Assembly (NCBI GenBank): GCA_950295325.1
Contig: OX485807.1
Span: 21,237,666 to 21,301,665, forward strand
DNA from: Polytrichum commune
Lineage: Eukaryota; Streptophyta; Polytrichopsida; Polytrichales; Polytrichaceae
Direction: 5' to 3'
Length of the DNA: 64,000 nucleotides
Part shown: in pieces, positions 1-64,000 of the stretch
Numbering within the stretch: position 1 is the stretch's first letter
Layout of the letters: each line of letters starts with the position of its first letter
Position numbers and translations under genes: made by a program
The notes under the pieces: model-generated
Database searches by the model: none
Told to the model about the DNA's origin: nothing
What the model saw: the letters and a program-made list of their open reading frames with translations, nothing else

Positions 1-2
1 GG

Positions 3-1872
3 TTCTCGGCCTATGTTGACCAGGGAATGGGAAGTATGGCGACAGAATGGTACAACACAGAGGGAGGTATGTAAACTCATTCCAGTTTTCTGTCATGTCA
101 TTTTAAGGGGGGCTAAACTGCAATTGAGAGCCCAGAGTTCTCGTTCTATATATTTCATTGGATGAAGCATGTTTTTATTATGTGTACGTATGTATATCTC
201 TGCAAGAAGCTCCAATGGCAGCAATGGGAGAGTATGTTAGCTGTCCTGGCAAGAACATTACTTAACATGTCGATTTATTCTGCTCACGAAGCCCGTTTGA
301 ATTCACATTGATTGGTCATTTTTGGAATAACAATGTGTTGCTTAGTCCCTTTGAACCGGACATCGTTTCTGTACGTTGGCGGTTATGTTGCATTTAAGAT
401 GAAGTCGCATGGACAACACAAATACTCGTCGTCCTCAATCAACTATCACTCTGTTTTACGAGTCATTGGATGTGTATCCATCTTATGCTTTCCTATTCTC
501 ATCACATTTTCTCTGGAGCTTGTACAGAGTGGGAGATGGTCAATGACAATGGATTCATCTTCAAGCGGAGGAAGAGGCATCGAGATGCAGATGTTGCCCC
601 CCTTGCTATGAGGGACGGGCAGCCTGAAGAAGATGCAAAGCGTGTGGCTAAAGTTACATTAAATCTTGCGAAGAAAAAACAGATGTTGTTGTCTACCAAA
701 GCAAGGTCAGAGCTAGTTCTATAAATATTTGTTTGTCATATTCTGAGCTGGATGGTATAGTGGCGGCAATAGATGGCTATGTGCTTTTTGATCCTTTAAG
801 CGAATGCTTTGCCTCCCCGAGACTTATTAACTCATGAATATCCAGATTCTAATATCACATTCTGCCTAATCATTTCTATCAACAATCTATTTTCATCTAC
901 TTTTCTGTAGTTCAGTTGCCCATGTGTGCTGACTAACCATTGTGCTCCAATCGTGTCCCTTAGAAGGTGGCCTCCTCCAGGAAGGCACCTGCTTAAAGAG
1001 TTTAGCAAAAAATTAAAGGTTGGCATTCTTCCAGTCTAAGCATAACAAAATGTTTCAATAGATCCCTACGCACACTACTGTAGTGAGCTTCGTCCAAGTG
1101 CAGTTTTTGGGGTTGTACGTGGACCTCTATGCAAAATTGCATGCCCGTGCTATTCAAGAGGGATACCAGTCATAGAGTTCTATAGCTTGAAATCTAATAA
1201 TGGTTGATGATGTTGGCTGCAGATATTTAGAAGAGTTGAATGCTTGGGAAAAGCTGGCGGCGGCAGCAGCAGCTGCACCACCATCTGCTGAAGATGTCAT
1301 CTCAAGCTCTCACACGTCACCTTTAAAATATGATTATGATCCCAAGGCAGAGTTCCTCACAGAGCTCAAAATTGAGGTACATTAGTTCCATGCTTTCATC
1401 TCAATTTGTTGTGAGTGAGCTGTTTGTTGATTGTCCTACAGAGTTTTAGTTTATTTTTACTTTTATTCAGTCTGTTCATGTGGGTGCTCAAGTGAGGATT
1501 TTGCAACGACCAACTTCACCTGATTTTATCAATGATAGACTCCACTGATGTCAAGAATGTTCAAAGGAAGTTGTAGGACAGAAAATGCCTTTTTGAGGAA
1601 CGAAATGTTGGTTCTGATGAGGTCTCCTTTTGCCTTTTTAGGTGGAGAATGTGGAGGAATATGTCAAGCAGCTGCAGGAGAATGTCATTCTTGCAGAAAC
1701 CACTTATAAACTGTGTGTGAAAGACATTCGAGAGGATGTGAACTTTCAGCCTGCTAATGAGCTTGTGAAAGCCCTTACAGCCCAAGCACCTGCTGAGATA
1801 GATACACCTCAGCTTCCTGCTCAAACATCACTTGACTCTACCATGTCATTGACATCCTCAAACACCAGCTGA
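3..1872 (+). CDS. Unrecognised coiled-coil plant protein, 3' part of gene
   Basis: The gene enters from the left edge of the window, so the N-terminus is missing. Exons that splice in phase are about 3-66, 528-705, 1223-1376 and 1642-1872 (stop TGA). The visible product has a basic patch (FKRRKRHR) followed by a lysine-rich, probably helical stretch, an alanine run (AAAAAAAPPS), and a helical segment (VENVEEYVKQLQE) before a Ser/Thr-rich tail. Donors and acceptors are GT-AG throughout. The family is not recognised; the basic patch plus helices would suit a nuclear or scaffold protein, but that is a guess. A second in-frame open exon lies at 1931-2121 after a good acceptor and could give a different C-terminus (a GTGAAA donor at 1765 is in the right phase). 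Confidence is good that this is coding, low on the exact 3' end. Confidence 0.6.
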
Positions 1873-1930
1873 GAATCTCCAGATTAATCACTTGTTCTTC
1901 ATCCCCTACTGCTGCTGCTTGGAATTGTAG

Positions 1931-2121
1931 GTACCCCACGAAGTTGAGAAGGAAAATGAACAAATCATTCATGCTCTGGCTCAGTTAACCCGTTCATCAC
2001 GCAAGGTGTTCATGTTCGGAGAACAGCAAACTGGTATGGTTCAAATTCGAAATTGCGAATTTGGGGACCCTGGATTTATTGTGCAACCTCTTGACAGCAG
2101 ACACTTCTCAACAGTGAGCTA
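1931..2121 (+). other. Possible alternative terminal exon of the first gene
   Basis: An open stretch follows a TTGTAG acceptor and runs 63 codons to TAA. It begins VPHEVEKENEQI and looks like a real helical protein segment. It is in phase with the preceding gene if the exon at 1642 ends at 1764 instead of running to its own stop. It may therefore be an alternative last exon, or the true one. Nothing identifies the domain. Confidence 0.35.
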
Positions 2122-4140
2122 ACTTTGTGTGTTTTCCTTCTAAGGGTACCTTTACGGTGTATTCTTTGGTCCCATTTGTTTTCCCAAGGAGATGTTGGGC
2201 AGTTGCTGCTCATGAAGATAAGATCGACGGACCAAGCCCTACATTGAGTGCTTCACATTCTCTTGATTGGGATCTCCCTTCAACAGAGTATTTAGGATGC
2301 CCACAGGAACTGCAGCAGGATGAAGTTGTTTCTGACTTTCATGTTCCAATCCTCAACATATCCTGCTTCACTTCTGGCTGCACTATGAACTTGAGCATGT
2401 GGAGTATGTATCAGTAACAGCTTCAGCCCTTATTTGTACAACAGTGTTCACTTGTAGACCATATTCAGCATTCAGTGTACTCATATGACAGACGATTTAA
2501 ACAAAATAAAGGGTGTCAACAAAGTATCCAAAAGGTAAATCAAAATGCCACTGGAATGGTTCTTCAGATGTCATAGAATAAAGAAGGATGACATTAACCT
2601 CCAACTACTGAAGTCTAAAGTCTGGACCCTATGGAAAACTAGCCATTGTGTTTAGAGTGTTTGGGGAACTACTTCAGAGTGTGTAGATGCTCATTGTTGG
2701 TGTTGTTTATAGTCATTATCAACTTATTTGAACGTTTGTGCACTGATGATAATTGTTGGCCACAATATTAATCATAAAACGTCCAAGGAACTCTATCCTA
2801 CACTGCACTTCTTACACCAAACTCTTAATTTGATCCTTGAAAGCCTGTGGGGGTAAAAGTGTCAAATCTCCAATTTCTCTAAAATATATGTAAATATTAC
2901 ATCTTCTAGATGTTTTTGAGAAATATCACAAAAGAGAAGTTGAGGTGCATCATCAAGGATTATACATCCAGATGGGTAGTACAATGTTTTGGGTCCACAC
3001 ATAATGAATTTAGCATTATGATGAGAAACTTGGTTTACTTGGTTGAAATTATGGATTCTCTGGATAGGTCGAAAGATGCATGCATGATATTATCTTGAAG
3101 TGATCAAACTATCAAATTCTTATTTGAAACACATATAAGCATGTCATGAGGTATATAGAAAAACCATCCTTTTAAGTTCTATCATGAAGCTTTTGGAGAT
3201 GACATACAAACTCAAATGATGGCTATGTTTGGGGACAACAACATTTGCTAAGAAGTGCTTTTTATTTTAAATGTGATTTGATCATTTGAAAGTGAGTCCC
3301 ATTCTTGGACCCTTAGAGCTTGTACCACAAAGGGTTAATAGTGCAATCAATCATATGGGATTAAGTTATTGTGTTCTTCATGTTGTTAAAATTTGATTTT
3401 TTTGGTTTCAATCTACCTCCCTTTATGAATTTGGACAGGGAATGTGTTTAAAACAAATCATTGAGAACTTCATAGTGAACACATTGATCTTTGCACCCAA
3501 TTAATTTGCTCTTCATTAGATCCACAAGGTATGTTGCTCACATATTTAGTCCATTTCTAATCATGTGTCCTTTTGGTGTTTGTTCTTATCACCATGCCTT
3601 GCTATATATCACGCAGATATACTTGTTCAAATCAAGAGGTGGACATCTTGGTGGACATCCCACTTGGTGCTTGAATTTGTGAGCCCAACATTGAATCTAA
3701 TCTAATTCGAGTTACTAGGTAGTACAAAAACTTGCGAATCCTACTCAAGCTAGAGAAGAACTTGAGGAGAAGCTTATTGTCTTAAATTGTCTCATTTTTC
3801 TTGTAATTTGATGTCGGGATTAGCTTCAAAGATCCCAAACAAGTTGAATGGGACATATTTGAAATGAATACATCACAATCCTATACAAAATCATATATTG
3901 TTGTTAACATGGTTAGATGAGAGGTACACTCATATGGGACAATTATCTTCATTATGAAAATGTGAAGTTCATTTTATTTTGTAAGACTTCAATGTGACAC
4001 TTCATAACATTGCTCAACCTCTCACATGCGCTCCCCTTCTAAAGAGGAGTGGACGTTTAGAGGTTGTCACATACATTGGCATACATGTTGCTAGTATGGT
4101 AGCCCACATCGTATCTAGTCGGACATGGCCAACATGTTTG
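2122..4140. other. Intergenic, no gene recognised
   Basis: AT-rich sequence with only short open frames and no recognisable protein, RNA or terminal repeat. The segment 2127-2417 is open and follows the first gene closely, so part of it may be 3' untranslated region or a missed exon. The remainder reads like decayed transposon DNA, but no family signature could be found. Confidence 0.4.
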
Positions 4141-4269
4141 AGCTAGGGTTCCACATGGGGTTTGACCCAACCCGGACATGTTGGCTCCGTCTACTTAGAC
4201 CCTTTAAAATATAAGGTATTAGAACAAACTTTTCATGGAGTGCCATTTCTCCGCCACTTGGATTTGGCT

Positions 4270-5090
4270 AGAGTAGAGGCGCCCATAACCAATCATTTAA
4301 GAGATTGTGTCCCAAATTTGGAGAAGTATAAGGTGCTACAAATTTTTCTTGTGTAGGAAGATAGAAATTAGGAGGACTGCAATTTTTTCAATAATTTTAT
4401 TTCCTAAATTGAATCAATATGAATTTTGGAAGCCAAAAGTTTGGCTTGAACATATTACCAATGTCTAGAGTCTGCCATAACTGCTAATTTCAACCGCTAA
4501 TTCCTCACTTTAGCACTCATAACCATGACATGTGTCATGTCATTATTGGTTCTAGCATGTTCAATATTCAAGTCCTAGCTTGATCGAAATTCCGGTACCC
4601 TATAGATTGCCAATGCGGTCTTGACCATGTATAGGCGTCTCTGCTATAGTTGCTCGTACTCAATGATAGTTTGTGAACATTACTCCAATTGAGTAGAGTA
4701 GAGGCGCCCATAATTGATCACTCAAGAGATTTTGCACTATATATGGAGAAGTGTAAGGTGGTGCAAATTTTCTCATGTGTAGAAAGGTAGAAATTAGGAG
4801 GATTGCAAATTTTTAGGTAATTTTATTCCTTAATTCCAAAATACTGGTGATTTTTGAAACCAAAAGTTGGTCTGAACATGTCTAGAGTCTACCATAAGTT
4901 AACTGCTCATTCCTCCTCACTTTAGCACTCAAAAGCAAGACATGTGTCATGACACTATTGGTTATGGCTTGATCGAAATTTTATCCCAAGCATATCAAAA
5001 TTCAATCCCAATCTAATCAAAATTCGGATACCTTTAGATTGCAGATGGGGTCCTGAATGGGAATAGGCACCTCTACTACATACCCAAATT
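4270..5090. repeat. Imperfect tandem duplication of about 420 bp
   Basis: Two diverged copies lie head to tail: about 4270-4650 and about 4690-5090. Both begin with AGAGTAGAGGCGCCCATAA and share, in order, AGAAATTAGGAGGA, a CCAAAAGTTTGG-like block, GACATGTGTCATG, GCTTGATCGAAATT and a TAGATTGC block. The second copy ends just before the pogo-like element. No coding capacity is seen. Confidence 0.7.
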
Positions 5091-5169
5091 ATGGAGGAAA
5101 CCCATTTTAAAATGGACATATAATATTGGCAAATCCCGGCCCTATAGAGCATTGATACACAATTGAGTA

Positions 5170-5859
5170 CAGTAACCTCCCGCTTAAGTACGCAACTTGA
5201 ACATGCGCAGTTTGTGCGTATTTAGCTGGTAGGTGCGTACTTTAGGGTTTCCCAAATTGCTTGTGTTTTGCTATAGTTGGTAGGTGCGTACTTTAGGATT
5301 TAGGGTTTCCCAAATCGCTATCGCTTGTGTTTCGCTATAGCCGGTAGGTGTGTACTTTAGGGTTTAAGGTTTCCCAAATCGCTTGTGTTTCGCTACAATG
5401 TCTAAGAAACCAAACGGAAAGCGGCTCAATGAGCATCAACGTTGTGAAATCATCTTGAAACTTAGCATAATGAATACTCCGAGTAAAAGGGCTCTAGCCC
5501 GAGAGTACATCGTTAGTGAAGGCGATGTTAACACTCAAGAACTGAATGTCGGTTTAGAAAACGGAGTTATATTCTAGGGTTTTGACTCTCTTTATAAGCA
5601 AGTTCTTGACATCGAGGATTAGCTGCTCTGCCTTGAAGTTCAAGCAGAAGCAAAGGAAATTTTTGATGGCCTTAAGAAATCGTTTGAATCATTTCAGAGC
5701 AAGATCCGAGCGGTCGACCTCAAAGCCAAACACAAAAAACTTCAAAACTTACGCCAAATGACGATTCACGACATGTTCAACTAATAAATCTTGAACCCTA
5801 AATTTTTTGCCAAAAAATGCGTACTTAAGCGGGATGCGTACTTAAGCGGGAGGTTACTG
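5170..5859 (+). mobile_element. Deleted pogo/Tigger-like (Tc1-mariner superfamily) DNA transposon
   Basis: The element has identical 24-bp inverted ends (CAGTAACCTCCCGCTTAAGT... at the left, its exact reverse complement at the right) and is flanked by TA at 5168-5169 and 5860-5861, the target site of Tc1/mariner elements. At 690 bp it is far shorter than an autonomous pogo element. It keeps the two ends of the transposase frame but not the catalytic core. Inside the left end are three copies of a ~50-64 bp unit (5228, 5279 and 5343), and at the right end a 17-bp tandem duplication of the terminal repeat (5817-5833 and 5834-5850). Confidence 0.85.
5398..5784 (+). pseudogene. Internally deleted pogo-like transposase remnant
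   Basis: From ATG 5398 the frame encodes a basic start (MSKKPNGKRLNEHQRCEIIL) followed by SKRALAREY, the helix-turn-helix DNA-binding pattern of pogo/CENP-B N-termini. In-frame stops occur at 5575 and 5620. After the second stop the same frame stays open to TAA 5782 and ends in a helical C-terminus with QMTIHDMF, a match to the PCNA-binding QxxI/LxxFF-type motif known at the C-terminus of pogo transposases. The whole DDE/D catalytic region is absent, so this copy cannot encode an active enzyme. It could be mobilised only in trans. Confidence 0.7.
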
Positions 5860-6221
5860 TAACTAATTACACTGTCTCGCGAAAAACCTTGCATAACTTT
5901 GTGAGAGGCTGGGCCAAAAAGAAGGTCGGATTTGAAGGGCGGTTTCGCATTTGACAGGCACTGAAGACTTGTAAAAATATTCCACAAGCTACTTACCGAC
6001 CTGTATGAAGGGTCGGCAGGGAACGTGTGGAGTACAGGCAGGGAACTCCGTAGGGAACGAATCGATCAAACCCGGTTAGGGTTTCAATTCGCCCTTCCCA
6101 CGACATGGAAAGCTCTGTTTCCCTTCAACCTTTCGAGTTTGTAACTCCAATTGAAAATTGTTGATCAGCATTCCGGAAAGTTATTTCTTTAGCTGGCGAT
6201 GATTTAGCGGTAGCGACAGCC

Positions 6222-8660
6222 ATGGAGTTTTCACGTATTGGAGGTGACAGCCATCTCCGCTATCCCTCCACTCTGGTCTTGGTAACACCTCGATTGCTCC
6301 AAAAACCCTAATTCTCCACATACATGAATTTGATATATCGAGCTTATTTTCGTTGCAGTTGTCGATTGTGTTCTCGATGAGTCAGAGGATTTCCATTTTG
6401 TGCATATGAATCGAAACCCCGATGATCCACATCAAGTTGATTCATGGAGCTTATTTTCATTGCAGTTGTCGATTGTGTTCTCGATGATGAGCTAGAGGAT
6501 TTCCATTTTGTGCATAAGGAATTGGTCTGTTTGTTGATGAATTTCAATCCATGGCCTTAATTCTTTCTTTCTTTTGCGCGTAGTTCTGAGACTTTTGTTA
6601 TGTTTTTTGTGTGCAGCCAGCTCTTTCTGTGGGTAATGCAGGGCAGCTTGCAGTCGATCTTTTGATCTGTCGTACTGCCAGCAAAGCTGGATACTTAGAA
6701 GAACCTCACGTCCTGCCTTGTGTTGGCAACGATCCATTTGGCCCCTCCGCAGATGGAGACCTGGCCGTGGCGCTTGAGGGTACGTTTAAGTCAATTTTAG
6801 ATGTCAATTTCTCGTCCTTTTGGGTAGAGTATACAGGGCTTTAAGTGTAGAGGCAGAGTGTGCACTGTATTTGTGCTTTTAAATGTTTTCATTTGGTCTT
6901 GAAGAATTTAAGGTTTTAACTTGCAAAGAGAAGTCCAATTCTTTATTGGTCGTGTGTTCAGTTTATGAAGATGCGCAGCAAAATATCAGCATTATCCAGC
7001 AGCGAGCACCTGTTATCAAGGTTGTCCTTTTCTCTTCTGTGTGTCTCTTGCTTTGTCAACATGGAGTTGGAGTAGAAACTGTGAAATAATTAATTGCTGA
7101 ATGTTGCCCTGCATTTGGTGAATTGTATTTGGTTTAAATGGGAAAGTCTCTGAGTGGTTGCAGATGAGGACTATACATGACTTTTAATTTGTTTTCTGAG
7201 GAGCAGGGTACCATGATGAAGTATGCGAGGAATGTTGCGAATTGGGCAGCTCAAGAAGGTGTGAAGGAGGTTATTATCCTTTCTGGTCTGGACTCTGGAA
7301 AGAGACAAAGAAATGAGATCAATGTGTATGTTACATCACTTATGTATCAACATATTTCATGTGTGTAATAATGTGCCACTTTTAAACAGTATTCTTTTGC
7401 ATTAGGATTGTTATCAATGAGTGCTCATAATTTCACTCTGAAGATTAGATAATGTGGTCTTACTTCGGATCTGGAGAATGCTGACCGAATATTATAGCAC
7501 CTAATTAGGGGAGGTGACAAACTCCTCAAATTGCAAGAGTTTCTTATATCCTCGTTTGTGTCTGGAAGAGGAATGGGTCTGAGTTTTTATTGTATGTTGT
7601 TTTGATAAGACTATAGATCAAGGTAAAAGATTTATCAGGAATTGAGGTGCTTCAGATTCAGCATGTACTGTGATTTTGAACTTATATATCTCTTCTGCTG
7701 GTATATTTGTGCAAGTTTTAAGAAGTCAAAACACACAATGGAATATTCCACAATATGATATGTTGAAACATTGTGTTCCTGTCCTCAGTCCGCAGATCCA
7801 GTATATCTCAACAGCTAATGAAGATGGGTCAGATGAGCGGTGCGAGCAGTTAGGGTGGAAACGATTGGAACAGTATTCACCTTCTAGTGAAGCCTGGCAA
7901 CTTCTGGATCATGAAGCTAGTGCAGCTGATGATTCACTGTCTTCTGAGGTTCCTGTTACAGATGAAATGTACTTTCCAGGACAGCCGTTTGCTTCACTTC
8001 TCTCATGCTGCAAGGTATGGTTTACCAAGTGGACATCTGGACACCTTTTATGCCCACACTGATTAATAACATCAAGATGTTCTGGAGAGGAGTTGTTTAT
8101 CTTTTGTGATTTTGTGATAATAGTTTGCAGACATCATTATTCCTTATCAAGACAAGTATATATTGGAATATGGATTTGGCTTTGTAGACATGCAGTGGTC
8201 AGTGGGTGAGGACATGTATAACTATGTATTCATATTTTTAAATATAGTGTTCACAAATGATTATGTTTGGTTGTATAGCAAACACTCAAAAAACTTTCAG
8301 GGGATTGTGAGATTCTATTTTAACATGTGGAGTGCATATGCTTTGCAGGCACAAGGCTTGAAGGTGGTGTGTGTGCTCTGTTTCTGTGCGGAGGGAGATA
8401 ATGTCCCGGATGCTTTTCTCATCGCTGATGGAATGCACCGCTTCTTGAATCTAGGAAAAAAAGACCTTCTAGGTACATTTGAAAATACTATAATCATGAT
8501 GCATAATTATTTTCTAAGCCAGTCCATTATTTGGAGCTTGACACAGACTAGAGCTAAATGTGTTCTTTTGGAATGGGCAGGAGCAGGAGTTACTTGGAAA
8601 ATTCCAATATCATGGACAACTGTGTATGGGCCTCCACCTGATGATACAATGTTCAGCTGA
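6222..8660 (+). CDS. PAC2: Proteasome assembly chaperone 2 (PAC2/PSMG2 family)
   Basis: Seven exons: 6222-6281, 6617-6779, 6962-7020, 7207-7323, 7796-8014, 8349-8472, 8581-8660. The lengths sum to 822 nt, giving a 273-residue protein, close to the usual PAC2 size of about 260-280. The family's N-terminal signature is clear at residues 21-36 (PALSVGNAGQLAVDLL), with VGNDPFG, QQRAPV and ILSGLDS further on, the central CFCAEGDNVPDA at about 217-230, and the C-terminal SWTTVYGPPPD. PAC2 pairs with PAC1 and holds 20S proteasome alpha subunits during ring assembly in the cytosol and nucleus. The ATG was chosen because the 20 residues it adds join in phase to the conserved start. Intron 1 carries a 107-bp tandem duplication. 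Confidence 0.9.
6339..6520 (+). repeat. 107-bp tandem duplication in PAC2 intron 1
   Basis: GAGCTTATTTTCGTTGCAG at 6339 recurs with one change at 6446. Both are followed by TTGTCGATTGTGTTCTCGATGA and AGAGGATTTCCATTTTGTGCATA. Each copy contains a TTGCAG that resembles a 3' splice site, though the acceptor used by the protein model lies further on at 6616. Confidence 0.85.
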
Positions 8661-9775
8661 TGCCGTCACTGTAAGTATAAGTCTCCCTCCACACTCTTTT
8701 GCGTCTCCATTTGAAGTGAAAGTCCCTTTGGAATTGCTGTTCTAACTTATATTTTGTGTTGGTCCTTGTAGGCATTGTTCTAGTGGTTGCATATTGAAAG
8801 ACATTGTCCTGCAATGCATATGCAAGCAATAAAGCTACGTATGGTTTATGTATGGGGGGAGTTGACTTGCATGCAGCATCTCACTTTCTAAAGAGCCTCA
8901 TCACTGGTTGATGCCATTTTAGCAGTGAACCAAAGTGTGCAACTGGGTTGAAGCCATAAGCCAACACTGAGGATTCAAGATCTTGTCCAAGTAGAGCTTG
9001 CCCAATTTGAAACTCTTGTCCAATTCGAGTGGGCTTCGATATTGACCTTTTTATCTGACAACTATAGACTGTCTCAGTACAGAATTTTGACATACATTTG
9101 AATGAGTGTAGTTTGCCAATTTCTGCGCCTCCAATATGGATTTATGTTGCATATGTGGTGTGAACTTTGAGGTGAGTCATTGTAAGGTTTTATTTGCCCT
9201 CCAATACCTGCTGTTGTTCTTATTCGAGTGTCTCAGGAGTAGATTTCCGCTTGCTGACCTTTGCACATGGACCATATTATGCAATGCTCTCCCAAATTCT
9301 CAACACCAATGAGGGAGATTCGAGAATCTAAAGTTTTCAGTTCTTTTTCTTCCATATATGGTATTTGTGTCTGAGTGTTGGATTGCATGTGGAATGACTA
9401 CGACAAGCTCTTGGTCATTTGTGATCCTCAGCTCCACTAAATAGTCCTCAGTGTGGAAAGTTAATGAGGAAATAGTTATTGTGGGCACTCTCTTGTGTTG
9501 TCAGGGTAGTAATGATGTGGGCCCAAGACTGGGTTCCACCTAAGTCATTGTGGAAACTTCCCACCAACTTATCTCTACGATGTCCAAAGTTTTCTTTTGT
9601 TTGTCAAAAAGGGATTTTTGTAATTGCCGGTATAGCAATGTGTATGTCTAACATTAAAATACGAATTGCTTTTACATCAAATTTGGCATTAATCATCATT
9701 TGCATTTCACACATTCACTTCAATTGGACATCTCTACTCATATTTGTTAATATCTTTTGGTATGTAATCCATGTA
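8661..9775. other. Intergenic, likely 3' UTR of PAC2 then nothing recognised
   Basis: Sequence after the PAC2 stop is moderately AT-rich. Open frames are short and have no recognisable protein similarity. No RNA gene, inverted end or clear repeat was found. Confidence 0.4.
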
Positions 9776-10129
9776 GTGCTCGAGCTCAAACTGAAGTTTG
9801 CAGATTTGGTGGGCCAAGGTAAAAGCACTTGCCTTGGGCACTAAGGCAGTCTTTGGTTAGCCTTTTCAGTTTCCTGGAGTTTAAAATCAATTTCATTTCA
9901 TTTGGACTGTTATTTGCACCTAAAATGGTGGAGCTAGGTTCCTTCTTAGTTGAATTTGAATTCAAACCGTTCATGCCCGAATTTGACAATAATCTAAGGG
10001 CTGCTTTACATTACGGTGGAGAAGTGCACCGGTCGGTCAAGAATTTTAGCCCAAGACATGGTTATTTGAGGCGAGGGATGGTATGCCAGAGAAGATGAAA
10101 AGACAATAAAATATTGCCTTAAGAAGTCT

Positions 10130-10235
10130 TGACCGGCCGTAGTGTAACCACCTAGAGGAGAAGTGTATTGGACAACTTCACCTAGAGGAGAAGTCCACCG
10201 GACTACTTCACAAAACGGTCATAGCCGGCCATAGT
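10130..10235 (+). repeat. Short direct repeats of a CACCTAGAGGAGAAGT unit
   Basis: CACCTAGAGGAGAAGT occurs at about 10149 and again at about 10179, each followed by a variant of CCACCGGAC(A)ACTTC. Flanking GACCGGCCGTAGTG and TAGCCGGCCATAGTA are also near copies. They sit inside the larger inverted-repeat element and are related to its arm sequence around 10020. Confidence 0.6.
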
Positions 10236-10440
10236 AGAAACCTTACTCCCTAAATGACCATTGTATTGATATTTGAAAAAATTATATTGATAAAAAATAA
10301 AATGTATATGGCAATGTTTTAGAACTTCTTTCACGACAATAATTTATTTGAAAATGTTCCACCTCTATAATACATCCAAATTAAGGTAAATAAGTAGTTA
10401 ACAATAACTTACTGATTTTTAAAGAAATTACATGTTGGTA

Positions 10441-11212
10441 TAGTCCAACCTCGTTAATACGACACTCATTTATACGACACCCTCAATATTACGACACAAT
10501 TTTACGAGACCAAACTTTTTAGTTCAAAACTCCCTCTTTTATACGACTACAACACTCGATAATGCAACATCTAGAATCTCCGTTTTGTCATATTAAAGAG
10601 GTAGTTAATGCTAGAATTCCTTTCATCTATATAATGTACATCTAAAATACATCCATTTTCAGTTGGGAACTACTTGGGAACTTCACTTATCGTTGGAAAC
10701 TTAATGGTAATTAGGGTTGCTAGTATAGAATGGACATGGTTAGGGTGAGAGTGGCCTCCTGCCTAGTATGTTGCCTTGTGCATGGGTGATATAGTTTCAC
10801 CAGTATCTTGATGCTAAACGTCATGCATCATTGTTGTCTAGTTTCTTATTAGTGAACTCTTTATAATTTGGTGTTAATGAAATTATTAATTTCCAAAAGT
10901 CAGATGGGAATTTAGATAAGATGATAGTTGCTAACTTGGGTAGGCAACACCAAAGATCTTTGGACTCTTATTTTAAGTGTTCTTAAGAATATTTGTAATT
11001 TTTTGGAGTTATAAGTTATTATTCCATACCATCTATATTGCTTAAACTCGTTGTATAAAATTTTAAGCCCATATTACTTATGTTTTCGTATTCCCTCAAT
11101 AATATGACAACTTTATGTCATTTGTCATATTAATGAGAAGACGACACCTCGATAATACAATTATTTTTGTATTTCCCAAAAATGTCATACTAAAGAGGGT
11201 GAACAATAGTGC
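10441..11212. mobile_element. Degenerate pogo-like element nested in the inverted-repeat element
   Basis: The left end reads TAGTCCAACCTCGTTAATACGACAC, followed by two further ATACGACAC-type repeats and an inverted inner copy near 10575-10603. The right end (about 11185-11212) carries TGTCATACTAAAGAGGGTGAAC, roughly the reverse complement. The arrangement of an AACCT(C/T)G-TTAATA-GACAC end plus 18-20 bp subterminal repeats is the same as in the better preserved element at 60555-61877. No transposase frame remains. The exact right boundary is uncertain, and a short version ending near 10603 is also possible. Confidence 0.5.
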
Positions 11213-11671
11213 AAAGATTTATCTCGGCGCAATCACAACCCCTTACGTTTCATAACCATGTGCGATAAAAGTTTTCTACCCTATATTATATGCCATATAT
11301 AATTTTAAAAATTACTATATTTTTCTACATATGCATAACCATTGATAATATCTTTTGTATATTTTTTAAAGATTTTTAGGCATCTTAATTTTTGTAGTAA
11401 TTGGTTTAGTTCAATTTTGCGTCATTCTAGTTAGAAACAATATGTTTTATTTTATTTATTAAAAAAAACCCATCAAATTTGGTTACCATTTTTTTACTAT
11501 GTAATAGATACCGTGTATATCTACTCATGAAAAAAATTTGATAAAATTTTGACTCATTTTGGTGATGCTTTATGTAAAAACTAGATTTTATGAATCGCAC
11601 GTGGTGTTCAACTTGACAATGGAGTGCACCCCCAAGAGATTTCTCTAAGGACGAAATATTTTATTGAAGTT

Positions 11672-11745
11672 GGAGTTCTCCGGAGGCCAAGTTTCTTGTC
11701 CAAGGCTTTGAGGTTGCCCAAGAAACTTGACCTCCAGAGAACTCC
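11672..11745. other. Long near-perfect hairpin (27-bp arms, 20-nt loop)
   Basis: The arm GGAGTTCTCCGGAGGCCAAG.. at 11672-11698 pairs with 11719-11745 at 25 of 27 positions; the two exceptions are a C and a C that would form C·A mismatches. The loop is 20 nt. Such a fold could be processed into small RNAs if transcribed. It may equally be a by-product of an old inverted duplication inside the surrounding element. Confidence 0.6.
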
Positions 11746-12099
11746 CCTTGAAAAAAGTCTCGCCATGTTGGCAACCATGTCATTTCTTCATCCATGTACA
11801 AAGTTCTCCACCAAAGGACTCTTGGCTGTAGTGTAAACCACCACTAGACAAGAGTGTCACTCTCGGCCAATCAAATTTCAGAATTCCCTTAGAATTCATG
11901 ACCGGAGGACTTCTCCACCATAGTGTAAAGCGGCCCTAAATCACAACATAGCGGGGACTAACCTTGAGACAAACTCCATCATCTTAGGCTCACAATGTTT
12001 TACCTTGGCCCCAGCAAACTTGCAAGCTTGAGCTTGAGCTCAAGTTGTGTGCAACAACCCCATCATCCATAACTTAACTTACGTAAAGTATGTGGGTGA

Positions 12100-12460
12100 T
12101 ATCAATTATTTTCCTTGATCTGACATTTAGATATGAGTGGTATGTGGATCCAATAACAAACACCAAAAATACGCATGCTTGATAAAGATTGGACTAATAT
12201 GTCTCCATATTTCACTAACTACACTACACTAAATAGTGAACACAAGTGACAAGACCTATGTACCTATTCAATTAAGGAATATATATATGTGCAAATTGAT
12301 AATCATAATTCAATCAGTGAAGGTCCAATTTTCAATGTGAGTTTTTTTGATGCTTTATTGTAAATTTGCTAACTCAATATTTTTCAGTTGTGCAAATCTA
12401 ATGGGTATAGGTTGAAGAATATGAAAAATGAACCAAATCACACCCACATACCCAACTAAT
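12100..12460. repeat. Dispersed repeat, copy 1 of 3
   Basis: Shares ordered blocks with 62330-62660 and 62930-63100: GGTATGTGGATC, AACAAACACCAAAAA, AGATTGGACTA, CTACACT..AATAGTGAACACA, GACCTATGTA, CAATTTTC and GTGCAAATCTAATG. No coding capacity or clear termini can be seen, so the class is unknown. Confidence 0.65.
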
Positions 12461-14057
12461 CCTTACCTACTTGCTAGCATTTGGTGTTCAAGGAAAGGTG
12501 ATTGAGTTGGGAGGATAGCTTAGGGCCAAGGTACACAGGAGCCAAGGGTTGTGACCATGTAATTTTGAGGGCTTTTGGACTATCATCCAAAGGCTGTACC
12601 AACTATATAAGTCCCTTGACTCTAACATGGTTTGTTTGAAATTACGTCAAACCTATCTGCTTGGACGTGAACTTGACGAAAATTCCGACATGACATGAAA
12701 CATTATCCATAATATGCCATGTAAGAATCCATGTAGGCTTTTCATCCATGATAATTCTTTGGGCCTTTAGGCCTTCACCTTCTAAGTGCGAAGTGAACTT
12801 GGACGGTCTTGGCCTGACCAATGGAGATCTTCGAATGCAGTGGTCACGGGCCTTCACTCTCGTGTGTGACGTGGCCCTTAGACGAGGTTAAGTTAGAGTT
12901 GGCACAGGAATGGGCGAGTGGTAGATGGACACGTCAGACTTGCCACTTGTCTGTCCGCAAGCTTATGCGGCAGCTCCAGCGTCGCCCACTCCATGCACAA
13001 CCATTTTCCAATCCTGCACATCCAGCCATATGGGCTCTTTTCCTTTCTTTCTAACGCCAGATTCGCCAAATCTCTGCTGCTTCGTGCGAAATTGGACAAG
13101 TTGACATCAAGCTTGTGTATAAGAACACATCAAAGTGCAGGAGTGTGGGGAGAGACACATGCAGGGAGTTTTTAGTGGTTTCTTCTCAAGATCGCGATCA
13201 CCATCAAGGTAGGTTGATGAAATGGAAGTTGCTTGCTTGTATTATCCAGTGCAGCTTGTGTGAAACCGATTGTTTTGTTTTTGTTGTGACCGGTTCCGGG
13301 CTGAATTTTAAGGGTTTAGGAAGGGTTTAGCAGTTGGTGATCACCTAGACTATTTAGATCGTTCTTACTGAATTCCTGGAATGTGTGCAGTCGATGATGC
13401 AAATTGTAATGGTGATGATGTATTTTGAGAAAAAAGATTTGCTTTGACCGTCCGGATATGGCATTTTGGGAGGGAGTTTGAAATTTTTGCATGCGAGTGC
13501 CGGGGAATCTCCGGAAGTAACTTCAATGTGTGGTTGTAGTTTCTTGAACCATGTTGATGATTGTAATGCGTTGTATTTATTTATTTATTTTCTTTTTATT
13601 TTCTTTTTCTCATGCTTGTTGAACGTCATATCGTGATGTTTGGTTTTAGGTGACAAGTGGGGAGGTTTATTACAAAAAGAATTTTGATGCTTTGCATAGG
13701 TCTCCTGCTTTGAATTTCTCGTGTGTGTTCTTTGGATTTAACTTGTGATGTTGATGTATGTGAGATATTAGAGAAATTTGTAAATTCCGGTGGGCCCGAG
13801 ACCATTGCAATTTTGGGCGGGGTTGCAAATTTTGCATGTTGGGAATTTAACCTCAGTTTTGTAACACAGTAGTTTATCATCTTACCTGAATCATGTCTTC
13901 CTATGACCTTTGTATCCAGGAATCAACTGAGGGATCTTGATTCCTACATAACGCAAGCTGAGGCAGATTGAGCTGGTGTCGAAGCTCACGGTGGCTCAAC
14001 ATTCAAAGATTGAGGAAAGGAAAGGGGAGGGACAGTACTAATTAAGAATCGAACAAC
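12461..14057 (+). promoter_or_regulatory. Promoter and 5' leader region of the zinc dehydrogenase gene
   Basis: A TATA-like box (CTATATAAG) lies at 12603-12611. A plausible leader intron runs from the donor AAG|GTAGGT at 13209 to the acceptor TATCCAG ending at 13919, which would place the leader exon around 12640-13208 and rejoin it about 140 bases before the ATG at 14058. These are sequence-based guesses; no open frame in this interval looks coding. Confidence 0.4.
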
Positions 14058-17000
14058 ATGATGGAGTCTGCACAAGTGATTGAGCCCCGAGATGTGCCTT
14101 TGGTGTCCACCATGTTAAAAGACCCGAAGAATGTATCGACACCCACTTGCAATATCACTTCCAAGAAGGATGAGCATCACCAAATGCGTGCCGTAGAGTT
14201 CCATGGCCGAAGGGACATGAAAGTTCGCAGGCGTCCCCGCCCCATGCTCACCGACCCGGTGAATCCACCCATCATTGTTCCATTTAAAATTATTAATTCT
14301 TTTGAATGCTTCTAATGAATGGATGATTGGTTATCTCACAAAGAGTTATAGCAACATGTAGCATGGATGGAAAAAAGGCATTGGGGGGAAGGAATCCATT
14401 GACACCATTTGTGTGTGAGTTAGACAAGCTGTATACTTTTCAAGCCATGACGCATTTAGAGCTTATAAGAAGCAAGTTTTTCGAAGCAAGAACCACCGAT
14501 TTTTGAATTTTCTTCTAATTCTTCTTAGGTATGGATGATTAATTATGTCACAAGGAGTCGTAGCAACATGTAGGTAAGCTTTACTCACTCGGGTTAGTAG
14601 AAGCAAATTCTCCTAAAGCATTGGTCACTATCCAGACTCCTTTAGAACAGTATTTGTTCCTAATTCTCTTCTGATGCATCTAATGAATGAAATATTCGTT
14701 ATCTGACAAATATTCACCAGGGAAACACGTAGCATGCTTTGGAAGAAAGCATTGAGAGGAAGGAATGCTTTGACACCAATTGTGGCTGAATCAGATAAGC
14801 TTTGCACTTCCAAGTATTGACACTTTTAGAACTTATTAGAAGCAATTTAAAAATCAAACAAAGAGTCGCCATCCACTAGATTGCTCCTAATGCTTCGAAT
14901 GAATGGATGATTGGTTATGTGACAAAGAGTCATCTGAGCGATATGTAGCATCCTTGGAAAGCAGGCATTGAGGGGAAGAAATCTATTGACATGTGTCTGG
15001 ATTAGATAAGCTTTTCACCCCAAGTGTTGATGATTTTGAAACTTATTAGAAGCATTTGTTTGTAAAGCAAACGATCACCATCCATATCAGTTTCCTTTGA
15101 TGCTTTCTAAAGATGGATGATTTGGTTATGTCACAAAGAGTGGTAGTAACATGTAGCATTCTTGGAAATAAGCTCTACTCAATTCAGTGGTTGTTTGATA
15201 AATTGGTTCTAAGGCTTCTAATGAATCATTGATGATTTTTTATGTTACGAAGAATCATCCGAGCAACATGCAGCATGCTTGGAAAGAAGGAATCCATTGA
15301 CACCGCTTGTGTCTGAATTAGAAAAGCTTTACTCACTCTTATAAAGCATATGAGTACCAATTTTTCTTATGAAATGATCACCATCCAGACCACCCTAGGT
15401 ATTTATTTTTCACTTCAAGAGAATTCTTGAAATTTTCGTACAATCTATAATCTGAAAACATCGTGTACAATACGAAAGTAGCAAAATTAGTGACGCTCCT
15501 GGAAGATATTTTAGTAGCTCCAAACCAGATTCTAAAAATGCTGTTGCTACTGCGGGGTGAGTACACCCATTATACTCTGATCTTACCCTAGATTTTATTA
15601 TGTGGCCAGCACACATTATCTTTTGGGTTTTCTGGAGTTATTACGAATGGCAAATCATGTATTCAATGTCACCAAGAATCTTCAGGTGGCTCATGATACT
15701 TGAATGTGGCTTTTGCAGGAGGATGTGATTTTGCGTGTAACGACGACTTGCATTTGTGGCTCGGATCTCCACATGTATATGGGCGCCATGCCTGGAATGA
15801 AGAGCGGCGATGTCGTGGGTCATGAATTCATGGGCATTGTGGAAGCCGTAGGCCCTAATGTGAAGGGGATTAAGGAAGGTATATACATCAATTTACATGT
15901 TTAGATAATTTTTTCTTTTTATTATCTCCCTCCAATTTTTCACTATGGCACTTGGTTGTTGGCTAGCTCTATCTTTTTGCATCCCGAGTATTCATGTTCA
16001 CAGGAGTGTTCCGAATTCTCATAATCAGATTAGAATTTCTAGGCTTTTTATATACCTCGCCTTTTTTGTCTGGCAAGGTTAGGTTGTACTTAATTGTTAC
16101 ATTGTCTCTTTTATCTGGTTGCAGGTGATCGTGTTGTCACGGCATTTGACATTGCTTGCGGCAAATGTTCAGCCTGTCATCTGCAAAACTTTTCTGGCTG
16201 TGATACCACCAACCCATCCTTGGAGCAACAGATGATGTATCATGACAGGTTGGATATATTTATTTTGATCTGAGTGAACGGTATGGATGATTCACTTATG
16301 GATGATAAACGAAACGTTGTGACAAAAATTGTTGATTTCCTTCAAGTTGATAGCCTTTATAGTTTTGATGATACCACTGCTATAATAATTTGGTTAATGG
16401 TCGAATGCATGCAGAACTTGTGGCATGTTTGGCTATTCTCATCTAACTGGCGGATGGGAGGGTGGTCAAGCTGAGTATGTTCGAGTGCCTTTCGGTATGT
16501 TCGTCTGAAGCCTCAAACTATAACATTGTTTCTGGCTCTCCAACAATGTTTGTCAGTACATTTATACTTTGTGTTCTTGTGCTTCTATGATAGTGCACTG
16601 GGTTTGAGGAGCTCCCTCGGGGGCTTTTTGTTGATCAAGCTTGAATTCCACTTTGAAGATGAATTCGAATTTTTTTGAGCTCAATTGACATAAACTTCTT
16701 GACATCTTCTTCTTATTTCACAGATATGAAAATCCATAAAACTAAGCTTTCTATTTCTTTTTTATTAGAAATTAAGCTCTATATGTCTAATAAGTCAACT
16801 TTACTGCAAAACAGCTTTTTCTATCAAACTTTTCATGTTTAGATACTACAGTTAACTTTGATCTTACTATGATATTTTCATATGTACCTTCATAGTTTGT
16901 GATATGTTTTTGCCATTTTTGTATTAGTTTCATTTTTTATGACTTATTTATTACTTCATCATTTAGAGTTATGAAATGTACCTCTATATTTGAAGAATTT

Positions 17001-20000
17001 GAAACTTCTAAATATATTTATCTTACTGTAATAAATCATTTAGGGAAAAGGAATCATATATGAAATCGAGTGTGCAAATATGGGTGGCCATGTGGAAATG
17101 AGCAATAAATGGTTAACAGGAAATCTGTTGGATTGTGTGCAGCTGATCTGAACTGCTTGAAGGTTCCAGCAGAGCTTGCTGACGAGCAAGTTGTGTTGTT
17201 ATCTGACATTTTGCCAACTGCATGGCACGCGAATGAGTTGGGCCGAGTAGGCAAGGGTGATAATGTAGCCATCTGGGGTGCTGGTCCAGGTATGTGTGCA
17301 AATGTTTTAAGGGGTATTGCAAGTATTTTGTGATATTCTGCAGTAGACATTTTTAGGATGAGAACCTCTTCTACTGTTTGCAACATGAATTTCTACAGTT
17401 TCTTACTGCAGAAGTGAGTGATTTGATTGATATGATAATTTTGATTGTGTATCTTGGATAATGAACTTGTCTCACTTCACATACTTTTTTGGAGGTGGAT
17501 GTTGCAGTTGGTATTTTGGCTGCTCAGTGTGCATTTCATCGCGGAGCAGCACGTGTGGTCATAATTGATGAAATTCCTTTCCGTCTGAAGTTTGCCACTG
17601 ATAAGGTGAAGGGGTTGGAAACCATAAACTTCAAAGAGAAAAAGCCTATCGATGAGTTGCGCGTATTGTTTCCTCATGGCCCGGATGTTGCTATTGAGGC
17701 TGTAGGTGTCCACTATGTGCGGGTGAGAATACTTTCAACTCGATGCAATTCAATAATTTTATTTAATTACTTGAGCTTATTACCAATGTTGGCCTGGTAT
17801 ATAGGTGAATGCATGGTATCAATAGTCAACATCAATATTGGTGTCAAAGAATCTACCCTCGGGTATCAAAATTGTATATCCAGTCAAATAATGAAATTTG
17901 GTGGGTATGTCAAAGTGAGAATTTCTGTGTACCTGAGTCCATATTTGTGTCAATATCATATTGATAATAGGGCGATTTTGCCTAAGTATGAAGGTTCTTG
18001 AATGATATATATACACATGAATGGTATTGACAACAAAAATACTGTCAAATACCCATACCCTATTGGTATACAAAAACGTGAATCTCTCATTATAGACGTC
18101 CAAATGGTATCAAAAAAGGACGCTGCTAGTATACTAAATACTAGATACATGTACCATGGGATTGCAATATGTCTCATTAACTTTCTGCAATGTTCATGAC
18201 CCTTCTCTGCAGAATTTGCTGCACAAGTTGGAGGTGACAGTTGGCATGGAGACTGACAGCGCAGAAGTCATAAATGATCTTATATATGCTGTTCGTAAGG
18301 GGGGGCGTATCGGATTAATTGGTGCTTATGCGGGCTATGCAAAGTGAGTTTTTTGAGATCTATCACATTTCCTGATCCTTTGTTGGATGGGTTTTATGGA
18401 AGAAATTTTACATCAAGAGTAAATTACATCAAGTGGTGGTTAATGCTTTGAAAGTATATGGTATAGCTGGATGATAATGGCTTATGTATGCGGCTGGTTC
18501 TTGGCTGCAGTCATTTCAACATTGGAGCTTTCATGGAGAAGGGCTTGACTATGGCAGCGGGACAAACACCAGTTCAGAAGTATTGGTACGTTTCTAGAGT
18601 GTGCTGTAGTTGACATATGAGAATTGGTACATAAAAATTAAGTTTTACTGAGATTCTGTCACTTCCCGTACTTTTGATTTTTAACCCTGGAATTTGATAT
18701 TAATTCAAGCTTAGAAGAGATAAACGTATCTGTTGCAGAAAAATAGACTCATCACAACTTTTCGTCGGTAGGTTGCTGTGATGCTTCTGAAGAATGCATG
18801 TCTGACAAATAGTAATCAATTTGGGTTGATTGTCATAGGCTCCAATTTTCATATGTTACCCTTACTTTCAATTGTCTCATGGATGCTATGTTTCTCATGT
18901 AGTTTATCTGCAAAGTCTCGCAAAGAGGAATCAATGAATAATCTGATGCCACTTTGAAGGACTTCTCTTAAAAGCTTATTAGAGCGTCTTGTGTGGGTGT
19001 CCAATTTTGAAACATGGGTAAACTCCTTGGAACTCCTCTTATGATCCCAAAACTTTGAGGGGGCTTTAGAATCTAAAATAGTATGTAATGCCAGTTGGCC
19101 CACGGATATTAGTATGACAACCTGGAAAGATGGTCCTTATTATCCTGACCCCACTCTTATAGCATGTTAATTCACATCTTGATAAAAGTTGGGCGACTTT
19201 ATGCACAGCTCTCAAATTCATCTTTTAGCCAACTCATCCCGAGTTTGATCTGGAGATTTACGGTTCAATCTAACAATTCGTTGCAAAATTTCTGCAAAAA
19301 GATTAGTGACTACCGCCGCTAACAGTGTTGAGTTTTGTTGTTGTTGGTTCTGGGACAGGCCCACATTGTTGCCTCTTGTGCAATCTGGAGCATTGGATCC
19401 GGCGACTGTCATTACTCACATTGTGCCCTTGGGCAAAGCAACAGAGATGTACAAAATTTTCAATGATAAGGCAGACAATTGTATCAAGGTATTATTCTGT
19501 CAACAGTATATTGTTTCGCTTCAAAAAATGATAACAGATTTTGGCCCTAATTCACCATCACTTTAGGTCGGGAGTTGGTTGTTTGGTTAAGTTTTCGGTT
19601 TTGTATACAACGTTTTGTATGTTTGTTAAGTTTTCGGTGCATGGTTTATGTCAGTGCATTAAGGGTCAAACTCATTTTGGCATCCTAAGAGGCTAAAACG
19701 AGTTTGGCCCTCAATGCACCAAAATAGGTTGCCTTTCACTCTAATTTGAACACTAATAACTCCAAGTGGAAAGAATGATTGATTTGTATGCAATGCTTGA
19801 CGACGAGCTCCATTGGAGTTTCTAATACTTGTAAGTAACATTCACTTGGACATATATGTTAATTGCTGCAAATGACCTGAGTCTCGTACTAATGATTCTT
19901 TCCAATGACTGTTGTTTCTAAAAGGTACTGTTGAAGCCGGAGCTAGACCCAAATGTGGTGAATGAAGAGGCACCTAGTCTGACGGAGTATGCTCGCAACT

Positions 20001-20077
20001 TGGTTTCGGGTGCTACAGCTGGAACGATTCAGACTGTTCAAAATGCTACCAGTGTTATGACCACTGATGCTTGGTAA
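14058..20077 (+). CDS. Zinc-dependent alcohol/formaldehyde dehydrogenase-like enzyme
   Basis: Ten exons: 14058-14258, 15719-15878, 16125-16248, 16415-16494, 17143-17289, 17508-17722, 18213-18343, 18511-18585, 19359-19488, 19925-20077. They sum to 1416 nt and a 471-residue medium-chain dehydrogenase. Visible signatures are the catalytic zinc CGSDLH (Cys80) and GHE (His102-Glu103), four structural-zinc cysteines at 132, 135, 138 and 146, and the Rossmann motif GAGPVG with ..ARVVIID for NAD(P). The glutathione-independent formaldehyde dehydrogenase branch of bacteria and fungi has the same layout ([44 protein letters not shown]). The true substrate cannot be told. About 40 residues precede the conserved MRAVEF start; initiation there (near 14184) is an alternative. 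Intron 1 is packed with a ~210-bp tandem repeat. Confidence 0.85.
14315..15370 (+). repeat. Degenerate ~210-bp tandem array in dehydrogenase intron 1
   Basis: Five to six units start with AATGAATGGATGATTGGTTATGTCAC(A)AAGAGT at about 14315, 14525, 14685, 14897, 15107 and 15220. Each continues with GCAACATGTAGCATG(C)TTGGAAAG, GCATTGAGGGGAAGGAATCC, ATTGACACC, TTAGATAAGCTTT and CTTATTAGAAGCA before the next. Some units are truncated. A stray piece of the same repeat lies in the LEA–TMEM205 gene at 35806-35852. Confidence 0.8.
19563..19800 (+). repeat. Hairpin-bearing dispersed element in dehydrogenase intron 9 (copy 1)
   Basis: Contains a hairpin whose 28-nt arms (19654-19681 and 19692-19719) match at most positions: GTGCATTAAGGGTCAAACTC.. 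pairs with ..GAGTTTGGCCCTCAATGCAC. The outer part begins TTTAGGTCGGGAGTTGGTTG. The same order of blocks occurs in reverse orientation at 41820-42010 in an intron of the persulfide dioxygenase gene. No coding capacity; it is likely a small non-autonomous element. Confidence 0.65.
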
Positions 20078-21740
20078 GCAGCTTTCAAAATCAGACGCGG
20101 TAGCCCTATTTACCAACTTGCATTTCAAGAGTGTGCAAGATTAGTACAACTACATCTTTTGCACTAATTTCTTTTGTTTTGATTCAGATAGCCCAGAAAG
20201 GCAGCAGTAAGTGTTGGTGCACTGTTCAAAGACAATGTCAATGCGGCTGTATTTATTTCTCAGCTTTAGGACTTTATTATCTTGGAGAGACACTTTTGGG
20301 TTTTGGAGCACTTGAGGACTAGTAGCTGCTAATGTGCTTGAGCTTAATTTCAGCACATGCTCCTAGTAGAAGAAGCCTTAATGTTAAACAAATGCGTCAT
20401 TAGGGCTTGCAGTTGAGTATTGGTTTGAGTTATCTATTGAATCTGTTCAGCTGTGTGCATTGGGACAGAAGTTGAGCAAGCAATATGTAGCTCGTAAATC
20501 ATTTGATGTGAATACATTTGGTCTGTTTCGCAGTAGTATCGAATTTGAAACTGGTTCAAAATAAAACATGCTATGAACATGTTGCTGTTGCACCTTATGT
20601 TGTTCCAAATTGTACTCTTGCTGTGGTGCTGAAAGTATGTTACAACCCCAAGCTCCTCAAAATGTAAGAATTTGTAAACTCGAAGCTGCGAAAATTTATC
20701 TATAGTTTCTGGAGCCTTTTAATTATCTGCTTGCATGCCGCACTATGTGAAGGTGACGATTCAATTAACCTTTATTTGCAGGATGTACAAACCGCTGGAA
20801 GATGACTCAAAATCCTTGTGAAATGGTGGACAGTTGATTGATTTGGTGAGAATTGTGGTGCTTAGTCGTCTTGTTTCATGATGAAAGAAATTACCAAACT
20901 TTGCAAATATATACCCACCCACTTTTTCTGGCAAACAGTTTCAATCGTAGTTGACGGTGGGGAACAGTGATTCAGGGTTTCAACTTTCGAGTGTACTGAA
21001 TAAATACCGAGTGTACTGGATTTTGATCATCATTATGGGTTGTGAATAAAAGTAGTATTATTACAACATACTTGTAGCAGCGGCCAGGTGAATCTGAGTT
21101 GGATATCCTTATTTTGAGCGTGGTTAAGTAGAAGCTGAACATTTCCATACTTGTTTTTTTGCGATTCTGAAAATGGTTGGATCACAAGCGCCATAAATGT
21201 GAAAGGGAATAAGATTGATCCAAAAGGGTGCCGTCTCTTCACCTCCGCCGCCATCTCCATCACAATATTTCTCCTTTCTCTATGTCAACCTCCGCGTTCT
21301 CGTCTGAATCATTTTTGAACTATTTACAGTTGATTGGAAAATGTACAAAATCTTATTTACCCACTGCTTCTGAATTTTATAGTTAGCTAAAATAAACTCT
21401 GGCGGCTTTCTGTAGCGGCAGGGTAAGAAAAGAAAAGAAAGAATAAAGACACATTCAAAGTGTGATGATACGATGAATGCTCTTGCAGCACTCGGCGTAT
21501 GTTTGGGAGGGTGGAAGAAGAAGAATCATCAGAATTCATTATAGTGTTCTTGCCTCTCAGGTTTTGAAGTGCAAATGACGATGATGTCGTTGTTGCTTAA
21601 ACTTCCAGGCCTTGTGGCTTTCGTTGAGCATAACGCCACCAGAATTATGCAGGCGTAGAAATTTGGCCGGAAAACTTGGAAGACTCTTCTTGCTCACAAA
21701 GTTTTAAATCGTAGGAAGTTTCGCAATGCTCAAGATTGAT
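20078..21740. other. Intergenic: dehydrogenase 3' UTR and spacer
   Basis: The first part is probably 3' untranslated sequence of the dehydrogenase gene. A possible late exon follows an acceptor near 20780 (GATGTACAAACCGCTGG..) but has no support from protein similarity. No RNA gene, repeat or recognisable coding exon was found up to 21740. Confidence 0.4.
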
Positions 21741-21760
21741 AATGACGGGTGAGGTCATCG

Positions 21761-21931
21761 ATGGCTAGAATTGGCGAGTTCCTGTTCCTGCTGCTTTTCC
21801 TCAATACGACACATCATGGTTCTAGATCCATCCATTATCGCGAGAAAAATCATCATCACCATCACCACCATTTGCCAACAGATGCAACCCGTGTGCAAAA
21901 GAATATTGGTGTTGAAGAGACCTTGGTTTAG
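21761..21931 (+). CDS. Small open frame for a possible secreted, histidine-rich peptide
   Basis: From ATG 21761 the frame gives 56 residues. It begins with a strongly hydrophobic segment (GEFLFLLLFLNTT) like a signal peptide, then has a run of seven histidines (21851-21871) and a polar tail. No known plant peptide hormone motif is recognised. It lies about 700 bases upstream of the hexokinase ATG and could simply be an upstream frame in the hexokinase leader or chance. Confidence 0.25.
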   Translation: MARIGEFLFLLLFLNTTHHGSRSIHYREKNHHHHHHHLPTDATRVQKNIGVEETLV

Positions 21932-22491
21932 GGCTCTTGGGATCTCCCCTCCTCGTCACATCCTGGAATGCATATATAACTTTTGCAGATCCTCATCACA
22001 ATTTCATGTGTACTAAAGCATTCTGGAAAATTGATACGCTTCGACAAATCTATCACAGATTCACAATTTGCAACAGAACTTACCTGCTCCTCCTGTTATG
22101 CTGCATGCAACTTAGAGAACCGGTGTATCTTGATCCGGATGCGATGAACTTCGAAAGGTTATGATAAATGGTATCCACATTCGTGGATATCAGAGACTGC
22201 AAGACATCAAGTTCAGTGACTCGTCTCCTCGAAACATCATTTTGAGAATACTAAATCCTCAGTGTGTGCACTCGAAGGATATCCTTCGAGTGTCATCAAG
22301 TGCCATCATCAACAACTTGCTGATGATTTTCATGGGCATAATGTGTGGGTCTTTGTCTCCGAACAACGACAACAACTGCACAAGAAGTCATGTCATTCAA
22401 TTTCGGAACGATTCAATTGTGGCCAGACTCTTGAAGTTAACATTCAAAGCTTCAACTTAACTTCATCCCTTAGGAATCTTTGGAGTTCACT

Positions 22492-22584
22492 ATGGCGCCT
22501 GACACTGGGAAGATCTTCATCCGCACAGGATTCGATCATTGTGGCCAGTTATTCATTTTCATGCCACTCTTTATGAGGTCCTAG
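22492..22584 (+). other. Duplicated hexokinase start region giving a short upstream frame
   Basis: The 29 bases from ATG 22492 match the 29 bases from the hexokinase ATG at 22648 with a single difference. This copy opens as MAPDTGKIF, the same start as the enzyme, but diverges and stops after 30 codons. The two starts are 156 bp apart and in the same frame. If the leader is transcribed from further upstream, this is an upstream open reading frame. Confidence 0.6.
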
Positions 22585-22647
22585 TTACGGCGGCAAGATT
22601 TGACTAAAGAATTAACGTTATCCCTGAATTCTTGAGACTTAACAACT

Positions 22648-27797
<5,150 letters not shown>

Positions 27798-28904
27798 GAA
27801 TTCTGAACTACTTTTTACCCATTTTTCGAGCAGTCCAAGCTGGGCCAGGATTGGAAAGAGATACTTCGTTGATGAAGGTGATGCATCCACCTGCAACAAG
27901 TTGTACTGCCATTTGTAATGTTACTAAAGTAGATCCAACTTGCCATGGAGAAGAAGTACTCGGTCTGGCAAACTGCTCGGCAACAATTTTTCGTTATGTT
28001 AGGGCACGCTGACGATCAAAATAGGTTGATTTGGTGAAGTATTAGTCAATTCAGAAGCAAAGTATGAGCATGTTTGGCATCCGAAGTCTGCATCTATCTT
28101 AGGAGCTACCTTCTTGTAAGCCGAGGCTGCAAAGATCTGTTCTGTAAGTTGAATTCAAAGATTGACGCAACTTTGGAAGTGGTTCAGTGACCTCTCCAAA
28201 CTGCAAGGATATCTGTGCATATGGACCTCCAAGACTTCGCAGGTTTCAGTCGGAGAGGCAGTTGAATAATTCTGGAATTGTCAAATAATTTTCTTATATA
28301 TCTTAATTCCAGATGCAAACCACTGCCGAGACTCTGCATGCATTGTTGATTAAGGTACCTACCCATGGATTATTTTTAAAAGAAGAGCTACACCATTCTT
28401 CGCTTCTGAGAATTGAATTGACCCTGGATTTCCTTGACTTTTCATATCTCTTTGCAACTTGGTGTAAGTAGGTAGTATCCAAATGCCTAGTTTTTGTAAC
28501 TCTTGCCCTTCTGTCACATTCTCAAATTCGCTGTGGAAGGAAATTTGACCTGGCACCACGGTACGAGAAATGATTGTTACCGCAAAAAGACCTCATCTTG
28601 TTCTCTCTGCCGATTAGGTTTATTGCAGTTCTGTCAACCTGCAATGATCTTCAAACACGATGCAATCCATCAATGCCAGAAATTCTGTTTCATTAAATTT
28701 TATTTTGTGTCTGTTGGTTTGTATGTCTTTTGGTGAGTTGCGTCTGCTGAACTCCTCCCATGCGAAACAGACAAAGAGGAGTGAGGACAGTACGGGGGTT
28801 AGGGTTAGGGTTTAGGGCTCTCCACGACGTCGATGGATGCCTGGCCATGACGATGACCATGTGACAACTGATGATCTGGATAGATAGAGTCAAGATCATT
28901 TCCA
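27798..28904. other. Intergenic: hexokinase 3' UTR and spacer
   Basis: After the hexokinase stop no coding exon is recognised. The only notable signal is the telomere-like GGGTTAGGGTTAGGGTTTAGGG at 28797-28818, described separately as a telo-box. Confidence 0.45.
28797..28818. promoter_or_regulatory. Telo-box (plant telomere-like promoter motif)
   Basis: The run GGGTTAGGGTTAGGGTTTAG contains the reverse complement of AAACCCTAA, the telo-box found near start sites of plant genes for ribosomal, translation and some organelle proteins. It lies about 90 bases upstream of the small gene starting at 28905, which fits a proximal promoter or leader position. Confidence 0.55.
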
Positions 28905-29122
28905 ATGGCGATGCCGAAAATACCTTCCAGGGTCAGAGACAGACTCAGAGTTTTAACAACATCTTCATTGCTGTTTCTCTAATTTTTCCATAGATTATTG
29001 TGGTGCAATCTGCAAACCGTGAAAACCCGGTTGAGAACTTGCGTACGTTTGGAAAAGGACTAGCCAAGATTTATTACAGTGGGCGCCTGCCTGGTGCAGG
29101 TATTAAAGATATTCTTTGGTGA
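28905..29122 (+). CDS. Small two-exon gene, 51-residue protein, not recognised
   Basis: Exon 1 is 28905-28931 (MAMPKIPSR) and exon 2 is 28994-29122, ending in TGA. The 62-nt intron has a GTCAGA donor and a TTTCCATAG acceptor, and the join is in phase. The product is basic and compact: ..VVQSANRENPVENLRTFG then KGLAKIYYSGRLPGAG. The size, basic N-terminus and telo-box upstream would suit a small ribosomal or organellar subunit, but the family is not recognised. The reading frame is short, so chance cannot be excluded; sensible splice signals and a non-repetitive sequence argue for a real gene. Confidence 0.5.
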
Positions 29123-31260
29123 GAGATAACACGGACTTGTGATCGGCTTTGGTTGCAGGAAGAGATGAGGGGAAAGAAACCCCTACTCTGAATTCATTGC
29201 ACATACACCTATATATCGCAACTTTTGTAATGTTTGAGGCAAATTATGATTTTGCAGGTTTTTGAAAGCTCTGGAAGTTTGATCATGGGTACTATCCTTT
29301 TGTTCTTTTGACGTAGATGAATGATTGCTGTTTCTTGAAAGCTAATAGTGGATTGGAATCACCTTTTTTTGTAACATTTGTAGTCAACTTTCAGATTGCG
29401 ATGTGTGCACATTGACATGATCGTTTGATCGTTATGAGGAAATTGAACTTGACTTCGTGTCATACCGTCTGTCTGCATCGATGATAGTTTTAATAAAGCT
29501 TTTCATGCCCTTCGAAATCTGTAAACTTAGAAAGTAAAGTATATATGGGCCTTATTGGTCACTCTTCATAACTGGACACCTTACACAATGAGTGGTATAT
29601 GTCAAGGCTTGTAGTTGCGAATGGACTCCAAAAAGACATGTGGTCCAAGGAGATAGGACACATGTGCTCAAACCATTCCAGGATCGATAGTCAGCACAAT
29701 TTGAAGGGTCCAAGTTATGTGATCGGTTAAATATGAAGAGACTCTTCACTTTGACCTCTTCCAAAACTTCAAATGACAAATCTTTGTAATTCGTGATTGC
29801 CCACAAAAAATTAGGGCCACATACCTTAAAGCTTTAAGTAGTTGTTGTAGGAAGAAACTGAAGTGCCATTGAAGCTCCTGATAAGGTTTAAAGGTGAGCG
29901 GTGAGCGGACTCACAGCCTCCGAGGAAAATGAGTAGCCATGGATGGAAAGCTTGAACCTTTTTTTAATGAGTTTAGGGCCGCCACGTGGAGACCTTCCGA
30001 CTTGGCAGTGCCTCGTGCGGCCGCCAAGTGGCTTCCTCGGAAGAATACGATGCAAACCGCGCGTGCTCGGTTTCTCGGATCGCATGGCAGAGGTTACCAC
30101 TTGGTAGACGGGGATTGGAAGGGTGGTCTCCCTTGCTGTCGCTCTCTGCCTTGCTTGATCTCCTGCATGCCATGCAGACCGCTTCTTGTCGCTACAAAGT
30201 TACAAAGCAAAAAAAAAAAAAAACAACATTAAACTTCATCGAACTTCATCGAAGCCTCTAGTTGAGCTCTGTCTCTTTCTCTCTCTCCCATCTATCTACA
30301 AATCTTATCCAGCACGTAACCTTGCCGACTCTACTTCCATCTTAATCCTCCGGTCCCACAAAATCTCCATTTGTGGCTTCCAATGCTCTGACACCGTTCC
30401 TTTTTGTCGTCAAGTTTCTCTTTGAAGCCCCACCTGTTGGGTTTTAGGAACACAGTTGGGTCACAACAGTCGTTGATGTTTCATTGAGTTTCTTTCAGAA
30501 GTTTGTTGTGGTTTAATATCTTTCTCGGATTGAGGTGCGGCTTGGTTGGGTAATATGCCACTATTCCACTTTGTTGTTGGTGTTTGCTCTTCGGAGCTAA
30601 AACTGAGGCTCTTGATGCCTGCGACTTGAAGACTATTGTTGGGTTAAGGGTAGCTACTCTGTTTGTTATTTCCGGTTCTTGTTGTGGGCTAAGTTGCCAA
30701 TTGCGGAGTTGGAGAGCTAAGTTGGATAGAAGGTGGGAGTAGTGAGCGAGCTTGCTCGGAGATTTTGGATTTTAGCAAAATAGGGGTTGATTGGCACACT
30801 GTTTCGTGGGCGTTCATTGTGTTTTACTATTTGTTGTTGTTTGGGTTGTATGTATCGAGCAGTTCGGGGTACAAAGCAGCTGTGTCGGGAGTAGGGGGGA
30901 ATGGTCTGAAATGAGGGGCTTTAGTGGCCCCTAAATGGGTTAGGTTCACAGATTTGTTCGGGAAAAAAATCGTTCCTGAAATTGCTATTCAGGTTATCAT
31001 CTCTTCTTTGTTAAAGCAAGCTTCACCGGTGGCAGTTGTTGTTGGTGGGTTGAGCAAACAAATCTGGTGAAAAATTTGGTGGAAGAAATAGGGAAGCTCA
31101 CAGATTTGTTCGGAAATAAAAATTGGTTGTGAAGTGGTGGAGGGTTAGGTTATTTCTTGTTTCTCTTGTTTCATGCAGTTGTTGTTGGTGAGTTGAGAAG
31201 AAAAAAAAATTGGTGAGGAAATAAAATAAAATAGGGTAAGGAAGCACCCAATCGGGGACA
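29123..31260 (+). promoter_or_regulatory. Spacer, then promoter and leader of the LEA–TMEM205 gene
   Basis: 29123-29900 holds nothing recognisable. From about 29970 the sequence becomes GC-richer. At 29982-29989 there is CCACGTGG, a palindromic G-box that also matches the ABRE core bound by bZIP factors in abscisic-acid and drought responses, fitting for a LEA gene. Long T- and G-rich leader-like DNA follows from about 30430 to the ATG at 31261. It contains a ~153-bp duplication (TCACAGATTTGTTCGG at about 30945 and 31097). Which part is transcribed is unknown. Confidence 0.45.
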
Positions 31261-34200
31261 ATGATGAACATTATAGCTCTCGGGTTGCTGCTGTCTTCGC
31301 TGGGTTCTGTGATGGTGCTCACACCGGACGGTGAGGGTCCCTTGGCAGCAGCGAGGGATGCCACCGTGGGGACAGTTAACACCGCAGCAGATTATGCCAA
31401 GTACGCAGGCGAAGGAATTGCCGACGCAGCGGGAGCCGCAACGGACTCTGCCAAGGCCAAAGTGGGTTGGTTCCGCAAGAAGGTCCTCCACCAGCCTCCA
31501 AAGCCTGAGGACCATCTTGGAGTTGCGAGGGAGAAAGCTGCCGCTGCCACGGACGAGTTTCTGGAGGCAAGCTCCCAACTCAAAGATGCGGCTATGGAGA
31601 AATTGGGATCAACCGCCACATCTGCCAAGGAGAAAGCGGGGGCTGCTTACAAGGAAACTGGTAAGTTAGTAGTTTGCAATGCCCCAAAGAGAGAAACTTT
31701 TTTCTCTAGTTTGTGTATTTACTCATGTTAACGTTCGTAAATCTAAAATAGGTGGGTTTGTGGGAATGCATTGGTTGCCAATATCCTTATCAAAAAGCTT
31801 TCGACTCAATCTCACGCTAAGTATTGGCCTCATATATGCATTGGGGATAATACAACCTTATTCTTGGTTTCATCCCTCCACCGAAACTGGTACGAAGTGA
31901 GTGCAATGCTGCAAAGAGAGAAACTTTCTTCTATGCACATCTTGTATATCTGAGAAAGTTTCTATTCTCACTTCTATTAAGGTCTTGAATTCTAAAGTAG
32001 ATGCGTTTGTGGTCTGCATTGGCTGCCAGTATCCTTATTGAAGAGCTTCGGCTCAATCTATAGGTTGTAGCCTCGTGGATGCATGGGGGTTGATATAACC
32101 TTAGTCGCGGTTTAACAGCCTCGTTTAGCTGACTTTGGGCTAAGTACTCAAAATTACTATGAGCCCAAAATTGCTATGTGTACTCACCACCCTTCAAAGG
32201 GTCTATCAAAGCCAATTTTGCCAATGCCATGTAGAAACTGATCGTTTTTAATCTACTGACGAAGTTGTGGGGAACTCTTATCTATGTTTGTTGTTTATGG
32301 TCCTCCGCAACCACTTTGGGAATGATTCAAGGTTGTTGAGCTTGCAACAATGCTTGCACTTTCTTGTATCCTCTTCAACCGTCAGCAAGGAAGTTCCGAG
32401 GAAGAGCTTTAAGGCAGTCCTCTTCTTCCGGGCGTTCCTTGCCTTCCGAGTGCATGCGTTGTTCAAGGAATCCACATAACCATTTTCCCCTTCTTGAATG
32501 AATGAGTGAATGAGTGAATGAATGAATGAGAGAGCCCGGCCTGCAAGGTGTGCACGCATCGTGTGTCTAAAGTCGCCAGATGTCAACCTTGTGATGAAGT
32601 CGACTGTACCTTTTCAAACATTGTTTGATGCATCTGCTTTTTTAATAAGGAAACTTTGACACTCCCCTGTTAAGTGGTGTCATTCTCATTTTGGAAGCAG
32701 TTTTCGTCGGTGAGAGGATTAGGGCATAAACCTGTGAATGTGGACGGACATTTGCACGTGGACGCACACTTTTGAGATTCGTTGCGTGTTCGGTGGTAAC
32801 CTTCTGGGAGGGGAGGGATTGGAGCACTGTTACATTCAAATGCACGGACTCCTCCTGCGTCAAATTTGACGTGAGAGCATGTGAAGCATCAAGGATTGAG
32901 GTTTTTGGACACTGACTCAGATTCGGGTGCATTTTGTTGTGCGACAGGGAGGTTTGCCGGGGAGAAGGCGTCACATGCAGTAGGAGCTGTAACGAATGCT
33001 GCTGGGAAAGCTGCGGGGTGGGTAGGGGATGGTGCCCACTACACTTACGATGGCGTCAGTAACACCGCCGGTGCTGCGAAAGATGCAGCTTACAACGCTG
33101 CCGCTGCAGCTGGTGATCAAACCAGGTCCACCATTCTAAGTGTAAGTCTTCCTTTCTTTCTTGCCACTTGCCACTGATGATGATTAAAAAATATTGCGGC
33201 ATAAAAGTGAAGATGGTGCAGTTGCAGAATCCTGCAATACCTCTTAATGAAATCTCAAATTGTTTTATCAACACATGGATTTTTGCCGCTTCCGCAATTC
33301 ACAGTTCACGCTTGTCATGTAATTGGGAAAGCAGGATGCATTTGAAGTCCTGGTTTTTGTCGCAAGGGTGAAACATATGGTGCCGTTCTCATCTTCCATG
33401 GTTGGATTGCAGGCCGGCCACAAGCTGAGAGAAGGCACAGGGGACGCGTACGAGTCTGCAGCCGATACTCTGGAGTCCGCAAAGGCCAAGTCGTATGAGA
33501 AGCTTGGTGAAGCGCGAGCTACCACCTTCGAAACGGCCGAGAATTTGAAGAACAAGGCAGCCGATTCAGTCGGGGATTTCGAAGAGCGAGCATACGACCT
33601 TGGACATAAGGGGGCCGAGAAAGTGACGTCTGCAGCCGGCTCGGCAAAGGACACCGCATACACGGCGGCTGAAAACGCGCAGGACAGGGTGCACGACACG
33701 GCGGCAAGCGCGCGAGACACCGTGGTGGAGAATGCGCACTTGGGTGCGGACAAGAGCAAGGGGACGGCCATCGACGCCGCGGAGAAGGTGAAGGAAACCG
33801 GCGACATTGTGGGTCACGGGGCCAAAGATATTGGACTCGGGTTGATTGGGAAGGTGAAGGAAGCCGCGTGCAAGACGGCCGAGTGCCTCCGCTTGCGAGC
33901 GCAGGAGGCGGGATCGCTCCTCCCTAACGTCGGGCAGGGAGTCGGATATGCATACGTGAATGACGGGAAAGATGGGAAAGCCGCCGACGTGAAAGGAGCT
34001 GTGAAGGACGGAGCTCAACATGCCGCGGACTACGTCGCCGACACGAGCCAACATGCGAAGGCGAGAGTGAAGGAGGGAGCGGAGAGCACCGTGAACACGG
34101 GAAAACAAGCTTACGACGGCACCAAAGAGAAGGCCGGCGAGTATTATGAGGGTGCCAAAGACCGAACCGGCGAAAACTACGACAGCGCAAAAGAGACGTT

Positions 34201-35606
34201 GCGGGAGTACTACGACGAAGCCGGGAGGCGCTACCGAAGCGCACGCGACTACTACGACGGGTTTGATGGTGGAGCGCCTCCGAGAGCAAGAGGAGGCGGA
34301 GGGAGGCGCCACAGGGGCGTTCGCCATATCCCTCTCAGCAGCAGCTACTTTGACGCAGGGGAAGACGGGTACGAGGATAGTAACGACGGGGTGAAGGATC
34401 GTGCCCGGCGAACGTACCAAGCCGGCCGCGACCGGGCGGGAGAGTACGGCGAGGAGATCCGGGATAAGTTCTCCGGCGGGGGCTCGTCGCCTCGGGGCGA
34501 TCGAGGAGGCGACGATTATTTCACCGCGGCGAGGCGTCGTGTGGCGAGTGAATTCGATGACGGTAGGCAGAGAGGCGGTGGCGGAGGGTACTACGATGGC
34601 GCGAGGCGAAGGGCGAGCCAGTATTACGAGAATGCGAGAGACCGGTCGGGCGATTACTACGAAGGGGCGAAACAGAGAGGCGGGGATCTTTACCGCGGCG
34701 TGCGAGACACCGCCGAGGATCTATACGAGAGCAGTGGCGCCAACAAGGGCCAACAACAACAACCACAAGGCCACCAAGGCATCCACGACTTGGAAGCGGT
34801 GGTGGAGTCGATGGGGTGGCGGCGCGTTGGGGAGGTGCATCCCAGAAAGCATGATGCCACCACAAGGGGGGTTTCATCGTCGGGGTCGCCGGAGGAGATC
34901 ATCATCGGGAATGTGAAATACTCGAAGCCAGCCGCGGACAGCGTTTTCAACCGAATGTCGAACACGGTGAAAGGAGCGGCGCAGACGGTCGGCGAGAGGT
35001 TAGGCTTTGCGAGAGACCGGGAGAGGGATGCCTCGGGGAATCATTTCCGTGCCAAGGAGGAGATGGCGGAGCGGTTGCGAAAGGCGGAAGAACCTGTGCG
35101 AGGCGCACGAGAGTTCTCCCAGAGGTACAGCAGCCCCGGGATGCATTACGCCAAGGACAGCTTGTGGAACGCCAGAGAGCAGGCGACGCGGAGAGACAGG
35201 AGATCGGAGCTGCAGCAAGGGAGGTTCTGGGGGTACCGGGACTTCGAAGGCGGCGATGAGGACGACTACGATGAAGACGAAATATCCACACCCGCGGACG
35301 ACCAGAATATCTTGTCCAAGGGTGCCGAGAATCTGAAGCAAGGCATTCAGAGGGCCGGTCGGGAGTACGAGTCACAGCGCTCCAAGGCGGGCGAGTATGC
35401 CGATGCCGCTCGCAGCGAAATTAAAGGTATTGCTGGGTATGGGGGAGAAGACGACAGCGAGGAAGGGTATGAGTATGAGCAGGACAATGTAACATCAGAA
35501 GGTAATGAAAGAATGAGTTGAGTAAAGGTGGTGGTAAATGCATCCAGGAATCCCCTGCTGACATCGGAGAGAAAGATGTGATGCAATTCTGGCTCTTACC
35601 ACTACC

Positions 35607-35638
<32 letters not shown>

Positions 35639-37308
35639 TGTGGGGTTTCGGGGGTATCCCAACCTGAATTCAGTCTTGAATGTTGATTGGTCATAATCGT
35701 AGGCATCTTTACAGTCAGTCATGCCCGGAGTGACAACTCTTCTTTTTAGAACAGTTGTTTCTAAATCACTGCTAATGGACCAATGATTTCTTTCTTCACA
35801 AGTTGAAGAAACATGCTTGGAAGGAGGCGATTGAGAGGAATCCATTGATATAATGCTTAAGAGGATGCTTCAGCTTGTGCTGACTGTCAATAAGCTGGGG
35901 TTAATGAACACTCACTCTTTTCTCGGGCCTCCTTTTTTTGTTTGTTATGAGAAGGGCAGGGCTGAAGGCGCTGTTTTAGCTTCTTTTAAAGCCCTAAAGA
36001 AAACTAGAAAATGTCATAACAATTCTGGTGGCATGATCATGTGCAGGAAAGAGCCCAGCACACACATGGAAGCACATGCTCTTGAGGCGGCCCATGGGAT
36101 TTCTTCTCGGCTTGACTCGACTTCTCCACCTCTTCACATTCTCCACAATTTACGGGTCCGCTTTTTGGGTTACATTTGTGTCGGGCCTCATCTTGTCCAA
36201 GAACATCCCACGCCAACAATTTGGCTATGTGCAAAGTCGCATGTTCCCGGTGTACCTCCGCGTTTTGGCTGCTGGAGAGGGGTTTCTGTTCATCCTGCAT
36301 TCCCTCATGCATCCATGGTTCTCAGCCGAAGTTGGAGAACGCTGGCAATTGCAGAACTTTTTGTTCATGATTGTTGCCACATTGATCAATGTGTATGTTC
36401 TTGAGCCCCGCTCCACAAAGGTATGATAACTCAACCCTGCAATAATGGTCAGAACTGGAAAGTAACCCAAATGAGAGCTGCCACATCACACTATGTGAAA
36501 GTACCAATGCTCATCTGTTCTTATAATCTGGCAATATGTAGGAAGAATATCTATATCAAGTCAGATGGGTTATACTACTCTTCAGCAAGTCATTCAGGCT
36601 CTATGCATGCCCAGAAGAGCTTGTTCTGGATTGTCTGGGGTGATGCGACATTTCTTTGCATAGATTCTCAATTCGAACCGAAATGTTGAACCCTTAAGCG
36701 TCCATGAGGCCTTATCTGGGCTTCTCCATTTACAGAAACGTGTATTTGTGTCATGTACTTCCATTTTCAGTTTAAATTTACTTTAAGTGTGTCAAAAGTG
36801 ACCCTATATAAAATTAACCCATTCTTCAAGTGCACTTTTCATATCAGTCGAATGCCTTACTGTCTTGAAGGATTTGGGTTCAAATACACAACATGAGCGC
36901 CCTTAGATGCAAATCTATACTGAATGTCACAAGTGAGTATATTTTTATTTTTCTCCAGGACATCAGACAATGTACTAGATGGAGTTCCAAAACTCATAAA
37001 CGTTAGAATGGTTAATATATTCGAAGACTTGGTGAGGCTCCTAGAGCAGCTTGTTTTTAACCATGTTGGAATTGGTGGTGCAGGTCATGTTCGAAAGGTT
37101 GAAACTGGAGAAAGAGGAAGGGAGGGTACTTGATGACACAATTTCTCCTGCGGATGCTAAGCAAGCACATGAGGACCACGAGAAGAAGCTCAGCACAATC
37201 AACCAGCATTTCAAAGTCCTCCATGGTTACTCTTCGGCGCTCAACCTGGTGAGCTTGGCAGGGCTGACATGGCACCTGTGGCATTTGGCACGTCACCTTG
37301 TGATTTAA
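31261..37308 (+). CDS. LEA domain–TMEM205 (DUF4149) fusion protein
   Basis: Five exons: 31261-31660, 32948-33141, 33413-35501, 36047-36420, 37084-37308; 3282 nt, 1093 residues. Residues 1-20 look like a signal peptide (MMNIIALGLLLSSLGS). About 25-430 is Ala/Lys/Glu/Asp-rich with repeats of the group-3 LEA type (e.g. AKDAAYNAAAAAGD). About 435-650 is a Tyr/Arg/Gly-rich repeat (YYEGAK, YYDGAR, YYENARDRSGDYY). An acidic patch (GGDEDDYDEDE) lies near 810. Residues about 896-1093 are a TMEM205-like unit with four membrane segments. Fusions of LEA and TMEM205 domains are known in plants such as Arabidopsis. The link rests on the donor GAAG|GTAATG at 35502 and acceptor GTGCAG ending 36046, which join exactly in phase. 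Without that splice exon 3 stops at 35519, giving a 900-residue LEA-only protein. Confidence 0.75.
31672..32110 (+). repeat. ~235-bp tandem duplication in intron 1 of the LEA–TMEM205 gene
   Basis: Two copies share TGC(C/A)..AAAGAGAGAAACTTT, TCTAAA(A/G)TAG.TG.GTTTGTGG, GCATTGG(T/C)TGCCA(A/G)TATCCTTAT, GCTT(T/C)CG(A/G)CTCAATCT and GATA(A/T)..ACCTTA, at about 31672-31905 and 31906-32105. Confidence 0.75.
32494..32531 (+). repeat. GAAT/GAGT tetranucleotide microsatellite
   Basis: A run of GAATGAATGAGTGAATGAGT type units in intron 1 of the LEA–TMEM205 gene. Confidence 0.85.
35607..35638 (+). repeat. (GAT)n microsatellite
   Basis: About ten ATG/GAT triplets in the intron between the LEA and TMEM205 parts of the fusion gene. 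Confidence 0.85.
35806..35852 (+). repeat. Stray fragment of the dehydrogenase intron-1 repeat
   Basis: ACATGCTTGGAAGGAGGCGATTGAGAGGAATCCATTGA closely follows the segment of the ~210-bp repeat unit at 14340-15300 (ACATGTAGCATGCTTGGAAAG.. GCATTGAGGGGAAGGAATCCATTGAC). It sits in the intron joining the LEA and TMEM205 exons. Confidence 0.6.
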
Positions 37309-38335
37309 TCATTTTCACCTGAGCCTGGGCCACCTCTTTGTAGATAAGGAAAAAACAGAGAGCAGTTGCCACATGATGTTGCTGTTGTACAGAAATAGTT
37401 CAAGCCCACTTCCTGGGTTAGTTACTTCTGGGCGTAAAAGCATCCACACAACTTCAGGGTGATTCTTTGTGGAAGATTTTACTCGACCGTTAGGAGCTGC
37501 TCCATTCAAGCAACGAAGTTTTTGCAGTCAAGTGTTAATGCATGTCTCAACCTGGTCAATATTTGAGAATTGTACTTATGACGGATTGGGTTTGGTGATC
37601 TTTGATCTTTGATCTTGGAGGGTTGGTTAAGAGACACCCTCAAGAACAGTAGAATTACATTGAAAGAGGAAACCAGATGAAATTGAACGGATCAGGAACA
37701 TGACCGGTTGATGACAACACTGTACACTTGATGATCATGTATACCACTTCATTCCTTTTGTTCCTTGCAAGATTTCCAGGTTGCAAATTTGGTACTAGAA
37801 CAGAGGTTATTGTTGTTAGAAAGTGTTGCGTAGTGCAGAATGTTCTGGAATGCAAAATGTCTACATAATGTGAATTGTGGAAGTTTGTAGTTACAGATTT
37901 GATGAATTTCTGCCTCAATTCGAAACTTTGGGGTAATTATCAACCTGCTAAGCTTCACTGAAAGGCAGACACCCTCCATGATTGAAACAACGGATGTGCA
38001 CACACATATTCTCCCAACTCCACAAATAAGGATAGCATGTTTCCATCTTGGCCACCCTCCGCAAAAAAATCACTTAATTTGTTTGCAGTCCTTTGTAGAT
38101 AGGTCTGTGACATCCTGTTCCTTGTTGATTCAATAGACAAAATGTCCCTCAAAAATATCTTCTGGGGGCTCTCATTGTGTGAATATATATGTTGGACACT
38201 GACCTCCAATAAGGGTAGACCTTCCACCTTGTGACAAATGATAATTTAGAGGCAAGGCGAGTAAACATAGGGGAAGCCCTACATTTTTTCACGATCATGA
38301 ATAATTATAATTATTTTTCACATTTACACATCTAT
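37309..38335. other. Intergenic: 3' UTR of the fusion gene and spacer
   Basis: No coding exon recognised. The 3' untranslated region of the fusion gene probably fills the start. The last 60 bases before the tRNA pair are AT-rich, as usual upstream of plant tRNA genes. Confidence 0.45.
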
Positions 38336-38408
38336 TCCATAATAGTCTAGATGGTTAGGATACCTGGCTTTCACCCAGGCGACCCGGGTTCGAGTCCCGG
38401 TTATGGAA
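38336..38408 (+). tRNA. trnE: tRNA-Glu (anticodon UUC)
   Basis: A 73-nt cloverleaf. The 7-bp acceptor stem is TCCATAA/TTATGGA, the D-arm contains TAGTCTAGATGGTTAGGATA, the anticodon loop CTTTCAC is held by CCTGG/CCAGG, and the T-arm contains GGGTTCGAGTCCC. The sequence is close to the cytosolic plant tRNA-Glu and unlike the chloroplast one. No intron, CCA not encoded. Confidence 0.95.
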
Positions 38409-38412
38409 TTCC

Positions 38413-38417
38413 GCGGG

Positions 38418-38460
<43 letters not shown>

Positions 38461-38485
38461 GCGTGTTCGATCCACGCTCACCGCA
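38413..38485 (+). tRNA. trnF: tRNA-Phe (anticodon GAA)
   Basis: A 73-nt cloverleaf matching the well-known plant cytosolic tRNA-Phe: GCGGGGATAGCTCAGTTGGG, an anticodon stem CAGAC/.TCTG with loop CTGAAGA, and GTTCGATCC in the T-arm, ending TCACCGCA. It starts four bases after tRNA-Glu. A run of five T at about 38489 is a Pol III terminator, and there is none between the two genes. Confidence 0.95.
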
Positions 38486-39367
38486 CACATTTTTAATTTC
38501 TGTAAACCTTTTTTTGGAGTTTCTTTTTAATCACCAGTGGATTCTTCAGGTGTAGGACGTCCTAACACAATTGAATCTTAGATTTTGAAGCGAATTTGTA
38601 ACAGTTATGAGTTTTCAAAATGACATGTCTGCAAGTGTTCTAGGTGTTTTTCTTCCACAATAGACTCCTAGTAACCACTTGGCAAGCATGAGGATTTTGA
38701 GTAATAAATAGTTGGCGTTGGTAGAAAGCAGGGTAACATGCAATCAATAGGCAATTTCAATTACCATAATCAAGCAAAACATGACACAAATAGAATTGGA
38801 AACGAGGCTTCACTTCGAAGACAACTCTACATCACATTCAAGCTAAACACATGTGGTGTTATTTTCACTTAATCTTTTTTATTGATTGTGCTAAAGATGG
38901 AATCTGTACCACAGACCTAGTAAATATTATTTCAATGCCTGTTGGGGGGTTTGTACAATCATCATGTATCCCATTTAAACCCTAAACACATCCCAGTCCT
39001 TTAAGGATAGACATCCAGAATTCTACCCACTGTAGTGTCTATGCATGTCCTAAAGTCTCCTGCCAGAGGAGGTGACTGGATTTGCACTACACAAATAAAG
39101 CACCTTATCGACACTATAGGTGCCTAATCAACGCTATGTTTTAACGGCCTCCTCTTTAAGACAAGAGGCATCAACAAACCACCATGTTGCCCAAAGATTA
39201 TTTCATCACAAATATGTCTTGTTACAAGAGAGGGTTAATTACAGTCTGGAGTGGTTGTTTGAGTGTTGGCTATATTCAATATCAACAACATAACTTCAAG
39301 AAGGTTGTGCGGTCTACATAGTTTCTTGTTTGAAAACATTTGCAGCAATTTGGCAACTCGCTGAACC
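38486..39367. other. Spacer and 3' UTR of the persulfide dioxygenase gene
   Basis: Apart from the T-run terminator at about 38489, nothing is recognised. The right part is probably transcribed (minus strand) as the 3' untranslated region of the neighbouring gene. Confidence 0.45.
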
Positions 39368-42300
39368 TCAGACAGCTGAAATTGCCACAGGATCCTGGAT
39401 GCCGCAGACCATGTTGGAAGGCACCGCAACATCAATCATCTTAGGATAAGCAAGATTAAGATCTGTGTCACCACATACCAAACACGAGGTTAGACTTACA
39501 ATATAAATTGCCCAAAGGTTGGTGTATAATGTAATTTTCACACCTAGCAGTGTACAATATAATTATCCTATAATAAGTGGAGCAATCTTATGTGAGAATT
39601 TGCTTTGTAATAGGTATAACATGGCAGCTAGTAAAAGAGGACAGCAAAGTAATGTAATTATTACAATCATATCGACACCTCTTCTAGACTGCTGCATTCC
39701 AGGTAGGTTCAAAAGATGAGAGAACTATGCAAATTTGAGCTGCAGATGATAAATGGCGCCAACTAGACCCTCTCTGTTCTAGAACAATGCTAGTTAGAAA
39801 GTGAAGTACTCACTATCCATAATATGCTTGAATTCTCCCTGGATGCACAAACCCACAGTAAATAAGATTTGTGTCACAAGCTTAAGTGTGATACTTGCAT
39901 CAAAAAAAGGTCAGATGAAAATAGGCACAAGGTTTTCAGGTGTTTGGTCTAAAATGTAGAAAACCCAGCAATAATTTTACAATGCCTCATTTTTATACAC
40001 ACCTAAGAGTATCTGACAATCATAGTATCAACTCTCAACCAAAGTGTAAACTAACCTCATCTTTCGAAAGCCGAGGGTTGTAGAGAAGCTCTTCTTCCAC
40101 AGTGGTGACCTAACAGAATAAGGCATTGATCAGAAAAACACAGTGACCGACCAAAACCATTAGAACCTTAAACCTTGACGAGAAACTGAAGTTCTAAAAG
40201 ATGAATGTTCTCAAACATGTACAACAATTGCACACCAAAATGACATTTATGTGTAGATGAAATAGAAATGTAAATTTCTGTAGTTCAAATGCAACCAAAC
40301 TATCATTATTAACCTCCATGGGCTTTGACATAGACACTTACAGTTTGGCCTTTGTAGTCATGCGCAGGGTAAAGGAGCGTATCCTTTGGCAGGGAGAGTA
40401 TCTGTCAAACACGAATGTGGATCTCAATTTAGACTCAATAAGTACCTTCTTTCTCAGTAGACATTATAGCTACAAGAAGCTACAAGCCCATATATCAATG
40501 TGGGCCTTGGCATACTTCATATGTTGTTCAAAGGAAATTGGAAACTTGTTTGTTATCTTATTTGATGCAAACCCACATGATTAGTGACACTCATCCAACT
40601 GCACTGAACATCTATTTGGTGTGGCCCACATTATTCATCATCGACCCACATTGATTGCCTTGCAATGACTGGGTGGCAACTCGAGAGGATGTCACATGGC
40701 AATTGGTGCTACATGACAAGCCACAAAGCCAACTCTGATTAGCATGCCACACCAATTTCAATGCCATACTAATTGAGATATTTCGTGTAGTAAGAAATAT
40801 CGTAAATTCAAGCTCACAGTACAACTCTAAAACATGCAACTAAGTGACAACATCACGTGATACCTGTGAGTGGACTGACTTGTACAGCTGGCCAGCATCC
40901 CCTCCCTGAGACATAACAATAAAATCAGGGATTTACATATTAAGGCTCAGCCATGTCATCAACATCCTTGCAAGCAAATGAAAATCCAAGATTTTCATCT
41001 TTAGCACAGCCTAGCCTGAAGAAGTGAAGCAGGAAAAAAATTGCATATATGCCAACATCTCTTTAGGGAGAAAAGTACAGTGCTTTCGTTGAGTCATCTA
41101 CCAACGTGCTACAAAAGCACTTCATCTCAAAATGCATGTGACCAGCGTTTGATGTTGACTGAGTCAGTGTGAGTAAATATCTCCTCAGTGCTAACTTGTC
41201 AACATTTAGCCAATGATTCATTCAACATCAATTCCACTCATAAGCAACCTTTCAGGTCTTGCAACTATAAAATATAGAAACATCAAAAGACTAAAATCAC
41301 AACCCTATGTTTGGTAGGTATTGATACAATGTTGTAGTTTGATGTGATTGAATCAATGTGGAATCAGTGTTGATGATATATAGATTTAGAGGTTTATGAT
41401 GTTGTCCAGATTTTCTGAATTGACTGGACATAAAATATAATGAGGTTTAATATCTATCCAATGCATACCTGGAAGTCAGTGCGACCACAGCCTCGGATGA
41501 GCAGAGCATCTCCCGTGAATGCCATGCGTGGGCTTGGATGCTCAAGTCCCTCACCAGTCACATATGTTACACATCCTTTTGTGTGTCCAGGGGTTGGCCT
41601 AACCTGTATCACACCCCTCAGGAATCCAATTCGTCATATATTAGGAAGCAAATCGTGGAACCTTAATCTGTAATTAGAGTATCCTTTAACTCAATGGGCC
41701 TTTCCTCTGGGAGTTGATCCCCTATGATTATCCATTGGCTGTTTTGCATACAATGTCCATATTTTCTTTCCACTTGTGCTGCATTCTCGGTGATAGTGTT
41801 TGAATTTGGAAGAAGAGCAATCTATTTCGGTTCACTGAGGACCAGACTCATTTTAGCACCTATTGGCATGCCAAAATGATTTGAGCCTCAATGAATGGAT
41901 ATAGAATGTTCTTCATTTAATCCTCTACACTACCTCCAAGCATGCATAATAAAATCACTGAACATGGAAGGTATTATGTGCAAAACAACCAACCCCTGAC
42001 CTAAACTATTTTAGCAAGCAAATCATGGAAAATGAAGGTGCAATTGAACTTTCATTAAAAAGACATAGCCCAGACAAGCGGCTTCTACCAAAATTGCCGA
42101 AAGTTTCTACAGGTGCAGGATTTTAAGGTCTTTAGAAGTCAAATGAATACTGTGAAACAGCTGGCTATGGTGTATCTGCTTACCTCAAGGTACAAATTGC
42201 CAAAGAAGACCTTCTGTCCAGGCTCCAATAGCAAGTCAGCTGTGGCACCGCTTGCTTTTGAGATTGCAGATTTGACACCTGGCAGTTTCTTCTGCATCAT

Positions 42301-43513
42301 TTATCAAGAACTTGCGTCAGTTCCTGAAAAAGTAAGTATTTCTCAAAGATTCGCCAGAACCTCAAGTGCAAGAAATTAACCTATTACCTGTGAACACAAT
42401 TTAATTGGTTCATTGTCAAAATCACAACAAACTATTATGTAGGTTTTAGTAGATGGTAATAGTTGGAGGAAGGCACGCAAGATTCTGACCAGTTCCTGCA
42501 AAATGTATCCGCAAAGCTTCACAGAACGTAAAGTGCGAAAACATCACCAACTCCTCTAGACCCAATTAATCGGTTCATTCTGAAACTCACGGACAAAATC
42601 CTTCGTGGGTAACTCCAATATCGGTGCAATAGGGGTCCCAACATCAAGATTGCACTACTTATTAGCAGATGGTAAGAGGTGGGGAAACGCGAGCAAGAAT
42701 ATGGCCAGTTCCTGCACAATGTATTTCCTCAAAGCTTCAACAGAACCTAAAGCGCGAAAGTCTCACCAATTACCTGTAAACCCAATTCCATTGGTTCTTT
42801 GTCAAATTCATTAGCAGGTGGTGGTCAGTGGTGGATGGGAAATGCAAGCAAGAATCTGACCAGTTGGATCTGTTACAGTGGCGTACTTTAAGAAGGCCTG
42901 TTCCAGTGACGTGATCGGCGTGCACATGGGTGTTCATCACAAACAGTAGCTTCAATCCCAGTTGCTCCACTAGCAGAGCATCTCTCTCTGCCGTTTTGTC
43001 CACTGGATCCACCAGCTGTTGCCAAAACACCAAAAAAGCCTAAATAAACCAATAAACAAAACAATAGAATACAGAACCTCAGTTGCCAAAGCACGGTGCC
43101 TCCGAAGGTGCCAACACAAAATCAAAAACAAATGGCATCGATCGACCAATACAACATTGCGTAATAAGCCAAGCGGAAGGAGAGAGGAGGAGAGATCTAC
43201 TTACCACGGCAGGGCGGTCGGGGTGCCCAACGTCCGCCAACAAATACGTGTACGTCGACGAATCCTTCTCGAACAGCTGACGCAACAGCAACGACGACGG
43301 AGAAGGCTTGCTCCTGTGGGTGATGCTGGCCCCTGTCATGTTCGCCGATTTTCGCACAGCGATGCGAGCTCTCCTATAAGTCGTCGATGATGATGACGAC
43401 GACGACGACGACGACGAGAGCGGTAGCCGCAGTAGCAACAAAGAACGACTCGGAGCCTTGAGCACCACTATTGCAGGGTTTAAAACACGAGCAACTCCCA
43501 GCGAGGTTTGCAT
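39368..43513 (-). CDS. ETHE1: ETHE1-type persulfide dioxygenase (mitochondrial)
   Basis: Nine exons on the minus strand, 5' to 3': 43513-43205, 43015-42887, 42291-42184, 41603-41469, 40905-40864, 40401-40342, 40109-40056, 39838-39814, 39462-39368; 957 nt, 318 residues. The enzyme oxidises glutathione persulfide to sulfite with O2 in the mitochondrion, in sulfide and cysteine breakdown. It has the metallo-beta-lactamase fold with one iron: THVHADH (His133, His135, Asp137, His138), PGHTKGC (His189), [17 protein letters not shown] (Asp214) and YPAHDY (His255). [10 protein letters not shown] at the C-terminus is typical of the family. The first ~65 residues are Arg/Ser-rich and probably a transit peptide, with a polyserine run encoded by TCG/TCA repeats (43386-43417). 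Exon 8 is a 25-nt microexon (GEFKHIMD), needed to restore the conserved ..FK.IM.NLNL region. Confidence 0.93.
41820..42010 (-). repeat. Hairpin-bearing dispersed element in the ETHE1 gene (copy 2)
   Basis: On the minus strand this reads TTTAGGTCAGGGGTTGGTTG .. CATTGAGGCTCAAATCATTT .. GCTAAAATGAGTCTGGTCCT .. AACCGAAATAGATTGC .. CAAACACTA, in the same order as 19563-19800 in the dehydrogenase gene. It carries the same imperfect hairpin and lies in the intron between exons 3 and 4 of ETHE1. Confidence 0.65.
42300..42885 (-). repeat. ~200-bp imperfect tandem repeat in ETHE1 intron 2
   Basis: Three to four units contain, on the plus strand, CAGTTCCTG.AAA(A/G)T..TTTC(T/C)CAAAG.TTC, CAGAACCT.AAG(T/C)GC(A/G)A, and ACC(T)AATTACCTGT(A/G)AAC.CAATT.. 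followed by GGTTC.TT(G/C)T. They start near 42300, 42490, 42710 and 42860. The last unit is truncated before exon 2. Confidence 0.75.
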
Positions 43514-43764
43514 GAGCCTGAGGCGAGCTTACCCCCCAATTTGTTCCGTTCTCGTGACTGGGATTTGAGCAGCGGCGCAATGAAGAATGGAATTAGATTT
43601 TTGAGCCCAGCTGTGATTGCGGTGTTGCGGAACATGTGAGGGATGGAAGTCGGGAAGAATGTTGACGCGGATGTTGTCCTAACCCAAAACTCTTGGAGAG
43701 GCGGGCCCGCCTTCCCTCGAGTCTTCCTTCGCATTCTCCGCGGCCGCGCTCTTTCCCCCACCTT

Positions 43765-45440
43765 TTCAGATGAAAAGAGGATGGATGAAACGCGAACCCT
43801 TGGATGAAACTCTATAACTACGGCCATCGCAATATATGGATGAAGCTCTTACCTAATGACACGTGGCACTCCCTGCAATTACATCTTAATATTGAAGTCG
43901 GGCGTTACCTAGTAAAGAGCAGTTGTGGTTACGGTGATTGGTCATCAATGCACCTTATCCCTTAGAAATTGAACCAAATAAATTAAACTACAACCATCGG
44001 GCGGGCCTTCTTCCTTTCTCGGGCCACAATGAACGGGGAGAACCAACCACTACACTAAATATTGTATTTAGTGTCACTATGATGATTTTCCTAAATGACA
44101 CTTCTTGTGAATAAGTATATAAGTATTGTCACCCCAACTTATTTTAAGTTCATCTATCTTTGGTATAATCTGCATCCTAACTTTCTTGTGATGAAACACT
44201 GTCATGAATGATAGAAATTTGGATGGAAAACCGCTTAGTAAGTGACAATAATTGCAGCATTGTAAATTTGTAGTGTCCATCAAATACAAGGAATGACAAA
44301 TAATGTTGAGTTTAATGTTTGTGACACTATACAGTCGGTTTACAATCAGTATTGAGCCAGACAAATAGGATTGGTAACACTAAATACGACGTTTAGTGTA
44401 GTTACATATGAACCGGTTGAGTTTGAAAATTATCTGGTTGAATTTTCAAAATTTTAGAAAAAAAAATTACCATTGATTTTAGAGTAATTTATAGGATACA
44501 TCTGTCAAATTAGTAAAGAAAAAATCAAAAGATGTCAACATGTAACTGGTTGGACTTGGAAACACTATGATCTCGATTGATTATGCCGCAAAAATCTCCC
44601 CCGGACTCCATTCTTCAGGTGCTTCTCCCACCAAGTTAGTGGATGAAAATGCGGATGGATGAAAAATAAATATCTGGATGAAGACTCTTTTGCAAGGCAA
44701 AACTACAACTATTGCAATTACTCCTAGTTACCCCTTGTATTTCTTAAAAGTAGGACACGTTAAGCATTCCCTAGTCACGGTTGTGATTTTCATCTATAAA
44801 ATCAAAATCAAATATTAAAATTAAAATTAAAACCCTCAAAAATAGAACCGAATAAAATTAAACTATACCCATCAACCACCGGCCCTCTTCCTTCTTGATG
44901 AAACGTGGATGGATGGAAAGCGAAGCTCCGGATGAAGAGTAATTGCAAGGCGAACCTACACGGGTACAACCATCAACTAATCACTCCTAATTACACCTTG
45001 TATTGAAGTGGGATTAGGAAGAGTGGTTGTGGTTGAGGTAAGTTTCATCAATGTGCTACTTTATCCCTAAAAAATAGAACCGAATAAATTGAGGTAGGAG
45101 CATCAACCATGAGAGTAGTGGTCCACATGTGATTGACAAATATCTTGGAACGGTATAAATCGAGAAATGTTAGCTTCATTATTAGCTTGATCGTGTTTAA
45201 TTATGTGTCTTGTCCATGGTCATTACCATACTTAGAGTTGTATGGTCTCACCATGTGCACCAATACACGGGGGTGGAGTTTGAGAAATAACCGGTCCAAA
45301 GTTCAAGCCTTTAGGAGAATTACTTATTATTAGAGAGGAATCTATGGAATATACATCAATTTAACAAAGAAAAACTGGGAAAATTACAACATGTGACTGG
45401 CTGGACACACACTAGGATGTCGACCGAATATGCCCGAAAA
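43765..45440. repeat. Larger tandem repeats upstream of ETHE1
   Basis: A block reading GGATGAAA..GGATGGATGAAA .. TGGATGAAG .. TTGTATT..AAGT(C/G)GG .. GTTGTGGTT .. ATAGAACC(G/A)AATAAATT occurs three times: about 43765-44030, 44640-44890 and 44890-45115. A following block (AACATGTAACTGGTTGGAC..AATCTCCCC and AACATGTGACTGGCTGGAC..AATCTCCCC) is also present twice, near 44540 and 45385. The first unit contains the palindrome-ended element at 44049-44402. Confidence 0.65.
44049..44402. mobile_element. Small palindrome-ended element, copy 1 (354 bp)
   Basis: The left end ACTACACTAAATATTGTATT.. and right end ..TACGACGTTTAGTGTAGT are inverted copies over about 30 bp. Each end is itself nearly self-complementary (ACACTAAATA..TATTTAGTGT), so each can fold alone. 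Interior sequence ATGACACTTCTTGTGAATAA recurs in the copy at 56375. No coding capacity; likely a MITE. The terminal CACTAC recalls CACTA elements, but no 3-bp duplication is visible. Confidence 0.7.
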
Positions 45441-48087
45441 TCTCCCCAAACATTAGAGTAATCTGTAAAGTTTGTCAAAGAGAGACGAATCGTGGGTTTG
45501 TTCCTTCTTTTGAGAAAAACTTCCTATTAATAGCTTGCTGGCTCATTGTGTTTCAGAGCCTATTTTGAAAGTTGCGTGCAAATTTCGGGACCTCCTCTTC
45601 CCACCTCTCAAACTTTGAGAGAGTTTTAGGATCTAGAAAAAGGGTATGTGCATGGGACCCATTTGTCCTTAACTCCCAGATTGGCCTATGCAAGGCTAGC
45701 TTGGCCCATCCATCCTAGTAGGACAAGCTAGAAAGTTGGTTTTTAATAACTCGACACCACGTCTTGTGGATGAGAATTTAAGCATTAAGAAAACTTGGAT
45801 AAGTTTGTGTTAATTCTCATAAACTCGTGGTCTAGGACTAAACCCTTGGTTTCATCCACTTTACTTAGATAGATAGAAGATAGATAGAAACTCCGGTCCC
45901 TTTTTAGCAAGGGGCCGGCGTGAATAAAGTGTCCGTTCGTAATGCCAATGACCTAATGCCCACTGGACAAGGGGACATTCCACTTTACTTACAAATAATT
46001 CCATTGACGTACACCATGTAGAGTTTCCTACTATGTGTTTCGAGTCTCGATAACCTTGTGAGTGAGCTATAAACGACCTTGGAATGAGCTTGTTTCATTC
46101 ATCTTTAAACTGGTAATTTAGAATAAATAAATAAAAACGTATGGTTCTTTTAAATCATATCATTATTCAAATTGCACATTTTGTTCTCATTTTTGTTTAT
46201 GGAATTTTCACCATGCTCTAAATGCAATATCCTAGTGGCATGCATACTTTGACAGCCTAGGGCAATAGTGAGCAAATTGGCTTAGAAGTAGGTTAGAAGC
46301 AGCTTGCCACATCTATGTGCCTCCCAATCAATGTCCGGGGAGAACCGGTATTTAGTGTAATGGCGGCCGGTTGGTTTTGTGAAAAGTCTGGTTGAATTGG
46401 GAAAGTGGAGGACGTGAAACCGGTGCTTTTTTTATAAATATATTTAAATGAATAAAATAAAAAATAAAAAAACGGATTTCAACCGGCAACCATTTTGAGG
46501 AGGAGGATTTTTACCCGGATGAATTGTGAAATAGGCGGATTTCATCCGGTTTGATTCATCTAGGGTTGGATATCATCTGGTTCTAGGGTTTAGGTTATGT
46601 GTTCGTTGTAGGTTTGTATTGATTTGGTGAATGGCGGACAGGTGAAGCTTTTGCTTCATTATTGTATTTCATTGTTGACGGCTAGCGTTTAGAATGTCTT
46701 ATGAGTGTGTCTATGGAAGATCTTCATGGTGATCTTGATAACATACTAATGGAAGTAAACCTGAACCCTAATTTCAAGAATCACATTAGTGGAATTGCAT
46801 GAAATGATTCAACCACACTAATCGATGTTTGGGCAAACAATCTACCACAAGTCAATGTAGTGGGGCTAAGTCGAAAGAACACCATAACTAATTAGCAATT
46901 AATTCAATCTTAGCAATCAACCCTTTCAACATGAATGTTTTTAATCATAACATTATTGTATAGCATGAATTTGTCATATGGGGCCCACCTATCTAGAGTT
47001 TGTTATTCTCAAATAATGCCATGGGATTTGATTTTGGTTTCACTCACTCTAAATTTGAGTGTGTGCATGGAGAGATAAGCATTGGCATGTGTAAGTGTTG
47101 TGGGTGGGGCTCCAATTGCCTTAGGATTGTGAGCAGGATTCGGGAGATTTTTGAGCTCAACCAACTAAAATCCGCCCCTTCACAACTTCTACAGTTTTTT
47201 CATGATTTGACCCGTTGCAAACTTGTTGCCATTAATTTGGACTGGCCGATATTCTATATTGTTTTTCAAGTGCCGGCTAATTTCCTCTTCATTGTAATGA
47301 CAACCAGCCAGAAACTTGGGCATTGATAGGTAAGCCGGTTTTCCAATGTAGCAAAATTATATCTACAAACAACATACACCATTCAACAACAACGTCCAAA
47401 GAACATATCAACATATAACAATAATATGTAATGACATCAACATCCAACAACAATGATCAACAATTCATTACATACAAGAAAGAACAATAATGATCAACAA
47501 TTTATCCATAACAGGAGCTGAACCTAGAATAACCCATCAACCGGTTGATGGCCGTGGATAGCAATGGCCGTGGCCGTCAATACCAATGTTGATAGTATCC
47601 ACCCACATTCATAGGAGATTTTATTGTAGCATTCATGATATGAACCTTATGGTGGTAACCCACGTTACCACATAGCATGCATTTTTGCGTTGAACTCCTC
47701 GGCAACATCATCCTCACTATGTTTTGAACCCATCCAAACCGGGCACTCAATGTCTTGATGAATGTGGAGAGCTACTAGGAGATGCTCCGTAGATAGCCGA
47801 AACTCTATTGGCACAATTTTTTGAAACTCATTGTTTTTATATTCGAAGGGATCCTTGCATGCATCTCGTTGAGCTGAATCGATTGGTGTTGTCCTGAGCT
47901 TCATCCGACTTGATCCGCCATCGTTACGGCGTTTATGCGACAATTGAGTTTCTATGGTAACCCGGGGTGCTGCCATAAGGTTCATTTGTGGGTAAAAATT
48001 GATATAATCATTATAAGCTTATTGCAACATGTGCCTCCAAATGATAGCCCACACCAATAGGTGATGCCGGTGTACCAAGGGATAATG
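45441..48087. other. AT-rich intergenic DNA, no gene recognised
   Basis: Contains a partial repeat end (GGTATTTAGTGTAATGG at about 46350) and two open stretches of about 105 codons each (46999-47326 plus strand, 47665-47985 minus strand) whose products resemble nothing recognised. The surroundings suggest decayed transposon DNA rather than host genes. Confidence 0.4.
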
Positions 48088-48424
48088 ACTACACTAAAAA
48101 TGATATTTAGTGTTTGCTTATATATGGTGTTGTTACCACCCTATCCTGCTCAACACTAATTTTGAATTCTTTGATAATTAATGGTAGACATAAATGCGCC
48201 GCCACCTTCCCTACCACCACCTCCCTTCTCCTTTTATCATTGCTAAATTTTTTTCATATCCTTACTACCACTATATTCGTGCATGTAACTTCCACATATT
48301 ACCATAGTTGATATTTAGTGTTTGAGTTTACATTTAATGTTACTTACTTTCATAGGGTTAGTGATATTTAGTGTATGCGTTCGTATTTCGTGCATCAAAC
48401 ACTAAATATCATATTTAGTGTAGT
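48088..48424. mobile_element. Small palindrome-ended element, copy 2 (337 bp)
   Basis: The left end ACTACACTAAAAATGATATT.. and right end ..ATCATATTTAGTGTAGT are inverted copies with one difference in 29 bases. Each end is again nearly self-complementary. Additional GATATTTAGTGT copies occur inside at about 48310 and 48362. The interior differs from copy 1, so only the ends define the family. Confidence 0.75.
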
Positions 48425-51400
48425 GTTGTGTGGATATTGTCCTTTTCATATACTAGTGGATGTTACTTGGCATATTTGGAGGTGAAAAATAAACCAAAAT
48501 AAATAAAACACAACAAAAGAAACTTAGAATTTGAAAACGGTAGGTCATGATATTAAAAATCATGAATGAAATGTCCATGGGTCGTATGTAGGCTCATATG
48601 AATACTGAGGCCCACTATAATTTGCTCATACCATAATAAATTAGGTCATTATAAAATTTCTTGACCCATGCCATTTTTTATCCCACAATATCACATATTC
48701 AAAACTACCAACTACAAACATGGAATCAAAGTTACGTAGAAGAACATAAATTACTATGGGTTGAAGAATATGACATCAAAATATTACTGTAAATATAGAT
48801 ATCATACATTAAAATTGGATGTTTTAAGAATATTAACAATTAATATACCAGTACTGGTACTTTGTGTGTTTATAAGCCACCTTGATTTTCAAGGCACATA
48901 ACAATACAATGGGCCACAAGATTTTGTACCCACATTAACTTTCAACCCATAATAATAGGTGTACATAGTGTATTTAAACCTATTCATAATGAACATTAGA
49001 GTTGTAATGATAGCTTCGGCCAATTCATTCCAGGTGGACCTACTGTAGACTAATTCGGGGCCTTTGATGTCATCTTTAGAGAAAAAACTTGTTTTAAAGA
49101 CGAATCCAAAACCAATTGAATTGCCCTCTATGTTCTCATCTTCCTAATGGATGAATATACCTACACACATATTGGTCCATCTATGTAAACTCAACCATCA
49201 TGGATGAAGAGGCTCTAGTAATAACAAGGCCTTGATGCATGTTGAGGGCCCCAATTAATTCCAATAAGATATTGCACTGATATTACTATTGGGGTACCTA
49301 ATAAATTTTGTGGTCCATTGGTTTTTGTGTGGGTAGAAATTAAGGTGGCTCATGAATTAATAAACTATCAATACTCAAATTTTAAAATGATAAGGTGTTC
49401 ACAAAAATGATATCATTGGTGTAGTATTGATGATTTATTAATTTTTTTAAGAATTTGATTTCCAACCCACAATAACTCATGTTTATGTAGAAACATTTGA
49501 GTCCATATTCCGAATTCTAAACATATGATACTATAGGCTCCAAGATGGCGTGGGCCAAGAAAAATTCCATGGACCAAAATTAGCATGCTTTGCCAAAATT
49601 ATCTAACTAAGCCACAATTGGGAGTTTTCATGTTCCCACATACCATTTTCATGTTCCCTCCAACCATACCCATGTTCCCCTAAACCGTCCTCACGTTCCT
49701 CAAGCACGTTCCTATGTTCCCATATGCACAAATACAACCATTTCACATTTTGACCCTCCCCAAAGTCATGAATTGTTTAATAGTTTGTTAATAATAGGTG
49801 TGAAAGGTGTAGTTTAGACATCGCAAAGCCCCCATGGGACCCCTGGTGGATTTCGGCTCACAATGAGCTCACTACACCTACCTCAGGAGGTGGATAGGGG
49901 GTTGGCCAAGGTGGAGGGGGGGGGGGGGGGGTAAAAACATGTCCCCTATAGGTTTGGGGTTGGTTCATCATGATTTAAACTCACTAGAGTAATTCAAGGT
50001 CTCTAACCTTGATTTAAGGGTTGATTTTGTTTAGATTGAATTATTTCCAAGCTCTACATAGCAATCAACATATTCATACTCTCCATTGGTAGGTGTCATA
50101 AAACTTTGCCATCTTGCAACGTTTTGATCTAGAAAAAGAAGATGCCCCATATTAACATCAATTAGTTATTAGTTAGTTAACAATGTCAAACATGTATCTA
50201 GATTTAACCTTTGGGTAGCTATAAGGATACATGTGGCAATATCATATTTTCAACAATAGGAATATGAAAGCAATGTGTTTTATATGAACATGAATGATTT
50301 TGGGCTAAAAGTTATAACATCACCCTACACCATGAGTGTCAATAGTTTGTTGACAATTTAACATTTCATTTTTTATTTTTACTAATAATTAAAGTTATAA
50401 ACCACTTAAAATATCAACATAAGCACATATATTTTAGTGGGCCACGGTATTATCTACCTACTCTAACTTTTAGCCCACAATTTTTAAGTGTATATGGTGT
50501 AGTTACTAGTGTTAGGGCAAGTATTACCCTCCTAGCCCCTTGTTATCCCTAAATCAAGATTAGAGACCCCTCATTTATCTAGTGAGCTTAAATTGGACGA
50601 ATTAACGACCAACCTATAGGGGATCAATTTTTACCATTAGCCTTTTGGTAGGTGTAGATCGACTTAGGCTAAACTTCCCTTTGTAAGTTGAGGCATCCTT
50701 ACTTTGCGTAATGCACCCCACATATTTCGGAGTGCATTTGGTTTTCGGACATGGCATTACGTTTCTTCAACTAATCATAGCCAACAAAATCCATCCTTGG
50801 ATCTTTACATTCAGTAATGCATTCGGGGAATCTTGCATTATGAGGAACACAATCACCTGTGCTCAGCTACCACCTCACACAATGTCCTTATTCCCCCTCA
50901 TGCATTACCTATTACAAACTAGCCTCCTCTGGTTACCCAAAGCTAGCCAAAGATGGACTTTGATAGAGAAGAAACATCACATACAAGCATGAAACCTCAC
51001 ATCCATCCAACAAAAAAACTTGACCCCCTATAGATTTGTGACCAATTCATTCCAAATGACTCGGGCAAATCTAATTCAGGGTCTTTGAAACTAAATTTGG
51101 GGTCTTTGAAGCTAATGTGGGTGTCAAATCACTTAAAAAAACAATAATCTCCAAGTTGCATGTTATTTCAAGGTTTAAATGTTGGATAATTGAGAGGTAG
51201 TACACTAAATATGATATATTGTGTCACTTATTCTTTGGAGTCACACAATGCTATATCTTTTTACTATTGATGTGATGTTTTACCAAGTGAAGTTGTTAAC
51301 GTTCTATAATGTCCAAAGAACCAATTTGACATTTTTTTTGTAAAATATGAGATATACAATAAATGAATATAGCATTGGGTAATTCCACAAAGATGATTAA

Positions 51401-51658
51401 AGTTTCGTGACACTTGCCGAGGGGGAGGGGTGATACTACTCGCCCCTCGCACTAGTAACTCACTACTCACTAACTGGCGGCGCCGGCGGCGGCTGAAGGC
51501 AATATCATCTTCTTCATTCATTCTTCCGGATCGCAAAAGCAGCACCGTCTGTGTCTGCAATCGAAGCAATTCAGCTGGAGCGGCGAGCTCTTGTTGTTCG
51601 CCATTTCGTCCGCTTGCTCGCCGAGGGGCAATCCTAACCTGTGACTGTAGTATTCATC
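48425..51658. other. AT-rich intergenic DNA with minor repeats
   Basis: No coding exon is recognised. It includes a cluster of CATGTTCC-type short repeats at about 49630-49715, a run of 16 G at 49916-49931, and a solo end of the palindrome-ended family at 51197-51227. The last 200 bases before 51659 are GC-richer and are the likely promoter and leader of the next gene. Confidence 0.4.
49916..49931. repeat. Run of 16 G
   Basis: An uninterrupted G16 homopolymer, preceded by another G-rich stretch (AGGAGGTGGATAGGGGG). Its length may be a sequencing or assembly artefact. Confidence 0.8.
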
Positions 51659-54600
51659 ATGTCGCTGCGAATGAATCCCACCCCATTGGGGGCAATCGAT
51701 TACGATAGCCACTCCGGCTCTTCAAGTTCGTCGATCACGACGAGCGACGACGTCGATGCAGGTCTCGCGCACGACGAGGCAACTCTGTCTGATCCGCAGC
51801 CAGCGGTAAATTCTGCACGAGAAGATGATGTTGTTATTGTTTCTGAAGTCCGCGAAGAACCGCAGTGCGAGATAACTGTGGTTGAACCTGATCGACCACA
51901 TAACGCAGCTCATGGGGTGCAGCAGCAACAATCTGCTGATCTTCAGGTACAGCCAGTTATCCTCGAGTACTTGTACGTAGAATTCCTTTTTTCATTGCTG
52001 CTTCTGTTTTTTCAGATAGTTGTTTTACTTCACTCGAATCTTCACGTGTACAACTCCTAATTGCTATAATGCCAAAGGCATCAGAGCAGCCTTGAAGTTG
52101 TTTGCGTTCAGAAGCGGAGCGGGAGGCAGATGATATATCATTGACATTCCTCTGAGTCTTCACGCGGGTTGAATTTCTTATCTTTTTGGTTGGTCTTATC
52201 ACTTATCCCAGGACTTGATTCGGAGTTGGTGGTCTCTGGACATGCCTGCTTGATTCTTTTTTTCGTATCTCCAGGATCGGTAATGGGCCTGATTCGGTGC
52301 GTCGAAGTGGTCGGTGTGTTAGGAGGCCCGGAAGTCTTGTTCATCGCTTCTTTTTGTTTTGCAGACCTTAGGAAATGAGAGGAGGATTCATCTTCTGGCA
52401 CGACGACCTCTTTTTTTTGTTAGCCCGAATCTTCACGTGCACAACTTCTTGCCATGCATGATGCCAAAGGCATCAGAGCAGCTTCGAGGTTGTTTATGCT
52501 TAAAAGCGGAACGGGAGGCGGATGATATGTCATTGACATTCTTCTGAGTCTCTCATTGTCATGTTGAATTACTAGTCTTTTAGGTTGGTTTTTCACTAAC
52601 CCAGTAGCTCATTCGGAGTTGGTGGTTTCTGTCAATGTCTGCTTGTTTCTTTATTTTTTGTATTTCCAGCATCGGTGAATAATAGGCCTGAGCCGGTGCG
52701 TCTAAGGGAAGGGCGTATTAGGAGGCCCAAAGTTAATACTCGATTAATTGCTAAGGTCCGGCCTGCTTTTGTTTCGCAGACTATAGGAAATTCAAGGAGG
52801 GTTCATCTTCTGACACAACCCTCTTCTTTCTCCGGATCTTCACGTGTACAACCCAATTCTGCCATATTGCCAAAGGCATCAGAGCAGCGTCGAGGTTGTC
52901 CACGTTTGGTAGCGGATCAGGAAGCAGGCAGATGATCGGTGACATTAATCTCCTCTTACAGGATGAATCAGTAATATTTTAGGTTTGGTTACATCACTTT
53001 ATCCTGCAGTATCCGAGTCGGTGATTTCTGTGAATGCCTGCTTGTTTCTATTTTGTGGATCGGCGTGTAAGGCAGCCCAGAGTACTTGAACTGCTTTCTT
53101 ATGTCCCTGCTTATGGTTCTGCAGTTCATAGGAAGTTAGAGGAGGATTCATCTTCTGCATGTCACCTCGCTTTCTTCTTTTTCCGAATCTTCACGTGCAC
53201 AAATCTATCCTGCCATGCCAAAGGCATCAGAGCAACTTCGAGCTATTCACGTTTAAAAGCGGATCATGAGGCAGGCAGATGATCATTGACATTAATCTTC
53301 TCTTGCAGGATGGATTACTAGTCTTTTAAATTTGGTTTCATCACTTAACCCAGTAGTTACGGAATCGGTGGTTTCCATCAATGCCTGGTTGTGTCTGTAT
53401 TGTACCTCCAGGATCGGTTCATTCGAACTAATAGGCAATTGGTGATGGGCCTGATCTGGTGCGCCGAAGCGGTCGGCGAGTTAGGAGGCCGAGAACGTAG
53501 TACTTGAATTGCTCGGTTTCATCACTTAACCTAGTAGTCAAGGACTCGGCGGTTTCCGTCAATGCCTGCTTGTTTCTGTTTAGTATCTCCAGAATGGTTC
53601 ATTGGATATAGGGCCTGATATTCCGGTGCGTCGAAGTGGTCGGCGAGTAAGGAGCCCCAGAACTAAGTACTGGAATTTCTTTGTTCCACCCTACTCTTGG
53701 TTCCGGATATCATAGAATTCATCTTATGTAACGACAAGCACCCCCTCCCCCCAAATCCCATATTTCCAATTCTTCACGTCATGGACAGCTTCGAGCTTGT
53801 TCACGTTTGGAAGCGGATCATGAGGCAGGCAGATGAACATTAACATTAATCTTCTCTTGCAGGACGAATTGATAACCTTTTAGACTTGGTTTCATCACTG
53901 AACTCCGTAGTTTACGAGTCGGCCGATGGTTGCTGTCGATCCTGCTTGTCTCTTTTTGTATCCCATGGAAAGGGAGGCTCCAGGATCGGGTACACAGACG
54001 AATGGGCACTCGGTAATAGGCATGATCCGGTGCGTCGGAGTGGTCGGCGAGTCGGGAGCCCAGTTAGAGGATAATCTTTAGTTGCTTATTTAATCCGACT
54101 TTCGGTTCTTCGGCCATTGGAAGAAGAGGAATCATCTCATGTCACGATCTTCTTTTCTTCTCCAATCTTCACGTGCACAGCTTATTCCTGCCATGCCAAA
54201 GGCATCAGATCAGCTTCGAAGTTGTTCATGTTTGGAAGCGGGTCAGGATCAAGGCAGATGCATTGAAATTCTTCTAGTCATGCAGGATAAAGAATTATTA
54301 TTATTTTATGTTAAATCGCTTAACCCAGTACGTAGCTTCGGAGTCGGTGGAATATTCTGTCTTGAATGCCTGCCCTGCTTCGACTTTTTTTGTTACCTAG
54401 AGCATCCATGTCGATTGTAGCGAGTTGTCTAAAACCGTCTGGATTCCTATCATCCTCGGATGGTCAGCAACTAGTGAGGGGGCCCAGAAAAAACTGCTTT
54501 GTTTCCTACTTTTGATTCCGCAGAGCATAGACGAAGAAGACGATCATCTTCTTCTTATTTAGTTTTCCCGAATCTTCAAGATCACAGCTAATTATCCTCC

Positions 54601-55048
54601 CATGCCATAGATAGGCACATCACAGCTTCCAGGTTGTTTACGTTTGGAAGCGGATCAGGAGCTAGGTAGGCAGATCATTGCCATGCATTCTTCTACTCAT
54701 GCAGGAATTACCAATCTTTTGAGTTTGGTTTCACTTAATCCTGTGCAGCTGCAGCAAAACCAAGCTCCTCCTCCTCAGGATCGGCTAGCAGCTCCAATTA
54801 CACCGCAGCCTGCTGCAGCCGCAACAGATGTGCACTTTGTTGCAGGAGCCGGTATCCAAGTTGCAGCTGGCGCGGGTCATGTCCCGTGGCAGAGAAGGAT
54901 CCAGAATCAGGTGCGTAGGCTGGGCGCAAGCGGCAACGAGCCCGCCGATCAGGATTCGGTGCGTCGAAGCGGTACTCGCCAAATTCGAAGACCACGAAAG
55001 TTTCTGGATTGTGTAGTACCCTACTTCTGCTCCCGCAAATCACATTAG
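51659..55048 (+). CDS. Unrecognised gene interrupted by a ~400-bp tandem array
   Basis: Exon 1 (51659-51946) gives 96 residues from MSLRMNPTPLGAIDY, with a Ser-rich stretch and an acidic middle (REDDVVIVSEVREE), then ends HGVQQQQSADLQ at a GT donor. The last exon (54749-55048) opens in phase with LQQNQAPPPQ, continues Ala/Pro-rich, and ends with a strongly basic segment (VRRSGTRQIRRPRK) before TAG. The two-exon model is 195 residues. The 2.8 kb between them is a tandem array that repeats the intron end plus a copy of the basic-motif coding region, so extra exons may exist. The protein looks disordered and possibly nucleic-acid binding. No family is recognised, and the exact splicing is uncertain. 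Confidence 0.45.
51990..55020 (+). repeat. ~400-bp tandem array, about seven units, including exon-like sequence
   Basis: The landmark TGCCAAAGGCATCAGAGCAG appears at about 52070, 52462, 52868, 53216 and 54194, a degenerate version at 54603, and a unit near 53786 lacks it. Each unit runs GAATCTTCACGTG(C/T)ACAA, the landmark, CTTCGAGGTTGTT..GAAGCGGA, GATCATTGACATT, a TTTAGGTTTGGTTTCATCACTTAACCC-like stretch, GTCGGTGGTTTCTGTCAATG, CTTGTTTCTG, TATCTCCAGGATCGG and GG(T/C)GCGTCGAAGTGGTCGG. Spacing is 348-409 bp where units are complete. Confidence 0.85.
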
Positions 55049-56374
55049 TGAAGAAGAGGACCGGAGATCACAAATTCGCGACAAGTTCCTGATCTGAAGT
55101 TTGCCGAATCCTCACAAGTAGGAGCCTGATTGACATTCTTCCAAGTACTGTAGGAAGCTGATTGACATTCCCCTCCATAGATTTTGGGTAAATTCCGCCA
55201 TTCCGCAGTGGATATAAGCGAGAAACTTGGAAATGCTCGGTAATAGGTGCATCTCTTATTTTTGCTATGTATAAGAGACACGGTCACGAGCCCAACATGC
55301 ATGACAGTCTTAACCCCTAAATCCCAGAGAGACCCAAAGTGATCAATTTTTGATGTTTTTTGTCTCGAATGAGAGCTTTGACTCTTTTAGGTGGAGGTGA
55401 AATTTTTGTCAAAATTAGTAAATTTTATTTTGCATCCAACGTCTCAAATTTCATTGGATTTGGTCTAAGTCTCAACCTTGTGGAATTTTTCAAAGTCATC
55501 CAGGGTCCTAAATTTCATTGGATGTGTCAGATAGGAAACAACACTCATCTGTACTTGGAAAGCTTTGAAAAATTACAAGGATTTGGTTCCTTTTATGTTT
55601 CAAATATTTACCTTTCAGATTGGTAATTGAAGTTTTTGAAGTTCCTTCAAAAATATTATGTAAGATTGGATGTAAAACATAGTGCTACACATTGCAAGGC
55701 CTCTCAAAAAATCACATTTGGTGCAAACATAAAACATTTAAGCCTCAAAGGTTCACAATTTAGTTGGAAATTTTATGCAAAAAGTTTCATCCCGATTGGG
55801 TCTCATGTCGTCATCCATTTGGTGATGTTAGTAAGGTTGAAAGTTTATTTTCAATCATCTACCCCGCCCATTATACCTTCACATATGTACTAGGTTCTCA
55901 TTCACATTGTCATGTGGATGGTTGATAGTTTTCTAGATAGCTCATACCAAGGCCGATATCATATCCGTACGGTTGGATGCTCAAAAATACCTATAAATTG
56001 AGTCCTAAATTATCTCTCTTAGAAACAATGATTTGAGATCAATTTTGAGGAGAATGGTGCTTAGGGATTTTGGGGTTAAACATATTGACCATATATGCTC
56101 TAGGGCTTCACTGACCTATGAATAAATCACCTTCCTTTCTTTTTGAGAAATTTCTTGCTACTGAATAAAAATCTATGTAAATATACCAGTTTCTATGCGA
56201 TGTCAAGATTCATTGGATGTAAATAGGTTTGTATGTTATCACACAATTCATAAAATGAGCACTTGCTTACCTCGGACATGGTTTGTTATGGCATTTGCCT
56301 TTCCCAGTGACTTCAAAAATGGTGTCCATTCTAGGTAACTCGATACACCTTAAGTCATTTCTTACATCGTGAAC
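55049..56374. other. AT-rich intergenic DNA
   Basis: Starts with the likely 3' untranslated region of the preceding gene (with a small duplication of GGA(G)GC(C)TGATTGACATTC at about 55125-55170). Two consecutive open frames at 55360-55893 encode nothing recognisable. No other feature was found. Confidence 0.4.
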
Positions 56375-56575
56375 CACGCTAAATATGATATTTAGTTTCA
56401 TATGGTATTTTCTATCACTATGGTAATTGTTTGGATGACGCTTCTTATGAATAAGTGAACAAATAGTGTCATGGATGATGGATGAGTTCATCCATTGGCC
56501 AAAACCCTACCTTCTCTTGTCAGCAACTTGTGATGAAATCTCCTGCTACACTAAATATGATATTTAGTGTAGCAC
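56375..56575. mobile_element. Small palindrome-ended element, copy 3 (about 200 bp)
   Basis: The left end CACGCTAAATATGATATTTA is diverged, while the right end (56545-56575) is a perfect 31-nt palindrome: TGCTACACTAAATAT, a central G, then ATATTTAGTGTAGCA. The interior GATGACGCTTCTTATGAATA matches copy 1 (ATGACACTTCTTGTGAATAA), so these two are the same family. Confidence 0.7.
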
Positions 56576-56643
56576 GATGCTTGTTTAGTATGTAAATTAC
56601 TTCTTCTGGAAATGTAAATTATCTTTGGGTGGCAGGCCGATGA

Positions 56644-57036
56644 ATGTCAATCTTTGTTCTCTTTAAGATTTTGGAAGAGATTGTTGCTCCAGATTACCAT
56701 ATATATTCATGTTTATTACCGTGTGTTGTCTCGGAATTCTGTCAAATGGAAACATTTTCTATGAGCCCTTATGTAACGTGGGCACTTCCAACTCCACAAA
56801 CAACAAATGACCAGGGCGTTAAATTGGCTCATCCAGTTAGCGATTGCGATTCATGCAGAGTGTCATTTCAAGTTTCAGAATTGAAGTTGAGATGCAAAAG
56901 ATGTAGGAGGTCAAGGTGGAGATTTTATGATCCATTTCTCAAAAGAGGTCACATAGATCCTCCCAATTGTTGTGTGCTGAGATTTTATTTGTTGCTTTGT
57001 TGCATGCGCATCTACCATCTCATGCAAGAGCGCTAA
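56644..57036 (+). other. Open frame with a CxxC–CxxC pair, not recognised
   Basis: A 130-codon open frame contains CDSC, then eleven residues, then CKRCRRSRWRF, which is the spacing of a zinc ribbon followed by a basic patch. It begins about 70 bases after the palindrome-ended element. No family is recognised and the remainder is low-complexity, so it may be a fragment of a transposon protein or chance. Confidence 0.25.
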
Positions 57037-60000
57037 TTGCTTAGGCTTGTAAACATGTTGACTATTGACCTAGTATGGTTGATAAATTTTTAGCACGACT
57101 AACACATCATTGAAGCTAAGGCAATAATAGCATCTAAATGTCAACTTTGTCTTTAAACTTTAAGGACCCCTTTTCTACATCTACCTTTACTTCATAATTC
57201 TTGTCAGTCTTTTTACATGTACACACCAGAGAAAAGCAATACCTCTCCCTTATGTATACTATGTACACTAATGCCTCAAACAATACCCCTTTCTACACTC
57301 ACATTACTTTGGACTCATATTCAAAGAGTCCACCCCTTGGGTACTCATCGTTACTAACACGTGTCATTTTGGTGTTCATTCTTAATACAACAAATTAAAT
57401 TACCAAAAAAAAGTATGTGGACTTATAACACAAGCTTTTAGCTCACAACCCAGGATATGCAATATGCAATGCGTGTGAGATGTTTAGCAAATTCAAAATG
57501 AGGCCACAACCACTATCTGCATAATTTTCAAAGCTCATATGAATGTCTTATTTCATTTTGAAGAATATCACTTTATTTATAGGTAACCGTATTCCTCCGC
57601 CCAAATTTGATTGATTATTGAACCTATAGTGGCTAACGAATTTTGAGCATGGAGGCCAATCTCTTTGTAAGTTTGCAAAATTAATGTCCCATGAAGACAC
57701 TTTAGTTCAAATAAGACATTTATGGGTGGTGGAATCTGCAAATAGAATGATTTTTCCCTCATATGCTTTTGTGGCAATAGATAGCATATGTATCTACTCA
57801 TGGAAAAAACAAAATGTATCAGTTTTAATAAGAATTCATCCTTTTGCCTCACAAATGTGTTGAAAAACTACATGCAACCGTGAACATTTTTGCCAATTTA
57901 ATGCAATTGACTCATAAAATCCATTATAGAAAATTGTTTGCATGTTCAAATTTTATAATTATCAAAAACTATTCGAAAGAAGTCGATAGTGCAAGCTATA
58001 CATGTATGGATTTGAAACCTATAATGTCCTAGAGTTAAGCTAAACATATACAAACCTTTATCATTCATAAGCTATTCATTCAAATCACAATTGAATGAAA
58101 CATGACACAAAGGATCCTTTGGTTATTACGTATAACATACAAAATTTTCACACATACATGCAATTTAAAATACGATCATTCTTCATTCAAGTTGTATGAT
58201 TATATGTACTCTATAAATATCCAAAAATAACAATGTGTTGATACATCACAAACCTATATTTGCTTCATTGGAGCACCTATAAAAAGTTTCTATCTCAAGG
58301 TATGTAATTTTGATTTATGAGGAAAATATTTAATATTTAAAATTAAAATTAAATTGCATGCGGTTCACCAAATTATTTGAGAACACCAACTATACAAATT
58401 TAGATCAATCTCAGCAACTTTCCTTCACATTTTATTTTCTTTCTAGCCTTGTGGCCTTCATTCTATAGCACATGAACAATGTGTGTTACAATGTGCAAAA
58501 CACTTGCCATACCATTACTAGGGAGTTAAACACGTGTTCTTTTGATGTCCGTTCCCAAATCCACACGTAACCACACACCAATGCACCACTCAACTATAGG
58601 TGTATAATTAAGATAAATAGCCAAATTAGACTCACTTACCTTATACTCTTCGGATTTACATAGATATGACATGATATTGTATGTCACATGTATAATGCAT
58701 CAATATGGGTACATAATTGCACAATGTAATATGTTCGTCCCAATGCATTCCACATGTAAGAAAACCAAATATATGGTTGCATCATAATGTTGCCCATGAT
58801 GTTTGCATAGTGTAAGGCCCTAAGGGGAGGCCATCCAAAATTGAAAGGCCATGCCACAAGGGTAAGTAACTAAGTGATTAGGCCCTTCATTTTTAGAAGG
58901 CCCCAACCTTTCCCTCCTTCAAATCCAACGCTGGAGTGTGAAACAAGTGCATCTTATGCCTACATAATGCAATCCATCTCAAATGGCAGGTTTCCAAGAA
59001 TAAAAGCTTCTATTGAATGTGTGCATTCCACACCCATGTAATGCATTGGTCCCCCATCAAACCTTGCCCCTCAAATGGTGGGAATCTCAAGAAAAAAAAT
59101 GCGCTCTCTCTAACACACGACAATCTAGCAAAGGGGTTAGTAATTTTCCACTATAGAGGCCCATGGCACTGCTTTCTTGAAAAGTATACTTCTCTTAAAC
59201 TTCATCAACATATTCATGTCATTTTGGCTTTAAGAAATAGAGAATGATGTGTGGTTGATGCCCATTAAAGGTCACCGAGGCTTGAGGGTGGAGGCAAGCT
59301 TTGCATGGCTTGTCTTGAGCATTTTGGGCAATACCAAAAACTCAAACATGGTTTTGTACTCTTGAGCCTGATATGAGAGACACCCACCACCCAAAACAAT
59401 GAGCTTTGACCTCCTTTAGAATAGGTAGAAAGTCAAATTCTGACATCCATGCATTTCAATTTGAAACAAGTTTATCTCCTTTGCACAAGAGCATATTCGA
59501 TCACACCATCCAATTTAGCACAAACTTTATTTTCAACAAATACCCTTACAGAAAAACTTCTATGTCGGTGACCATTGCATCTTCTCAAATTTGTATTTTA
59601 AATTTATGTACAATGTGAATGGTCTAAAAAACCATTTGTAGCAAGTGGCATGAAAGAGCCTCAATGTCGATGATGGTTTAAGGTTGACTATACATTAGGA
59701 TCTAGATGCAAGAAACTTGGAGTCCAAAACACGAGTCTTTAATGGACCTTACTTTTAGACTCAAGATTGGACCCAAGCTTGAACTTTGTTTTCTCAAATT
59801 GGGTGGAGTATTATCTTCAACTAGGACCAACAAGATTTGACAAGAAAGTGATGCCACATTAGCGCCACTTCATTAGGCCCAACCCTTACACATATAGCCA
59901 GTCTAGTACACTTATGTCAAATAATGAATTAATTTCTTGATAATATATAATATTCCAACGTTTGTTTTTGAACTACCAACATACATATAAATAATCATGT

Positions 60001-60554
60001 GTAGAGAGGGATTTTACTACATTTGGCAATTGTGCAAGGTAAATAAAAGTGATTCAACACAACATATGTAAATTTTCCAAAATAATCATGCATCTATTTT
60101 TACAACTATTTTGTGTTGGGCCAACTATCTACCTACATAGTTTTAATCTCCTTGTATTGTCATCCAATATGATTGCTCAATTTTGGAGTCCCTTTGGTCT
60201 TGGACCTTGGTGTAAATTCATCCTAAGCTCAACAAAATTAAATCCTAGGAGAAGAAGATAAGTTTTAAAGGTTTGAGAGGCTCATTTTTGGCCTGAAGAT
60301 ATCATACAAAGAGCTTTAAAGTTGCTTCTTGATATTTAAGCTAAAAGAGTTAAAAGTAAACCTATCTAAATTCAATCCATTTACCATATGCATTTTTTCT
60401 AATTGGAGCACACATACATGTAATATGAACTAGTTTGAACCCGTGCCATTCTAGACCATTGCATATGAATTAATGTGCCAAGTTATTCATGCACCAACTG
60501 CTCAACATGCCAACATCGATGGTTGATCGTTTTAAAACTTTGGAATGGTGACTA
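57037..60554. other. AT-rich intergenic DNA, nothing recognised
   Basis: Open frames are all short and without recognisable similarity. A ~95-bp tandem duplication is visible at about 58935-59100 (blocks ..TGCAT..ATAATGCA.. and CTCAAATGG(C/T)(A/G)GG). No RNA gene or inverted-end element was found. Confidence 0.45.
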
Positions 60555-61877
60555 CAGTCTAACCTTGATAATGTCACCCTTGTTAATAGAACACCTTGAT
60601 ATTGTCACCTAAAAGTTTGAAACCGATTTTCATAGTGTAAAACTCCTTCGTTATTATTCCTATCACCCTTGGTAATGTCACTATTTTTTTCCAAAATCTG
60701 TAGTGTAAATGTGATAATACCAAGTACGGATGGATTGTATGTGATGGTTGGATGGACAGATTGTAGTAGCCGAAAGGGTCATGCGCCGCCCCTGTGATAA
60801 ATGCAATGCTATTCTTGGAACTTGATCATGCACCAACCATGAACGGTGTTGTCTATACACGGCACTCAAAGGTGTTGTCTTTTCACGGCGTTGTCAAGAC
60901 TTCTCGGCCTCTATGCACCCCACCTTCCGTCGCATGTGTTCAAATGTGTGTCTTTTCACGGTGTTCACGCATGTGGGCACAAGAAGAAGAAGAAGAAACC
61001 AAGGAATTTTGCTTCATGGAGCTAGAATTGGGGTTTCTGGAAGGTACTCACATTTGGGAAGTAGAGGGAGATCCCCAATTTTGTTTAGCAGAATCTGTAA
61101 ACTAAGTTAGAGGGTTGTTTATCACTGGTTAATTAGTTTGGGCGCCCACCTGATTCGTTTCCTAGTTTTGGAGATAACCTTCTCGGCTCTGTTTCTGGCT
61201 TTCTCTCATAGATGGGAACACAAAAATTGGGAGTGAGCGGATAGGTCTTGCGTGTGGAAGACGCCAATGCCATCACCTGCATGTTGTGTATTCCATAATT
61301 GATCATGAGGGTTTCGGCTTGTGTGAAGTAATTCAAGAAGTTAAGTTCTACGGTTTAGTTGAGCTAGTCCAGGTACAGAGTAGTGTCGACTTAAGCTGTA
61401 TTAGTTCAATTGGTTTGTAGTGCTAAGCGATGCACAAAAATATGCTAAAGATGTTTTGAAATTTATGGCTAGACAAGGTTCTCAAACTTTCAACACTTTG
61501 GAACGTTAGGAATGGAAAAAATCCATGACAAACTCATTAGATTTGGTGTTGCACATTTAACATCAACAAAACAATGTGACATTAGAAGCTTCTTTGTCTC
61601 CAGTGAGAGGTCTTTACCTGATCTCAATGACACATTATGATGTGCTCTTGTTGTTATTCACAATTTTGAATTAGATATTACATTCAAAAACATTGAAGTC
61701 TCGTATTTGTTATTTTCTTTTTTACATTGTAATTTTATTTTGATTTTCTACCTATTTTTTTGATAATATCACATTATGCACAAATCTTCAAAATGTGACA
61801 TTATCAAATATGTCACACCTTGTTTATATCACTCTTTTAGGTGAAACGGATGGTGTGACATTATCAAGGTTAGACTG
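60555..61877 (+). mobile_element. Pogo/Tigger-like DNA transposon with exact ends (1323 bp)
   Basis: The first 23 bases (CAGTCTAACCTTGATAATGT..) are the exact reverse complement of the last 23. The element is flanked by TA at 60553-60554 and 61878-61879. Subterminal variants of CCTTGATA.TGTCAC repeat inside both ends. The right half keeps a remnant of the transposase C-terminus; the left half (about 60750-61110) has higher GC and no transposase similarity, and may be captured host DNA. It is too short to be autonomous. Confidence 0.85.
61429..61640 (+). pseudogene. Broken C-terminus of a pogo-like transposase
   Basis: Two overlapping frames continue one another after a single-base shift near 61507-61512. 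The first reads AQKYAKDVLKFMARQGSQ.., the second MEKIHDKLIRFGVAH.. and ends KQCDIRSFF, a QxxIxxFF PCNA-interaction type motif at the C-terminal position expected for pogo transposases. The rest of the enzyme is missing, so the element has no active transposase of its own. Confidence 0.65.
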
Positions 61878-62329
61878 TATATCATCACCCATCCACAATC
61901 TATTTTTTAATATATTATAAGATTTAAGCTCATGTATATGAGCTAAACTCAAATACATACTCCATATATCAAATCTACTCACCTTTGACACATGTGACTT
62001 TATTTTCACTTTTTTAGAGATAACATTAAATCTGGGCTGAATGCCATAGACCATATAAGATATTACTTAAATAATTGTTAAAGACCAAACATTGTATATC
62101 CCATACAAACAAACGCCCAGCCCCTTAAGAGTTAAGGACTGTGAAGATGCATGATCTCATTCTCATAGAGGCAGTAGCTTTTTCTATATCACTAGTTTGG
62201 AAATTTCATTCAAACTGAAATATACAAGACAAATATTGCAATTGACACAAGAAAGGGTTGAATGAGTAATGACGTACATTAAGGTAGATGGGTCTTAAGT
62301 GGCTCATTTTCTTAAACAAACCCCTAGAT

Positions 62330-62660
62330 TTGATTGGTATGTGGTTCACTGAGGATCAAAGAGCAAACATCATGCAGACACATGTTTGAAAGAGATTGGA
62401 CTATGTCTTCAAAATATAAATAACTACTCTACACTCAATAGTGAACACATTTGGGAGGACCTATGTATCCAGTTAAGAAATCAACAAACATGCACCTCCG
62501 ATAACCATAGCTAAATCTGGGGAGGCTTGGTTTTCAATCCAATTTTTCCATATGTTTCGTCGTAGATTTGCTAATGCAATACGAGTTTGGAGTGTGTAAA
62601 TCTAATCAGTAGAAGTTGGAGATTATGAGAAGCGAACAAAATAACACCCAAATACCATAG
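62330..62660. repeat. Dispersed repeat, copy 2 of 3
   Basis: Shares GGTATGTGG, AGATTGGACTA, CTACACT(C)AATAGTGAACACA, GACCTATGTA, CCAATTTTTC, AGATTTGCTAA and GT(G)..AAATCTAAT with copy 1 at 12100-12460, in the same order. Confidence 0.65.
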
Positions 62661-62929
62661 TAATAAGAAACATGCATGATGGCATTGTTGGCTGCAGCCA
62701 ATGTAGACCTCAGAAATAGAAAGTATACAAGTAGTGTGATTTTCCTTAATGACTATGAAACAATTTCTGCACAGTTCAAACGTTGATCTGTGGGACAAGG
62801 GCTGCGTAGGAGACCCATCCCTCTCCGCCATCTGTTTCTTTGAAATGCCCACTCCTGCAACTTTTTTAGGTAGACATGCCTAATTCAGTGCCACATTCTA
62901 AACAGACACCTATATTAGTGTGGTGAATG

Positions 62930-63100
62930 GTTGGGTGTGGATCTAAGAACAAACACCAAAAAGACATGGGTTGAAAAGACATTGGACTATGTGCTCAAAC
63001 TTTACTAACCATTTTAGACACAATAGCCAACATAATTGGAGAAACCTATATGATCATAACTCAGATAATCTTCACTTTGAAGATGAACAGGATATTCACA
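62930..63100. repeat. Dispersed repeat, copy 3 of 3
   Basis: Shares GGTGTGGATC, AACAAACACCAAAAA, GACATTGGACTA, TTTACTAAC and ACCTATATGATCATAA with the other two copies; the right side is more diverged. Confidence 0.55.
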
Positions 63101-64000
63101 CGAGCTCCAAAAATTAGGAGGAAAATGGATTCAGGCAAAGTTTGAATTTGCTACTCATCACACTCTAATTGCATGTTTCATATCTGTTATATATCCTACA
63201 AGAAGTGGGTGCAAGGAGATAAGTGTCCGTTTAAGACCCGCTTACCTTAGTATCACTATTTCCCTAATGCAAACCGCGGCTGCATGATTCCATTTTAGCA
63301 AAAACTGCATTCTGACCTACGGACTAACTGGAGAGATTCGAGAAAAACCCTAGAATGCATCCCATCAACCTCCAATACTTATCTTTGACGATAAGTCAAA
63401 CTAGGGTTTAGGGTTTACGCAAACAGCAAGAAGTATAAGAACAGGACTGCTTAAACTCTTCTGTGCAGGCTCAGGGACAAGCAAAGCTAAATCCAACGGA
63501 TTGTCTCATCTGGAGTTCACGTGATGACTTCCCACTTAAATCAGGCAGAATAAATTGCAGCAGCAGTGTTTCTGTAGTCCTATATCTTGGGAATGAGAAC
63601 AATGCCGATGATTCGGAATTGCAAAACCTCCTTGAAGCATCAGTAACAAACATCTACATGACCTAAGTCGACCATTCAACTCCATGACTGTTATGGCATC
63701 CTCAAAGACTCTGCAGACCAGCCACTAACCTAATCCTTTTAAGTGAAAATCAAGCGACAAATCAACACTCATCGTGCAATGTCAGAGAGCATGCAGGTTT
63801 CTAATGTTCCCAAAGCTGACTGATGATATAGAGAATGCTGAAGAAAACATGCCGATTTTGAATTCAACATATGTTAGGCTGCACATGCCAAGGGAGTCCA
63901 GAAATCACACACGCCTAATCTTGTGCAAGAACAGATGACCTAGCATAATGGCTTAAGAATTGTAAGCAATATGATAGAAACCCTTTATTGCCTTGCAACA

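Follow-up and report, generated by a model that had tools for sequence, protein, structure and literature searches.

A stretch of 64,000 nucleotides from the moss Polytrichum commune, referred to here as the window, contains a gene that we read, with a probability of about 0.8, as one ordinarily spliced plant gene encoding a LEA9-like protein, in which an N-terminal hydrophobic segment is followed by repeats and a TMEM205 unit, and in which the intron at the junction of the two main parts (intron 3) would be an ordinary one.

A LEA-like region and a TMEM205 unit in one predicted frame

The gene has five exons, which are listed here together with intron 3 and a module that is shared with L002, a second fusion gene in the same genome.

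31261..31660, + strand: exon 1, with the start codon, the N-terminal hydrophobic segment (residues 2-20) and the beginning of the LEA-like region
32948..33141, + strand: exon 2, LEA-like region
33413..35501, + strand: exon 3, 2089 bases, with LEA-like 11-residue repeats, a Tyr/Arg/Gly-rich stretch, the L002-shared module and an acidic tail
34772..35014, + strand: module in the LEA-like region, common to L002
35502..36046, + strand: intron 3, 545 bases, phase 1, separating the LEA-like and TMEM205 parts
36047..36420, + strand: exon 4, predicted helices one to three of the DUF4149/TMEM205 unit (Pfam PF13664, hydropathy)
37084..37308, + strand: exon 5, the remainder of the TMEM205 unit and the stop codon

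Joined, the five exons come to 3282 bases, which is 1093 residues plus a stop, with no internal stop. Exon 1 closes in phase 1 after ...KETG, and L002 has a like exon end (...KETG, phase 1). The donor GT of intron 3 lies at 35502-35503 and its acceptor AG at 36045-36046, beyond which exon 4 opens into the match to the Pfam DUF4149 profile. Re-reading of the frame and splice sites confirmed the coordinates of the first-pass annotation and the two product lengths that it had given, namely 1093 residues after splicing and 900 residues, ending ...TSEGNERMS before a stop at 35519-35521, when intron 3 is kept. Its joining of a GTAATG donor in phase to the acceptor at 36046 was likewise borne out, as this is a phase-1 intron with an open frame across the junction. 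The N-terminal hydrophobic segment, the 11-residue-period region and DUF4149 all fall in one predicted spliced frame, as they do in L002, and we regard as real the gene model, predicted from sequence, that places the LEA-like and TMEM205 parts in one reading frame.

Residues 2-20 are strongly hydrophobic (mean hydropathy 2.06) and are predicted to act as a signal or as an anchor. The hydrophilic residues 26-894 (GRAVY -0.99) follow a period of 11 residues, which we take to be the repeat of group-3 LEA proteins. When lags 2-35 were compared with 300 shuffles, lag 11 gave the top z in three measures, hydropathy with 8.2, identity with 10.1 and aromatic residues with 4.2, and for charge it came second (z 5.1) behind lag 22 (5.3). 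By this period and by its hydrophilic composition, the region is group-3-like. We nevertheless name it LEA-like rather than LEA because it misses the Pfam cut-off for LEA_4 (PF02987). At E 1, this family was not listed for the whole 1093-residue protein, for exons 1-2 or for L002; the first 283 residues of exon 3 reached 14.3 bits (E 0.04), below the cut-off of 51.1; and a search for LEA_4 across the whole genome returned three weak matches, none of them over the cut-off and none in the window gene. No NCBIfam family was found at E 1. A match to Apolipoprotein (E 2.9e-6, 27.6 bits, cut-off 90) was rejected as kinship, and it probably reflects a shared 11/22-residue amphipathic period.

The Tyr/Arg-rich stretch at residues 425-660 (Y 9.3%, R 14.0%, G 17.8%) had been noted as a long repeat. 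It keeps lag 11, with a z of 7.2 for identity and 4.5 for aromatics, and since this is the same period as in the rest of the region, we consider the stretch to be a variant of the rest's repeat. A query of 81 residues from the module in exon 3 aligns to L002 across its residues 6-78 with 38% identity (E 6.3e-4). At E <= 1 the module was found in two places in the genome, the window gene and L002 only, and it has no PDB match.

Residues 925-1024 match DUF4149 (PF13664), which we take to be the TMEM205 domain, scoring 75.0 bits where the cut-off is 24.6 (E 6.2e-21). After residue 900, three areas have a 19-residue hydropathy mean above 1.2, and hydrophobicity is lowest in the putative fourth helix, whose best 19-residue mean is 0.98. 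The description as a complete four-helix unit therefore draws on family resemblance for the fourth helix. The unit has no PDB match at E 1. Within it, the intron between exons 4 and 5 is in phase 0, and both L002 and the LEA-free relative L001 have an intron of equal phase at the equivalent place.

Relatives in the moss genome and in other plants

The genome searched comprises 407.8 Mb in 64 contigs. All matches obtained in it by the profile and module searches fall on contigs C1-C7, among them C3 with 59.2 Mb and C5 with 52.9 Mb; Polytrichaceae have seven chromosomes, and the same number may apply here. It has 13 matches to dynein heavy chains, which plants with swimming sperm possess, and for one of its light-harvesting proteins the best PDB entry was 9vfj (LHCI-2, 620 residues, with no single stretch passing), followed by 8htu and 7xqp, entries from Physcomitrium; these features fit a moss. 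The genome contains at least three matches to the DUF4149 profile. One of these, L002 (C5:39093000-39102500), lies about 17.8 Mb away from the window gene on the same contig, and its gene model has seven exons encoding 672 residues. The order of its parts is that of the window gene, with a hydrophobic N-terminus, an 11-residue-period region and DUF4149, for which both fusion genes exceed the cut-off. Lag 11 reaches a z of 6.6 for hydropathy and 5.9 for charge in L002; identity peaks at lag 33 (z 6.9) and stands at 5.3 at lag 11, and for aromatics lag 11 is not among the six best lags. Four intron places are common to the two genes: one in phase 1 that follows KETG, one in phase 0 ahead of the sequence corresponding to the start of exon 3, one in phase 1 at the LEA–TMEM205 junction and one in phase 0 following LEPxxTK. 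L002 and the window gene are thus alike in the N-terminal hydrophobic segment, the 11-residue period of hydropathy and charge, the module, the phase-1 junction intron and DUF4149. They differ in length (672 versus 1093 residues), in the number of exons (seven versus five), in the arginine content of the LEA-like region (3.6% versus 8.3%) and in the junction donor (GTAAGT versus GTAATG).

The equivalent phase-1 junction intron of L002 is the best evidence on the nature of the window gene, and it argues for a true LEA–TMEM205 fusion. It also bears on a quite different arrangement, which we hold to be very unlikely, in which there are two adjoining genes, the first LEA-like with its end at 35521, the second encoding TMEM205 and beginning from an ATG near 36076. 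An in-frame ATG does occur at 36076, just ahead of the first helix, and the same genome encodes a LEA-free TMEM205 protein, L001 (on C3; 217 residues), which shares with the window gene the helical unit and the place and phase of the last intron, and differs from it in having no LEA-like region. Furthermore, the TMEM205 frame of L002 runs without a stop through the 47 codons that precede the acceptor, some of which are ATGs, so that a separate TMEM205 start is possible in that gene. Against two genes stand the shared order of parts and the phase-1 intron at the equivalent junction of L002, whose TMEM205 exon has no in-frame ATG from the acceptor to the first helix, and the published plant fusions of LEA and DUF4149 (PMC9502557).

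In line with these precedents, the statement of the first-pass annotation that LEA–TMEM205 fusions are known in plants agrees with the report that CpLEA4-1 of papaya and AtLEA9 carry a DUF4149 motif beside LEA_4 (PMC9502557). Together with L002, which consists of the same parts and likewise has a phase-1 junction intron, these proteins uphold its further claim of one gene joining a LEA-like region to TMEM205. The window gene adds to this known plant LEA-DUF4149 architecture. Arabidopsis LEA9 (At1g72100), papaya CpLEA4-1 and the window protein are alike, as far as the published descriptions go, in combining LEA-type repeats and DUF4149 in one protein. Compared by description and not by alignment, the window protein exceeds LEA9 in length (1093 residues versus a published 52.7 kD, PMC8698616) and has a Tyr/Arg/Gly-rich stretch. 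A search of the open-licence literature found no paper pairing TMEM205 with late embryogenesis abundant.

The 900-residue product had also been called a secreted-type protein, a term inferred only from the N-terminal hydrophobic segment. At1g72100, which is LEA number 9, is listed as a LEA_4 protein that is seed-expressed and predicted to be secreted (PMC2292704), yet LEA9 was located in nuclei and in condensates of the cytoplasm that depend on hydration (PMC8698616). The same report cites an earlier one of LEA9 in pexophagosomes, and gives an ER prediction by two tools that it did not confirm. In view of the nuclear and condensate locations, a secreted type should not be assumed for LEA-DUF4149 proteins. 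These sites of AtLEA9 (nucleus, condensates and pexophagosomes; PMC8698616) also do not mark it as a plain membrane protein, and in this they count against our reading of the window gene.

Splicing at the junction and the proposed switch

The first-pass annotation had proposed that intron 3 contains a built-in switch, its retention giving a LEA-only product. In the form of a regulated switch, drying or ABA would set the share of transcripts that retain intron 3, and with it the balance between a tethered 1093-residue and a free 900-residue LEA protein; if true, a single gene would decide whether protection during drying is bound to a membrane or free. The early stop on which this proposal turns proved to be the rule. 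Retention of introns 1-4 of the window gene leads to an in-frame stop after 23, 11, 6 and 1 codons, respectively, and retention of the introns of L002 to a stop after 10, 1, 4, 7, 2 and 48 codons. An in-frame stop thus follows the donor in 10/10 introns of the two fusion genes (L001 introns left out of this count), after 1-48 codons with a median of 6.5, to which the six codons of intron 3 are near. When the body of intron 3 was shuffled (n=2000), a stop came within as few codons in 25% of the shuffles, and some in-frame stop was present in all of them. Because the ten introns and the shuffles behave likewise, we consider the stop after the donor to be generic, and the switch claim is not supported, as the sequence would favour it no further than chance.

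Other features of the junction could be read in favour of the switch. Among the 12 donors of the window gene, L002 and L001, the GTAATG of intron 3 is the only one without a G at +5. The acceptor tract of intron 3 has the lowest T share (0.29) among the introns examined, and its pyrimidine share (0.41) is tied for the lowest with that of intron 4. Given a donor with no G at +5 and an acceptor tract poor in T and pyrimidines, inefficient splicing of intron 3 is possible. The junction intron of L002 also stops early, after two codons, but its donor is a full GTAAGT, and the weakness of the donor is therefore not common to both genes. On balance, we give the regulated switch very little credence. 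Still more doubtful is its fullest version, in which intron 3 would be weakened so that drying or ABA shifts splicing and one locus supplies a scaffold tethered to the membrane as well as a free LEA protein, rich in Tyr and Arg, that forms condensates in the manner of LEA9.

NMD was dropped as the chief argument against a switch, being too simple. In moss, isoforms with a retained intron are described as common and as for the most part resistant to NMD, potentially owing to a nuclear location, and a handful of such isoforms have been found on ribosomes in plants (PMC6009662). Intron retention was reported in 4720/12 043 alternatively spliced genes, and alternative splicing is said to contribute little to the moss proteome (PMC5457400). 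A Physcomitrella LEA homologue is named in that source among the differentially spliced genes, where the further content of the protein is not stated.

A different pair of splice sites (for example 35427/36046 or 35467/36053) would make the acidic tail partly or wholly intron and the count of 1093 residues wrong. With a matrix built from 11 donors, and therefore small, the donor at 35502 scores 5.81, within the 3.79-9.07 of the other donors used (leave-one-out). Three GT sites within 35301-35501 outscore it, at 35467 (9.08), 35437 (6.23) and 35395 (6.05), but all three are in phase 2 and keep the frame only with GAG acceptors, 36053 or 36086, that lie just past a CAG. The GT at 35427 is in phase with the acceptor at 36046, but it scores lower (4.71). 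We thus judge another splice pair unlikely.

Intron 3 contains no AATAAA; one AATAAG (35889) and two AATGAA (35504 and 35903) are present, to which we attach little weight. An ATG microsatellite occupies 35607-35637 within the same intron.

A proposed mechanism and the upstream region

In the reading that we prefer, one LEA9-like fusion protein from an ordinarily spliced gene, the product would begin with a hydrophobic segment serving as signal or anchor, continue for about 870 residues in hydrophilic repeats of 11 residues, and end with a TMEM205 membrane unit. Group-3 LEA proteins turn from disordered to amphipathic helices on drying, and by analogy the repeat region would pass from disorder into amphipathic helices in drying cells, with the TMEM205 unit perhaps holding this LEA-like shield at an internal membrane. 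Transcripts that retain intron 3 meet a stop after six codons, and they would be expected to remain mostly nuclear or to yield little protein. Counting against this reading are also the failure of LEA_4 to reach the Pfam cut-off, the missing +5 G and weak acceptor tract of intron 3, and the differentially spliced LEA homologue reported in Physcomitrella (PMC5457400).

A long LEA9-like membrane fusion, its paralogue and a TMEM205-only relative are here placed in a moss. With a LEA9-like fusion in this lineage, we infer that the architecture is likely to be old among land plants.

The 1.5 kb upstream of the gene contain no TATAAA or TATATA. As raw pattern matches, the same 1.5 kb hold a single CACGTG (29983-29988), another ACGTG at 30317 on the opposite strand, a single DRE-like site at 30324 and RY-type CATGCA sites.

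Place of the LEA-like region

The TMEM205-only protein encoded in the same genome (locus L001) carries a hydrophobic segment of its own at the N-terminus (residues 7-25), which a short linker separates from the helices.

L001 4297-6836, - strand: TMEM205-only gene

In the fusion genes, namely the window gene and L002, a second locus of this genome, the LEA-like region occupies the position of this linker, and, judged from this placement in the sequences, it may therefore represent an expanded loop rather than an added end. Within it, both fusion genes carry a common module, detected by a genome search at E 1, which revealed no third genomic copy; a PDB search at E 1 likewise returned no counterpart.

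Window 34772-35014 and L002 4373-4579: shared module, motif GWxRVxE ... I/VGNxKY ... KP

Open frames and a repeat in the fusion genes

In L002, the reading frame of the TMEM205 exon remains open into the preceding intron, and this extension contains in-frame ATGs.

L002 5350-5491: open TMEM205 frame within the intron, 47 codons long, upstream of the TMEM205 exon
Window 35607-35637: ATG microsatellite in intron 3, perfect, 10.3 copies
Window 33566-34720, - strand: antisense open frame of 384 codons, opposite exon 3

Since the coding strand of exon 3 is G+C-rich (GC 0.607; GC3 0.693), the antisense frame is probably a by-product of this composition.

tRNA genes and a light-harvesting array

Two tRNA genes lie side by side in the window.

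Window 38335-38486, + strand: tRNA-Glu (ttc) and tRNA-Phe (gaa)

Elsewhere in the assembly searched (G000), 14 light-harvesting matches with an identical profile score fall within ~94 kb on both strands of contig C5 (1751760-1846160), forming a gene array that is probably recent.
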